Below are positions 1 through 53,896 of a stretch of DNA of 53,896 nucleotides, one piece after another. The first letter of the stretch is position 1. Each line of letters begins with the position of its first letter. Source of the DNA: Burkholderiales bacterium (lineage in GTDB: Bacteria; Pseudomonadota; Gammaproteobacteria; Burkholderiales; Burkholderiaceae_B); assembly GCA_027484315.1 (NCBI GenBank), contig JAIXTE010000074.1, forward strand, positions 1 through 53,896, read 5' to 3'. A program made the translations under genes and the position numbers. The notes below the pieces were generated by a model. The model ran no database searches and was not told the origin of the DNA. It saw nothing but the letters and a program-made list of their open reading frames with translations.

Positions 1-840
1 TCACTCGGCGCACAAATGAACCTCAGCAAATCTGCTGGTTCTCTTGAAACTTCCATTGCACGCCTGTCTTCTGGCCTGCGTGTCAACAGCGCGAAAGACG
101 ATGCAGCTGGACTTGCCATTGCTGAACGCATGACAGCCCAGATCAAAGGCTTCGATGTTGCTTCCCGCAACGCCAACGACGGCATTTCATTGCTTCAAGT
201 GGCTGATGGCGCTTTGGGCAAGATCACCGACAACCTGCAGCGCATGCGTGAATTGGGTGTTCAGTCCAAAAACGGCACTTTGAACGACACCGACCGCGCC
301 AACCTGAACCGGGAATTCTCGGAACTGGCCAACGAAGTGGGTCGTGTTGCAACCGGTACGTCTTTCAACGACAACACGGTATTTGCCTCCGCCAACAAGT
401 CCGTTGAACTGCAGATCGGTGCAGGCAATGAAACCACCGACACCTTGGCCGTGAACCTGACAGACGACGGCACAGCCACCGGCAACGACTTGCAAACCAC
501 CCTGGGTGGCGCAACACAAGCCCTGATTGCGACAGCACTGGGTGGTGTGGATTCCGCAGCCAACGCTGAAACCGCGATCGACACCATCGACACTGCCATT
601 GATGACATCACCAACCTGCGTTCTACAGTCGGTGCTGGCTTGAGCCGACTGGAACAAGTGGCTTCCTCACTGGAAACCAACAGCAGCAACCTGAGTTCAG
701 CCCGTGGCCGCATCATGGACGCTGACTTCGCCAAAGAAACTGCGAACCTGACCCGTTCACAGATCCTGCAACAGGCCGGTACTGCCATGTTGGCCCAGGC
801 CAACCAGTTGCCCAACAACGTGTTGAGCTTGCTGCGTTAA
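1..840 (+). CDS. fliC: flagellin, 5'-truncated by the window edge
   Basis: Flagellin, the filament subunit exported through the flagellar type III apparatus. The reading frame is open from base 1 (SLGAQMNLS...), which matches the interior of the flagellin N-terminus of the next gene (MLGINTNVASLTAQ...), so the true start lies about 10 codons upstream of the window and the ATG at 16 is internal. The conserved D0/D1 N-terminal coiled coil (SSGLRVNSAKDDAAGLAIAE) and the C-terminal D0 helix (ANQLPNNVLSLLR) flank a short variable middle. The ends are nearly identical to the flagellin at 1102 while the middle differs, as expected of a duplicated flagellin pair. Confidence 0.95.
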   Translation, partial: SLGAQMNLSKSAGSLETSIARLSSGLRVNSAKDDAAGLAIAERMTAQIKGFDVASRNANDGISLLQVADGALGKITDNLQRMRELGVQSKNGTLNDTDRANLNREFSELANEVGRVATGTSFNDNTVFASANKSVELQIGAGNETTDTLAVNLTDDGTATGNDLQTTLGGATQALIATALGGVDSAANAETAIDTIDTAIDDITNLRSTVGAGLSRLEQVASSLETNSSNLSSARGRIMDADFAKETANLTRSQILQQAGTAMLAQANQLPNNVLSLLR

Positions 841-861
841 TCGAAGACTGGCTCCGAGCGA

Positions 862-908
862 CCCCTGGTTTGACAGTGCACCCTGCAACACGCACTGGAA
901 AACCGGGG
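862..908 (+). other. stem-loop downstream of first flagellin
   Basis: CCCC-T-GGTTT pairs with AAACC-GGGG, and inside it CAGTGC pairs with GCACTG. There is no T-run after the stem, so this may be an mRNA 3'-end stabilising hairpin or a weak terminator rather than a classical intrinsic terminator. Confidence 0.45.
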
Positions 909-1006
909 GAAGTTCAAACAAAAAGACCCAATTACGGCACCCTCGCCGCAAACTTGAGGGCCATCAAAAATTCTCTTGAGAAAGTGAATTTTTTCGCATT
1001 TTTTTC

Positions 1007-1033
1007 TAAAGTTCCTGTTTTTTCAAGCGTTAA
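1007..1033 (+). promoter_or_regulatory. sigma-28 (FliA) promoter for second flagellin
   Basis: TAAAGTTC, an 11-base spacer, then AGCGTTAA fits the FliA consensus TAAAGTTT-N11-GCCGATAA (7 of 8 and 5 of 8 positions). It lies about 70 bases before the flagellin start codon, which is where a late-class flagellar promoter is expected. Confidence 0.65.
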
Positions 1034-1101
1034 GGAATCATGAGGCAGCACACACAGTGATGCAGCCCGATGAAATCAACTGAATCGCTTGGAGAAATAT
1101 C

Positions 1102-1965
1102 ATGCTAGGAATCAATACCAACGTTGCATCGCTGACCGCCCAGAAGAACCTGTCGGGTTCAGGCATCGGTTTGAACAACTCAATCGCCCGCCTGTCCTCT
1201 GGCCTTCGTGTGAACAGCGCCAAAGATGACGCGGCTGGCTTGGCCATCGCCGAGCGCATGCAAGCGCAGATCAAGGGCTTTGATGTGGCTGCCCGCAACG
1301 CCAACGATGGTATCTCCCTGCTGCAAGTGGCCGACGGCGCCATGGGTAAAATTTCAGACAACCTGCAGCGCATGCGTGAATTGGCTGTTCAAGCCAAGAA
1401 CGGCACCCTGAACGACACCGACCGGGTGAACCTGAACCGTGAATACACGGAGCTGGCCAACGAGGTGAACCGTATCACTACGGGCAGCACCTTCAACGGC
1501 AACAACCTGTTTGATGCCGCCAACCAGACACTGAGCTTCCAGGTGGGCACCGGTAACGCCACCACCGACACACTTGAATTGAATTTGACCGACGATGGTT
1601 TGAGCACAGGCAACGACCTGACCACCATCCTGACCGGTGCAGCGGCTGACATTCCAGCCAACCTGGGTGCGATTACCGATGTGGCCAACGCCACCACGGC
1701 GATTGACACACTGGACGCTTCGATTGACGCCATCACCGGCATTCGGGCTGTAGTGGGTGCAGGCCAAAGCCGCCTGGAACAGGTGGCCGCCTTTGCCGAC
1801 ACCTCCAGTACCAACCTGCAGGCCGCACGCGGACGCATCATGGACGCGGACTTTGCCAAGGAAACAGCGAACCTGACCCGATCACAGATTCTGCAGCAGG
1901 CTGGCACCGCCATGCTGGCCCAGGCCAACCAGTTGCCCAACAACGTACTGAGCCTGTTGCAGTAA
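1102..1965 (+). CDS. fliC: flagellin
   Basis: Complete 287-residue flagellin. It starts with the canonical MLGINTNVASL and ends in NNVLSLLQ, with conserved D0/D1 coiled-coil segments at both ends and a short central domain, so the surface D2/D3 domains are minimal. A GGAGA ribosome-binding site sits 6-7 bases before the ATG. A sigma-28-type promoter lies upstream and an intrinsic terminator downstream, so it is probably transcribed alone as a late flagellar gene. It is a close duplicate of the flagellin ending at 840. Whether both copies enter one filament cannot be told from sequence. Confidence 0.97.
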   Translation: MLGINTNVASLTAQKNLSGSGIGLNNSIARLSSGLRVNSAKDDAAGLAIAERMQAQIKGFDVAARNANDGISLLQVADGAMGKISDNLQRMRELAVQAKNGTLNDTDRVNLNREYTELANEVNRITTGSTFNGNNLFDAANQTLSFQVGTGNATTDTLELNLTDDGLSTGNDLTTILTGAAADIPANLGAITDVANATTAIDTLDASIDAITGIRAVVGAGQSRLEQVAAFADTSSTNLQAARGRIMDADFAKETANLTRSQILQQAGTAMLAQANQLPNNVLSLLQ

Positions 1966-2019
1966 CACCGCATTGACCAAGCACTGGCTGATCTGACTAG
2001 CATTGGGTCAGCTGGTTTC

Positions 2020-2066
2020 GGCAGGGGACTATCCCGAATTCGGACAATTTGTACCCTGCCTTTTTT
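2020..2066 (+). terminator. intrinsic terminator after flagellin
   Basis: GGCAGGG (2020-2026) pairs with CCCTGCC (2054-2060) and is followed directly by TTTTTT. The loop contains a further self-complementary CCGAATTCGG. Confidence 0.75.
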
Positions 2067-2138
2067 ATACCTTTTCCCTCTTTTTACTGCTGTTGCTGGT
2101 GTTACCACCAATAACCTGTCACGTCTTTTCCCGGTAAG

Positions 2139-2164
2139 CTGCATTTATTCCGTAAAAAATGCAG
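2139..2164 (+). promoter_or_regulatory. inverted repeat just upstream of tupB
   Basis: CTGCATTT, 10 bases, AAATGCAG: a perfect 8-base inverted repeat ending 4 bases before the tupB start codon. It is placed to act as an operator or as an RNA hairpin controlling translation. A link to the nearby helix-turn-helix regulator (4620-5510) is possible but unproven. No convincing ribosome-binding site is seen for tupB. Confidence 0.45.
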
Positions 2165-2168
2165 ATTA

Positions 2169-2876
2169 ATGCAAGATTTCTCACAAGCCTTTGTTCAAGC
2201 GTTTTCCCTCATCGGACAAGCTGACCCCACACTGATCGACATCATTACGCTGTCGCTTCAAGTCACATTCACGGCCGTGTCCATTGCCTGTGTGCTGGGT
2301 TTCCCAATTGGTGCTGCGCTGGCTGTTGGCCGTTTTCCGGGCCGAATGCTGTTGGTGGTGTTTCTGAATTCCTTGATGGGCTTGCCCCCGGTTGTGGTGG
2401 GCTTGGTGATCTACCTGTTTTTGTCTGCCGCCGGCCCTTTGGGTTTTCTGCAGTTGCTCTACACCCCAACCGCCATGGAGATTACGCCAGTGGTGTTGGT
2501 GACGCCGATCGTGGCTGCATTGGCCCGGCAGGTGATTGAAGATCTGTACAGCGAATACGATGAAATGTTGCGTGCCATGAATGCCAGCCGCATTCAAACC
2601 ATCTGGACCCTGATTGTGGACGCCCGCTATTCCCTGCTGACCAGCGCATTGGCGGGTTTGGGGCGAGCACTGGCCGAGGTCGGGGCAGTCATTATTGTAG
2701 GCGGCAACATCGCCAACGTGACCCGGGTCATGACCACCACCATTGCGCTGGAAACTTCCAAGGGCGAACTGGCCTTGGCGCTGGGTTTGGGAATCATCCT
2801 GATCGCACTGTCCATCCTCATCAATGCAGCCTTGTTTTTGCTTAAAAACAGCGCTCAGAAAAGGGCGTATGCCTGA
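2169..2876 (+). CDS. tupB: tungstate ABC transporter permease TupB
   Basis: Inner-membrane permease of a TupABC-type oxyanion importer, 235 residues with about five or six hydrophobic segments. The cytoplasmic EAA-like loop that docks on the ATPase is visible in the segment around residues 135-175 (AMNASRIQTIWTLIVDARYS... ALAGLGRALAEVGAVIIVGGN). Family assignment rests on this region and on the adjacent TupA-type binding protein. It opens the operon tupB-tupC-tupA; its stop codon overlaps the start region of tupC. An inverted repeat lies immediately upstream of the start. The substrate could be tungstate or molybdate; tungstate is favoured by the binding protein family. Confidence 0.9.
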   Translation: MQDFSQAFVQAFSLIGQADPTLIDIITLSLQVTFTAVSIACVLGFPIGAALAVGRFPGRMLLVVFLNSLMGLPPVVVGLVIYLFLSAAGPLGFLQLLYTPTAMEITPVVLVTPIVAALARQVIEDLYSEYDEMLRAMNASRIQTIWTLIVDARYSLLTSALAGLGRALAEVGAVIIVGGNIANVTRVMTTTIALETSKGELALALGLGIILIALSILINAALFLLKNSAQKRAYA

Positions 2877-3717
2877 CATGGTCAATGAGATGAGCGAAGA
2901 GATGGGCAACGAGATGCGCAATGAGATGCTCAATGCGATGAACAGTCAGACGAACACGGTGATCAAGAGCGACCTGGCTTTGCTTGCGCCCAACAAATCA
3001 TTTTCTGAACACCTGCCCATCCGCTTTGAAGGTATTCACCTGGCGTTTGCCAAACGGGCTATTTACAGCAATTTGAATCTGGAAATAGGCGCGCATGGAA
3101 TCACAGCCATCATGGGGCCCAATGGTGCAGGAAAAAGTTTGATTCTGCGCCTGCTGGCAGGCTTGATTCAGCCAGATCAAGGGCGTGTGCTTTACAACGG
3201 CAAATCTGGTTTGCCTGCGGGCCAAATTGGTTTCGTATTTCAGCGCCCGGTGTTGTTGCGCCGCAGTGTGCAAGACAACCTGTTGCACGCGCTGTCACTG
3301 GCCGATGTAGCACGGGTTGAACGACCTTACCGCTCACAAGCTCTGCTTGAACTGGGTGGGATGGAACACTTGGCCCGCTCGCCAGCCCGAAAACTTTCCG
3401 GTGGCGAGCAGCAACGCCTGACCCTGTTGCGCGCTCTTGCGGCAAAGCCGGGTTTGCTGGTGTTGGATGAACCCAGCGCAAGCCTTGACCCACAGGCCAC
3501 CGCATTGATTGAAAAAATTGTGCGGCGTGCCAGCCAGTGTGGCGTGAAGGTGCTGCTGGTGACGCATGACCAAGGGCAGGCAGCCCGCCTTGCAGACAAC
3601 GTCATGTTTGTTCACAAAGGGCAAGTGCATCCTGTTCAGCCCACAGGTTCCTTTTTGAAACAGCCAGCCAGTCGGGAAGCAAAAGCCTACCTGGCCGGTG
3701 AATTATTGATTGACTGA
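2869..3717 (+). CDS. tupC: tungstate ABC transporter ATP-binding protein TupC
   Basis: Cytoplasmic ATPase that powers the TupB permease. Walker A (GPNGAGKS), Q-loop (FVFQRP), ABC signature (LSGGEQQRL), Walker B (LLVLDEP) and H-loop (VTHD) are all present. The start is uncertain: ATG 2869 overlaps the tupB stop, but the first 25 codons are a 12-base iterated array giving repeated NEM-like triplets with six more in-frame ATGs, and the conserved domain begins only near FEGIHLAFAKRA at about 3027. The true start may therefore be any of these ATGs. An earlier ATG at 2824 lies deep inside tupB and is unlikely. Confidence 0.9.
   Translation: MPDMVNEMSEEMGNEMRNEMLNAMNSQTNTVIKSDLALLAPNKSFSEHLPIRFEGIHLAFAKRAIYSNLNLEIGAHGITAIMGPNGAGKSLILRLLAGLIQPDQGRVLYNGKSGLPAGQIGFVFQRPVLLRRSVQDNLLHALSLADVARVERPYRSQALLELGGMEHLARSPARKLSGGEQQRLTLLRALAAKPGLLVLDEPSASLDPQATALIEKIVRRASQCGVKVLLVTHDQGQAARLADNVMFVHKGQVHPVQPTGSFLKQPASREAKAYLAGELLID
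2878..2940 (+). repeat. 12-base iterated start-codon array in tupC
   Basis: Six ATG codons occur at an exact 12-base period (2878, 2890, 2902, 2914, 2926, 2938), each unit resembling ATG-NNN-AAY-GAG. All are in the tupC frame. This looks like a short tandem-repeat expansion at the 5' end of the gene. Confidence 0.8.
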
Positions 3718-3746
3718 TTTTTACCGAAGTAGATGGAGACATGCAT

Positions 3747-4580
3747 ATGAAAACTAAAATCAAAACACTGGCGGTGTTGATTGCCAGCAGCGTATTGGCC
3801 AGCGGTTTGCTTACACAGGCCCACGCCGCCGACAAATTCATCATCCTTCAGTCCACCACATCCACAGAAAACTCCGGCTTGTTCGGTCACCTGTTGCCTG
3901 CATTCAAAGCAGACACTGGGATTGATGTTCGCGTTGTGGCTGTGGGCACAGGCCAAGCCTTGAAAAACGCACAGAATTGCGATGGCGATGTGGTGCTGGT
4001 GCATGCCAAGTCTGCAGAAGAAAAGTTTGTGGCGGAAGGTTATGGCGTCAAGCGCACGGATGTGATGTACAACGACTTTGTCGTTGTAGGCCCCGGCAAT
4101 GACCCTGCAGGCGTGGCAGGTAGCAAGGAAGTGGTCAAGTCAATGAAAGCAATTGCGGACAAGCAGGCTTTGTTTGCTTCGCGTGGCGACGACAGTGGCA
4201 CACACAAGAAAGAACAGGAACTGTGGACTGCAGCCAAGGTGGATGTGAAAGCAGCCAGTGGCAAGTGGTACCGGGAGACAGGTTCAGGCATGGGGGCCAC
4301 CTTGAACACGGGTGTTGGCATGGGTGCTTATGTGTTGGCCGACCGTGCCAGCTGGATTGCATTTGGCAACAAGGGGAACTTCAAGATTGCGGTGGAGGGA
4401 GACCCCACGCTGTTTAACCAGTACGGCGTGATTGCCGTGAACCCTGCCAAGTGCCCGAATGTGAAAAGTGACTTGGGTAATACTTTTGTGAACTGGATTT
4501 TGTCACCCAAAGGACAGGCCACGATTGCGGGGTACAAGCAGAACGGGCAGTCGCTGTTTTTTCCAAATGCACCGAAGTAA
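3747..4580 (+). CDS. tupA: tungstate-binding periplasmic protein TupA
   Basis: Periplasmic solute-binding protein of the Tup importer, 277 residues. It has a Sec signal peptide (MKTKIKTLAVLIASS... AHA) and then the family hallmark STTSTENSGLF, which binds the oxyanion, followed by a GTGQA segment. The later SRGDDSGTHKKE motif is also typical of TupA. Start 3747 is chosen over ATG 3741 because GGAG at 3735 is 8 bases from 3747 but only 2 from 3741. It lies 29 bases after tupC. No obvious terminator separates it from the convergent regulator gene. Confidence 0.92.
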   Translation: MKTKIKTLAVLIASSVLASGLLTQAHAADKFIILQSTTSTENSGLFGHLLPAFKADTGIDVRVVAVGTGQALKNAQNCDGDVVLVHAKSAEEKFVAEGYGVKRTDVMYNDFVVVGPGNDPAGVAGSKEVVKSMKAIADKQALFASRGDDSGTHKKEQELWTAAKVDVKAASGKWYRETGSGMGATLNTGVGMGAYVLADRASWIAFGNKGNFKIAVEGDPTLFNQYGVIAVNPAKCPNVKSDLGNTFVNWILSPKGQATIAGYKQNGQSLFFPNAPK

Positions 4581-4619
4581 GGCAACCTGATAAGGCGCCC
4601 AGCCAAGCTTTTTGAATCG

Positions 4620-5510
4620 TTAAGCGTTCCACACCACGGTGCCCAGTGCCGTGGTGTCATAACCTGCAAATTGCTGGGCTTTTGTTTTGAATGCGGCGGT
4701 GCGTGTGAAGGCCAGAAGCGTTTGAAAGGGTGGTTCGAACCATGCCTTTCTGCACACCATCACATCAAAATTTTCTGTTTGAGTGGGCACAAATCCCAGT
4801 CCGAATTGCAGGGCCAAGGCCTGCAAACCGGGTGCAGCGTCTGCTGTGCCACTGGCCACTGCCGCAATCGCGTCATTTTCCGTCCGGCAGGTTTCGGTCA
4901 CATTCAAAGTATCCAACTGCAAACCTTGCGCCTGCAGCAGGTGTTCAAACAAAATCATGCCGCCTGCGCCGCGTTGGCGTACGGCTACTTTCAATTTCGG
5001 TAAGTCTGCCACCGTTGAAATATTTGTTGGATTGCCTTTGGCGACAATCAGGCCTTGCTGCCGCGCGGCCCAATTCACCAGCACCACATGGCTGCCTTCA
5101 AAGCGGGTTTGAACCACATGTGTATTCCACGCGGTGGCTGCCGGGTTGAGAACATGCAGACCGGTGGCTATCGAGCCGCTGTTTTCGAACACATCCAGGC
5201 CACTTGAACTGCCATCGAACTGCATGGCCAAACCACAGTCTGATTCGCGAATGGCCCATTCCAACAAAGGGTCGTGGCTGCCTGAGACCACATTCAGGCG
5301 CTGGGTTGCTTGTGAGCTGATCGGCTTTTCACCAGTGCGTATCCAGTGCATCAGTTCCGCTTTGGGAAACAACAGCTTGCCTGTTGCTTTTACACAGGGA
5401 ATTTCCTGCGCACTCACCAGGTCGTACAACTTGCGTTCCTTGATACGCAGCAGTTCCGCCACCTCTTTGGTGGTCAAAAACTCGGGTGTAATTGGGTCTG
5501 CCGCGGTCAT
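4620..5510 (-). CDS. helix-turn-helix regulator with periplasmic-binding-like domain
   Basis: 296 residues. Residues about 10-60 (FLTTKEVAELLRIKERKLYDLV... PKAELMHWI) form an excisionase/MerR-like helix-turn-helix; residues about 75-290 resemble the PBP-like domain fused to such domains in regulators found beside molybdate and tungstate transporters. A likely role is sensing an oxyanion and controlling tup or molybdenum genes. Oddly, its ATG overlaps the stop of the RND pump gene by 4 bases, so it is the fourth gene of the efflux operon, and it is convergent with tupBCA. The ligand and targets are inference. Confidence 0.8.
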   Translation of the reverse strand: MTAADPITPEFLTTKEVAELLRIKERKLYDLVSAQEIPCVKATGKLLFPKAELMHWIRTGEKPISSQATQRLNVVSGSHDPLLEWAIRESDCGLAMQFDGSSSGLDVFENSGSIATGLHVLNPAATAWNTHVVQTRFEGSHVVLVNWAARQQGLIVAKGNPTNISTVADLPKLKVAVRQRGAGGMILFEHLLQAQGLQLDTLNVTETCRTENDAIAAVASGTADAAPGLQALALQFGLGFVPTQTENFDVMVCRKAWFEPPFQTLLAFTRTAAFKTKAQQFAGYDTTALGTVVWNA

Positions 5511-8500
5511 GTCGCGCTGTGTTCCTCGAGTTTGGTCAGGTCAATCCTGTCAGGTTCAAGGCCAGGGCTTGTTCCGATGATTCTGCGTATGTCGTCAATC
5601 ATCAGGTAAAGACAAGGCACCAGCAGCAGTGTAATTGCAGTCGCAAACAAAATGCCATACCCCAGCGAAATGGCCATGGGAATCATGAACTTGGCTTGTC
5701 GCGATGTTTCGAAGATCATGGGGGCCAGACCACCAAATGTGGACACGGTGGTCAGCATGATGGGCCTGAAACGCCGCACACCTGAACTGCAAATTGCCTC
5801 GTAGGGCGACATGCCGTCCCGAACTTTTTCATTGGCATAGTCCACCATCACCAGGGAGTCGTTCACTACCACACCCGCCAGCGCGAGGATGCCCATGATG
5901 GACACAATACTGATGCTGTAACCCATCAGCAAATGTCCCAGAATGGCACCGAATATACCAAACGGAATGGCCAGCATGACAACAAAGGGTTGAAGGTAAC
6001 TTTTGAAGGGGATGGCCAGAAGAACATAAATCATCAACAGGGCGACCATGAAGCCCTTGGCCAAACCGCTGGTGGCTTCAGAGAAGTCCTGTTGACGTCC
6101 GGCAAAGCTGTAACTCAAACCGGGATAGTCGGCCATCAGCTTGGGCATCAGGTCTTTCACGGTGGCAGCCTGAACTTGCTGGGCCTGGTTGCGCGGGTTC
6201 ACATTCGCTGTCACTGAAATGGTTCTGCGACCATCGCGCCGCGTGATGTTGGCGACAGCGCGGGTGTCATCAAATTCAACCACTGAATGCAAGGGCACCA
6301 AGGTGCCTTGCGGGGTACGAATCAACAGATCCCGCACATCAGTTTGTGCCGACTGTTCCGATTCTGGCCGCATGACCAGCACCTTGATTTCGTTTCTTCC
6401 GCGTTGCTGGCGCAGCGCTTCAGCACCAAAAAATGCCGCCCGTACCTGTCTGCCGATTTCATTGGAGCTGAGCCCCAGTCGTCGTGCTTCCTCTTTCAGG
6501 GTGAAGCTGAACTGTTCCTTCCCATTTTGAAAGCCATCATCAATTTCAGACACCATGGGGTAATTGGCCAACTCGCCAGCCAGGGCTTCACTGGCTTGTC
6601 GAAGTGTGTCGACATTTCGGTGACTGAGCTGCACGGTGAATGCCGGCCCACTGCCGGGCCCGCCGGAATCCGCAGCAAACCGAATGGTTTCCACACCAGG
6701 GATCGAGCCCACCTCCTTGCGCCACTGGTCGGTGAATTCAGCAGTGGGCACGGGGCGTACGCCTGGTGGTGTCAGGTAGGTTTTTACAGTGATGTTGTTT
6801 TCGTTCACGCTAGCGTAAATGCCGGTACTTTGTTGTTCGCCACCTGTTGCTTCTACCGTTTTCTGTGCACTGGCCACAATCTTGTCGCGCACCGCATTGA
6901 CCTGCTCGTTGGTGCTACCCAGTGGCAAAATGGCACGTACTTCCGACAAGTCGGCCTCTACTTGCGGGAACAGTTCGAACCCCATTCGGCCACTAATGGG
7001 CCAGGCCAGCACCATGATCATCAGTGCAATGCCTATGGCCATCGACAAATAGCGGTATTCGACACATTTCTGGATGATGGGGGTATAACGGCGTTCAATA
7101 AAAAGACTGAAGTTTTTTGAGAACTGTTGCTGCCAATTGTGAAAGCGCCCTTTGCTTTCAGTACTGTGAGCCAGGTGGGCTGGCAAAATGAAAATGGCTT
7201 CCATCAGGGAAATGATGAAGACGGTGCAGACCACCAAGGGAATGGATGCCCAGATTTTCCCCAAAAACCCTGGCACAAACAGCAGCGGGGCGAAAGCCGC
7301 CACATTGGTGAGAATGCTGAAAGTCACTGGCAAAGCCACGTCCCGTGCGCCTTGAATGGATGCGTCGAGCAAGCTCATGCCTTGCTGACGGTACTCATAG
7401 ATGTTCTCACCCGCCACAATGGCGTCGTCCACCACAATGCCTAGGGCAATGATGAAGGCGAACATCGAAATCATGTTGAAAGTGACGCCGAACAGCGGTA
7501 ACACCAGCATGGCACCCAGGAAGGCTGTGGGAATGCCCATGCAGATCCAGAAAGCAAGTTTCCAGTCCAGAAACAAGGTCAGCAAAACCATGACCAGCAA
7601 GAGGCCCTGCAAAGCGTTGCTGGCCAAGAGGTCCTGGCGCTGCTTGTACACATCCGAGCGGTCGCTGACCACTGCGATTTCAACACCTTCGGGCATCAGG
7701 GGACGGGTTTTTTCCAAGGCTTCCTGAGTGGCTTCGGAAATGCCGATCGGTGTTTGCTCCCCGATGCGGGACACCGATATTTCAATCGATGGTTTGCCGT
7801 TGAACGTGGCATATTTATCGACATCCTGGAAGCCATCCCGCACTGTGGCAATATCACCCAGTTTCAGCGGTGTGCCCGCCACAGGTGACACGATGGGTAA
7901 TGCAGCAAATTCTTTGGCAAAGTCCCGGCGTTCAGACACACGCAACAAAATTTCACCGCTTTGCGTGGATATGCTGCCTCCTGACACTTCAACCACATTG
8001 GCGCGAATGTTGTCTGCAATCCCTTGAAGGCTAAGTCCATACGCGTTCAGCTTGGCCTCGGGCACCTCGATGTGAATTTCCTGTTCGCGGGTTTCAGCCA
8101 GGTCCACCTGGGTAATGCCTGGGTTCTGCAGCAAACCATCTCGTACTTCTTCGGCCAGGTTACGAAGCGACAGTTCATCGGTATCGCCATACACCACCAG
8201 TGTCACCACGCCACGTTTGCGTACGTTCAGTGCCACGTTAGGTACTTCGGCATCGCCCGGGAATGTGGTGATGCGATCCACCTCTTGCTTGATGCGGTCG
8301 TACACCGCCTTGGCGTCTTCGGACTCGTCAATTTCCACCACGATACTGGCTGCGCCTTCATTGGCGGTGGAGTTCACTTCCACAATGCCTTCAATGGCGG
8401 AAATAGCTTCTTCCACAGCCAGCACAATGCCCTGCTCAACGTCCTGTGGGCTTGCGCCGGGGTAAGCCACTGTGATGGTGACCAAGTCCAGTTCAAATTC

Positions 8501-8647
8501 TGGAAACACTTCTTTGGTCATGTTCATGAAACCAATCACACCACCGATCAGGCACACCCACATCAGGATGTTGGCGGCCACGGTGTTCTTGGTCATCCAG
8601 GCCAGAGGGCCTGTGCGGTCGACCCGGCGTCTGCTGGCTGCATTCAT
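5507..8647 (-). CDS. RND efflux pump, inner-membrane permease
   Basis: 1046-residue proton-driven RND transporter of the AcrB/HAE1 family. An N-terminal membrane segment (NILMWVCLIGGVIGFM) is followed by a large periplasmic loop, a central membrane bundle, a second periplasmic loop and a C-terminal bundle. The paired acidic residues of the proton relay are visible in GIVVDDAIVAGENI. Start overlaps the adaptor stop by ATGA, and its own stop overlaps the regulator start. Substrate cannot be read from sequence. It is the hydrophobic-compound type rather than the metal-exporting CzcA type as far as motifs allow. Confidence 0.93.
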   Translation of the reverse strand: MNAASRRRVDRTGPLAWMTKNTVAANILMWVCLIGGVIGFMNMTKEVFPEFELDLVTITVAYPGASPQDVEQGIVLAVEEAISAIEGIVEVNSTANEGAASIVVEIDESEDAKAVYDRIKQEVDRITTFPGDAEVPNVALNVRKRGVVTLVVYGDTDELSLRNLAEEVRDGLLQNPGITQVDLAETREQEIHIEVPEAKLNAYGLSLQGIADNIRANVVEVSGGSISTQSGEILLRVSERRDFAKEFAALPIVSPVAGTPLKLGDIATVRDGFQDVDKYATFNGKPSIEISVSRIGEQTPIGISEATQEALEKTRPLMPEGVEIAVVSDRSDVYKQRQDLLASNALQGLLLVMVLLTLFLDWKLAFWICMGIPTAFLGAMLVLPLFGVTFNMISMFAFIIALGIVVDDAIVAGENIYEYRQQGMSLLDASIQGARDVALPVTFSILTNVAAFAPLLFVPGFLGKIWASIPLVVCTVFIISLMEAIFILPAHLAHSTESKGRFHNWQQQFSKNFSLFIERRYTPIIQKCVEYRYLSMAIGIALMIMVLAWPISGRMGFELFPQVEADLSEVRAILPLGSTNEQVNAVRDKIVASAQKTVEATGGEQQSTGIYASVNENNITVKTYLTPPGVRPVPTAEFTDQWRKEVGSIPGVETIRFAADSGGPGSGPAFTVQLSHRNVDTLRQASEALAGELANYPMVSEIDDGFQNGKEQFSFTLKEEARRLGLSSNEIGRQVRAAFFGAEALRQQRGRNEIKVLVMRPESEQSAQTDVRDLLIRTPQGTLVPLHSVVEFDDTRAVANITRRDGRRTISVTANVNPRNQAQQVQAATVKDLMPKLMADYPGLSYSFAGRQQDFSEATSGLAKGFMVALLMIYVLLAIPFKSYLQPFVVMLAIPFGIFGAILGHLLMGYSISIVSIMGILALAGVVVNDSLVMVDYANEKVRDGMSPYEAICSSGVRRFRPIMLTTVSTFGGLAPMIFETSRQAKFMIPMAISLGYGILFATAITLLLVPCLYLMIDDIRRIIGTSPGLEPDRIDLTKLEEHSAT

Positions 8648-9843
8648 GGCTTGACCGCCGCCGCTGGGGTGGGTGTGTTGGACGCATTGGCTGTGTTCGT
8701 GCGAATGGCCATGCGGTTCACGGGTGAACCCAGGTTGGAGGTGACAATGTGTTCACCGTTTTTCAGGCCTTGATCGATCAGTACATAGTCTGCCGAACGG
8801 AATGCGATGTTCACCGGGCGAATGTCAAGTTCACCGCCATCATTCACCCACACTTTGCTGTCATGTACAGAGGAGGGCGAGATCTTGAACACATCTTGGA
8901 GTTCAATGCCGTCAAACCGAACCTTGACATATTGGGCCAACAACAAGGGCTGGAGGCTTTTATTGGATGTCTTGGGAATTTCAACCAGTATCTGGGCTTG
9001 TCGGCCATTGTCCTGTACATTGGTTTGCAGGCTGAGCACGTGGCCTTTGTGGCAGCCTTCTTCACGGCTGCTGGCGTCATTCACACATACTGCAGATCCT
9101 TTTTGCTGCCCGCTGGGGAACACAATCCATTTTACGTCGGCTTGTGGAACGGCCACACTGATCCAGTAGGCTTTGCTGCTGGCCAGAACACCCAAGGTAC
9201 TGCTTGCGCTGACCTGCGCGCCTACGCTGGCTTCGCGGCTGACCACCACACCATCAAAGGGTGCACGCAACACAGTACGCTCAAGGTTCACCTTCGCCCG
9301 CTCAACCCCGGCCTGTGCAGATTGCACGGTTGCCTTCGCGGCTTCCAGCTGGGGTTTGCGCAGAATCAATGCCCGTTCGCGTTCGTCCACATTCAGACCA
9401 AGCAAATCGAAATCGGATTGCGCCACCACCTGGTTGCCTTGTTCCGAGGTCAGGTTGGATTGCGCCTGCGCCAAAGTGGCTTGTGCGGTTTGCAATTCAA
9501 TCCGGTAGTCGGTGTTGTCCAGTTGAACCAGTACATCGCCTTTTTTGAATGTGGCACCTGGCACAAATGCGGGTCCGATACTTTGCACCGTTCCGCTGAC
9601 ACGGGCCTGCAAACTGACTTGTTGTTCGGCTTGTACCACGCCATAACCCAACAGGTTGACGTTGTGGTTGCCTGCTTGCACCGGTTCGGTGGTCACCAGG
9701 CGCGCTGCTTTTTCAGGCGCCTTCCGGCTGGCGGTGGGCGCTGTGGCCACCAGCAACTCAGAGGCAACTACGCCTAGGGTGATCACCCCGATGGCCAGGC
9801 CGATTTGAACCCACTTGCGTTTGAAAAAAGGCTGATTACTCAT
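8644..9843 (-). CDS. RND efflux periplasmic adaptor (membrane fusion protein)
   Basis: 399-residue adaptor linking the RND pump to the outer-membrane channel. It has an N-terminal membrane anchor (WVQIGLAIGVITLGVVASELL), a beta-barrel/lipoyl region with paired half motifs (VSLQARVSGTVQSIG and VLRAPFDGVVVSREASVG) and an intervening alpha-hairpin rich in Ala and Gln. Start 9843 is chosen because it overlaps the upstream gene's stop by ATGA; a longer reading from 9921 lies wholly within the upstream gene. Second gene of the efflux operon. Confidence 0.9.
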   Translation of the reverse strand: MSNQPFFKRKWVQIGLAIGVITLGVVASELLVATAPTASRKAPEKAARLVTTEPVQAGNHNVNLLGYGVVQAEQQVSLQARVSGTVQSIGPAFVPGATFKKGDVLVQLDNTDYRIELQTAQATLAQAQSNLTSEQGNQVVAQSDFDLLGLNVDERERALILRKPQLEAAKATVQSAQAGVERAKVNLERTVLRAPFDGVVVSREASVGAQVSASSTLGVLASSKAYWISVAVPQADVKWIVFPSGQQKGSAVCVNDASSREEGCHKGHVLSLQTNVQDNGRQAQILVEIPKTSNKSLQPLLLAQYVKVRFDGIELQDVFKISPSSVHDSKVWVNDGGELDIRPVNIAFRSADYVLIDQGLKNGEHIVTSNLGSPVNRMAIRTNTANASNTPTPAAAVKP

Positions 9844-11318
9844 GAGGCGTCTGCTGCTGTGGATTGTTGAGGGATGCTGCCTGACAACGCGCGGTATAGC
9901 GCGATGCGAAAGCCAACCCATTGTTGTTGTGCATTCACCAGGTTGCGGCGCAACTGGCTGGTGCTTTGTTGAGCGTCCAGAATGGCCAGGTAGTCGACAG
10001 ACCCGTTGCGGTAGCCTGCGAAAAGGCGCTTCAAGCTGAGTTCTGCAAGGGCAAGCTGTTGCTGAAAACTTTGCACCGCTTCCCGCTGGCGTGTTTCCTG
10101 TATCAGTGCATTGTCCACGTCGGCCAGGGCGTTCAATGCTGCTGCCTGGTACTGCGCCACGGCTTGATCAAGCAAGGCACGTTGTCGATCCACTTCCGCA
10201 GACCGTGCGCCCCCGTCGAACAAAGGCGCAACCAGATTCACACTAAGGTTGCGCACCCAATTGTCGAACAACAGATCTGAATTGCGTGTCTGGTCGCTGA
10301 AACTGGCCCGAAGGCTAAGTTGCGGGAATCGGTTCGCAATGGCTGCTGCCACGCTTCGATCCGTGGACAAGACCAAGGCCCAAGCCTGCTGCACGTCGGG
10401 TCTGCGATTCAGCAGTTCAGCTGGAATGCCTGTGGCGGGAAGTGCGGGCAAGGCGGGGAGTGACTCGCTTTGCAGGTCCAGGCTGTTTGGGGGTTGACCT
10501 ACCAGGATGGACAGGCTGTTGAGCAACACCTCGCGATTGGACAGGGCCAGCGCCAAATTGCCCTGGGCTGACTCCACGAGTTGGCGCTGTTGCAGCACAT
10601 CAGATGCCACTGCACTGCCTTGCCGAAAACGCAGTTCAATCAGCTTCAAATTGGTTTGGAAACTTTCAAGTTCTTTTTCAAGCAATGCCACGGTTTGATT
10701 GGCCGCCACCCACTGTGCCCATGTGGTGGCCAGTTCACCAGCCAGGCTGATTTTTGCTGCATCCAGTTCGAAGCGGGTGGACTGAAGTTGCAGTTCCGCC
10801 GCTTGTGCCGTGTTGCGCACGCGTGACCACACATCAATTTCATAACTGGCGCTGAAGGAGCCCGAGGTGAAAAGCCCCCGGTTGTTTGTAGCCTGGCCCT
10901 GGATACTGACGCCCTTGACCGTGTTTTCCTGTCGCCCCGCATTGAAGTTCAGCGTGGGGAAAAAGCTGGCTTGGGCCGCATTCAGGCTAGCCTGTGCTGC
11001 GCGCAGGCGCGCGGCAGTTGCCGCCAGGCTCAGGTTTTCTGTCTGTGCCTTTTGCATCAGGTTGTTCAGTTGATCACTGGAAAAACCAACCCACCATTCG
11101 GCAGGCGGCTGTACCGCATCGCTACCCACAAGTGGTTTGAAGCTGGCTTTGTCAAAACGTGAATCAATTTCAGGTTTTCGGGTTTCCACACTGGTGCAGG
11201 CCGCAAGGAATGCGACCAGCAAGGCGGAAATCACCACGCGGGACAATTCAGTAGTACGGTTTCCCAAGCCGGGATAAAAAGGCTTGTTTTGGAGAGGTGC
11301 CTTGGGGGGGTGCTTCAT
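9840..11318 (-). CDS. outer-membrane efflux lipoprotein, TolC/NodT family
   Basis: 492-residue outer-membrane channel subunit of the tripartite efflux system. A lipobox (LVAFLAAC) puts the lipidated Cys at residue 41 of the annotated start, giving an unusually long n-region, so the real start could be further in although no other Met precedes the lipobox. The duplicated OEP domains show the Ala/Gln/Leu-rich coiled-coil pattern (RAAQASLNAAQASFFP, QQRQLVESAQGNLALA). First gene of the operon, 131 bases after aroQ in the same direction; no strong promoter was recognised in the gap. Confidence 0.9.
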   Translation of the reverse strand: MKHPPKAPLQNKPFYPGLGNRTTELSRVVISALLVAFLAACTSVETRKPEIDSRFDKASFKPLVGSDAVQPPAEWWVGFSSDQLNNLMQKAQTENLSLAATAARLRAAQASLNAAQASFFPTLNFNAGRQENTVKGVSIQGQATNNRGLFTSGSFSASYEIDVWSRVRNTAQAAELQLQSTRFELDAAKISLAGELATTWAQWVAANQTVALLEKELESFQTNLKLIELRFRQGSAVASDVLQQRQLVESAQGNLALALSNREVLLNSLSILVGQPPNSLDLQSESLPALPALPATGIPAELLNRRPDVQQAWALVLSTDRSVAAAIANRFPQLSLRASFSDQTRNSDLLFDNWVRNLSVNLVAPLFDGGARSAEVDRQRALLDQAVAQYQAAALNALADVDNALIQETRQREAVQSFQQQLALAELSLKRLFAGYRNGSVDYLAILDAQQSTSQLRRNLVNAQQQWVGFRIALYRALSGSIPQQSTAADAS

Positions 11319-11449
11319 GGTGTCATTTTTCTTGTTGATTGCCCATCAGACCACACTCTGTGGGCTTTTGTTCAGCGGTTAACTGATCTTTACAAAATTG
11401 AACACGAAATCAACATTTCCACCTTTCAAGCAGGGTCAATATGGGTTTT

Positions 11450-11884
11450 TTACTGCTTGGACGCCAACTGGCGCAAAGCGTACACGTAACCCTGCCAACC
11501 CAATCCGCAAATGACTCCTTCAGCCAAATCCGAGAAATAGCTGTGATGGCGAAAGCTTTCCCGTTTATAAACGTTGGACAGGTGTACTTCGATGAAGGGA
11601 ATGGCCACACCCGCCAAAGCATCCCGAAGTGCCACGCTGGTGTGCGTGTAACCTGCTGGGTTGATCACAATGCCTGCAATGTCTTCAGTTTTTGCTTTGT
11701 GAACACGGTCGATCAGGGCACCTTCGTGATTGCTTTGAAATGTCAGCAATTCGAAACCGTCGGTGAAAGCGATGTTTTTCAGCGCCTTTTCGATGTCGGC
11801 CAGGGTCATGTGACCGTAAACACCGGGTTCGCGTGTACCCAGCAGGTTCAAGTTGGGGCCGTTGATCAGCAGCAGTTTTTTCAA
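11450..11884 (-). CDS. aroQ: type II 3-dehydroquinate dehydratase
   Basis: Shikimate pathway enzyme converting 3-dehydroquinate to 3-dehydroshikimate. 144 residues, the usual length of the family. Conserved features are [17 protein letters not shown] with the catalytic Arg and Tyr, [28 protein letters not shown] with the catalytic His, and [12 protein letters not shown]. The start is taken as TTG at 11884, because GGAG lies 7 bases upstream of it and the protein then begins directly with KKLLLINGP; a longer ATG reading from 11926 adds 14 non-conserved residues. It is divergent from the gene at 12013. Confidence 0.93.
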
Positions 11885-12012
11885 GATCGATCTCCGATTC
11901 GGTGTGTTTGGAAAAAATAGTAACAAGCAATGCGGTGGGCTAGGGGGTTTCGTCTACACTGCACACGCATTCGCGCACAAAATAACGACAAATTCCGAGA
12001 CAGAGGCCCAAG

Positions 12013-12786
12013 ATGAATACAAATATTGACGCGATTTTCAATTTGCTGGCGGGTACAGCCCGCGGTTGGCGCGGCACTGGCGTGACTGCCCGTGCCCGTA
12101 AAACACCCGAAAAGCCATTGAAGCTGTATGACATTGAGATCAGTCCGTATTGCAGGCTGGTGCGTGAAGCCCTGTCGGAAATGGACCTCGATGTGATCAT
12201 TCTTCCTTGCCCGGTTGGCAGCAAGCGCTTCCGCGACGAAGCACGTGCCTTGTTGCCAGGCACAAAATTCCCGATGCTGGTCGATGACAACACCGGCGTG
12301 GTGATGAATGAATCGGCCAACATCATTGATTACCTGGCGAAGACTTATGACAGCAAACTGAAAAGCCAGCAAGGCGTGGGTCGAAAAGTGGCGGTGGGCA
12401 GTTCAGTACTGGCCAGTTTGTTCCAGTACCGAATTGGCGGTTTTCAGGGCATGAAGGCACGGCCTGCGAAGGTACCTGCAGAACCCTTGGTGTTGTACAG
12501 TTTTGAGGCAAGCCCTTATTCAAAGCCAGTGCGCGCGCGCCTGTGTGAACTGGAAATTCCATACCTGTTGAAAAACACCCCCAAGGGCAAGATGACCGAC
12601 CTGGGCCCTGCGGTGTTTCGCGACAAGCTGTTCAAAGGCCCAAAGGCCACCACGCGTAACCGTGCATGGCTGGCGGAAAACACGGGCCATGTTCAGGTGC
12701 CGTACCTGATTGACCCGAATACGGGTGTGGCGATGTACGAGTCCAATGACATTTTGCGTTACCTGGATTCGACTTACGGGGCTTGA
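12013..12786 (+). CDS. tandem GST-type thioredoxin-fold protein
   Basis: 257 residues made of two GST N-terminal-like thioredoxin folds in a row: the first begins LKLYDIEISPYCRLVREALSE (about residue 36) and the second LVLYSFEASPYSKPVRARLCE (about residue 160). Each ends in the glutathione-binding-like signature (VVMNESANIIDYL and VAMYESNDILRYL). The first fold keeps one Cys at the active-site turn, the second has Ser. There is no GST C-terminal helical domain, so this is probably a glutaredoxin/GST-like protein of unknown substrate. AGAGG precedes the ATG. Confidence 0.85.
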   Translation: MNTNIDAIFNLLAGTARGWRGTGVTARARKTPEKPLKLYDIEISPYCRLVREALSEMDLDVIILPCPVGSKRFRDEARALLPGTKFPMLVDDNTGVVMNESANIIDYLAKTYDSKLKSQQGVGRKVAVGSSVLASLFQYRIGGFQGMKARPAKVPAEPLVLYSFEASPYSKPVRARLCELEIPYLLKNTPKGKMTDLGPAVFRDKLFKGPKATTRNRAWLAENTGHVQVPYLIDPNTGVAMYESNDILRYLDSTYGA

Positions 12787-12855
12787 TGGCTTCTTCTCTT
12801 TGAAGGCGCAGATGTCTCCTTCGTTTTGAAAGCGCAGATTCTTAGAGTTTGCTCA

Positions 12856-13029
12856 GGCTCAGTCCCTCTGCCGCCTGAAAGCCTGTATTTCCCTTTTTGA
12901 AGTTCACACTGACTCACCTCGATCGGCAAAAAAGACGGCCGAATCGAGGTGCCGGCTTGTCGCCGAACGTGGCGTATGAATTCAAAAAGGGCAGGCTTTC
13001 TCGAAAGGCGGTGCGAGGGACATGCAGCC
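12856..13029 (+). repeat. three-way-junction structured element, copy 1
   Basis: Intergenic (12787-13523 has no convincing gene). Outer helix: GTCCCTC 12862/GAGGGAC 13015; CCGCCT 12871/AGGCGG 13006; AAAGCCTG 12878/CAGGCTTT 12992; CCCTTTTTGAA 12891 with the partner ending at 12991. Inside: hairpin A, CACCTCGATCGGC (12915) against 12938-12951 with loop AAAAAAGACG; then hairpin B, CGGC 12953/GCCG 12962. Two other copies share this layout with different helix sequences and a near-identical loop A. Confidence 0.75.
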
Positions 13030-13179
13030 TTCGCAAACTCGAAAGCCCGCGCCTCTGCGGCGTGCGGTTTGCCGCGACTTGCAGACGTTAGTTAGCATCA
13101 AGCGCCAATTTGTCAGCACGCAACGCGAGTTGGTAGCCTCTGTGGACCCGTTGAGTCAACTACCCCATCACTAGCACGT

Positions 13180-13259
13180 GTTCGCAGACTTGGGCTGTGT
13201 TCGCTGTCACCAGTACCAGTCACTAACGAGTGGAAGTTCGCAGCCTTGAGAGGTGTTCG
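13180..13259 (+). repeat. imperfect 24-base direct repeat
   Basis: 13180-13203 and 13236-13259 match at 20 of 24 positions, both beginning GTTCGCAG and ending GTGTTCG, with a period of 56 bases. It lies in the non-coding stretch between structured element copy 1 and the second structured region. No ORF context supports coding. Confidence 0.55.
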
Positions 13260-13288
13260 GATTGCTGCATCATCTTGCCGATTCAGGG

Positions 13289-13403
13289 CAAGGCTTCCCG
13301 GCTGATTCGCAGCGCGGGGCGATTGCGCTAGCAATCGATGCGACCACGCTTTAGCGTGTCGCATGCCCCAAGCCAGAATCATCGAGACGGGAAATCAGCC
13401 TTG
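13289..13403 (-). other. large imperfect cruciform with same topology as the repeat family
   Basis: Outer helix: CAAGGCT 13289/AGCCTTG 13397, TTCCCG 13295/CGGGAA 13388, GATTC 13304/GAATC 13376, GGGGC 13316/GCCCC 13365. Enclosed are CGATTGC-GCTA-GCAATCG (13320-13337) and ATGCGA-C-CACGC-TTTA-GCGTG-TCGCAT (13338-13364). Read on the minus strand the order is long hairpin then short hairpin, as in the three-copy family, but the A-rich loop is missing. Confidence 0.6.
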
Positions 13404-13418
13404 TCCAAGGCGAGATGA

Positions 13419-13514
13419 GCAGCAATGAACACCAACCTAAAGGCCTGCGCAACAGTTGCTTTGTTCAATGCCCGACACGCAGCAATGAACACCGACCCAA
13501 AGGCTTGCGCAACA
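13419..13514 (+). repeat. 60-base-period tandem repeat
   Basis: Two 36-base copies (13419-13454 and 13479-13514, 33 of 36 matching) start exactly 60 bases apart. The period is a multiple of three. On the minus strand one frame stays open and gives a repeated VAQAF..VFIAA pattern, running on past the end of the ketosynthase gene. It directly flanks the cruciform at 13289-13403. Confidence 0.75.
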
Positions 13515-13523
13515 AACGCGCGA

Positions 13524-14648
13524 TCAGGTTTTGCGAACCACAACGCTGCCAATTGAATAACCCGCACCAAACGAGCAGATCACGCCCACGTCGCCTGAAG
13601 CCAAATCTTCGCTGTGGCGGTGAAAGGCAATCACCGATCCGGCGGAAGCAGTGTTTGCAAATTCATCCAGAATCACCGGGGCCTTGTCGGCGCTGAAGTC
13701 GCTGTTGCCCAGCAGTTTTTTTGCGATCAGCTGGTTCATGGCCAGGTTGGCCTGGTGCAGCCAGTAACGACGAACGTCGTTGGCTGAATTCAGTCCAAGG
13801 CTTTCCAGGTGGGTGCTCATGTGCTCGGCAGCCATTGGACACACTTCCTTGAACACCTTGCGGCCTTCCTGCATGAACAGCTTGTCACGCGCATCGGGTT
13901 TTGCATCTTCGGACCGGTTCAGGAAGCCGAAGTTGTTGCGAATGTTGTTTGAAAATTTGGTGGCCAGCTTGGTGCCCAACACTTCCCAACTGCCGGGTTT
14001 GGCATCTTCCAGGCGCTGCACGATCACTGCAGTACACACATCACCGAAAATGAAGTGGCAATCACGGTCCAGCCAGGCCTGGTGGCCCGATGTGATTTCC
14101 GGGTTGACCATCAATACGGCGCGGGCTGTACCGCTGCGCACTGCGTTCACAGCCTGCTCAATGCCGAAGGTGGCTGATGAGCAGGCCACGTTCATGTCGT
14201 AACCAAAACCCTGAATGCCCAATGCTTCCTGAATTTCGATGGCCATGGCGGGGTAAGCGCGCTGCATGTTCGAGGCGGAACAAATCACCGCGTCAATTTG
14301 ATCGGCTGTCAGTCCTGCGGCATCCATGGCCTTGCGACCTGCATCGATAGCAATTTCAGCCATCATCGACAATTCCGAGTTTGGGCGCTCTTTGAAATAA
14401 GGGTGCAGGCGGTCCGGGTTCAGGATGCCTTCCTTTTCCATCACGTAGCGTTGCTTGATGCCAGACGCACTTTCAATGAAAGCGGAGTTGGAAGGTTGCA
14501 GCGGCTGCAGTTCGCCGCTGGCAATTTCGGCAGCATGCGCTTCATTGAATTTCGCCACATAGGCATTAAACGATTCCACCAATTCATCGTTGGTGATGGT
14601 TTGGCTGGGCACGAAAAGCCCTGTGCCGCTGATGGCTACCTTGATCAT
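13524..14648 (-). CDS. beta-ketoacyl-ACP synthase III family protein (FabH2-like)
   Basis: 374-residue condensing enzyme of the FabH family, longer than classical FabH (about 320). The triad is intact: Cys156 in [10 protein letters not shown], His in [13 protein letters not shown] and Asn in EFANTASAG. Length and the start [28 protein letters not shown] resemble the FabH2-type enzymes of Pseudomonas, which prime fatty-acid synthesis or condense medium-chain acyl groups. It stands alone, not in a fab cluster; ugd lies upstream in the same direction. Exact substrate is not predictable. Confidence 0.87.
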
Positions 14649-14718
14649 TGCGCTCGTCCTGGGTGGAAGATGGTGTGTTCTGTCTCTTGCGCAATGATAA
14701 AGGCAAAGACGCTAAATT

Positions 14719-16137
14719 TTAAGAAGCAAGGCGCATTTGTTCCACGGGGATTCCCTGATCTGCCGGCTCGGCACGACGTCCAACCCCTTCATAAATCAGG
14801 CCATAATCGGCCAGCAGTGCGGGGTCATACAGGTTTCGTCCGTCAAACACAGCCTTTTCACGCAAGGTTCTGGACAACATCAAAAAGTCAGGGCTTTTGA
14901 ACATGCGCCATTCCGTGCACACAATCAAGGCGTCTGCATTGATGAGGGTGTCTTCCTGTGTCTTCACGATTTCAAAATGCCCCAGCAATGGCCCGTCCTG
15001 GCGGAAGTTGGACAAATCTTCGTCCATGGCCCGGCGCGCAGTTTCATTGGCGACCGGGTCGAACGCCTGCACGGTGGCACCACGAAGCACCAGTTCCGCG
15101 GCGATGGTGCGGCTGCTGGCCTCGCGCATGTCGTCTGTTTCAGGCTTGAAGGCCAGGCCCCACATAGCGAAGGTCATGTTGCTCAAATCTTCGCCGAATC
15201 GCTGGATGATTTTTTCCACGAGAACCCGCTTTTGGCGCTGGTTGCTGTGGTTGACTGCCCGCAGTATGGACAGGTTTTCACCCGCGTCTGCTCCCGTTTG
15301 GATCAAGGCACGCACGTCTTTGGGAAAACAGGAACCACCGTAGCCGCAACCAGCGTACAGGAAGGAGAATCCGATTCGTGGGTCTGATCCAATTCCAGCG
15401 CGTACCTGTTCAATGTCGGCTCCGATTTTTTCAGCAAGGTTGGCCAGTTCATTCATGAAGCTGATCCGTGTGGCCAGCATCGCATTGGCGGCGTACTTGG
15501 TCAGTTCAGCGGATCGAACATCCATGCAGATCAGCCGCTCGTGATGGCGTTGAAATGGCGCGTAAAGGGCTTTCATCATCCGCAATGCACGTTGGCCCGC
15601 TGGTGTGTGGTCAGTGCCCAGCACGATCCGGTCTGGCCGCAAAAAGTCATCGATTGCTGCGCCTTCTTTCAGAAATTCAGGGTTGGAAACCACCGTAAAG
15701 GGATGCAGGGCATTGCGCTGAATCAGCACCCGGCGCACTTCTTCGGCTACGCGCTCACCTGTACCCACCGGTACGGTGGACTTGTTGATGATGACCTTGA
15801 AGCCATTCATGTGTTCAGCAATCTGTTGTGCCACGCGTACCACGTGCTGCAGGTCCGCGCTGCCATCTTCTTTCGGGGGTGTTCCCACACAAATAAAGAT
15901 CAATTCAGCGTGATTCACCGCCTCTTCAATGCAGGTACTGAAGTCCAGGCGTTGTTCACGTTGATTGCGTTCCAGAAGTTCGTCCAGCCCCGGTTCATAG
16001 ATTGGGCTTGAACCATTTTTCAACTGATCGATTTTGGCGGTGTCGATGTCGCAACACAACACCTTGTTACCCACTTCAGCCAGGCAGGCTGCCGTGACCA
16101 AACCAACATATCCACTTCCGATAATTGAGACGCGCAT
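14719..16137 (-). CDS. ugd: UDP-glucose 6-dehydrogenase
   Basis: Oxidises UDP-glucose to UDP-glucuronate with two NAD+, feeding surface polysaccharide synthesis. 472 residues. Rossmann motif at the N-terminus (MRVSIIGSGYVGLVTAACLAEVG), a second conserved block (FKVIINKSTVPVGTG), the substrate-domain NPEFLKEGAAIDDF and the catalytic Cys in YAGCGYGGSCFPKD, then GLAFKPETDDMREA. The end (residues about 445-472) is poorly conserved. No neighbouring capsule genes are visible. Confidence 0.95.
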   Translation of the reverse strand: MRVSIIGSGYVGLVTAACLAEVGNKVLCCDIDTAKIDQLKNGSSPIYEPGLDELLERNQREQRLDFSTCIEEAVNHAELIFICVGTPPKEDGSADLQHVVRVAQQIAEHMNGFKVIINKSTVPVGTGERVAEEVRRVLIQRNALHPFTVVSNPEFLKEGAAIDDFLRPDRIVLGTDHTPAGQRALRMMKALYAPFQRHHERLICMDVRSAELTKYAANAMLATRISFMNELANLAEKIGADIEQVRAGIGSDPRIGFSFLYAGCGYGGSCFPKDVRALIQTGADAGENLSILRAVNHSNQRQKRVLVEKIIQRFGEDLSNMTFAMWGLAFKPETDDMREASSRTIAAELVLRGATVQAFDPVANETARRAMDEDLSNFRQDGPLLGHFEIVKTQEDTLINADALIVCTEWRMFKSPDFLMLSRTLREKAVFDGRNLYDPALLADYGLIYEGVGRRAEPADQGIPVEQMRLAS

Positions 16138-16276
16138 GTGCTCTGCTTTGATGAGTGATCAATGCGTGCAGTGTGTGGCGTTTGTGTTGCCAGCGTTTGA
16201 CAGTTTTGAGTCTGGATTGTTACAGCAGGGGAGGGGTATTGCGGGGCGTGTAATTCTAGGATTTTTTGCGGCGAAG

Positions 16277-16319
16277 GCGGCAGGGTTATACGCTTGTATT
16301 CAAAGCGAACCCTTGCCGC
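16277..16319 (-). other. long hairpin 3' of the small membrane protein gene
   Basis: GCGGCAGGGTT (16277) pairs with AACCCTTGCCGC (16308-16319) with one bulge, and CGCTT/AAGCG pairs inside. It lies downstream of the minus-strand gene ending at 16336. There is no T-run, so it is not a textbook terminator. Confidence 0.5.
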
Positions 16320-16335
16320 GCACTCACCAAACCCA

Positions 16336-16560
16336 TTATTGCAAGGTCAGTTTGTTGTTTTGGCCAATGCGGCGCAACTGATGAACCACCGCCACTGCAA
16401 CCTGACCTACAACCAGGCAAGCTGCTGCCAACATGTTGGGGCCTTCCAAGCCAGTTCCGTTCAAGTACTGTACGCCAGCATTGATTGTGAAACCTGTAGT
16501 CATCATGGCCATGAACAAGATGCCAGGAGTGCGAACAACTGAGTCGATAAAGTTTTTCAT
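16336..16560 (-). CDS. small membrane protein, unknown function
   Basis: 74 residues with two hydrophobic segments (about 12-32, TPGILFMAMMTTGFTINAGV, and about 42-62, NMLAAACLVVGQVAVAVV) and a basic C-terminal tail. Start MKNFIDSVVRTP at 16560 is chosen because AAAGGGA lies about 9 bases upstream; an upstream in-frame ATG at 16677 would add 39 unlikely residues. I do not recognise a family. It is followed by a long hairpin. Confidence 0.6.
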   Translation of the reverse strand: MKNFIDSVVRTPGILFMAMMTTGFTINAGVQYLNGTGLEGPNMLAAACLVVGQVAVAVVHQLRRIGQNNKLTLQ

Positions 16561-16830
16561 TTTAAGATCCCTTTCCATTTGATGCGAAATCAGGGCTTTC
16601 GCTTTAACCCAGCAAACTTGTTGTGTGTTTGCATGAGTTGTATTGTGTACAGTTGTGCACTCAATGTCAATTGACATTGTGTCAAAGCACTTGAGTTTCT
16701 ATTCTAATAATTATAAGTAGCTGATTAATATGGGTTTATTATTTTTATAATTTTGTGAACACTGCGTTTCTGATTGTTGGCGCAGCGCACATCTAGCGAG
16801 AAAAACGATGAAATGTGCGGCGCTTTGGGG

Positions 16831-16981
16831 CAGTACAGTAGCGTGTGGATCTATGGAAAAGTGATTGCGCGGGTATTTGCGCTGAGGCAAGTGGCGTGTG
16901 TCGCGCAGGGGCAGTTCAGCAGAGCGTGGCCCAACGGCGGAGTGATTGTGCAGGTGCTTGTGCTGAAGCAGCTGGCGTATG
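16831..16981 (+). repeat. 81-base-period tandem repeat
   Basis: 70-base copies at 16831-16900 and 16912-16981 start 81 bases apart and agree at roughly three quarters of positions (both begin CAGTWCAG and end CTGGCGTATG or GTGGCGTGTG). The period is 27 codons. It abuts structured element copy 3. The rest of 16561-17204 shows no convincing gene. Confidence 0.7.
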
Positions 16982-16996
16982 AAGCGTAGGGAATTT

Positions 16997-17176
16997 CGGC
17001 AGTGGTTGTCCTTGTTCCGCAATTAAGGAAAACCACCCCGATTGAGTCAGGCTTCAATGTTCGGCTGCAGGCCGACACCTGGGTGCGACCATCTTTTTTG
17101 TCGCGCCCGGGTGAATGCAAAGCCTGGCTCAATAAGGGAACAAGTGGTTTTCATGCGGAACGGGGACACCACGCCG
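16997..17176 (-). repeat. three-way-junction structured element, copy 3 (longest)
   Basis: Outer helix segments: CGGC/GCCG at the ends, then 17008-17020 with 17155-17167 (13 pairs, two G-U), AAAACCAC 17029/GTGGTTTT 17144, ATTGAGTCAGGCTT 17041 with 17120-17133. Inside, read on the minus strand: hairpin A, 14 pairs (17113-17100 with 17089-17076), loop AAAAAAGATG; then hairpin B, TCGGC/GCCGA (17075-17061). Same layout and loop as the copies at 12856 and 38163, in opposite orientation. Confidence 0.78.
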
Positions 17177-17204
17177 GACCTGCCCAACGCCACCTCGAAC
17201 AGCC

Positions 17205-17984
17205 TCAAGCCGCGAAATACGCCTTCATGCGGTCTGCATAGCCCATTTCTTCGGCCTTGGCCTTGGCCAAACCACGGTAAGTGGCGTTGACCTTGTCGGT
17301 CAGCCGCGCCATGCGTTCCTGAGCCTTGGCATCCATTTCAGCTGTAATCAGGCCGACTTCCACCATCAGGTTGGCATCTGCAAATGCAGCGGCAATCAGC
17401 TCAATCAGTTTTTCATCATTGAGCATGCTGGCAAGTTTGCCGATTCTGTCCTTGCGCTGCGCATAAAAGGAAATGTGCAAATTGGCAGCCGGGTCTTTGA
17501 TCACTTCCATGATCTCAAGCGCTTTTTTCTCTGGAATGTAGTCGGTGAAACCACCCAGTACATGAAAGTCGCCTTGCTCAACCAGCTTGGCCGTGACCTT
17601 CTTGAGCTGTTCAACAGGCAATTCAGCCAGCATGTCCACAGCGCGTTCCGGAATCTGTTCGCGCGCCACATCGGCCATGAATTCTGCGTCAAACAGCTTG
17701 CACAGGCTGACCGCTTTGCTCATGGGCGTGAAGTAGGACATGTTGGCAGTAATCGCAGGTCCAAAAACCTTGGTGCACAGTGTGGCGCTGATTGAATCAG
17801 GGGCCAGTTTGCCAGCGCCAGCGATGCGTTCAAACACCGGGCCAAATTTGTTCAGTAGGCTGTTCTGAAAATTGGTACGCAGTTTTTGAAGGGCAACTGC
17901 GTCCAGTTTGTCGAGGTAAGCGAGTTCATCGGCTGATTTGTGCAGGGCCTGTGCAAGGCGGCGCAATTCTGTGTTTCTGTCCAT
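17205..17984 (-). CDS. hypothetical all-helical protein
   Basis: 259 residues, soluble, no signal peptide or membrane segment. Predicted mostly helical; residues about 95-190 (FMADVAREQIPERAVDMLAELPVEQLKKVTAKLV..., then IPEKKALEIMEVIKDP and MLNDEKLIELIAAA) look like repeated helical pairs of the kind seen in MgtE-N/FliG-middle domains, but this is only a resemblance. It follows the small gene at 17988 by 3 bases, so the two are co-transcribed. Function unknown. Confidence 0.75.
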   Translation of the reverse strand: MDRNTELRRLAQALHKSADELAYLDKLDAVALQKLRTNFQNSLLNKFGPVFERIAGAGKLAPDSISATLCTKVFGPAITANMSYFTPMSKAVSLCKLFDAEFMADVAREQIPERAVDMLAELPVEQLKKVTAKLVEQGDFHVLGGFTDYIPEKKALEIMEVIKDPAANLHISFYAQRKDRIGKLASMLNDEKLIELIAAAFADANLMVEVGLITAEMDAKAQERMARLTDKVNATYRGLAKAKAEEMGYADRMKAYFAA

Positions 17985-17987
17985 GAT

Positions 17988-18200
17988 TTACAGCCCCAAT
18001 ATTTTTTTGACGGTACCGCGCAACAGGCGTGGAATGTGCTCAAGCGCGTTGTCCATACTTTGCTTTAGAAAAGCATCGTGCGCTTGGTGGGCAGCAGCGA
18101 GATCCGCAGCCAGCTTTTTTTGATTGGCGGCGCTCAGCTGTTCAAGTTCGGGCATGGGGCCTCCCAATGCATCGATTAATGCAGCATCCAGTTTTGGCAT
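17988..18200 (-). CDS. hypothetical small protein
   Basis: 70 residues, helical and charged (MPKLDAALIDALGGPMPELEQLSAANQKKLAADL...), ending in a basic RLLRGTVKKILGL tail. First gene of a two-gene unit with the 259-residue helical protein, 3 bases apart, and divergent from the thioesterase gene. No family recognised; the tight spacing suggests the two products work together. Confidence 0.65.
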   Translation of the reverse strand: MPKLDAALIDALGGPMPELEQLSAANQKKLAADLAAAHQAHDAFLKQSMDNALEHIPRLLRGTVKKILGL

Positions 18201-18287
18201 GTCTGTCTCCGGTTGTTGTTGAATTTTGATGAATGATAAGTTGAAATTTCAAGTTCGGTTGTTTTTCTTCTGCATTTAGAGCGCCAG

Positions 18288-18329
18288 GTCAAATTCAGAT
18301 CGCATACACTTTGAGCACTTCAATTTGAC
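18288..18329 (+). promoter_or_regulatory. inverted repeat upstream of thioesterase gene
   Basis: GTCAAATT (18288-18295) and AATTTGAC (18322-18329) form a perfect inverted repeat with a 26-base gap containing TACACT, a possible -10. It lies 13 bases before the thioesterase start in the divergent region and could be a pair of operator half-sites. Confidence 0.35.
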
Positions 18330-18341
18330 AGCAGTATTTGC

Positions 18342-18812
18342 ATGGCCAGGCTACAACTCGCGTTTCCCGATTCCTGTTTTATTTACGACACCACGTTGAC
18401 AGTGCGCATCACCGACATCAATGCGGGCAACCACCTGGCCAACGATTCGATGATTTCGATGATCTCGGAAGCACGGGCCCGTTTTCTGTTTCAAATGGGT
18501 GTCCAGGAATTGACGGAAGACAAAACCGGCATCATTGTCACCGACCTCGCGACGGTCTACAAAAGCGAGGCGCATGCGCGCGACCAATTGCGTTTCGAGG
18601 TGGGTTTGATGGACTTCAATGCTTATGGTTGTGACATTGTTTTCAGAATCACCCGGCCTGCAGACAACCGCCTGATTGCGCTGGCCAAGTCCGGTTTTGT
18701 TTTTTTCAATTACTCGCAAAGCAAGGTGGTGCCCATGCCCCCCGATGTTTCGACAACTTTCCAACGCGCATTGGCCGATAAGGCATCAGCTAGCAAAGAG
18801 GACACGCAGTGA
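18342..18812 (+). CDS. hotdog-fold acyl-CoA thioesterase
   Basis: 156 residues with the 4HBT-type hotdog fold. The segment VRITDINAGNHLANDSMISMISEARARFL matches the start of the family, with the Asp/Asn-rich active-site loop and the long central helix; KSEAHARDQLRFEVGLMDF is the typical beta-strand that follows. It probably hydrolyses acyl-CoA thioesters. Its TGA overlaps the GTG of the next hydrolase gene, so the pair is translationally coupled. Confidence 0.82.
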   Translation: MARLQLAFPDSCFIYDTTLTVRITDINAGNHLANDSMISMISEARARFLFQMGVQELTEDKTGIIVTDLATVYKSEAHARDQLRFEVGLMDFNAYGCDIVFRITRPADNRLIALAKSGFVFFNYSQSKVVPMPPDVSTTFQRALADKASASKEDTQ

Positions 18813-19729
18813 ATATTTATACGCCGATCAAAAAACACGAATCGCTATTTGTTGATTTGCGTGGTTTGCGCACTCACCTGCATTGCTGGGGCCCTGAAGA
18901 TGCGCCGTTGCTGGTGATGGTTCATGGCTGGATGGACGTGGGTGCCAGTTACCAGTTTGTCGTGGATGCGCTTGAAAATGACTATCGCGTGATTGCGCCC
19001 GATTGGCGCGGGTTTGGCTTGAGCGATTGGCCTGTGGCCCAGGGCGCACCCGGTATCCGTTCTTATTGGTTCCCGGATTACCTCGCCGATCTGGACGCTT
19101 TGCTGGATCACTTTTCACCAGATGTGCCGGTTGATCTGGTGGGCCACAGCATGGGCGGCAACATCGCCATGGTGTATGCAGGTGTGCGCCCTAACCGAAT
19201 TCGTAGTGTGGTGAATCTGGAAGGGTTTGGCATGCTGGATTCTCCTTCTGAAAAAGCCCCGAAGCGATATGTCACTTGGCTGGATGAAATCAAGGCACCC
19301 AAGGCACTCAGAACCTACACCAGTCTGGAAGAGGTTGCCCGGCGTTTGCAAAAAACCAACCACCGCCTTGATGACGAAAAGGCTTTGTACCTGGCGCAAT
19401 TCTGGTCAAAGGCTGATCAAGGCGGCTACAGCTTGCTGGGTGATGCTGCGCACAAGATCATGAACCCGATTGGTTATCGGCTTGCCGAGGCGCAAGCCTG
19501 TTGGGCCAATATCGCCGCACCCGTGTTGCATGTTGAGGCGAAACAGACTGAAGCCGGATTGTGGTTGAGCCGTGCCGGTGAACCTGTGGACTTTGATGCG
19601 TTCAGAACACGTTTCGAATGTGTACCTAGTTGGAAATCAGTGATTGTGGACAACGCGGGTCACATGGTGCATCACGACCAGCCGGAAGTTTTGGCCGCCC
19701 TCATTGAAGGTCACATAAAAAAAGGGTAA
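18809..19729 (+). CDS. alpha/beta hydrolase
   Basis: 306-residue cytoplasmic alpha/beta-hydrolase. Oxyanion-hole HGWMDVG near residue 40, nucleophile elbow GHSMGG and a terminal catalytic His in DNAGHMVHHDQP are all present, with a putative acid in the C-terminal third. GTG start 18809 overlaps the thioesterase stop (GTGA) and is preceded by GAGG. Substrate unknown; coupling with a thioesterase suggests fatty-acyl or ester metabolism. Confidence 0.85.
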   Translation: MNIYTPIKKHESLFVDLRGLRTHLHCWGPEDAPLLVMVHGWMDVGASYQFVVDALENDYRVIAPDWRGFGLSDWPVAQGAPGIRSYWFPDYLADLDALLDHFSPDVPVDLVGHSMGGNIAMVYAGVRPNRIRSVVNLEGFGMLDSPSEKAPKRYVTWLDEIKAPKALRTYTSLEEVARRLQKTNHRLDDEKALYLAQFWSKADQGGYSLLGDAAHKIMNPIGYRLAEAQACWANIAAPVLHVEAKQTEAGLWLSRAGEPVDFDAFRTRFECVPSWKSVIVDNAGHMVHHDQPEVLAALIEGHIKKG

Positions 19730-19733
19730 AAAA

Positions 19734-19768
19734 AAGCCGACTTCCTTGGAAGTCGGCTTAACCTTTCT
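19734..19768 (+). terminator. terminator-like hairpin after hydrolase
   Basis: AAGCCGACTTCC (19734-19745) and GGAAGTCGGCTT (19748-19759) form a perfect 12-base stem. On the plus strand the tail is a weak AACCTTT; on the minus strand it is followed by a long T-run, so it may act best against minus-strand transcripts. Confidence 0.6.
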
Positions 19769-20009
19769 CACTTGCGGAGAAGAGGAGACATGAGGAGGAA
19801 CACCATTACAGCGTTCGATGGATGTATTTTCCCCGCCCAGACCCTGCCGGGCAAGCAGATTTGTAGGTGATTTATACTAGACAACGGTGTGAACTTTCAT
19901 GTGTTTGTCATACACATGACCTTCACCCTGAGTCGATTTCCACGCTTTACTGGGGGAGTTTCTGGCACAATCTCCGTGTTAATTCAATTGCTTGCGCAAC
20001 AACAAGAAC

Positions 20010-20387
20010 ATGCCTCACATCAGCCTTGAATACAGTTCCAATTTGCAGAATCTGGACGAATCCTGGGTGTTGTTGCAGGTGAACAAAGCCATGTTAAGTC
20101 TCGGAATCTTCATGGATTCCGACATAAAAACAAGAATTCAACGCCTGAATTCCTATCGAATCGGGGTGGTTGCAGCTGAAACAGGTGAGCATGCATTTGT
20201 CGCGGCCACTGTCGATTTGCTCAGCGGGCGTGAATTCACCATCAAGGAATTGTTGGGGCAGGTGTTGTTGAAAGCACTTGAACGCAGTTGCAGAGACCCC
20301 TTGGATTCGCTTCAGACCCAGTTTACCGTGCATGTCCGGGAATTGCAGTCCGAACTTTATTTCAAGTCTGTGAGCAAACCTGTGTAG
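20010..20387 (+). CDS. 5-carboxymethyl-2-hydroxymuconate isomerase family protein
   Basis: 125 residues of the tautomerase superfamily, CHMI branch. The start MPHISLEYSSNL provides the catalytic N-terminal Pro after Met removal, which is why ATG 20010 is chosen over the in-frame ATG at 19992. In aromatic catabolism this enzyme isomerises CHM, but no homoprotocatechuate genes lie nearby, so the actual substrate is uncertain. It ends before a strong bidirectional terminator. Confidence 0.82.
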   Translation: MPHISLEYSSNLQNLDESWVLLQVNKAMLSLGIFMDSDIKTRIQRLNSYRIGVVAAETGEHAFVAATVDLLSGREFTIKELLGQVLLKALERSCRDPLDSLQTQFTVHVRELQSELYFKSVSKPV

Positions 20388-20424
20388 ACAGTTGATCGTT
20401 TGCCGCGATGTACCCCAGCCAAAC

Positions 20425-20454
20425 AAAAAGGCCAGCTTTCGCTGGCCTTTTTTT
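20425..20454. terminator. bidirectional intrinsic terminator
   Basis: AAAAAGGCCAGC, loop TTTC, GCTGGCC and TTTTTTT. It has A-run and T-run on either side and separates the convergent tautomerase and fccB genes. Confidence 0.9.
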
Positions 20455-20483
20455 ACAACACATGAAGGTTTAATAAAACCACG

Positions 20484-21758
20484 TTACACCAAAGTGTCTG
20501 CCCAAATGTTCTGGGCCCAGTTCCAGGCGTAAGTGCCTTCCAGTTCGTTGGGTTCAGCCGACACACCGCCAGATCCTTCTACCGTTAGGAAGGTTTTCTT
20601 TTCCGCGTTGTACACATGCACGCTGGCCACGTGAATCACGTTCTTGGTGGTCACATAGCTGTAGCAGGTGTTGTTGGTCAACGGAGCCGCATTGGGTTCC
20701 CAGCCACTGAGTTCAGCCACAATGGCAGCAGCCACTACTTTGGCCTGGCTATTGGCCATGTGGCCAGACTTGGGCATCAATGGGGCGCTTTGAACCGCAT
20801 CGCCAATCACGTGCACGTTGGGGGCCACGGTGGACTCGAAGGTTCTGTAATTGACTTCGGCCCAGCGTCCGTTCAGGTTGGCAATACCGGATTCAACGGC
20901 CAGCTTGCCAGCACGTTGTTCAGGAAGAATATTGAGTACATCGCCCTTGATGGGTTCTTCAAATTCGAAGCGCACAGTTTTTGTAGCGCCATCTACCCCT
21001 GTGACCTTCATGTTGGGGCGATATTCCAGAATACCTTTGTACTGGCTTTCCCACACGCCCTTGAACAGTTTGCCTTTGGATGTCACATCTGCATTGGCAT
21101 CAAGCAGCAAGACCTTGGATTTGGGTTTGTGTTCCTTGAAATAGTTGGCCACCATGCTCGCCCGTTCGTAGGGGCCGGGTGGGCAGCGGTAGGGTGCCAA
21201 TGGCACATTCAAAATATAGGTGCCACCGTCGGGCATGTCTTCTAGCTGTTTGCGCAGGCCAACAGTTTCGGGCCCGGCTTTCCAGGCTTGAAGAATTTGT
21301 CCGCTTGCATTGGCAGCGGCCAAGCCTTCTATTTTGTCGAGTTGCAGGTCAATACCTGGCGAAAGCACCAATTTGTCGTAAGGCAGTGATTTGCCGTTTT
21401 TCAGCTTTACCGTGCGTTTCTCAACGTCAATGGCGGTGACGTAGTCCTTCACCATCTTGATGCCGTGGTTACGGCTTAGGCCCGTGTAAGGCGTACTGAT
21501 TTCGCTGATTTTTCGAATGCCGCCCACCACCAGGTTGGACATGGGGCAGGAAATGAAAGAGGCATTTGGTTCAACCAGGGTCACATCCAGTTGATTGCCT
21601 GACAAAAGGCGCAAGTACTTGGCGGCTGTGGCGCCGCCGTAGCCACCACCAATCACGACAACTTTGCCTTTGGCTGATTTCGCGGTGGCTGAAAGTGGCA
21701 TGCCGCCCAAGAGGGCAGAAGCCAGTGCGCTGGTTTGTAGAAATTGTCTTCTTTGCAT
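20484..21758 (-). CDS. fccB: flavocytochrome c sulfide dehydrogenase, flavoprotein subunit
   Basis: Periplasmic FAD subunit that oxidises sulfide and passes electrons to the FccA cytochrome. 424 residues. Starts with a twin-arginine signal (MQRRQFLQTSALASALLGG), then the FAD-binding VVVIGGGYGGATAAKYL. Cys in SFISCPMSNLVVGG matches the flavin-linked Cys; Cys in PYRCPPGPYERA and in NNTCYSYV match the redox-active pair. Start 21758 has AAGGAG 8 bases upstream; a longer frame to 21806 overlaps fccA. Co-transcribed with fccA. The complex would supply electrons from reduced sulfur. Confidence 0.93.
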   Translation of the reverse strand: MQRRQFLQTSALASALLGGMPLSATAKSAKGKVVVIGGGYGGATAAKYLRLLSGNQLDVTLVEPNASFISCPMSNLVVGGIRKISEISTPYTGLSRNHGIKMVKDYVTAIDVEKRTVKLKNGKSLPYDKLVLSPGIDLQLDKIEGLAAANASGQILQAWKAGPETVGLRKQLEDMPDGGTYILNVPLAPYRCPPGPYERASMVANYFKEHKPKSKVLLLDANADVTSKGKLFKGVWESQYKGILEYRPNMKVTGVDGATKTVRFEFEEPIKGDVLNILPEQRAGKLAVESGIANLNGRWAEVNYRTFESTVAPNVHVIGDAVQSAPLMPKSGHMANSQAKVVAAAIVAELSGWEPNAAPLTNNTCYSYVTTKNVIHVASVHVYNAEKKTFLTVEGSGGVSAEPNELEGTYAWNWAQNIWADTLV

Positions 21759-21768
21759 GGTGCGCTCC

Positions 21769-22116
21769 TTAGTCCTTTTTGCCCAGGTAATTGGCAATGA
21801 TGTCAATCTGCTCGTCGGTGTAACCCTTGGACAATTGATGCATCACGGTAGCGGGGCGCTGCCCGGTCTTGAACCAGATCATGTTGGTCTTGATGTATTC
21901 GGCACTGAGGTTGGCAAGACCTGTGACTGCGCTGCCTTCAATTCCTTGGCCATTGGTGCCATGGCAGCTTGCGCATGTGGCAGCCAGGCTGGCTGCTTGC
22001 AGCGTTTTTTCCGGACTTGTGTCCTTGGCGTTTGCGCCAGTTGTCAACAGCATGCCGCTGGCAGCAAGCGTCGCACCGACCAATAGTCGCGTGGCGCTTA
22101 GTTGGAAATCAATCAT
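21769..22116 (-). CDS. fccA: flavocytochrome c sulfide dehydrogenase, cytochrome subunit
   Basis: 115-residue periplasmic c-type cytochrome. Signal peptide ends near GANA; heme site CASCH at residues 48-52 and a C-terminal helix YTDEQIDIIANYL that is typical of small cytochromes c of this group. Only one CxxCH is present, so this is the monoheme form rather than the diheme FccA of Allochromatium. GGAGAGA precedes the ATG. First gene of fccAB, divergent from the beta-helix/cytochrome fusion gene. Confidence 0.9.
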   Translation of the reverse strand: MIDFQLSATRLLVGATLAASGMLLTTGANAKDTSPEKTLQAASLAATCASCHGTNGQGIEGSAVTGLANLSAEYIKTNMIWFKTGQRPATVMHQLSKGYTDEQIDIIANYLGKKD

Positions 22117-22273
22117 GGGTCTCTCTCCGGTCTTTTTATGAGTCGAGGCTGACTCAAATATTGTGCAATCGAATATGAAGCAATGTGCATGCAGTGTCAA
22201 TTAGCTTACACAACGCAGAATCCAGCCTGAATTCTAGCGTGGTAACAGTCATGGGCAAGCAGTTTTTTCTCAT

Positions 22274-25200
22274 ATGTATATAACAAGAACGAGGTTTGGC
22301 GTGGCTTACACCAAATGTGCACTGCAGGCAGTATGGGTTTCAATATTCACCTTGGCGTTGGGTGGGTGCCTTTCGTCAAGCGATGATCCAACCGTTGCAT
22401 CAGGTGGCGGGGGGACAACCATTAATCCGGCTGAATCGACGGGTCGGGTGTTCCTGATCCAGCCTGGGGCCAACGCGACCGAAGAGATGGTCAAGGCCAT
22501 GGTGCAGCTCAAGCCAAAAGACATTCTTCGATTCGATTGCGGCTTTTTTGACCTCAAAACAGGCATTCAGATCACGACTACGGAAGATGTGATCATCGAA
22601 GGTTGTGGCATGGATGAAACTTTTCTTTCATTCCGTGACAGCACCTCGCAGGAAGGTTTTCTGGCTTCCAACGTGCGCGGTGTCACGGTGCGCAACCTGA
22701 CGATTGGTGATTCACCGGGTGACGCATTCAAGATGAAAGGCGTGAACCACGGCACGTTGAAAAAGGTGCGAGCCATCTGGAGCAGTGGGAGAAAGCTGCC
22801 CGAAGAACGCCCAATTACTGCCGCCAATTTCCGGAAGGAAATCAAGGTGGCCTGTACAGACCCTGCTCGACACAACCCCGCCAACCCCAATCCGCTGGAA
22901 AGAGACCACACTTCGCCCGATTACACGGTGAGTACCGCGTCTGGCCGTTACGGTATCTACCCCGTTGAATCGCGAAATATCCTGGTGGAAGAGACCGAAA
23001 GCATTGGTGCATCCGATGCGGGCATTTACGTGGGCCAAACCAATATTGCGAAAATCCGCAAAAGCCGGGCTGCCTTCAACGTGTTCGGGTTCGAAATTGA
23101 AAACGTGAAAGACGGCGAATATTCCGAGAACCTGGCCGAGTGCAATTCCGGTGGCTTCCTGGTCTACGACCTGGATAACCTGACCCAGTACGGTTCCCGT
23201 TCCCGGGTCTTCAACAACATTGCCCGAAACAACAACACCTACAACTTTGCTGTGCCCGGATCGATTGTGGCCAACGTGCCGCGTGGCTCTGGCCTGATTA
23301 CACTGGCTTATGACAAGATCGATATTTACGACAATGTGTTCGAGAACAATGGCACGGCAGGCATTATCCTGACCAGCTACGATTTGTTGGGTGAAAACGG
23401 CGACCGCAGAATGGATGTGTATTCCGAGGCGGTCAACATTTTCAACAACACCTTTGTCAACAACGGCAATGATTTGCCGCAACCCGATTTCGCCAGCATC
23501 ATCGCCACACAGGGTGCGCAGATCAGCAGTGCTTTTCCCTTGGTGGTGGGTTTGAAAAATGCACTGGGTGGTCAGGGTTACCGGGGTGCCCACATTGTGT
23601 GGGACGGTTACACCGATGTGTTGAACAACAGTTGTGACCTGCCCAAAGATCGCAGTGGCAAACCCGTTGCGGTGGATGCGGATGGCAAGCCGATACAGGG
23701 CAACCAGAACCCCAACCCCAGCTGCCGTTACAACAAGTACAAATTCAAGCCCAACGGTGAACGCAAGGTGCCGGCGTGGTGGTTCAGTTGCATCAACCCC
23801 AGCAACAAGTTTGGGTCAGACAGCCTGGCCTTCTCGAATTTCCATGGCACGCGCGGGCTGGATGCAGTGATTAACCTGAACACCAGCGACCCCACGGCCA
23901 ATCTGTCACTGGAATACATTCAGTCGATCGCAACCGGAATACCCTTGTTGCCCAGCGAATTTGACATCAGCAAGCACGATTGCATTGCGCGCTTTGGCGC
24001 TGACTTGCCACGCCTTCCGAACTTTGAGTTCGAGCCTTTCGAACCCAGTGGGCAGTTTGCGCCTGAACCCGCAGCAGAGGCGGTGAAAGCCTTGTGCGAA
24101 GTACCGCTGAAAGCAGGCGTGGTGAACGAAGCCGCATTTGCTGTGAACTGCCCTGACCTGGCCCAGTACAACCTGTTTGCCGACGACCAGAACCCGGCCA
24201 GCAAACCAAACGGGCAGGGCATGCCGTACGTATTGAACAGCAAACTGTTCAGCGATTATTCGGTCAAGCACCGGGTCATGTTCATACCTGAAGGCAAGCA
24301 GGCCCGCTTCCTTGAGGACGAGCAAAGTCGCGTGAATTCCACCATTGATTTCCCGGTGGGCACCATCATTGCCAAAACATTCTCTTTTGTAGATCAGCCC
24401 CGTGCCCGTGAAACGGCGTATGAAACACGCTTGCTCATCAAACGCCAACGCAAGGATGGCCAGAATTACTGGGAGGCGCTGGAGTACATCTGGCAGGATG
24501 CAGGCAGTGGCAAGCGCAAGGCGGTGCTGACGCAGTTCGGTGGCAGTGCGGCCGCAAGCTGGGACTATGTGGATGTGGATTCCGGCAAGCGGCAAACCGG
24601 CAGCACCAATGCCTACATGTTCCCCAATGCCAGCCAGTGTGCGATATGCCACAGCAACAACGACGTGGATCCAGGTTCCGCCCCCATTGGCCCCAAGCCG
24701 CGCAACCTGAACCGGGCGTATGTCAACGAATCTCCCATGTTCACCGGGCAGTCGCAGCACCCGGTCAATGGCAAGAACCAGTTGAAATACATGTGTGAAA
24801 ACGGTTTGATGAATGGTTGCCCCAGCAGTTTTAGTCTGGATCAGCGGCAGGTGGCCACCAACGTCAAGCACATTCCAAAGTTCAACAACCCGGGTGATTC
24901 AGGCTTGCCTGCGAATTCAAAAGGCGACATTGAAGCGCGGGCGCGAGCTTACCTGGAAGTGAACTGCGCGCATTGCCACAACGTGAACGGCCAAGCCTCG
25001 AACACCGGGTTTTATGTGGATGTGTTCCGGCCAGTAGACAGTACCTATGGCATTTGCAAGAAGCCCACGGCCAGTGGTTCGGAAGGCCGTGGTACACGCA
25101 CTTACGACATTCACCCGGCCATGTCGGGCGATTCGATTGTGCCTTACCGCATGGGGCCGGAAGCGGTGGAGCTGGCTGCAAAAATGCCGCCGCTGGCCCG

Positions 25201-25351
25201 CAGTGTGGTACACACAGAGGCGGTGGCGCTGATCAACCAGTGGATTGACCAGGTGATTGATGCCAGTTATGAAAATGCCAACGCCTGTCAGACAGGCAAT
25301 ACCTCGGGCGGGGGCCTGCCCTTGATTGGAGGGCTTCCGCTGTTACCATAG
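22274..25351 (+). CDS. lipoprotein fusion: parallel beta-helix domain plus diheme c-type cytochrome
   Basis: 1025 residues. A lipobox (LALGGC, Cys near residue 32) gives an outer-membrane or periplasmic lipoprotein. Residues about 60-560 form a right-handed parallel beta-helix (repeated IIEGCGMDETFLSF, VTVRNLTIGDS, NIFNNTFVNN patterns). Residues about 610-1010 match the SO2930-type diheme cytochrome, with hemes at CAICH 789-793 and CAHCH 898-902. In my recollection these two families are normally separate adjacent genes; here they are one ORF with no frameshift in the joining region. Function is unknown; an extracellular electron-transfer or oxidase role is possible. Confidence 0.85.
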   Translation: MYITRTRFGVAYTKCALQAVWVSIFTLALGGCLSSSDDPTVASGGGGTTINPAESTGRVFLIQPGANATEEMVKAMVQLKPKDILRFDCGFFDLKTGIQITTTEDVIIEGCGMDETFLSFRDSTSQEGFLASNVRGVTVRNLTIGDSPGDAFKMKGVNHGTLKKVRAIWSSGRKLPEERPITAANFRKEIKVACTDPARHNPANPNPLERDHTSPDYTVSTASGRYGIYPVESRNILVEETESIGASDAGIYVGQTNIAKIRKSRAAFNVFGFEIENVKDGEYSENLAECNSGGFLVYDLDNLTQYGSRSRVFNNIARNNNTYNFAVPGSIVANVPRGSGLITLAYDKIDIYDNVFENNGTAGIILTSYDLLGENGDRRMDVYSEAVNIFNNTFVNNGNDLPQPDFASIIATQGAQISSAFPLVVGLKNALGGQGYRGAHIVWDGYTDVLNNSCDLPKDRSGKPVAVDADGKPIQGNQNPNPSCRYNKYKFKPNGERKVPAWWFSCINPSNKFGSDSLAFSNFHGTRGLDAVINLNTSDPTANLSLEYIQSIATGIPLLPSEFDISKHDCIARFGADLPRLPNFEFEPFEPSGQFAPEPAAEAVKALCEVPLKAGVVNEAAFAVNCPDLAQYNLFADDQNPASKPNGQGMPYVLNSKLFSDYSVKHRVMFIPEGKQARFLEDEQSRVNSTIDFPVGTIIAKTFSFVDQPRARETAYETRLLIKRQRKDGQNYWEALEYIWQDAGSGKRKAVLTQFGGSAAASWDYVDVDSGKRQTGSTNAYMFPNASQCAICHSNNDVDPGSAPIGPKPRNLNRAYVNESPMFTGQSQHPVNGKNQLKYMCENGLMNGCPSSFSLDQRQVATNVKHIPKFNNPGDSGLPANSKGDIEARARAYLEVNCAHCHNVNGQASNTGFYVDVFRPVDSTYGICKKPTASGSEGRGTRTYDIHPAMSGDSIVPYRMGPEAVELAAKMPPLARSVVHTEAVALINQWIDQVIDASYENANACQTGNTSGGGLPLIGGLPLLP

Positions 25352-25355
25352 GGGC

Positions 25356-26171
25356 ATGGAAATACTCAAAGACCCCACCACTTTGTTTCTGTTCAAACTG
25401 GCCATCACCTTTGGTTTGATGGCCAGTGGTTTCTTCGTGAACCGGGCCCTGTCCTGGTCGCTTCGCAAGCTTCATCCGTATCATCCTGAAAAAGCACGCT
25501 CCCAACTGGTGTTCCTGAAGAACCTGGTTCGCATGGCCGTATTTTTCCTGTTGATCTCTGTGTGGGCCTCTCAAATTTCCGGTGCATTTCTCAGCGTGGT
25601 GGCCATTGCAGGTGCCATGATCATCACCGGCAAGGAAGTGGTGCTCAGCCTGTTGGGCTATGTCAATATTTCATTGGCCAAACCCTTCCGAATTGGTGAT
25701 TACATTGAAATTGGTACCCAGAATGGCCGGGTCATTGACATTGACCTGCTCAGCACCAAGCTGTTTGAAATTGGCATGTCGGGGAAATACACCGGGCGGC
25801 GCCTGGCTGTGCCCAATGCCATGGTGTTGACTCAAACGATCAAGCACCTGTCGATGCTGGGCCAATTCAGCCTTTACACCATTGAAATCATCTTGCCGTT
25901 CAAGGTCGATACTGTAAAAGCTGAAGAGGTGGCGCTGCGGGTGGCCAACACCGTGTCTGCAAGTTGGCTGGAGGAAGCCGACAAATTTTTTGACCAGATT
26001 GAGGTGTCAGAGTTCGTGGATTTGCCTGGCGCAAAACCCGAGGTGTTCTGGCAAGCCTACAATGAACTGGCGCACAAAATGATTGTTCGCCTGGCTTGTC
26101 CTTTGGAAAAGCGGGGCGATGCAGAGCAAGCCATTTACAGGGGTTTCTGGCGCGAATTTGGCCCGGTTTGA
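25356..26171 (+). CDS. mechanosensitive channel of the MscS family
   Basis: 271 residues. Two or three N-terminal membrane segments (LFLFKLAITFGLMASGFFVN, MAVFFLLISVWASQI, then a pore-lining helix near residue 80-100 rich in Ala and Gly: GAFLSVVAIAGAMIITGKEVV) are followed by the MscS beta domain with SLAKPFRIGDYIEI and VPNAMVLTQTIKHLS. It would release solutes on hypo-osmotic shock. The gene begins 4 bases after the fusion gene's stop; the ribosome-binding site is weak, suggesting coupling. Confidence 0.88.
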   Translation: MEILKDPTTLFLFKLAITFGLMASGFFVNRALSWSLRKLHPYHPEKARSQLVFLKNLVRMAVFFLLISVWASQISGAFLSVVAIAGAMIITGKEVVLSLLGYVNISLAKPFRIGDYIEIGTQNGRVIDIDLLSTKLFEIGMSGKYTGRRLAVPNAMVLTQTIKHLSMLGQFSLYTIEIILPFKVDTVKAEEVALRVANTVSASWLEEADKFFDQIEVSEFVDLPGAKPEVFWQAYNELAHKMIVRLACPLEKRGDAEQAIYRGFWREFGPV

Positions 26172-26249
26172 ATTGTATGCAATACCGGGAACCTCGACGC
26201 AGAAAAGAAGGTCTACCCCCAATAATTTTTATACATTGAAAGGACATTC

Positions 26250-26828
26250 ATGACAGATTTCGCAGTTCGACCCTTGCTGGGTAATGTTTGTTTGCTGGCC
26301 GCTGCAATGCTGTTTGGCGCCACGGCCAACGCCGGCGCAGATCATGGTGCAGCAGCTCATGTTCACGGCGTGGGTGACATGGAAATTGTGCAAGACGGCA
26401 ACGGCCTGTTTATCAGCCTCATGACACCCCTCCACAATGTACTGGGATTTGAGCACACACCCAAAACTGACGCAGAAAAGGTGAAGGCAAGGCGCGTGGT
26501 TTCCCTGCTCAAAGCCAATGGGCTGTTTGCATTTTCGCCCACGGCCCAGTGCAAGCGGACTGGCCACAAACTGTATTCCGAGGTGTTGAATCCCCATTCC
26601 CATGGGCCGCAAGATGACCACCAGCACCACGATGCAGATCACGGACATTCTGACCTGCGTGCTGCCTATGAATTCGAATGTGAGTTTCCTGAAAAGCTGA
26701 AAGTGATTGAAGTACGCGCGTTTCGCCAGTTTCCAGGTTTCGAGAAAATCGAAGTGCAGGCTCTTTTCCCAAGTGGGCAAGTGGGCGCAAGCCTGACTCC
26801 GGCCAAGAATCGTCTGGAGATTCAATGA
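26250..26828 (+). CDS. ZrgA-like zinc-binding periplasmic protein (DUF2796)
   Basis: 192-residue secreted protein; signal peptide ends around TANAGA. HVHGVGDMEIVQDGNGLFISLMTP is the DUF2796 start, and a His-rich metal-binding stretch lies near residues 115-130 (HSHGPQDDHQHHDADHGH). In Vibrio the homologue ZrgA is the zinc-binding component of a Zur-controlled importer. It heads a four-gene operon here (overlap ATGA with the ATPase gene). A clear Zur box was not found in the 78-base upstream region. Confidence 0.83.
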   Translation: MTDFAVRPLLGNVCLLAAAMLFGATANAGADHGAAAHVHGVGDMEIVQDGNGLFISLMTPLHNVLGFEHTPKTDAEKVKARRVVSLLKANGLFAFSPTAQCKRTGHKLYSEVLNPHSHGPQDDHQHHDADHGHSDLRAAYEFECEFPEKLKVIEVRAFRQFPGFEKIEVQALFPSGQVGASLTPAKNRLEIQ

Positions 26829-27520
26829 CAAAGCCCGTGCTTCAGTGCCAGAACCTGGCATTCAAGTACGCCGGTAGTGGCTTTGAGTTACAGGTCCCTC
26901 AATTTTCATTGCAGGCCGGGGAAACGGTGTTTCTGGAAGGTGACAGTGGCAGTGGCAAAAGCACCCTTCTGAACCTGATGGCGGGGGTACTGTTGCCCCA
27001 GGCAGGCCATGTCAGCCTGATGGGTCAAAAGCTGAACGACTTGTCGGCCAGCCAGTGTGATGCCCTGCGGGTGGACCATGTGGGTTTTCTGTTTCAGCAA
27101 TTCAATTTGCTGACTTACCTCAGTGTGCTCGACAACGTGACCTTGCCTTGCAAGTTTTCAAAACGCCGCAGGCAACAGGCGTTGCAACAGTGCAGCAACG
27201 TGGCGCAGGCTGCGGTGAATCTGCTGGATGCGCTGGGCATGGCTGATTACCTGAAGCAGCCAGTAGGCACCTTGTCGGTAGGCCAGCAGCAGCGTGTGGC
27301 TGCGGCCCGAGCCTTAATTGGCAAGCCTGACCTGATCATTGCGGATGAACCCACCTCGGCACTGGATGAAAAACACCAGTCCCAATTTGTTCAATTGTTG
27401 GTCAAGCAGGCTGCCCAGCAGAATACGGCCGTGTTGCTGGTCAGTCATGACCCTCGGCTTGCCGAGTATTGCCAGCGCCGCGAGCACATGTCGCAATGGC
27501 AGGTGAGGGTGCAAGCGTGA
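26825..27520 (+). CDS. ABC transporter ATP-binding protein (zrg-like)
   Basis: 231 residues, MacB/LolD-type ATPase. Walker A (GDSGSGKST), Q-loop (FLFQQFN), signature ([15 protein letters not shown]; Val replaces Gly in the canonical LSGGQ), Walker B (LIIADEP) and H-loop (VSHD) are intact. Second gene of the zinc-linked operon. It would energise the permease at 27517 in a ZrgABCDE-like importer; direction of transport is inferred from the operon. Confidence 0.88.
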
Positions 27521-28815
27521 TTCAAACCCTCCTGTTGCTCGCCAGTCGAAGTGCCTTGAGCCGAAAAGCCAGTTTGCTGCTGCTCTTGCTCAGTGTGATC
27601 ACATCCACCTGCCTGTTGCTGGGCATTGACCTGGCCCGGCAAAGTGCCAAGGCCAGCTTTTCCAATGCGGTGGCTGGCACTGACCTCATTGTTGGGGCGC
27701 AAACCAGCCCGGTGTCGTTGTTGCTGTACAGCGTGTTTCGAATTGGGCAAGCCACACAGAATGTGCCGTATTCCGAATTTGAGCGCCTTGAAAAAGACCC
27801 TCGGGTAAAGCATGCCTTGCCGATAGCCCTGGGCGATTCCTATCGCGGGTTTGCCGTGGTGGGTACCAAGGCGGCGTATTTTGAGCAGTTTCTTTACGGG
27901 GCCCGACAAACGCTTCAATTTGCGGAAGGCCAGTCCTTCGAGGATTACCAGGTTGGCAAGCCAGTTGGCGTGTTGTTTCAGGCTGTACTGGGCGCCGAAG
28001 TGGCCAATCGCCTGAAGCATCAGCTGGGTGATCGAATTGCGCTAAGCCATGGCATGCAAATTCAGCAAACCGGGCCCAGCCATGCCGACAAACCCTTCAC
28101 CGTGGTTGGCATCTTGAAACCCACGGGGACGCCTGTGGACCAGAGCGTGCACATCAGCCTGGCCGGCATGGAGGCTATTCACGTGGATTGGGCCGCCGGT
28201 GTGCCGGTAGCCGGTGCTGATATTCCTGCTGAATATGTGACCAAATTCAATTTGCAGCCCAAGTCAGTCACGGCGGTGCTGCTGGGCTTGAACAACCGGG
28301 CTGGGGTGTTTCGCATGCAACGTGAACTGGAAAACCGGTCCAATGTGGCCTTGAGCGCGATTCTGCCGGGTGTGGCCTTGAGCAGTCTGTGGCAAACCGT
28401 GGGTTTGGTTGAACAGGTGCTGTTGTTCGTGGCTGCGCTGGTGGCTTTGGTCAGTGCCTTGGGCTTGGTCAGCGTGATGTTGGTGGCCTTGGGGCAACGC
28501 CGACGTGAAATGGCGGTGTTGCGTTCGGTGGGTGCCGGGCCAAGAACCGTATTCGCGCTGTTGTGCCTTGAAAGTGCGTTGGTGATGGTGGTGGGGGTTG
28601 CGTTGGGTATTGTGCTGCTTGCGTTTGCAAGTTCTGCCTTTGCGCCTTGGGTTCAGGCACAATTTGGGTTGCAGCTGGTGGCCTTGCATGAACTGAAAAC
28701 AGGCCTTGCTGCGGTGGCGGCATTTGCCGCGTTTGGCAGCCTGCTTGGAGTGGTACCCGCTGTTCAGGCCTATCGAAGCCAACTGCAGGACGGCTTGAAC
28801 CCCAGGTTGAATTGA
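27517..28815 (+). CDS. FtsX/MacB-type ABC transporter permease (zrg-like)
   Basis: 432 residues: one N-terminal membrane segment (about 12-32), a large periplasmic domain, and three C-terminal membrane segments (near residues 290-320, 345-375 and 395-420), the FtsX layout. GTG 27517 is favoured because it overlaps the ATPase stop (GTGA) and gives the natural start [24 protein letters not shown] 27496 is an alternative. The partner ATPase is encoded just upstream. Confidence 0.85.
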   Translation: MIQTLLLLASRSALSRKASLLLLLLSVITSTCLLLGIDLARQSAKASFSNAVAGTDLIVGAQTSPVSLLLYSVFRIGQATQNVPYSEFERLEKDPRVKHALPIALGDSYRGFAVVGTKAAYFEQFLYGARQTLQFAEGQSFEDYQVGKPVGVLFQAVLGAEVANRLKHQLGDRIALSHGMQIQQTGPSHADKPFTVVGILKPTGTPVDQSVHISLAGMEAIHVDWAAGVPVAGADIPAEYVTKFNLQPKSVTAVLLGLNNRAGVFRMQRELENRSNVALSAILPGVALSSLWQTVGLVEQVLLFVAALVALVSALGLVSVMLVALGQRRREMAVLRSVGAGPRTVFALLCLESALVMVVGVALGIVLLAFASSAFAPWVQAQFGLQLVALHELKTGLAAVAAFAAFGSLLGVVPAVQAYRSQLQDGLNPRLN

Positions 28816-28839
28816 AAAACTGATCAGGATTTGTAGTCG

Positions 28840-29526
28840 ATGAATATTAAAAAACTGGCCGTGCTTGGCCTGGCGGTTGCCGCACTGACTGCATTGGGTT
28901 ATGGCTTGGCGTCCCTGTTCATGGACAAACCAGGCCTTGCAGAGCAGGGCACCACTGAACTTGAAAGAACACTTGCACAACTGGGCACGGAAACTGCCGC
29001 TACGGGTAACGATTACGCTGTGGGCGACCGTTTGCCTGCAGGTGAATCCAAAAAGGCAGCTGAATTCGACCCGGCATTTCCCGAATTGCAATGGGATGAT
29101 TTGATGCCCGCAGATTGGGATCCCATGGCCGCCTTTCGCGGCATGAATATTGCAGAACTCCAGGACAACGACCCCAAAGCCCAGGAAGCCCTGGACACCA
29201 TGCGCAAGGCCTGGAATAACGCACCTGTCAATACCAAGCTTTCAGGACAGAAAGTCAGAATTCCCGGGTTTGCGATACCGGTGGAACAGAGCGACAAAGG
29301 TGTGGATGAACTTCTTTTGGTACCTTACTTTGGGGCCTGCATTCATACCCCGCCACCGCCCGCCAACCAGATCATTCATGTGAAGTTGAGCGAACCGCAA
29401 CCGGCGGTGGGTGCCATGCAGGCTTACTGGATCTGGGGTGAAATTTCTGCCCAGAAATTCAGTAGTGAACTGGGCGACGCGGCTTACATGATCAAGGCAA
29501 CCGGTATTCAACCCTACGAAGACTGA
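28840..29526 (+). CDS. DUF3299 lipoprotein-like secreted protein (zrg-like)
   Basis: 228 residues with an N-terminal hydrophobic segment (LAVLGLAVAALTALGYGLASLF) that is a signal anchor or signal peptide. The C-terminal DUF3299 domain shows GACIHTPPPPANQIIHV, the family hallmark, and IWGEISAQ. In zinc-repressed operons this protein accompanies the ZrgABC transporter; its role is not settled. Last gene of the operon, followed by an intrinsic terminator. Confidence 0.82.
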   Translation: MNIKKLAVLGLAVAALTALGYGLASLFMDKPGLAEQGTTELERTLAQLGTETAATGNDYAVGDRLPAGESKKAAEFDPAFPELQWDDLMPADWDPMAAFRGMNIAELQDNDPKAQEALDTMRKAWNNAPVNTKLSGQKVRIPGFAIPVEQSDKGVDELLLVPYFGACIHTPPPPANQIIHVKLSEPQPAVGAMQAYWIWGEISAQKFSSELGDAAYMIKATGIQPYED

Positions 29527-29542
29527 TTTCCCAATTGCCCAC

Positions 29543-29577
29543 AAAGCCGCGTTGGGAAACACTTTGCGGCTTTATTA
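29543..29577 (+). terminator. intrinsic terminator after DUF3299 gene
   Basis: AAAGCCGC (29543-29550) and GCGGCTTT (29566-29573) form an 8-base stem with a 15-base loop, followed by TTTATT. Confidence 0.65.
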
Positions 29578-29601
29578 GTAAAAACCCCTCTATTTTTATC
29601 A

Positions 29602-29673
29602 TTGACTTGGTGTGATGCTGCTCCTACCTTTACATCGGTCAATGTTACATTCGATAAAACAAACAAACGTTTG
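29602..29673 (+). promoter_or_regulatory. candidate promoter and palindromic operator
   Basis: TTGACT (29602-29607), 17 bases, TACCTT (29625-29630) resembles a sigma-70 promoter with a weak -10. Downstream lies the perfect palindrome CAAACGTTTG (29664-29673), a plausible TetR-type operator for the hydrolase gene starting at 29736. Confidence 0.4.
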
Positions 29674-29735
29674 GTAAAAGTTATCGAAAGAGAAAAGTGC
29701 GCAAAGCACCTGGTTTTCACTGGAGGAGTTGGTAC

Positions 29736-30722
29736 ATGGGCAATATGACAGCAGGCAAGGAATTCGCAGCAATGCATCACCTGGAGCTTGCGTTTCTTGA
29801 TGATGTAGCCCCAACTTACCTGCGCCTGGCCAGGCCGCCGCATGGTTTGAAAATTCGCCAGTGGAAAAACCGAAGTGCCGTGCCTTTGATCAACAAGTTG
29901 CATGCGGGCTTGTCTGGTTTGAAGCGTAAACAAGCCACCGTGCTTGACCACAAACTGGTGTGGCTGGAAGGTGGAAACCCCTTGGGGTCGCCAGTGGTAC
30001 TGTTGCACGGCTTTGCGTCCAACAAGGAAAACTGGCTGTCGCTTGTGCCATTTTTGCTGAAACAGCACCGTTTGTTCGTGCTGGATTTGCCCGGTTGGGG
30101 CGAAAGTCAGTTCAACGCCAATGTGCCGTATGGCCTGGATGATCAGGTTGCCCGGGTGGCCACGTGGATCGAACACCATGTTCCAGGACCGGTTCACCTT
30201 GTGGGCAATTCAGTGGGTGGCCTGGTTTCGGCCCTGCTGGCAGGCCGCCATGGAGACTTGGTCAAAACACTGTGCCTGATGAATCCGGCTGGCGGAAAAG
30301 GTTCAGACCACACCCGCTTTGAAGCAGGCCTGCGCGAAGGTCGCAACCCCATGATCGTGGAAAGCCTCGCGGGTGCCCACACACTGATGAGCCTGGCTGT
30401 TCACAACCGGGCCATTGCCCTGGCACTTGCGCCGGTGATGGCTCAGGACCTCATCAGCCGCCGTCATGTGAATCGCCACCTGTTTCACCAGATGTTTGTG
30501 AACGCACCCAACCCGGATGGTCCCGGTATGTCCGCCACCCGCGCGCCCACATTGATCATGTGGGGTAAAAAGGACCGACTTGTACATTACACCGGCGCTT
30601 ACACCTACCAGGCCATTATTCCGCATGCAGATGTGGTACTTTTTGACGAAGTCGGGCACTTGCCCATGGTTGAAATTCCGATCCGCACAGCCAAAGCCTT
30701 GCAGGAGTTTTGGTCCGCTTGA
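29736..30722 (+). CDS. alpha/beta hydrolase
   Basis: 328-residue alpha/beta-hydrolase with oxyanion-hole HGFASNKENW, nucleophile elbow GNSVGGLVSA, an acidic residue in MWGKKDRLVHY and catalytic His in DEVGHLPMVE. Start 29736 (MGNMTAGKEF) is chosen because GGAGGAG lies 8 bases upstream; ATG 29697 has none. It is related to lipases and meta-cleavage product hydrolases, but substrate is not assignable. A palindromic operator-like site is upstream, and a small lipoprotein gene follows. Confidence 0.85.
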   Translation: MGNMTAGKEFAAMHHLELAFLDDVAPTYLRLARPPHGLKIRQWKNRSAVPLINKLHAGLSGLKRKQATVLDHKLVWLEGGNPLGSPVVLLHGFASNKENWLSLVPFLLKQHRLFVLDLPGWGESQFNANVPYGLDDQVARVATWIEHHVPGPVHLVGNSVGGLVSALLAGRHGDLVKTLCLMNPAGGKGSDHTRFEAGLREGRNPMIVESLAGAHTLMSLAVHNRAIALALAPVMAQDLISRRHVNRHLFHQMFVNAPNPDGPGMSATRAPTLIMWGKKDRLVHYTGAYTYQAIIPHADVVLFDEVGHLPMVEIPIRTAKALQEFWSA

Positions 30723-30747
30723 TCGCACAACAAGGGGAATTTGAAGC

Positions 30748-31041
30748 ATGAATATTCGTCAAGCCTGTTTCGCAGGCGCTCTTGCATGTCTGCTGGCTGC
30801 GTGCGGGCAAAACCTGAATGGAGTCTACAAAGACGACCTTGGTTTGCAAAAATATGAGTTCCAGGGAAATGGGACTGTGTATGTGTCAACCATGGGTGTG
30901 ACACGGGAAGCCGCCTACACCGTGGAAGACAAAAAAGTCAAAATCACCAAAGACGGTGACACCCTGATTTATGACCTGAATGAGGACGGCACCATCAAAG
31001 GGCCTTTGGGCATGACTTTGAAGCCTGAACCCGCCAAGTAA
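30748..31041 (+). CDS. small lipoprotein, hypothetical
   Basis: 97 residues. Signal peptide with lipobox LLAAC (Cys19), then a compact beta-rich domain (NGVYKDDLGLQKYEFQGNG, MGVTREAAYTVEDKKVKITKDGDTLIYDL) that resembles small lipocalin-like or repeat-beta lipoproteins. AAGGGGA precedes the ATG. It is 25 bases after the hydrolase and is closed by a good terminator. Function unknown. Confidence 0.78.
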   Translation: MNIRQACFAGALACLLAACGQNLNGVYKDDLGLQKYEFQGNGTVYVSTMGVTREAAYTVEDKKVKITKDGDTLIYDLNEDGTIKGPLGMTLKPEPAK

Positions 31042-31065
31042 ACCCAATCCCAGACCCAATACTGA

Positions 31066-31091
31066 AACCCGCTCCAGCAGCGGGTTTTTTT
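31066..31091 (+). terminator. intrinsic terminator
   Basis: AACCCGCT, loop CCAGC, AGCGGGTT, then TTTTT. It closes the hydrolase-lipoprotein unit. Confidence 0.9.
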
Positions 31092-31144
31092 ACGTCCCAT
31101 ACAAAAGTATTAATTCGATATTGGTGTGTTTTTCCGCCTCTTTT

Positions 31145-31158
31145 CCCCCAATTGGGGG
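31145..31158. promoter_or_regulatory. palindromic site CCCCCAATTGGGGG
   Basis: A perfect 14-base palindrome 81 bases before the small ORF that heads the chemosensory operon. A close relative (TACCCCAATTAGGGG) lies at 43070, upstream of the histidine-kinase gene. The 7-2-7 symmetry resembles NarL/FixJ-type binding sites, but the cognate regulator is unknown. Confidence 0.5.
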
Positions 31159-31185
31159 CGAGGCAATCGGCGCACACTTTGCGAA

Positions 31186-31210
31186 AGCGTGAAATTTTCA
31201 AATTCACGCT
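31186..31210. promoter_or_regulatory. inverted repeat upstream of chemosensory operon
   Basis: AGCGTGAA and TTCACGCT are separated by 9 bases (31194-31202). It sits between the G/C palindrome and the small ORF and may be a second operator or an RNA hairpin in the leader. Confidence 0.45.
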
Positions 31211-31239
31211 GTTTACAAAAAAGTTCGTCGGAGAACACG

Positions 31240-31428
31240 ATGCACGGCCCACCCATCCGCTTTTTACAACTGCTCCACCAATGGGCAGCAACCACATACC
31301 TCACGGTGCGCAGCACCTTGAGTTCTGGATGGTATGAGGCGTTTGAGCATTCTCCTGCGGCGGTCGAAGTGCCCATGTGTCCGGTGAAACAACTGATAGG
31401 AAAATCGGTTCATGAAAAAACACAATAA
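31240..31428 (+). CDS. possible small protein heading the chemosensory operon
   Basis: 62 residues ([20 protein letters not shown]...) with a GGAG 8 bases before the ATG. Its stop lies 17 bases inside the next gene (31412), so the two would be translationally coupled. It has one mildly hydrophobic region and no recognised family. It could be a leader peptide or a genuine small component; coding evidence is limited to the start signals and overlap. Confidence 0.4.
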
Positions 31429-32611
31429 AAATTCATCTCAGAACCTGGCCTCGCTACCAATAGCCTTGGGGCTGGGGGCCTTCGCTTTGTTGCTGGGCGC
31501 AGCCTTCCTGACTGCTAGCGCATGGTCAATGGTGTTGGGTTTGGGCGCTGTTGCGCTCGCCGCAGCAGGAACTTCGTTTGCCCAGAAGCCGAAAACCGGG
31601 GCCTTGATGGCTCAAATCCTGTCGCTGAATGCACAACTGGAGCTGGCAAAAAAATCAGGCGAGGCAGATGCCGAGTTGCAGCGCATGGCCAGCACCTGGG
31701 TGCCGACCTTGAACAGCCAGCTGGGTACTGCCAATTCGCAGATGGAAATGGGAATTGTGAATTTGGCAGAGGCCTTTTCTGAAATCCACAGCAAATTGAA
31801 TGACACGGTGGCCGTGGCCACCGATGCCGCCAGCGTATTGGGCAACACGTCAAGCGGCGGAAATGGATTGGCCGATCACGTGGCGGACAGCCTGAACGAA
31901 ATACTGAGCAGCATTCGCAATTCCTTCGATGAGAAGGCCACCATCATGCAGGAAGTTAAAGGCTTTATTTCCTCCACCGAAGAGTTGGCGAAGATGGCTG
32001 CGTCAGTGGAAACACTGGCAGCGCGTACCAATTTGCTGGCACTGAATGCCGCCATTGAGGCAGCACGTGCGGGTGAAGAAGGCCGTGGCTTCTCGATTGT
32101 GGCTGACGAGGTTCGAAAGCTGTCCATGTTGTCTGCGGAAACTGGTGTGAAGATTCGCCAGCGCGTGCAGCTGATTGCCACGGCGGCCAAACGCGCAGGG
32201 GATGGGGCTGCTCGCATGGAAGCCACAGACGAAAAAGTGTTGAGCCAGGCCAGTGAAACCTTGCATGGTGTGGTTTCCCAATTTGAACTGGTGACCGGCC
32301 CCCTGCACCAGGCCAGTGAAAAAATCATTGCCAATACCAACCAGGTGTCTTCGAGCTTGAACAATGCCGTGGTGCATTTCCAGTTTCAGGACCGTGTGTC
32401 GCAGATATTGGGTCATGTGCAAGAGAGCCTGAACCAGATGAAGGGCCAGCTTGGCACGGGTGTGGAGTCCTTGAATGTGACGGCCCTGATGCACGAACTG
32501 GAACGCAAATACACCATGGCCGAAGAGCGAACCAACCATGGAAGCCCGGGGGCTAAAGTCATGGCTGAATCCAAGTCAAGCAGTGCTTCCGACGAATTGA
32601 CCTTTTTCTAA
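31412..32611 (+). CDS. methyl-accepting chemotaxis-like membrane protein
   Basis: 399 residues. Two adjoining N-terminal membrane segments (about residues 14-52) with almost no periplasmic loop, then a coiled-coil signalling domain carrying the conserved hairpin tip [34 protein letters not shown]. The C-terminal part ([19 protein letters not shown]) resembles the CheZ-like or dual-function tail seen in receptors of this operon type. It senses a membrane or cytoplasmic signal and acts through CheA and CheW encoded downstream. Confidence 0.87.
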
Positions 32612-32632
32612 AACTTGAGAATGAGTAGCAAT

Positions 32633-32998
32633 ATGAGCAAAACCGTACTGATTGTGGATGACTCCACCTCGTTGCGCCAAGTGGTGGCAATGACTTTGAA
32701 AAGCCAGGGCTTTGAGGTGGTTGAGGGCTGTGACGGCAAAGACGCCCTGACCAAGCTGGATGGCCGAAAAATCAACCTGATCGTCAGTGACCTGAACATG
32801 CCCAACATGGATGGCCTGACCTTTGTACGCGAAGTCAAAAAACTGGCGGCGTACAAATTTGTGCCCATCATCATGCTGACCACCGAATCGGATGAAAAGC
32901 TGAAGTCCGAGGGGCAGTCCGCCGGACTGAAAGCCTGGATGGTCAAGCCATTCAAGCCTGAGCAGATGATTGCAGCCGTCAACAAACTGGTGGCTTGA
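32633..32998 (+). CDS. CheY-like response regulator
   Basis: 121-residue single-domain receiver. The acid pocket (VDDS near residue 8-11), phospho-acceptor in IVSDLNMPNMDG, the switch Thr in IIMLTTES and Lys in WMVKPFKPEQM are all intact. Start 32633 gives MSKTVLIVDDS; alternatives at 32615 (TTG) and 32621 would add up to six residues. It sits between receptor and STAS genes and would be phosphorylated by the CheA encoded at 33339. Confidence 0.92.
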   Translation: MSKTVLIVDDSTSLRQVVAMTLKSQGFEVVEGCDGKDALTKLDGRKINLIVSDLNMPNMDGLTFVREVKKLAAYKFVPIIMLTTESDEKLKSEGQSAGLKAWMVKPFKPEQMIAAVNKLVA

Positions 32999-33020
32999 TA
33001 AGCCACAAAGGACAATCCAG

Positions 33021-33335
33021 ATGGACAGCCAGATTGATTATCAGCAGGACGAAAGCCTGCACACACAGCTGAGTTTGCAGACCCTCACCATTGCAGATTG
33101 TGCAGCCCTGGTCGATGAAATTCGACAATCGCTTAGCAAGGGAATCGATGTGGTTCTTGATCTGAGCAATTGTCAGGAAGTGGACACCACGGGTATGCAA
33201 TTGTTGGTGACCATTCAAAACGATCCCGCAGTGAATTTGCGCGTGCATTGGACCAAACCCTCTGAAGTGGTGGCCATGAAGGCCGCACGACTCGGTGTGC
33301 AATCCTGGATCAACGCTGGCTTTCTGGAGAACTAA
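33021..33335 (+). CDS. STAS-domain protein
   Basis: 104 residues with the STAS fold of anti-sigma-factor antagonists: VVLDLSNCQEVDTTGMQLLVTIQND is the core, including the helix-start Thr/Ser region that is phosphorylated in SpoIIAA-like proteins (here DTTG). AAAGGAC precedes ATG 33021; an upstream in-frame start at 32970 overlaps cheY. STAS genes next to cheA are seen in alternative chemosensory systems; the partner is unknown. Confidence 0.85.
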   Translation: MDSQIDYQQDESLHTQLSLQTLTIADCAALVDEIRQSLSKGIDVVLDLSNCQEVDTTGMQLLVTIQNDPAVNLRVHWTKPSEVVAMKAARLGVQSWINAGFLEN

Positions 33336-33338
33336 GGC

Positions 33339-35591
33339 ATGGCCTTCGAATTGGACCTTGACGCATCGCGCGGCATATTTTTTACAGAAGCCCGGCAATT
33401 GCTTGCTGAGGTGGAAAGCCATGTCTTGCAACTGGAGCAAAACCCCAACGACATTGAAGTGCTGAATGCCGCCTTTCGCGCAGCTCACACCATCAAGGGC
33501 AGTGCGGGCGTATTCGGCCTCATGGTGATTACCCACTTTGTGCACGACCTGGAAACGGTACTGGATCGAGTGCGAAACGCTGAAATCGGGTTTGATGCGA
33601 ACATGAGCACCCTGGTTCTGGAATGTCGCGATCACATTTCCGAGTTGGTTGACTGTATCGAGGCTGGCGGCGACGCTGAGCATGTCAGCCCCGATATGGC
33701 GACTTCTCAAGCCGGGCTGACAGCTCGCCTGAAGGCTTACCTGTTGCAGGAGGATGCATCGCCGCCCTCGGCACCAGAAACGCCTGTTGTGGTGCAGACC
33801 GAGCCCGCAGCCAAGTCAAGTCAAACCTGGCATGTGTCGGTGCGGCTTGGCCGCAGCACTCTGTGCGACGGCTTTGATCCTGCACCGATTTTTTCTTACA
33901 TGGACAGCTATGGCGATGTGCAGGCGGTGATTCCCGTTCTGGACGCCTTGCCCAGTTTCGCAAACCTCGACCCGGAAGCTTGCTACCTTGGTTTTGAGCT
34001 TCGCTTTGAAACCGACAAAGGGCTTGCAGGCGTTGAAGATGCTTTCGAGTTTCTGACTGAAGAAAGCAGAGTACGCATACTGCCCCACAACTGCACGCCC
34101 GAGCAATGGGATGCCTTGATACAAGCCATGCCCGAAGGCGCAGAACGGGCGGAAGAATTGCTTCATCAAGCCGGGTTCTTCCGTCCGGCAAATGTTCAGC
34201 AAAGCAACCTGGCGCCGGCTCAGTGCGAGCAAGAGGACTTTTCAGCCGTTTCAGATCAGGCGACCTTGCCCGCACTGCCTGCAGGCAATTCGTCAGCGAA
34301 TGTTGCGACCAGCCTGGCCAAAGCCAAATCGGCTGGCAAAGCCACTCCGGTCAGTTCGTTCATTCGCGTGCCTTCGGACAAACTGGATGCGCTCATCAAC
34401 CTGGTGGGCGAACTGGTGATTGCCAACGCGGGCACTGTGGAGCAGGCCAAGCACCTCAACCACACGGCCATGCTGGAATCTACCAGCGCTGTAGCTGGTC
34501 TGATTGAAGAAATCCGCGATGGTGCACTGGGTTTGCGCATGGTGCAAATCGGTGAAACTTTTCAGCGCTTTCAGCGCGTGGTGCGCGACACGGCCATGGG
34601 CCTGGGCAAACAGATTCAGCTTGAGATTTCCGGGGAAGACACCGAACTGGACAAGTCAGTGGTCGAGAAAATTGGCGACCCCTTGATGCACCTGGTACGC
34701 AATGCGCTGGACCACGGGCTTGAAACCCCGGAAGAACGGACTGCTGCCGGCAAACCAGCCACAGGCAGGCTTCAATTGAATGCTTACCACGACAGCGGGC
34801 ATATCGTGATTGAAGTTCAAGACGATGGCCGTGGCCTGGCGCGCGAGAAGATTCTCAAGAAAGCCATTGAGAAAGGCATTGTTTCGCCTGAGCAAATCCT
34901 CACCGATGCCGAAGTCAACATGCTGATTTTTGCACCAGGATTTTCGACGGCCGACAAAGTGACCGATATTTCAGGTCGTGGTGTGGGCATGGACGTGGTG
35001 AAGCGAAATATCGAAGCGCTGCGCGGTTCGGTGCAAGTGCGTTCACGCGTGGGGCAGGGCTGTACTTTCGAGATTCGCCTGCCACTGACCCTCGCAATCA
35101 TCGATGGGTTCCTGATCGGCGTGGGTGGCTCGGTTTACGTCATTCCGCTTTCTTATGTGCGCGAATGCCTGGAGCTTTCAGCCGATGCCTTGGGCACTGA
35201 CGACCGCATGGATATTCATTACGACTTGCGCGGCGAATTTTTGCCCTGTGTGCGTTTGCGCAAGGTGTTTCACCCGAGGGCATCAAGACCGAAGCGCGAG
35301 AACATCATTGTGGTCAGCTTCGGCGGAATGAAGGCAGGCATTGTGGCCGACCAGTTGCATGGCGAGTCACAAACCGTGATCAAGCCACTGGGCAACCTGT
35401 TTGAGCAGAACAAGGCCATTAGTGGCGCGACCATCATGGGCAACGGGGATGTGGCACTGATTCTCGACGTACCCAAACTGATCAATGAAGTGAGCAGCAT
35501 TTCTACAAAAACGGCGGAGCTGGAAACCAGCCGGCATGCCATTGAACAACCGGCAGTTCCAAGCCACAGCCTTGAACGGGCTGGTGCGTAA
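33339..35591 (+). CDS. cheA: chemotaxis histidine kinase CheA
   Basis: 750 residues. N-terminal HPt domain with phospho-acceptor His50 in [14 protein letters not shown] central region (about 165-255) with a conserved [18 protein letters not shown] block lies where P2 is expected. P3 dimerisation and the ATPase domain follow: N box [15 protein letters not shown]1 DDGRGL and [12 protein letters not shown]. The C-terminal CheW-like domain includes [14 protein letters not shown]. It phosphorylates the CheY-like regulator upstream. Only 3 bases separate it from the STAS gene. Confidence 0.95.
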
Positions 35592-35611
35592 TCACATACA
35601 GGATGAAAAAC

Positions 35612-37516
35612 ATGGGTGCATTTGATTTTTTTGGCAAGAAACAGATAACAGAACAAACCGAAGCCCTTGAGGCGATGCAACGCAAGTTGAGCGAATGTGA
35701 GTTTGTCTTGACTGCGGTGAGCAAGGCGCAAGCCATGATCGAGTTCAAGATGGATGGAACCATCATCACTGCGAATGACAACTTCCTGCGCACCTTAGGC
35801 TACACACTTGACGAGATCAAGGGCAAGCACCACAGCATGTTCGCTGACACCGGAATCAGTGGTTCGATTGAATACCGCCAGTTCTGGGACAAGCTGAACC
35901 GGGGCGAATACGATGCGGGTCAATACAGGCGCATTGGCAAAGGCGGTAAAGAGGTCTGGATTGAAGCCAGCTACAACCCGATCATGGATGCTACTGGCAA
36001 GCCTTACAAAGTGGTGAAGTTTGCCACTGACATTACCCAGGCTACATTCAGCGCAATCTTCAACAGGCGTGCACTGGGCGGCCTGGAGAACGTTGAAGTG
36101 AACGTGATGTTGGCTGATGCCAATTTCAATATTGTGTACGGCAATGCGTCGCTGACTGACATGTTGCGCCGGGCTGAAAGCGATATTCGCAAAGACTTGC
36201 CTCATTTCAATGCAAGCAAAATCGTGGGTACCAACATTGATGTGTTCCATAAAAATCCGTCGCACCAGCGAGGCATGCTGGCCAACCTGAAAGGCACGCA
36301 CAAAACCGAGCTTAAAGTGGGTTCCTGCACTTTCGACCTCACGGTGAATCCGATTGACGACGACCATGGTGCTCGTCTGGGCTATGTGGTGGAATGGCGT
36401 GATCGAACTGCCGAAGTGGCCATGGAAGCGGAAATTTCAAGCGTGGTGGCCCGCGCGGCAGACGGCGATTTCAGTGACCGCATTCGTGAAGACAACAAGC
36501 GCGGATTCTTCAAAACCCTTGCACAAAACGTCAATGGCTTGCTGACCACCACGTCGGTGGGCCTGGAAGATGTGGGTCGCGTTTTGAAATTGCTGGCCAA
36601 TGGCAACATGACCCAGAAAATCACAGCCGATTACAAAGGATTGTTTGGTGATGTCAAGAATGATGTGAACGCCACCATCGACCGTTTGAGCGATGTGATT
36701 GAAGACGTTCGTGGCAACGCCGATTCACTGACCAATGCAGCTCGTGAAATTTCCAAGACATCGCAAAGTTTGTCACAAGGAGCAAGCAGCCAGGCCGCTG
36801 GTGTGGAAGAAGTATCCGCGAGCATTGAACAAATGGCAGGTTCCATCAAGCAAAACAGCGAGAACAGCCGTGTGACCGACCAGATTGCAACCAAGGCTGC
36901 CGAGGAAGCCAAGGAAGGCGGCCGCGCCGTGATTGAAACCGTGAACGCGATGAAGGCGATTGCCGGAAAAATCAGCATCGTGGATGACATTGCCTACCAA
37001 ACAAACTTGTTGGCCTTGAATGCGGCGATTGAAGCGGCCCGTGCGGGTGAGCACGGCAAAGGCTTCGCTGTGGTGGCCGCTGAAGTGCGCAAGCTGGCGG
37101 AACGCAGCCAGGTGGCCGCACAGGAAATTGGTGATTTGGCCAGCAGCAGTGTGAAGCAGGCGGAGCGGGCAGGCAGCTTGCTGCAAGAGATGGTTCCCGC
37201 AATCAATCGAACCTCTGATCTGGTGCAGGAAATTACTGCAGCGTCGAACGAGCAAACCAATGGCGTTGCGCAGATCAACCAGGCCATGATGAGCCTGAAC
37301 CAGCAAACCCAGCAGAACGCAGCCGCGTCTGAAGAGTTGGCGGCAACCGCAGAAGAAATGAGTGGCCAGGCCAGTATGCTGAATAATGCCATGAGTTTCT
37401 TTGACACTGGAAGCAGTCGCCCCCGTGCAAAAGTCCGCCAGACGGAACGTAGGCCAGTAGGCAAGTCCAGTGCCCCGCACAGTGCAGATGCTTTTGACAG
37501 CTTTGATGAGTTTTAA
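35612..37516 (+). CDS. cytoplasmic PAS-containing chemoreceptor
   Basis: 634 residues, no membrane segments. A PAS domain at about residues 30-150 ([36 protein letters not shown]), a second PAS-like region about 155-270, then a HAMP-like linker (about 275-370) and an MCP signalling domain with tip [35 protein letters not shown]. It likely senses an internal redox, oxygen or metabolic signal. Start 35612 is chosen because AGGA lies 8 bases upstream; ATG 35603 is possible. Confidence 0.92.
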
Positions 37517-37529
37517 GGAAACATTCGAC

Positions 37530-38057
37530 ATGAACAACATCAATGAACAATTGGCCAAGGCCATTGAGAGTGACAGCGCCAGCCACCAGTACCTGACTTT
37601 TCAGGTACATGATCAAAAGCTGGCGGTTGAAATTCTTCGAATCAAGGAGATCATCGAATTTGGCCGCATCACGGTGGTGCCCATGATGCAGCAATGCATC
37701 AGTGGCGTGATCAACCTTCGCGGTTCTGTAGTTCCTGTGGTGGACTTGAGTGCACGATTTGGTCAAGGCAAAACAGAAGTCAATCGCCGAACCTGTATTG
37801 TGATTCTTGAGTCACAAATGGCCGAGGAAACCCAGGTGGTTGGTTTCATGGTGGATGCAGTGAATGCGGTTGTTGATATCGCAGCGGAGTCGATTTCGCC
37901 GCCACCACAGTTTGGTGCTGGTGTACGAACCGACTTCCTGCGAGGAATTGGCAAGGTCGATGAAGAGTTTGTTCTGGTACTGAATGTTGAGCGTTTGCTG
38001 GACTTCGACATTCCTTCTGACCTTGAGGAAGTGGCCGCTACAGCTGCGATCGCTTAA
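37530..38057 (+). CDS. cheW: chemotaxis adaptor CheW
   Basis: 175 residues. The CheW fold is clear: YLTFQVHDQKLAVEILRIKEII, then ISGVINLRGSVVPVVDLSARF, and the C-terminal FLRGIGKVDEEFVLVLNVERLL. It bridges receptors and CheA. AAGGAAAC precedes ATG 37530; an earlier frame start at 37470 overlaps the receptor gene. Last gene of the operon; structured element copy 2 lies about 100 bases downstream. Confidence 0.94.
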   Translation: MNNINEQLAKAIESDSASHQYLTFQVHDQKLAVEILRIKEIIEFGRITVVPMMQQCISGVINLRGSVVPVVDLSARFGQGKTEVNRRTCIVILESQMAEETQVVGFMVDAVNAVVDIAAESISPPPQFGAGVRTDFLRGIGKVDEEFVLVLNVERLLDFDIPSDLEEVAATAAIA

Positions 38058-38162
38058 GCACGCGTAGACATTGCTGATGCTGCGACGCTTGGCTAACTTA
38101 GTTGGGCAGAAGCCGCAAAGCCCGGCTACCCTGAGCACTCGCATTGCCAGAAAACCTGTACT

Positions 38163-38261
38163 CCCTTTTGATTGAACCCATCGCTCACTGAATTCGGCAA
38201 AACAGACAGCCGAATTCAGTGTTGCCCCCCTGGGCACACGCGCCGGATTCAATCCAAAGGG
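38163..38261 (+). repeat. three-way-junction structured element, copy 2
   Basis: Outer helix CCCTTT..GATTGAA.CC (38163-38178) against 38245-38261. Hairpin A is a perfect 13-base stem, CACTGAATTCGGC (38186-38198) with 38209-38221, loop AAAACAGACA. Hairpin B follows after one base: TGCCC 38223, loop CCCT, GGGCA 38232. A weaker extension (38150-38160 with 38287-38296) is possible. The rest of 38058-38540 holds further palindromes and no gene. Confidence 0.75.
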
Positions 38262-38276
38262 CAAATATCACGATGT

Positions 38277-38303
38277 CTGCTGGAAATACAGATTTCCAAG
38301 CAG
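38277..38303 (+). other. hairpin next to element copy 2
   Basis: CTGC-TGGAAAT, loop ACAG, ATTTCCA-A-GCAG: 11 pairs with one bulged A. It lies 15 bases beyond the outer helix of the structured element. Confidence 0.55.
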
Positions 38304-38540
38304 GCTGTCCAATTGATCTGAAGGCTCCCAACACAACGAGTAGTCTCACCCAGCAACCTGCAGGCTGCAGCAACCGCACCCCCCTAGCCGGACCCTGCAT
38401 TTGACCTTCCTCTGACTTGCAGCTAGCGTACTTCCAAACAAGCTGCGAAAAGCCGTTCAACACCCACCTCGGGGATAGCCCCTTGTCCGTGCTTCATGAG
38501 AAACCAGATCTGTCCAACATCATTCTGGGGCGAATAAAGG

Positions 38541-39572
38541 ATGTATTCATTTAAACAGGTTCTAGACTTGGCCGACAGCACCGCTCGCGCTCAGCAGCGT
38601 ATGGTGTTTTCAGGGCTTTCGTTTCTGATTGTCCTGTTTCTTGCGCCAGGTGGTGCAATATCCGGCGATCCTGTCATGTTGTCCTGGATGGGGCTGTTGA
38701 CTGTGCATTTTTCGGCGGCCATGTTGCAGGCCTGGTTGATTTCTCGTCAGGAAGTTCACTGGGAAAAAATCGAGCTTCCCAGTTACTTGCTGGATCTGCC
38801 GTTGATTGGTATGGGGCTTGCTGTTGCCGGTGAATATCTCGCCGTGTTTTCACCTTTGCTGGCGGTGGTGGCCCTGGTTCGTGGCATACGGTATGGGCCT
38901 TGCATGCTGGCCAGTCACACTGTAGTGGCCGTGGTCATTGTGCTGTTGTTGAGTTGGTTTGTTCCATTCTGGGGTGCGTACGACATTCTTGTTCTCGCCA
39001 ATCTGTTTTTGCTGCTTATTTTGCCTGTTCAGTTTTATGGTGTCAGCGTCAAGATTCAGGCCAGTTCAAGATTGCTGCGACAGGAAAACCTGACAGACCC
39101 CTTGACCCGCAGCTTGAACCGCAAAGCACTGGAAGCCGCAGTTTGGCGTGTATTGAACACGAGAGAACCTTTTGTCATTTCCTTTCTCGATCTGGACAAT
39201 TTCAAGATGGTGAACGACACGATGGGTCATGCCACAGGCGACAAATTGTTGCGGCGCCTGTGTGCAAAACTGTCCTTGAGGTTGCGTGTTGAAGACAAGG
39301 TGTATCGAATTTCCGGTGATGAGTTTGTAGTACTCAGTGTGGGTGCCGTACGCCAGGAACTGGCAGAAAGTTTGGGGCAGCGAATACAGGCTGCGATTGC
39401 CGAGGTGGTGCAGTACACCTGTCCCGAGCTGCCTGTTTCAGCCAGTGTCGGGGTAATTGTCGTGAACACCTTTGAAGACGTTAGTCTTGAACAACTCCTG
39501 CTTGCAGCTGACCAGTTGATGTACCAGGCCAAGAAGGCTGGCAAAAACCGGGTGCTGGTGGAACAGGTTTAA
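38541..39572 (+). CDS. membrane-bound GGDEF diguanylate cyclase
   Basis: 343 residues. About five N-terminal membrane segments (residues 22-170) form a sensor-like region, followed by a GGDEF domain at about 180-343: DPLTRSLNRKAL, FLDLDNFKMVNDTMGHATGDKLL and the active-site RISGDEFVVL, where Ser replaces the first Gly. Such a change may still be active. It would make c-di-GMP from GTP. Position between the chemosensory operon and ectoine genes gives no firm clue to its signal. Confidence 0.88.
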   Translation: MYSFKQVLDLADSTARAQQRMVFSGLSFLIVLFLAPGGAISGDPVMLSWMGLLTVHFSAAMLQAWLISRQEVHWEKIELPSYLLDLPLIGMGLAVAGEYLAVFSPLLAVVALVRGIRYGPCMLASHTVVAVVIVLLLSWFVPFWGAYDILVLANLFLLLILPVQFYGVSVKIQASSRLLRQENLTDPLTRSLNRKALEAAVWRVLNTREPFVISFLDLDNFKMVNDTMGHATGDKLLRRLCAKLSLRLRVEDKVYRISGDEFVVLSVGAVRQELAESLGQRIQAAIAEVVQYTCPELPVSASVGVIVVNTFEDVSLEQLLLAADQLMYQAKKAGKNRVLVEQV

Positions 39573-39832
39573 CTGCCAGTGGGGTATTGTTGCGCGTGAT
39601 TTTTCGTGTCGCTGCTCAGGCAAAGTGATTCAGTCTGATGCGGAGGTGAAACAGGTGTTTGTAGATCAGGTGCGTTGTGGGTGTAGCTGCATTCTGCAAT
39701 GTCGCCGTAATGGGAGTCTGCTTTTATGAACGCTTTTCCCAGTTGAACCGACACAAAAACTGCCATGAAACTCGCAACACCGAACCACAACAATATTCTG
39801 TTGCGGCGAAAAATCGCACCTGAGTTAATCAT
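39569..39832 (-). CDS. hypothetical small membrane protein
   Basis: 87 residues with one N-terminal hydrophobic segment (ILLWFGVASFMAVFVSVQLG) and a polar Cys-containing tail. It overlaps the end of the diguanylate cyclase gene by 4 bases on the opposite strand. The ribosome-binding site is poor. It may be real, but coding evidence is limited to the clean signal-anchor-like start. Confidence 0.4.
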   Translation of the reverse strand: MINSGAIFRRNRILLWFGVASFMAVFVSVQLGKAFIKADSHYGDIAECSYTHNAPDLQTPVSPPHQTESLCLSSDTKNHAQQYPTGS

Positions 39833-39910
39833 GGAAACCAGCCAAACCCTTGAAATGAAATTGTTTTAGATTGTTAACCAGTATCAGGACAATTCAATAG
39901 TTTGTTAATT

Positions 39911-40426
39911 CTATTTGACCGGCTTGTCCAGCTCGCCCACATCCAGAATGGGCGCAGCATCCATCGATTCAGCACCCAGCAGAATGGTGACTCTGCCCAA
40001 TACCGACGCGATCAGATGCTGTTCCCAGCTTTGTAACAGACCGAAGCGCTCGGCGAATCGGGTTTGAAGGCTTGATGGCGCATCGTTCACCTCATGCTTG
40101 CCCTTTTCGGTCAACACGACTTCCAGGCGGCGCTTGTCCACATTGCTGCGAATTTTCTCGATCAGTCCACGTCCTTCAAGTTTTTGAAGGATTACGGTAG
40201 ACGTGACAGGGGAGAGGCTGAGCGATTTGGCCAGTTCGCCTGGAGATATGCCCGGGTTGTCAGCCACCGATTGCAGCGTCAACAATTCAGAGGTTGCCAT
40301 GTCTGCCTGTTTGGCCAGCTCTCGGGCGCTTGATTCCGTGGCACGAATAATTCTGCGAAGCGCAATCAGTGAGTCTTGTAAAGTGCTGTCCATATTCGCC
40401 AACCCGGTAATTTGATTCAGTTTCAT
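39911..40426 (-). CDS. ectR: MarR-family regulator, probable EctR
   Basis: 171 residues. Winged helix-turn-helix of the MarR family: SPGELAKSLSLSPVTSTVILQKLEGRGLIEKIRSNVDKRRLEVVLTEKG covers the recognition helix and wing. It is divergent from ectABC, the arrangement of EctR1 in methylotrophs, where it represses ectoine synthesis at low salt. ATG 40426 is used; Met at 40393 is an alternative. The role is inferred from position. Confidence 0.82.
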   Translation of the reverse strand: MKLNQITGLANMDSTLQDSLIALRRIIRATESSARELAKQADMATSELLTLQSVADNPGISPGELAKSLSLSPVTSTVILQKLEGRGLIEKIRSNVDKRRLEVVLTEKGKHEVNDAPSSLQTRFAERFGLLQSWEQHLIASVLGRVTILLGAESMDAAPILDVGELDKPVK

Positions 40427-40484
40427 GAATTGTAGTGATTAACAAGCTGAAGCAGTTGGAAAAACTTGCGCTTAGAGCAAACAC

Positions 40485-40503
40485 CCCAAATTTTACATTT
40501 GGG
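40485..40503. promoter_or_regulatory. inverted repeat in ectR-ectA intergenic region
   Basis: CCCAAAT, loop TTTAC, ATTTGGG: perfect 7-base inverted repeat about 60 bases before the ectR start. It could be an EctR operator or a leader hairpin. Confidence 0.4.
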
Positions 40504-40531
40504 CTGGTCAGTTCATGCGGTGGTGGTTGGT

Positions 40532-40560
40532 TTGCATTGATTCATAAAATAAACTATTAT
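40532..40560 (+). promoter_or_regulatory. sigma-70-type promoter for ectABC
   Basis: TTGCAT, 17 bases, TATTAT in an AT-rich stretch, 128 bases before ectA. The spacing is ideal; the long leader is unexplained. EctR could act here. Confidence 0.6.
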
Positions 40561-40688
40561 TGTGTTGTTCTTTCATAAAAACTCTTCAACTATCTGAAAA
40601 ATATCCAGTGAGTTTTTACGAAAGGATGAGAAGCAGTTTTGTTTTTAATAACAAGTGGACCTGCCAATAACAGGGCCACCTCATCCAG

Positions 40689-41189
40689 ATGTCAAGAAAC
40701 GAAGTGGTCTTGCGCTGTCCTGTGCTTGAAGATGGTGCTGCTGTTTTTGATCTTGTTGACACGTGCAAACCTTTGGACCTGAATTCCCATTACATGTACC
40801 TGCTGCAGTGCAGCCATTTTTCGTCGACTTGCGTGGTCGCAAGCCAGTATGGCCAGGTTGTCGCTTGGGCCTCCGGGTATATTCTTCCACAGCACCCCGA
40901 CACATTCTTTGTATGGCAAGTGGCCGTTGGTGAAGCAGTACGTGGCCAGGGTTTGGCCAAACGTCTGATCAATTGGGTTCTTGCCCAACAGCGCGGCATT
41001 CAAAAAATTCACACCTCCATCACGCCCGACAATGCGGCGTCGTGGGCTCTTTTCAAGTCATTGGCCCGTGATTGGGGTGGTGACTTGTCATCCTGGGACT
41101 GGTTTGAACAACAGTCTCACTTCGGCGGTCGTCACTGCACAGAGGTGCTTGTGGAAATCGTCTTGCCAACTCAAGGAGTACAACAATGA
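40689..41189 (+). CDS. ectA: L-2,4-diaminobutyrate acetyltransferase
   Basis: 166-residue GNAT acetyltransferase that makes N-gamma-acetyl-diaminobutyrate, the second step of ectoine synthesis. Family features are LDLNSHYMYLLQCSHF near the N-terminus and the acetyl-CoA loop VAVGEAVRGQGLAKRLI, then SITPDNAASWALFKSLA. ectA-ectB overlap by ATGA. It is the first gene of the operon that follows the promoter at 40532. Confidence 0.94.
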   Translation: MSRNEVVLRCPVLEDGAAVFDLVDTCKPLDLNSHYMYLLQCSHFSSTCVVASQYGQVVAWASGYILPQHPDTFFVWQVAVGEAVRGQGLAKRLINWVLAQQRGIQKIHTSITPDNAASWALFKSLARDWGGDLSSWDWFEQQSHFGGRHCTEVLVEIVLPTQGVQQ

Positions 41190-42520
41190 GTGACCAAAGC
41201 AAATCGATTGACTTTCAAACGCTCAGCAAAATTCGCACATTTCAGAAAAACGAATCGGAAGCGCGCAGTTATTGCCGCAGTTTCCCGACGCTGTTTGTGC
41301 GCGCCAAGGGCAGCACCATGACCGACATGAACGGTCAAGACTATCTCGATTTCCTGTCTGGGGCTGGTTCCTTGAACTATGGTCACAACGATCCAGAGAT
41401 GAAATCGGCATTGCTTGATTACATCGCCGATGATGGCATTGGGCACAGCCTGGACATGCACAGTTCGGCCAAAGCCAAATTCATTGATGCATTCAACCGA
41501 TACATCCTGAAGCCCCGTGGCATGCAGTACCGCATTCAGTTCACCGGCCCAACCGGGACCAATTCAGTGGAAGCTGCAATCAAACTTGCACGCAAAATCA
41601 CCGGCCGCAAGCAGATCATTGCATTCACCAACGGCTTTCATGGTGTCACCCAGGGTGCATTGGCATGTACCGCCAATACCCACCATCGAAGTGCGTCTGC
41701 CGCCACCTTGTGTGGCGTGGACCGTTATCCCTACGATGGTTACATGGGCGAAGGAGTGGACACCACCGAATACCTTGAAAAAATGCTGACTGACAAATCC
41801 AGCGGACAGGATGCACCGGCGGCTGTGATTGTTGAAGGCGTACAGGGCGAGGGCGGCTTGAACCCCGCATCCATGTCGTGGCTTAAAAACCTGGCCCGAA
41901 TTACGCGCAAGGCTGGCGCGATGCTGATTCTGGATGACATTCAGGCAGGTGTTGGCCGCGCAGGCTCGTTTTTCAGTTTTGAGAAAGCAGACATCGAACC
42001 CGACCTGATCTGCCTGTCCAAGTCCCTCTCGGGTATGGGCTTGCCCATGGCGGTCACCCTGATTCGTCCTGATCTGGATTTCTGGAAACCGGGTGAACAC
42101 AACGGCACATTCCGAGGCAACAACCACGCCTTCATCACCGCGGCTGTATCACTTGAAAAGTACTGGTCCAACCCGGCATTCGAGCGGGGTATTGAACAAC
42201 GTGCCGTAGAAGTGCACAAAAGTCTCAACCGGATTTTGCAGGCCAACGACAATATCGCAGTTCAGGTCAAGGGGCGGGGCATGATGCAGGGTATCGAGAT
42301 GCAAAGCGGTGCATTGGCCGACGCTGTTGTGGCCGAATGTTTCAGGCACCACATGATTATTGAAACTTGCGGCAATGAAGGTCAGGTCGTGAAGGTGTTC
42401 GCTGCCTTGAATATTGAAATGGAAGGCCTTAAAAAAGGCCTGGAAATTCTTGAACTGGCCGTGGCCACTGTCAGTGCCAACGCCGATAAAGAGGTACGCA
42501 ACAAAAAGGTGAACGCATGA
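41186..42520 (+). CDS. ectB: diaminobutyrate-2-oxoglutarate transaminase
   Basis: 444-residue PLP-dependent class III aminotransferase that converts aspartate semialdehyde to diaminobutyrate. [53 protein letters not shown] and the PLP Lys in [16 protein letters not shown] are all present. AAGGAG precedes the ATG, which overlaps ectA. Overlaps ectC by ATGA. Confidence 0.95.
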
Positions 42521-42933
42521 TTGTACGAAAACTCAGTGAAGTTGAAGGGACGGACAAGCATGTTCATTCGCGGGGTTGGGACAGTGTCCGCATGCTGTTG
42601 CGCGACGACAGTATGGGTTTCTCTTTCCACATCACCACCATTCACGCCAAAGCTGAATTGCCCATGCATTACAAGAATCACCTGGAGAGCGTGTACTGCA
42701 TCAGTGGGCGAGGTGAAATCAAGAGTCGACTGGATGGCAAGGTGTATCCCATTCAACCGGGAACCATGTACGCGCTGGACCTGAACGATCCGCATGTGCT
42801 GCGTGCATTCGAGGAACCCATGATCATGGCGTGTGTGTTCAATCCGCCTGTTACGGGTGCCGAGGTGCACGATGACACGGGTGCATACCCCGCGCTTGCA
42901 GACAGCGAAACTTACCAGGAGAGCAATCCATGA
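42517..42933 (+). CDS. ectC: ectoine synthase
   Basis: 138-residue cupin that cyclises N-acetyl-diaminobutyrate to ectoine. [48 protein letters not shown] is the family signature with the metal ligands, and [17 protein letters not shown] closes the cupin. Last complete gene of ectABC. No aspartokinase gene follows. Its stop overlaps a short ORF with ectD-like features. Confidence 0.95.
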
Positions 42934-42992
42934 TTTTGTCTGCCGTCATAGACCCTTACCCCAGCCTGCATATTCAGCCACAGGCCATCTGA
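42930..42992 (+). pseudogene. 20-codon ORF, possible remnant of ectoine hydroxylase ectD
   Basis: ATG 42930 overlaps the ectC stop (ATGA), as elsewhere in the operon, and AGGAGAG lies 8 bases upstream. The peptide ([18 protein letters not shown]...) carries DPYPS, like the DPYPTR/YPSR start of EctD, then stops. No further EctD sequence is visible. It may be a truncated ectD or a chance coupled leader. Confidence 0.35.
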
Positions 42993-43069
42993 ATTTCAGC
43001 CTGATCGGCCCCATTGGCAATTGGATGTTTTTCTCAAGATTCCCTGTTCAGTGATAATTTGTCTGTAGC

Positions 43070-43101
43070 TACCCCAATTAGGGGGAGGGGGTACTCACCC
43101 C
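43070..43101. promoter_or_regulatory. palindromic site and G/C-rich inverted repeat
   Basis: TACCCCAATTAGGGG is a near-perfect palindrome like the site at 31145. It is followed by GGGG-TACTCA-CCCC. It lies 110-140 bases before the kinase gene at 43210 and may bind a shared regulator. Confidence 0.5.
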
Positions 43102-43209
43102 AAGTTGTTAAATTATGTGGAATGCTGTGTGAGCTAGTCTATTTGGCAGCATTTAATAAATAAATCAGCAACGAAGCTGAAAAAATTAAAAACTGGGGCA
43201 AACAAATTA

Positions 43210-45261
43210 ATGAATTGGCTCGTTGAGGATTTCGCATTTGCAGCGGATATCATCTCAGAGGCCCATCTTTCGGGATTGGCCTTTGGCTTTTTTGCGTCCT
43301 TGCTCGCCATGACAGTGGGTGTTGAAGTGCGGATCAAAAATCCACCCTTAATCGCCAATCGCCACTACATCATTCGCCGTGGCGTATTGATTACGCTGTA
43401 CGTCATTTCCATGTTTTTCGCATCGGCGTTTGTCGGCCTGACCCTGCCTTCTGCCAAAGACGCCATGTTCAGCATCTCGGGTACGGTGCTGACCTTCATG
43501 GCCTGCGTTGCAGTGTTTCTGTGTATTGATTACCTGGTGCAGTCGGCGAAAGAAAAAGCAGCTTGGTTCATGCTGCTCTACTCTTCGCTGGGCATTCTGA
43601 TTCAGTTTGCAATTCACATGGCCTTCATTTTCATTCCAAACAATCAGAAAATTCTGGATGTACGCTGGTCTGGTTTACTGGTCATGTATGTTTTCCTGTT
43701 CATCTGCATGGGCTTATTAAGCAGGTTCGCCCATGAAACCACGGTGGGCAAGTACCGGCCTTTGCAAAGCTGCATGATTTACATCTTCGGCATTGTGGGT
43801 CTGAACCAGATGATCGCTTTGAGCGTGGTCGGTTTTGTGTACGTGGGCAACGGCAATGGTCCATTGGCCTGGTACGGGTTGTGGACCGGTTGGTCTGGCT
43901 TTGAGGTGTTTGTCAGTTTTTCTGCGCTGATCATGATTTCGGTGCTGATGTGTTATGTGTATGCGCTTGTGGAACGTTCCCTGCAGGTATTGCGTGCTGA
44001 CAACCAGAAGTTGCAGGTGTTGAAACAAGACGCTTTGACCCGTGTGGCCAATGCCTCCGAAGAACTGGAATTCAAGCGCACCCGCATTGCCCAGTTGGAA
44101 CGATCCATCGAACTGGTGCAACACGACCATGAAATGTCCGTGGACAGCCTGGTGGCTGCTGTCGCCACGCTGGAAGATGGTGTGTTCGAGTGGGACTTCG
44201 AGCAGGAGACTCTGGCCTTCAGCAGCAGCTGGCACCACCTGTTTGGCCTGGATCGCGTCAAGCAGGGGCCCATGCCTGCGGAAGTTTGGCGTGTTGGTGT
44301 GCTGGAAGACGACATCAAGGCGCTGGACGCTGCCTTGCAGGCTTGCCTGACCATGAAAACCCCCAGCGAGGCCGTGCAGATTCGATATTCCACGCCTTAC
44401 GGTTCACTGTTGAAACTGGAAATACGCCTGGTGGCTGTAAAAAATGCTTACGGGCTACCCAGTAAGGCTGTTGGCATCATTCATGACCGTACCGAGGAAA
44501 TGGATCTTGAACGTTCAATTCGCGAGGAGCTGGACGAAGAATCACTGTTGTCCTCCAGAAAATCCCAATTTGTGTCTTACCTCTCCCACGAAATCCGCAC
44601 ACCAATGACCGTGATCGGTTCTGCCAAAGCCCTGCTTGAAAGTGCTTTGCAACGGGATCCTGTCAATCTCGAAAATTCTCTTCACTACGTCGATCAGATC
44701 GGGGGGGCATTGCGCTCCCTGCGGGCGTTGGTGGATGAAACATTGATGTTCATGGGAGCCAATTTCACGCGAAAGCACTTGAACATCACATCGCTCGAGG
44801 TACGGCGTGTATTCGACCAGTTTTCCTCGCTTGAACAACGAAGGAGGCATGGACAACACTGGCTTGAGTTTCACCTGGACCCCAGTCTGGATGATCACTC
44901 TTTTTACTCAGACGAGTATGTGTTCACACAGGCGTTGAGACAACTTCTGGCCTTTGCAGAAAGCAGGGAATCAGGGGCAGGCAAGCTCACCATCAAGATG
45001 CCTGATTGCCAAACCCTGTTTTTGTGCCTTGAGTTGACATCATGGCCTCTCTGGATGGTTAAAAGCGGGCAACTTGAACCGCTTCATTCAGAGGAAACCG
45101 TTGTGCCGTTCAAGGGAGAGTGCTTGCCGTTTACCCTGTTACTCACCAAGCGGGTGATACGCCTGATCAACGGACGCATTATGATTAAAAGCCGCGGCAA
45201 TCAACACTGGTTGTGCGTCGACTTGCCCTCACTGAAGGAGAGCCCATGCCCCGTGTCATGA
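43210..45261 (+). CDS. membrane histidine-kinase-like sensor with degenerate ATPase domain
   Basis: 683 residues. About seven membrane segments in the first 260 residues, a coiled coil (about 265-310), a PAS-like region (about 315-435), then an HisKA dimerisation domain with the H-box His460 in YLSHEIRTPMTVIGSAKALLES. The C-terminal region aligns in position with an HATPase domain (FTQALRQLLAFAES), but the N-box Asn and the DxGxG G1 motif are missing. It may be a phosphatase or pseudokinase. Overlaps the receiver gene. Confidence 0.8.
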   Translation: MNWLVEDFAFAADIISEAHLSGLAFGFFASLLAMTVGVEVRIKNPPLIANRHYIIRRGVLITLYVISMFFASAFVGLTLPSAKDAMFSISGTVLTFMACVAVFLCIDYLVQSAKEKAAWFMLLYSSLGILIQFAIHMAFIFIPNNQKILDVRWSGLLVMYVFLFICMGLLSRFAHETTVGKYRPLQSCMIYIFGIVGLNQMIALSVVGFVYVGNGNGPLAWYGLWTGWSGFEVFVSFSALIMISVLMCYVYALVERSLQVLRADNQKLQVLKQDALTRVANASEELEFKRTRIAQLERSIELVQHDHEMSVDSLVAAVATLEDGVFEWDFEQETLAFSSSWHHLFGLDRVKQGPMPAEVWRVGVLEDDIKALDAALQACLTMKTPSEAVQIRYSTPYGSLLKLEIRLVAVKNAYGLPSKAVGIIHDRTEEMDLERSIREELDEESLLSSRKSQFVSYLSHEIRTPMTVIGSAKALLESALQRDPVNLENSLHYVDQIGGALRSLRALVDETLMFMGANFTRKHLNITSLEVRRVFDQFSSLEQRRRHGQHWLEFHLDPSLDDHSFYSDEYVFTQALRQLLAFAESRESGAGKLTIKMPDCQTLFLCLELTSWPLWMVKSGQLEPLHSEETVVPFKGECLPFTLLLTKRVIRLINGRIMIKSRGNQHWLCVDLPSLKESPCPVS

Positions 45262-45695
45262 TCGTTGAAGATGATTTGACCATATTGAGTAATCTCTCCC
45301 AGCTTTTGCAATTGAGCGGGCTGGACGTGATTGAAGCGCACGATGGTCGAATGGCACTGGACTTGCTGTCGGCTGCCCTGAATAATCAAGGCACTTTGCC
45401 CCGGATGATTGTCAGTGACCTGATGATGCCCAAAATGGATGGTTTTGAGCTGCTGCATGCAGTACGCACCACCCCCGGGCTCAATGCCTTGCCCTTTGTC
45501 CTGTTAAGCGCCCGCAGTGAAGCAAGCGATCTGCAACATGCGTTTTTTCTGGGTGCAAGTGATTACCTGATCAAGCCTTTTGATGTGGACCAGTTGATCG
45601 ATGTAATTCGATACCAGATGTCACGTGTTAGCGACCAGGAAGTCGGTGAGCCCGGCAAGGATGTCAAAGTGAACTCCGACTTCTTTCTGGAATAA
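45246..45695 (+). CDS. single-domain response regulator
   Basis: 149-residue receiver domain: VEDD acid pocket, phospho-acceptor Asp in MIVSDLMMPKMDGFE, Ser in VLLSARS, and Lys in YLIKPFDVDQL. There is no output domain; the last 25 residues are a polar tail. Start 45246 has AAGGAG 5 bases upstream and overlaps the kinase-like gene's stop, so the two are coupled. It probably signals by protein contact. Confidence 0.9.
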   Translation: MPRVMIVEDDLTILSNLSQLLQLSGLDVIEAHDGRMALDLLSAALNNQGTLPRMIVSDLMMPKMDGFELLHAVRTTPGLNALPFVLLSARSEASDLQHAFFLGASDYLIKPFDVDQLIDVIRYQMSRVSDQEVGEPGKDVKVNSDFFLE

Positions 45696-45716
45696 GAAGG
45701 CGCTTACTGTGGACGC

Positions 45717-46481
45717 CTACTGCGGCGTCAGCACGGACACGCTGAGCAGGCGCCCGATCGCTCCGTCAATTCCCGCGATGAAGTAAGGCAGGCTGACCCA
45801 CAATATCCACAGACCCACGCCAATGGTGATGGAAAAGCCGATCGACATCACGTTCAGTTGGGGCGCTGCACGGGCCAGAATGCCCAGCACAATGTTGCTG
45901 ATCAACACAGCAGCCAATACGGGCAGGGAAATTTGCAGGGCGAGTGTGAACATGATGCCGCCCGCCATCGCGATGTTTTGCGCATTCACGACCGACAGGT
46001 TCGCACTGATCGGGATCAATTCGAAACTTTGAACCACGGCTGCAATAACCAGCAAGTGGCCGTCGATCACCAGAAAAACCAGGCTGGCCAGTACTCCCAG
46101 AAAGCTGCCCAGCAGGGGTGTCTGTGTGCCCCGAGACGGGTCAATGAACTGGGCAAAAGCAAGGCCCATTTGCAGGCCAAGCAGGTCACCAGCCATCTCG
46201 AACGCTGCAAATACCAGCCGCATTGAAAACCCCATGGACACACCAATCAGGATTTGCTGAATCAATACGGGTACGGCCTGCGCCGAACTGAGTGTGGGAG
46301 GTGTTGGCAGCAGCGGCATCATCAGCATCGCGATGATGGCAGCCAGGGCCACACGCGTGCGACGTTGCACGGTGCGGTTGTCAAACACCGGTGCTGTGGC
46401 CAGCATGGCCAGTATGCGAATGAAAGGCCACAGGAATGCGGCGATCCACATTTCAAGTTGTTCGCCGTTGATGGGGACCAT
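45717..46481 (-). CDS. fliR: flagellar export protein FliR
   Basis: 254-residue inner-membrane component of the type III export gate. Multiple membrane segments (FLWPFIRILAMLATAPVF, RVALAAIIAMLMMPLL, GFSMRLVFAAFEMAGDLLGLQMG) match FliR. Last gene of fliIJKLMNOPQR, 12 bases after fliQ. It forms the export channel with FliP and FliQ. It is convergent with the response regulator gene. Confidence 0.93.
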   Translation of the reverse strand: MVPINGEQLEMWIAAFLWPFIRILAMLATAPVFDNRTVQRRTRVALAAIIAMLMMPLLPTPPTLSSAQAVPVLIQQILIGVSMGFSMRLVFAAFEMAGDLLGLQMGLAFAQFIDPSRGTQTPLLGSFLGVLASLVFLVIDGHLLVIAAVVQSFELIPISANLSVVNAQNIAMAGGIMFTLALQISLPVLAAVLISNIVLGILARAAPQLNVMSIGFSITIGVGLWILWVSLPYFIAGIDGAIGRLLSVSVLTPQ

Positions 46482-46493
46482 GGTTGTGCCGAC

Positions 46494-46763
46494 CTAGCCG
46501 ATCACGTTCGGAATGTTCATGATCAGCCGTTGGGTGTAGTCCACCAGTGTGGCCAGCATCCAGGGGCCAAGCAACAACAGGGTGGCGAAAATGGCCAGAA
46601 TTTTCGGAATGAACGACAGGGTCATTTCATTGATCTGCGTGGCCGCCTGCAAAATACTGACCAGCAAGCCCACCACCAGTGCGACCACCAGCAGGGGGCC
46701 CGACACCATGAGCATCACTTCCAATGCGTTCTGGCCCAAATTCAATACGGTTTGACTGTTCAT
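46494..46763 (-). CDS. fliQ: flagellar export protein FliQ
   Basis: 89 residues with two membrane helices (ALEVMLMVSGPLLVVALVVGLLVSILQAATQI and ILAIFATLLLLGPWMLATLVDY), the standard FliQ length and layout. Lies 15 bases after fliP and 12 before fliR. Several FliQ subunits line the export gate. Confidence 0.94.
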   Translation of the reverse strand: MNSQTVLNLGQNALEVMLMVSGPLLVVALVVGLLVSILQAATQINEMTLSFIPKILAIFATLLLLGPWMLATLVDYTQRLIMNIPNVIG

Positions 46764-46778
46764 GAATCAGTATCCGGT

Positions 46779-47564
46779 TCAGGTTTCAAAGCTGGCAACC
46801 AGCGAGCCCACAAGGAGCGTCCAGCCATCGACCAGCACAAACAGCATGATCTTGAAGGGCAGGGAAATCAGCATGGGCGAGAGCATCATCATGCCCATGG
46901 ACATCAACACGCTGGCCACGATCAGGTCAATCACCAGGAACGGCAGAAAAATCATGAAACCGATCTGAAAGGCGGTTTTCAACTCGCTGGTGACAAAGGC
47001 GGGAATCAACACGCGCAGTGGAACGTCTTCAGGGTTTTGTACATTTTCCACCTTGCCAAGCCTCATGAACAGGGCCAGATCGGGTTCTCGGGTCTGCTTG
47101 AGCATGAAGTCCTTCATGGGCACGCTGGCCCGATCGGTCATTTCCTGAAACTCAATTTGATTGTTGCTGAAGGGCAGGTAGGCATTTTCATAAACCCGGT
47201 CAAACACCGGGGACATGATGAAGAAGGTCAGGAACATGCTCAGACCAATGATGACCTGGTTGGGCGGCGAGTTTTGAGTGCCCAGGGCCATGCGCAGCAG
47301 TGACATGACAATCACGATGCGGGTGAAGCCGGTCATCATCAACAACAGCGCTGGCAGAAAACTGAGAAAGGTGAAAAACAGCAGGGTTTGAATCGGTACG
47401 CTGTAATTCGTGGTGCCATTGGCACCGGGGCTTGCCGTGACACCTGGCAGCACTTGTTGCGCATGTGCCTCGGGCAGTACTAGGCACAGCAGGACAATGC
47501 ACAAGCCGAAAGCCAGGCCAAGCCAATTAAATTGGCCGCTGGGTGCGTAACTGCGATGAATCAT
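46779..47564 (-). CDS. fliP: flagellar export protein FliP
   Basis: 261 residues with a cleavable signal sequence (GLCIVLLCLVLPEAHA) and four membrane segments. Hallmarks are LLFFTFLSFLPALLLMMTGFTRIVIVMSLLRMALGTQ.SPPNQVIIGLS and LIPAFVTSELKTAFQIGF. It nucleates the export gate with FliO. Overlaps fliO by ATGA. Confidence 0.95.
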   Translation of the reverse strand: MIHRSYAPSGQFNWLGLAFGLCIVLLCLVLPEAHAQQVLPGVTASPGANGTTNYSVPIQTLLFFTFLSFLPALLLMMTGFTRIVIVMSLLRMALGTQNSPPNQVIIGLSMFLTFFIMSPVFDRVYENAYLPFSNNQIEFQEMTDRASVPMKDFMLKQTREPDLALFMRLGKVENVQNPEDVPLRVLIPAFVTSELKTAFQIGFMIFLPFLVIDLIVASVLMSMGMMMLSPMLISLPFKIMLFVLVDGWTLLVGSLVASFET

Positions 47565-48100
47565 GATTTGGCCTTGCCTGTTTTGACCCGGTCGAGCAGT
47601 TTGGCAAAGCTGGCAGCGGCATTCTGTGCGGAATCTATTTCAATGCTCCCAGCCGGCATGCTGTGCAGGGTGTTGATGCTGTTGCTGGTCATGCCCAGTA
47701 CCAGCCAGGTGTCACCCACTTCAACCAATACGATTTTTTCACGCGGTCCCAATGCGGATGTGGCCAATACCTTGTAAAAACCACCACGCCGTTGTGCGTT
47801 GCCTACCCCGAGCCGTTTGAGCAGCCAGACCAGTGCGAGCAAAAGCCCCAGCACAAAGAGCAGCCCAAGCGTTGTTTGAAGCAAATGACCTGTCATGGGA
47901 TTGTCTGCCGCAGCAGCAACGGTGGCAGTGGCGGCGGCAGTGGCTTCAGGTGCTGCTGTGCTTGCCGCAGTTCCGGCCGGTCCGGATGGAGTTGTAGCTT
48001 CCTGCGCCAGGCAGGCCCCGCTTGAAAGCAGGATGCCTGTCAGAAAAAGAAGGGCTTTGCCCTTTGCGAAAACGCTGCGTTCTTTTGTTGTTGTGTGCAT
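47561..48100 (-). CDS. fliO: flagellar assembly protein FliO
   Basis: 179 residues. Signal-like start, an Ala/Thr-rich linker (about 35-70), one membrane helix (LLQTTLGLLFVLGLLLALVWLLKRLG) and a cytoplasmic domain (LATSALGPREKIVLVEVGDTWLVLGMTSNSINTLHSM), the FliO pattern. ATG 48100 is preferred; a TTG at 48115 is an alternative. It chaperones FliP during gate assembly. Confidence 0.88.
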   Translation of the reverse strand: MHTTTKERSVFAKGKALLFLTGILLSSGACLAQEATTPSGPAGTAASTAAPEATAAATATVAAAADNPMTGHLLQTTLGLLFVLGLLLALVWLLKRLGVGNAQRRGGFYKVLATSALGPREKIVLVEVGDTWLVLGMTSNSINTLHSMPAGSIEIDSAQNAAASFAKLLDRVKTGKAKS

Positions 48101-48122
48101 GCCTTGGTGCTGCAAAGAAGTA

Positions 48123-48572
48123 TCAACGGTTGAGTTTTCTCAAACGCTCAGACGGCGTGATGATGTCTGTCAACCGGATACCGAATTTGTCGTTGACGAC
48201 CACCACTTCGCCTTGGGCGATGAGGTAGCCGTTTACCAACACATCCATGGGCTCACCAGCCAGGCCATCGAGTTCAATGACCGAACCTTGCGCAAGTTGC
48301 AAAATGTGTTTAATCGGTATCTTCGTCCGACCCAGCTCAACAGTCAACTGAACCGGGATGTCCAGAATCATGTCGATGTCGTTCTGCGTGCCTGACGCCA
48401 CACTTCCGGCAAACGGCTGAAACAACCCAGCTGCGGGTTTCGCATCCTGTGCTTTGGCAAACAGGTTGTCCGTGTCGCTGGAATTTGGCGCGGTGGTGCT
48501 GGCTTGTTCGGCCAATGCAGCGGCCCAATCGTCGGCTGCATCGGTCACTGTGTCTTCGTGCTGTTCTGCCAT
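48123..48572 (-). CDS. fliN: flagellar motor switch protein FliN
   Basis: 149 residues. N-terminal about 70 residues are variable and acidic; the SpoA domain follows (DIDMILDIPVQLTVELGRTKIPIKHILQLAQGSVIELDGLAGEPMDVLVNG), which forms the C-ring base. Lies 19 bases after fliM and 7 before the alternative TTG start of fliO. Confidence 0.94.
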   Translation of the reverse strand: MAEQHEDTVTDAADDWAAALAEQASTTAPNSSDTDNLFAKAQDAKPAAGLFQPFAGSVASGTQNDIDMILDIPVQLTVELGRTKIPIKHILQLAQGSVIELDGLAGEPMDVLVNGYLIAQGEVVVVNDKFGIRLTDIITPSERLRKLNR

Positions 48573-48591
48573 GGTTACTTCCTTGTCCTGT

Positions 48592-49641
48592 TTACTGTTG
48601 ATGCGCCTTTTCAGGCTGTTTGTTTTCCCGGTTGAGCAAGGTTTCCAGGTTTAGGGCGTCTGCGTGCGATTCATTGCTCACTGACATCACTTCTTCAACC
48701 TTGAGCGCGTATTGACCACCGCTGGTGCCGTAACTGCAATTGAACACGGGCACGTTGTCCACACGCGCTTCAATCACTTTGCCTATTTCGATTGGAATGA
48801 CATCGCCGACGCGCAGTTCCATGATGTCGGCCACGGTCAGCTGGGTGTTGGCCAGGCTGGCCACCAAGTCCACTTCGGCCATTTGCACCTGCTTTTTCAG
48901 CATGGTGACCCAGCGTTTGTCGGGTTCAGCCTGGTCGCCTTGCATGCTGGAATACAGCAGGTCACGAATGGGTTCCAGTGTGGAGTAGGGTACGCAGATG
49001 TGCAGCGATCCGCCGCCTGCGCCCAGCTCAATCGAGAACGAGGTGGTCACGACAATTTCTGAAGGCGTGGCAATGTTGGCAAACTGGGTGTGCATTTCGG
49101 AGCGCAGGTATTCCGGTTTCAACGGAAACACAGGGGCCCAGGCTTTCACAAATTCTTCGCGGATCACTTCCAGCATGCGCGCAATGATGCGTTGCTCGGT
49201 TTGGGTGAAGTCGCGTCCTTCCACCCGGGTGTGAAAACGGCCATCCCCGCCAAACAGGTTGTCGATGACTGCAAACACCAGGCTGGGGTCAAAAATGAAC
49301 AGGGCGTTGCCGCGCAATGGCTTCATGGCCATGATGTTCAGGTTGGTGGGTACCACCAGGTTGCGGATGAATTCGTTGTACTTCAGTACCTTGACCGGGC
49401 CCACCGAAATCTCGGGGCTGCGGCGCATGAAATTGAACAAACCGATGCGGATCAGACGCGCAAAGCGCTCGTTGATGATTTCCAGCGTGGGCATGCGGCC
49501 ACGGACGATGCGTTCCTGTGTAGCCAGGTTGTAGGGACGAACACCGCCTGCAATTTCTGATTGCTCTTTCGTTTCTTCTTCGCCGTTCACACCCCTTAGC
49601 AGGGCGTCGACTTCATCTTGTGAAAGAAATTCTCCGGGCAT
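48592..49641 (-). CDS. fliM: flagellar motor switch protein FliM
   Basis: 349 residues. The N-terminal LSQDEVDALLRGV is the CheY-binding segment, the middle CheC-like domain includes GPVKVLKYNEFIRNLVVPTNLNIM, and a C-terminal SpoA domain (LRVGDVIPIEIGKVIEARVDNVPVFNCSYGT) packs with FliN. It switches rotation direction on binding phosphorylated CheY. Upstream neighbour is fliL. Confidence 0.95.
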   Translation of the reverse strand: MPGEFLSQDEVDALLRGVNGEEETKEQSEIAGGVRPYNLATQERIVRGRMPTLEIINERFARLIRIGLFNFMRRSPEISVGPVKVLKYNEFIRNLVVPTNLNIMAMKPLRGNALFIFDPSLVFAVIDNLFGGDGRFHTRVEGRDFTQTEQRIIARMLEVIREEFVKAWAPVFPLKPEYLRSEMHTQFANIATPSEIVVTTSFSIELGAGGGSLHICVPYSTLEPIRDLLYSSMQGDQAEPDKRWVTMLKKQVQMAEVDLVASLANTQLTVADIMELRVGDVIPIEIGKVIEARVDNVPVFNCSYGTSGGQYALKVEEVMSVSNESHADALNLETLLNRENKQPEKAHQQ

Positions 49642-49657
49642 GGTACTGGCTGTCCTG

Positions 49658-50173
49658 TTATTGAATCACAAAGCTGGAAAAATGAACGTCGCGTATGCCA
49701 CGGGTGGGGTCTTTCTCATCGCCTTTGATGGTGACGCGGGCCAGGTCGACCAGTTCGTCCATCAGCTGCTGTTTGCCTTCAATGGAAGTAAGATTGCTGA
49801 CGTTCTTGCCAGACAGCACCAGCAGGATACGGCTGCGAATCACCGGTGTGAAATTCTTGATTTCCTCGGCTGTGGCTGCAGTGCTGACTTCGTAGGTGAT
49901 GCCAATTTGAAGGTAGCGGGTGCTGTCAGGGTCAGTCAGGTTGACCACGAACTGGTCCATCACGACAAAGGTCGGTGGGCCAACGGGTTCCACGGGTTTG
50001 ACTTCCTCTTCGGCGTGGTCTGCTGGTTTGAGCAACATGAAATAGGCGGCTGCACCACCTCCACCCAATACGGCCAGAACAATGGCAATGATGAGGATCA
50101 TCTTTTTCGATCCCTTTGCAGGGGCTGCTGCATCAGGTGCTGCAGCAGCGGGTGCCGGGGCAACTTTGGCCAT
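49658..50173 (-). CDS. fliL: flagellar basal body-associated protein FliL
   Basis: 171 residues. An Ala/Pro-rich start, a single membrane helix (KKMILIIAIVLAVLGGGGAAAYFML) and a periplasmic domain (TFVVMDQFVVNLTDPDSTRYLQIGITYEV) typical of FliL, which supports stator function. 112 bases without a gene separate it from fliK; no clear promoter was found there. Confidence 0.93.
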   Translation of the reverse strand: MAKVAPAPAAAAPDAAAPAKGSKKMILIIAIVLAVLGGGGAAAYFMLLKPADHAEEEVKPVEPVGPPTFVVMDQFVVNLTDPDSTRYLQIGITYEVSTAATAEEIKNFTPVIRSRILLVLSGKNVSNLTSIEGKQQLMDELVDLARVTIKGDEKDPTRGIRDVHFSSFVIQ

Positions 50174-50285
50174 TTTCTTGACTCCGTAAGTTCAATTGCT
50201 TTGTGTCACATTCAAACACCATTGTGTCTGAAAGGTTTTTGAGCAAATCCCCGAAAAGCCGTGTTCTTTAGACCCTATTCATTCA

Positions 50286-51788
50286 TCACGCAAACATATC
50301 GAGCTGCCCCGAGGGCTTGGAGCCGGAAGCTTGTGTGGCGGTGGGAACCTGTTCATCCGTGGCCATTCCACCTGGGGCGGAATGTTGACCACCGCGGCCT
50401 TGCTGGCCACTGTTCTGATCAAATTGGGCCTGGCTTTGGTTTTGTTGCCCTTGCCCTGCGCTGGGCGTGTTGCCGTGTTGAATCTGAACCTGATTCAATT
50501 GCAGGCCGTTCTGTGCCAATACTTCTTTCAGGTTGCTCAGTGACTGAGTCAAAAGATTGGCCGAGGCTTCGTCCTGTGTGCGAATGACAATCTGTACTTG
50601 TTGGCCTTTCTGAATCAAACGCATGTTCATCGGGCCGAATGATTCCGGATTGACGCGAATGTCCACGGTGGACATATTTTTGCCAATGGCCCATTGCACG
50701 GTTTGTCCAAGTTCCTTCGCAAAACCGGGTTGGTTCACCGGGGTCTTGATCAGGGTCTGTTGTGCAATACCACTCGAGCCTGTCAGCCCGTTGGTACCAG
50801 CTGCCGTGGCGTTGGGGTTGCCCGCGGCCTGCAGGTTCGATGCCGCAAGAATTTTCTGTCCGGCCTTCAGTTCCCCAACTTCCAGTTCTGCGTCCATTCC
50901 TTGTGTTTGCTGGGCAATTTGAGGCGCCAGCTGGGCTGCCACGGCATTGGCATTGCCGCTGGTTGTGAGGCCCGTGGGTGGCGCGCTTGTCAATGGGTCG
51001 CCTGCTTTGCTGATCGTTCCCGCGTTTAATACCGCATCGATTTGAGTATTGCCGGTGTCCCGAGTCTGCCCAAGTGCCTCGGTTGTTGGCACCACGGGTG
51101 TACCCGTTGTCGTTAAACTGACTTGAGTCGGGTTCTGCGGATTTGCTGTGCTGCTGGTGTTGGCGGTGGGGTTGGCAAAGTCAGTGCCGGTGCCCATGGG
51201 TGAAGTCAGCGCGCTGTCGCCAGGCAGCACTGGGGTGCTGGCCTGCTGAGGTGCGCTTGCCTGCGGGTCGTTGCCTGTTGCTGGAACCACTGCCTGGGTT
51301 GCGGTGGTGTCCTCGGCGGGCTTGGCCGTTGTGTCAGGCGAGGACTGTTTTGCAGGCGCTTCACTTTCCTTCGCTGTTGCGTTTGTATTTTGTGTGTTGG
51401 CAGACTCTGCCTTGGCAGGCTCTTCAGTGGCCTGGGGCTTTTGCAAAGAGCTGTTGCCCGTGTTGCTCACCGATTGCGTTGCAGCCTGGGGGGCAGGTGC
51501 ACTGGCCTGTTGCATCCAGTTGCGTTGTGCCCACACGGCAGCCTGCGCGGCCTCTGCGTTAACCGTGTTGTCGATGTCTTTCTTCGGTTTGTCCTGCTTG
51601 AACAGGCTTTCACGCAATTGCGATTCAATGCTGTTTAGTTGGGCATTCGGCGCAATTTGGCCCAGTGCTGAACTGAACAGGGCTTCAAATTGCAAATCGG
51701 GACCTTTTTTGTCGGTGTTGGTCTTGTTGCCCTGATTGGGTGTTTGCACCTTGTTGACGGCATTCATGGTTGGGGTGTTTGTGTTCAT
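50286..51788 (-). CDS. fliK: flagellar hook-length control protein FliK
   Basis: 500 residues. A long low-complexity region (about 60-330) rich in Thr, Ala, Gln, Asn and Pro acts as the ruler; the conserved C-terminal FliK domain at about 355-430 (ELGQTVQWAIGKNMSTVDIRVNPESFGPMNMRLIQKGQQVQIVI) switches export specificity. Starts with an overlap (ATGA) to fliJ. Length and repeat content are normal for the family. Confidence 0.92.
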   Translation of the reverse strand: MNTNTPTMNAVNKVQTPNQGNKTNTDKKGPDLQFEALFSSALGQIAPNAQLNSIESQLRESLFKQDKPKKDIDNTVNAEAAQAAVWAQRNWMQQASAPAPQAATQSVSNTGNSSLQKPQATEEPAKAESANTQNTNATAKESEAPAKQSSPDTTAKPAEDTTATQAVVPATGNDPQASAPQQASTPVLPGDSALTSPMGTGTDFANPTANTSSTANPQNPTQVSLTTTGTPVVPTTEALGQTRDTGNTQIDAVLNAGTISKAGDPLTSAPPTGLTTSGNANAVAAQLAPQIAQQTQGMDAELEVGELKAGQKILAASNLQAAGNPNATAAGTNGLTGSSGIAQQTLIKTPVNQPGFAKELGQTVQWAIGKNMSTVDIRVNPESFGPMNMRLIQKGQQVQIVIRTQDEASANLLTQSLSNLKEVLAQNGLQLNQVQIQHGNTPSAGQGQQNQSQAQFDQNSGQQGRGGQHSAPGGMATDEQVPTATQASGSKPSGQLDMFA

Positions 51789-52234
51789 TGGGCTTCTCCC
51801 GCGGTTTGAACCCGGTAAATGCGTGCGGCAAATTCGTCATTCATTTTTTGGTCGCGTTTGTTTTCAAGGCGTGCGCGTTTCAGTTTTTCCCGTTCCACCA
51901 AAGCTTCAAATTTGCGTTGTTCGGCCAGGAATTCCTGCCACTGCCTGTTTTGGTGAACCAGTGTGGCGTTCAGAAATTCCACTTCACGGGTTTGCTGGGC
52001 AATCGCTTCTGTGATTTTTCCGACAAAGGCCGTTTGATTGCGCAATTGCTGCCCGGTCATGCCCGTTGTTGCCTTGCTGTGCATGCCGTTCTGGCATTCA
52101 TCGCGGTAGCTTTGCAGCATGGTCAGCTTGTCCTGGCCTTGAGCCAGTTTTTGCCGGGTTTTCGCCATGGTTTTGGCCATGGCATCGGCTTTTTCGCTGG
52201 CCTGTTCAATCAGGGTGTGCAGCACATTGCTCAT
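51785..52234 (-). CDS. fliJ: flagellar export chaperone FliJ
   Basis: 149 residues of continuous coiled coil (ASEKADAMAKTMAKTRQKLAQGQDKLTMLQSYRDECQNGM..., KFEALVEREKLKRARLENKRDQKMNDEFAA), the length and pattern of FliJ, which couples the FliI ATPase to the export gate. Between fliI and fliK in the usual order. Confidence 0.9.
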   Translation of the reverse strand: MSNVLHTLIEQASEKADAMAKTMAKTRQKLAQGQDKLTMLQSYRDECQNGMHSKATTGMTGQQLRNQTAFVGKITEAIAQQTREVEFLNATLVHQNRQWQEFLAEQRKFEALVEREKLKRARLENKRDQKMNDEFAARIYRVQTAGEAQ

Positions 52235-52249
52235 AAAGACCCAAGCTTT

Positions 52250-53647
52250 TTAATGTTTGTCATTCTTGAATTCATTGGGGAATAGCGATTGAAGGCCTGC
52301 AAGGGCTTCATCGAAACTCGCGCTCTCTAACATTGACTGCTGCAACAGGTTTTCAATCTTCGGATAAAGCGCCAAAGAATGGTCCAATTGCGGGTCTGCC
52401 CCGGGTGAATATGCGCCTACGGTGATCAGGTCACGGTTGCGTTGCACCTTGGAGAAAGCCGCTTTCAGGCCTCGGGCGGCGTTCAGGTGCCCGGCTGGAA
52501 CAATGTTGTGCATGGCACGTGAAATAGACTGCTCAATGTCGATCGCGGGGTAATGGCCGCTTTCAGCGAGTTGACGCGACAGCACAATGTGGCCGTCCAG
52601 AATGGCGCGTGCGGAATCGGCAATCGGGTCCTGCTGGTCATCACCTTCAGTCAGTACCGTGTAAAAAGCGGTAATTGAGCCGCCACCCTTGCGGCCGTTT
52701 CCTGCACGCTCAACCAGCGTGGGCAATTTCGCAAACACGCTGGGCGGGTAACCTTTGGTGGCTGGGGGTTCGCCAATGGCCAATGCAATTTCACGTTGGG
52801 CCATGGCGTAGCGGGTCAGTGAATCCATGATCATCAGCACGTTGTGACCCTGGTCGCGAAAGTGTTCTGCGACCACCTGGGTGTACGCTGCGCCCTGCAT
52901 GCGAAGCAGGGGGCTGACGTCGGCAGGCGCTGCAATCACCACGCTTCGCTTCAGGCCTTCTTCACCCAGAATCTGTTCAATGAATTCCTTGACCTCACGG
53001 CCCCTTTCACCAATCAGACCCACCACCACGCGGTCGGCCTTGGTGTAGCGGGCCATCATGCCCAGCAACACGGACTTGCCCACACCAGAACCTGCCATCA
53101 GGCCAATCCGCTGGCCACGGCCTACCGTCAGCAGGGCGTTGATGGCGCGTACGCCCACGTCCAGCGGTTCGGTAATCGGTTCGCGTTCAAGCGGGTTGAT
53201 GGGGCGGGCTGCCAAGGGCAAACGTTTCTCGAATTTCAGTTCACCCAGGGTGTCAAGCGGGCGGCCATTGCTGTCCACGACCCGGCCCAGAAGGCTGTCG
53301 CCCACGGGCAGGTGTTTTGTTCTGTCTTCCGGGCGGCGCCAGGGGTGGGCTTTCACACCCAGTTTGGGGGCAATGGGGGGAGGCTCCTGGGCAATCACTT
53401 TGGCGCCGGGTGTCATGCCGTGTACATCGGTTGCAGGCATCAGGAAAAGTTTGTCGCCGTTGAAGCCAACCACTTCGGCTTCAAGCGGCGGTGCGCCTTT
53501 TTGCACCACAGTGCACACGCTGCCCACGGGAAGTTTCAGGCCCACGGCTTCCATGACCAAGCCTGCCACGCGGGTCAGTTTGCCGGTTGCGATCTGTGGC
53601 TGGTTGTGTTCAACCAGGAACTTGCATTCATCAATCCATTCAAGCAA
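52250..53647 (-). CDS. fliI: flagellum-specific ATPase FliI
   Basis: 465 residues. Walker A (AGSGVGKS) and Walker B-type strand ([26 protein letters not shown]) and the [14 protein letters not shown] segment identify FliI. No ATG or GTG precedes the domain in frame; TTG 53647 is the only start before the stop at 53684, yet the codons upstream (VNERHVDL) still look like FliI. fliH, normally next upstream, is absent; AT-rich DNA follows instead. The 5' end may be altered. Confidence 0.9.
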
Positions 53648-53781
53648 GTCGACATGTCTTTCATTAACCTTGATATTACTTTTTCAAGTTGTAGAAAGTG
53701 AATCGATTCATTCTGTGATTCAATCATATCCTGCAATTTTTATTCTATTTAACTTGTGTCTTTCATTACATCATCGATTAT

Positions 53782-53896
53782 TTACTTTACTGCTTCTGAT
53801 TTAGGGGCTATTCCTCGGTTGTCGAAAAGTATATCCCTCAATTCACTCTTTCGACTCAGTCGATTGTATTCTTTATCAAGTCTTTCTTTAAAGGAA
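53782..53896 (-). CDS. C-terminal fragment of an unknown AT-rich ORF
   Basis: The minus strand is open from the window edge for 37 codons (SFKERLDKEYNRLSRKSE... GIAPKSEAVK) and ends in TAA at 53782. The peptide is charged and helical, and codon use is AT-rich (AAA, GAA, AGA, ATA), unlike all other genes here. The 5' end lies outside the window. No family is recognised. It may belong to a mobile or foreign element. The remaining 53648-53781 holds no gene that I can support. Confidence 0.45.
   Translation of the reverse strand, partial: SFKERLDKEYNRLSRKSELRDILFDNRGIAPKSEAVK

Follow-up and report, generated by a model that had tools for sequence, protein, structure and literature searches.

In the window, the whole 53,896-nucleotide stretch of DNA that was analysed, the gap between two convergent genes is filled by a composite of structured repeats, c1 (12785..13513, + strand). 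Its left neighbour is a GST-like gene (12013-12786, +) and its right neighbour is a KAS III-like gene (13524-14648, -). At its left edge c1 carries an outer tandem repeat (12785..12839, +; period 26, 2.1 copies, detected by Tandem Repeats Finder), which resembles the 5' base arm of the hairpin next to it. That hairpin, called Y_L and here of subtype 3, spans 12845..13040 (+) with its outer arms, as judged by the fold of 12856-13029 and by the outermost pairs GAGTTTGC / GCAAACTC in the sequence. Its core (12877..13000, +), a member of the training set of the covariance model R1, matches that model with 108.8 bits. The core contains hairpin A (12915..12951, +; loop AAAAAAGACG at 12928-12937), recognised by sequence, fold and covariation, and hairpin B (12953..12965, +; CGGC TTGTC GCCG), recognised by sequence and fold. 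The other end of the composite is a hairpin of different sequence, Y_R (13288..13416, +), which also folds into a three-way junction and matches model R2 with 142.7 bits, again as a training-set member. It is followed by right outer repeats (13418..13513, +), read from the sequence as two units of AGCAATGAACACC...AAAGGC.TGCGCAAC at 13418-13453 and 13478-13513.

Two further copies stand alone in the window. The lone Y_L c2 (16997..17176, -; core 17028-17152), supported by its fold and an R1 match, lies just downstream of a gene at 17205-17984 (-). The third copy, c3 (38150..38270, +; 74.9 bits), is a lone, partly degenerate Y_L about 93 bp downstream of a CheW-like gene (37470-38057, +).

A family of Y-shaped palindromes in Limnobacter

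The initial annotation had proposed that the three copies share one plan, and all three indeed fold in this way: an outer helix opens, hairpin A with its 10-nt loop is followed directly by hairpin B, and the outer helix closes. For c3 the likeness of the fold holds, but the 3' outer side is degenerate. The cores that had been delimited are real, although the hairpins are longer, as the arms outside the core keep pairing out to a hairpin length of about 200 nt. Likewise, what had been taken as a single element at c1 is a genuine Y_L hairpin but only half of a composite, the second half being the hairpin at 13288-13416. Loop A, described as nearly constant, keeps its CAAAA start in 74 of 77 own-genome hairpins, but its remaining letters vary (AAAACACATG, AAAAGGGCGG, AAAAGTAATG). 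These 77 hairpins come from 40 fetched loci and the window; of an initial 78, one match (L079, 4751-4846) was discarded since it is truncated where its contig stops. Three Y_L subtypes in the own genome can be told apart by the letters 3' of GAAARCC, and a fourth, with the loop AAAAGGGCGG, was found in relatives. Arm repeats were looked for in the 75 hairpins with enough flank (two of the 77 were dropped). At a cut-off of 30, 31 of these 75 carry further tandem copies of the outer (5') arm on its outward side, and one has such copies of the inner (3') arm. The window copies are outside the 31; c1 scores 25, under the cut-off, against a shuffled maximum of 17.

A search pattern made of loop A and its closing pairs hit 11 extra places in the own genome (G000), compared with 1 for the reversed-pattern control, and 10 of the 11 share the Y fold (the exception is L005). 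As the initial annotation had asked for, a covariance model of Y_L (R1) was built, trained on 13 copies including the three of the window, and run on the own genome and on related ones. For the own genome, scoring the best 150 of 1626 first-look candidates gave at least 91 matches (E ≤ 1); for the single-contig relative G009, the best 150 of 1427 candidates gave at least 90 (E ≤ 0.1). Across 60 genomes, in a search that counted at most 59 matches per genome, R1 matched 12, namely the own genome and 11 of its 15 congeners, all of the genus Limnobacter, and none of the 44 genomes of other genera. The four Limnobacter genomes without a match are G014 and G015 (both more than 90% complete), G002 (85%) and G010 (65%); the number of matches per Limnobacter genome thus ranges from 0 to about 90, and the sole copy found in G004 (L252) is a remnant. 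When the Y_R model R2 was run on 199 genomes of 102 genera, with the best 17 candidates scored per genome, the same 12 genomes matched, which is 1 of 102 genera, and 0 of 183 genomes of other genera did. The pattern control (11 against 1), the at least 91 R1 matches and the 0 of 44 genomes of other genera rule out chance or artefact as the origin of the family.

A pattern scan returned at least 99 stretches, of which the 52 Limnobacter-like ones yielded 75 model matches. The 47 stretches from other genera, together with two viral loci, yielded 8 weak matches of 16-31 bits that we judged to be chance; the best match outside Limnobacter (31.4 bits over 51 nt, E 0.00027) came from a set picked by the same motif. 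The pattern matches on viral contigs were also attributed to chance, L230 and L231 having no listed model match and L232 sharing only a short motif in what was a motif comparison only. A phage or plasmid vector was considered, and no such match was found for the element. The whole window has no Rfam match at the gathering score, and at a relaxed threshold the sole match over the element was snoRNA sR60 with E 0.91. In agreement with the initial annotation, which could name no family for the repeats, no description of the Y-palindromes was found in open-licence papers.

The earlier reading missed the facing pairs, the dispersal, the presence differences between species and the look of a mobile unit. 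In the own genome, 60 of the 77 hairpins form 30 Y_L pairs under a rule that accepts only + followed by - within 700 bp, and 17 lie outside any such pair; the core-to-core distances in the 30 pairs are 375-690 bp. When no pairing rule was applied, 29 of 30 neighbours less than 800 bp apart in G009 were still oriented + then -, and one was - -. The commonest unit is therefore two inverted hairpins and a spacer. The composite c1 is of a different type from these Y_L-Y_L pairs, its partner being a Y_R. Where a home-made gene caller found both neighbours, composites lay between convergent genes in 20 of 28 cases, between tandem genes in 5 and 3, and between divergent genes in none. The background value was 5 convergent among 44 neighbouring gene pairs (Fisher p 3e-7), an excess that is overstated because this background, taken from one window with the same caller, includes operon neighbours. 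Harmless landing and a terminator role would both give such a convergent bias.

Copying as units and differences between species

Of the 30 composites in the own genome, 19 take part in 49 pairs whose alignments run across the two hairpins and the spacer between them, with 66-85% identity (median 71%). When the alignment ends are tallied in both directions, 118 of 196 lie 28-38 nt beyond the cores, with medians of 32 and 33. Since units at different loci align from end to end, the composite was copied as one unit. The modest identity between units indicates that no very recent jump was caught.

Species also differ at orthologous junctions. The gst/kas junction (window 12787-13523) could be compared in 14 of the 16 Limnobacter genomes, and 10 of these are filled, with the element in + orientation in G000, G009, G003, G005, G012 and G013 and in - orientation in G006, G007, G008 and G011. 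In G001 the gap is 38 bp long and retains 15 nt that form part of an outer arm in G006. The gaps of G004, G014 and G015 are longer and gave no R1 match, that of G014 being other sequence. At site A, examined in 15 of 16 genomes, R1 matched in 5 (in G003 as a 28.6-bit fragment), and the other 10 have gaps of 15-125 bp with no match. At site B, examined in 14 of 16, 4 genomes are filled, 8 have 26-111 bp (with a remnant in G001) and 2 have other sequence. G010 was excluded from both sites because its contig is broken or short. G000 and G009 agree at all four compared sites (gst/kas, the c2 site, A and B).

Some short gaps, such as those of G006 at sites A and B, retain base arms only, and a plausible reading of the sequence is that they arose by deletion between short repeats. 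Because such scars occur, part of the polymorphism is loss and not gain. Gain is argued for by the dispersal of homologous units and by the two orientations at gst/kas.

Covariation and the level at which pairing is kept

The helices of the family covary, as the initial annotation had stated. When 110 non-redundant Y_L copies were aligned by sequence only and analysed by corrected mutual information, 15 of the 18 strongest pairs are helix base pairs and 2 join adjacent columns of one helix; the remaining pair, 32-98, would extend the junction helix beyond a bulge. Shuffle tests on three alignments also support this. None of 500 shuffles beat the data in any of five measures for A2 (78 copies) and A5 (Y_R, 50 distinct), and for A4 (74 distinct) the count was 0 of 500 in four measures and 35 of 500 in the fifth, with the qualification that A2, A4 and A5 were fitted by covariance models and so are biased towards structure, and that shuffles ignore relatedness. 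Slid versions of the three alignments score far lower.

Covariation had also been presented as what selection produces when it acts on folded RNA or folded single-stranded DNA, and this part of the claim was not supported. In a folded RNA, G.U is tolerated better than A.C. In Y_L, G.T occurs in 54 and A.C in 73 of 3279 cells (31 versus 65 when the odd pair 45-68 is left out). Since G.T does not exceed A.C, selection for RNA folding on one strand is not needed to account for the paired Y_L arms, and there is a fair case that these arms are kept up at the level of DNA. Y_R gave another picture: its 40 non-redundant copies have 71 G.T versus 8 A.C, partly at fixed wobble positions, and 21 versus 8 when departures from the usual pair are counted. 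In its inner helices the numbers are 30 versus 4, and 3 versus 4 as departures. RNA-level selection could therefore act on Y_R. A control on tRNA stems (11 tRNAs; G.T 2 and A.C 0 of 77 cells) was too small for use.

Candidate processes at the DNA level are the copying or correction of palindromes and the spread of ready-made palindromes, which explain the Y_L covariation at least as well. Imperfect palindromes are known to undergo template-switch mutation (PMC7202029).

The reading of each Y hairpin as a structured RNA, namely as a 3'-UTR or terminator domain that is conserved and selected for its folding in the sense transcript of the preceding gene, is doubtful in the light of these counts. 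A + then - pair between convergent genes would place the same hairpin strand in the 3' end of each mRNA, junction and loop opening are conserved on one strand, and in Y_R G.T exceeds A.C, all of which are in its favour. It is at odds with the lack of a wobble preference in Y_L (54 versus 73), with orthologous sites that gain or lack copies and carry both orientations at gst/kas, with the missing Rfam match, and with matches per Limnobacter genome that run from 0 to about 90. More generally, even strong covariation is no proof of an RNA, and the ratio of G.T to A.C is a simple check to make before one is called.

A probable mobile unit, its candidate enzymes and the genes it encloses

Taken together, we propose that the dispersed, paired Y-shaped DNA palindromes, so far restricted to Limnobacter, are probably a non-autonomous mobile element moved in trans by a predicted recombinase. 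This enzyme would recognise the folded single strand of each end through the CAAAA loop opening and the conserved junction. Insertion into convergent gaps would do the least harm. Pairing in the Y_L arms would be maintained less by RNA selection than by palindrome-templated copying, and copies may also be lost when deletion across a hairpin leaves arm scars. No excess of 4-8 nt matches, as expected of a target-site duplication, was seen around the inferred ends of the 30 composites, ends which are known only to within some nucleotides. In the stretches whose reading frames were read, no autonomous copy with a transposase between hairpins was found.

Three enzyme families were considered. Y1_Tnp (PF01797) occurs in 1 of 16 Limnobacter genomes (G000 only) and the elements in 12, so it does not track them; nor does Y2_Tnp (PF04986), the IS91-type transposase, found only in G014, a genome without elements. 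Integron integrase is above its cut-off in 2 of 16 genomes (G009 and G001) and does not track the 12 element-bearing genomes either. Among these three families (RAYT/Y1, Y2 and integron integrase), none is tied to the element. The two Y1 transposase genes of G000 lie at L101 (G000:C97) and L102 (G000:C102) and are absent from the other 15 genomes. The integrase matches comprise a full-length one at G009:C1:2438434-2439375 (L316) and two pieces at G001:C5:189683-190539, and lower-scoring pieces occur in G014, G000 and G003.

Comparison with known systems indicates a new architecture. REPINs (REP doublets) are inverted doublets with a spacer, dispersed as replicative extragenic units and predicted to fold as single-stranded DNA (PMC3116915), and Y pairs share this plan: they are inverted doublets (29 of 30 in G009) and intergenic in the own genome. 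The likeness is one of plan at another scale. The halves of Y pairs are three-way-junction hairpins of about 200 nt compared with REPs of 20-40 bp (PMC3733652), their outer arms are often tandemly repeated, and a few pairs enclose genes. With Y1_Tnp missing from 15 of 16 genomes while elements occur in 12 of 16, we regard mobilisation as REPINs by a RAYT transposase as very improbable. ERIC or IRU sequences, MITE-like bacterial repeats, resemble the Y family in being intergenic and palindromic and in having no established mobiliser (PMC2229807). ERIC is described there as a 127-bp element with 7-bp terminal repeats, target-site duplication and TA ends; the Y family differs in having two Y palindromes per unit and in that no target-site duplication was found at the inferred ends. 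The broad features of MITE-like elements, dispersed homologous copies and presence or absence between species, were observed here. The plan is also like that of eukaryotic foldback transposons, but kingdom, sequence and size differ. Those transposons end in long fold-back sequences that contain tandem repeats, and their contents vary.

A further comparison concerns the integron attC sites, which, like the Y family, are imperfect palindromes kept by structure over sequence and may bound gene modules (PMC2727003). That the Y hairpins are attC-like cassette sites recognised by an integron integrase is nevertheless highly unlikely. Palindromes do flank gene modules at some loci, and integrase is above cut-off in G009 and G001, with weaker pieces in G014, G000 and G003. 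In contrast, seven element-bearing genomes (G005, G006, G007, G008, G011, G012 and G013) have integrase matches of at most 82 bits against a cut-off of 265, which we read as XerC/D-like, the R1 match nearest to the G009 integrase is more than 200 kb away, and the Y elements are three-way-junction hairpins dispersed in pairs and not arrayed. No attC core motif was noticed by eye in the Y hairpins.

We then consider the genes enclosed by hairpin pairs. G009 has three facing pairs under 5 kb that are wider than usual, one of which (4.0 kb) corresponds to the places of c1 and c2 with ordinary genes between them. Another of its wide pairs (L285:1052-2834) encloses a C92 papain-like amidase and a 204-aa protein with a signal-like start by eye, and a third (L286:1062-2563) an NlpC/P60 protein and a 163-aa protein with a lipoprotein-like start by eye. 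A DUF3828 protein gene is also enclosed in G009, and in G001 a PIN-domain (VapC-like) gene and a gene for a 170-aa protein lie between Y_R and Y_L (L250:2238-3897). Downstream of lysS, outward-facing Y_R hairpins flank a 142-aa lipoprotein-like gene on both sides in G005, G006 and G013, and its 174-aa form in G011. In G008 (L242:2452-3759) they flank an M23 peptidase gene and a lipoprotein-like gene, and other lysS-gap loci (L239, L240, L241, L243, L302 and L308) have M23 and/or lipoprotein-like genes beside or between outward Y_R. In G003 and G007 a left hairpin remains and the M23 frames are broken; G000 and G009 have M23 and lipoprotein-like genes on the opposite strand, with the Y_R core absent by text search. 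The gap is 162 bp in G012; in G001, G002, G004, G014 and G015 genes of this kind are lacking or others take their place, and in G010 the contig breaks off at this point. Relatives of the lipoprotein-like protein number 49, with identities of 52-99%, the organism-labelled ones being Limnobacter or an unnamed betaproteobacterium. NCBIfam gave no match above cut-off for the enclosed genes. From their size, an apparent lack of signal and the type of partner, these genes may form putative toxin-immunity pairs. In the 30 own-genome Y_L pairs, a called gene was inside only once, as an overlapping call. Because a called gene is almost never inside these pairs, hairpins and gene modules may be two things that share gaps.

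Two further readings were weighed. The Y pairs might be the ends of a new cassette system, in which a predicted enzyme would cut and join folded three-way-junction strands and thereby carry their contents into gene gaps, for example the one after lysS, and out again. These contents would range from nothing but a spacer (0.13-0.44 kb) up to small antibacterial peptidase-immunity modules; we consider this a minor possibility. If true, small genes would have a second route of exchange via folded single strands, next to that of integrons. Improbable, too, is that repeats once mobile owe their present upkeep mainly to a role as bidirectional terminators or insulators where convergent genes meet, in line with roles proposed for REP/BIME. 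The convergent position of 20 of 28 composites and the absence of divergent ones would suit this reading, but related species have 15-125 bp at the same junctions, promoter avoidance alone would give a similar distribution, and the background was taken from a single window with genes called by a home-made program.

Returning to the mobile element, the best reading is that the two-hairpin Y-palindrome repeats are non-autonomous palindromic mobile repeats in the broad sense, with a new architecture. In their workings REPINs and ERIC-like repeats come closest, but with RAYT missing from most of the genomes and no target-site duplication seen at the inferred ends, we do not file them under REPIN or ERIC. 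On this reading, the family adds a class of repeats with large Y-shaped palindromes as halves, in an environmental genus.
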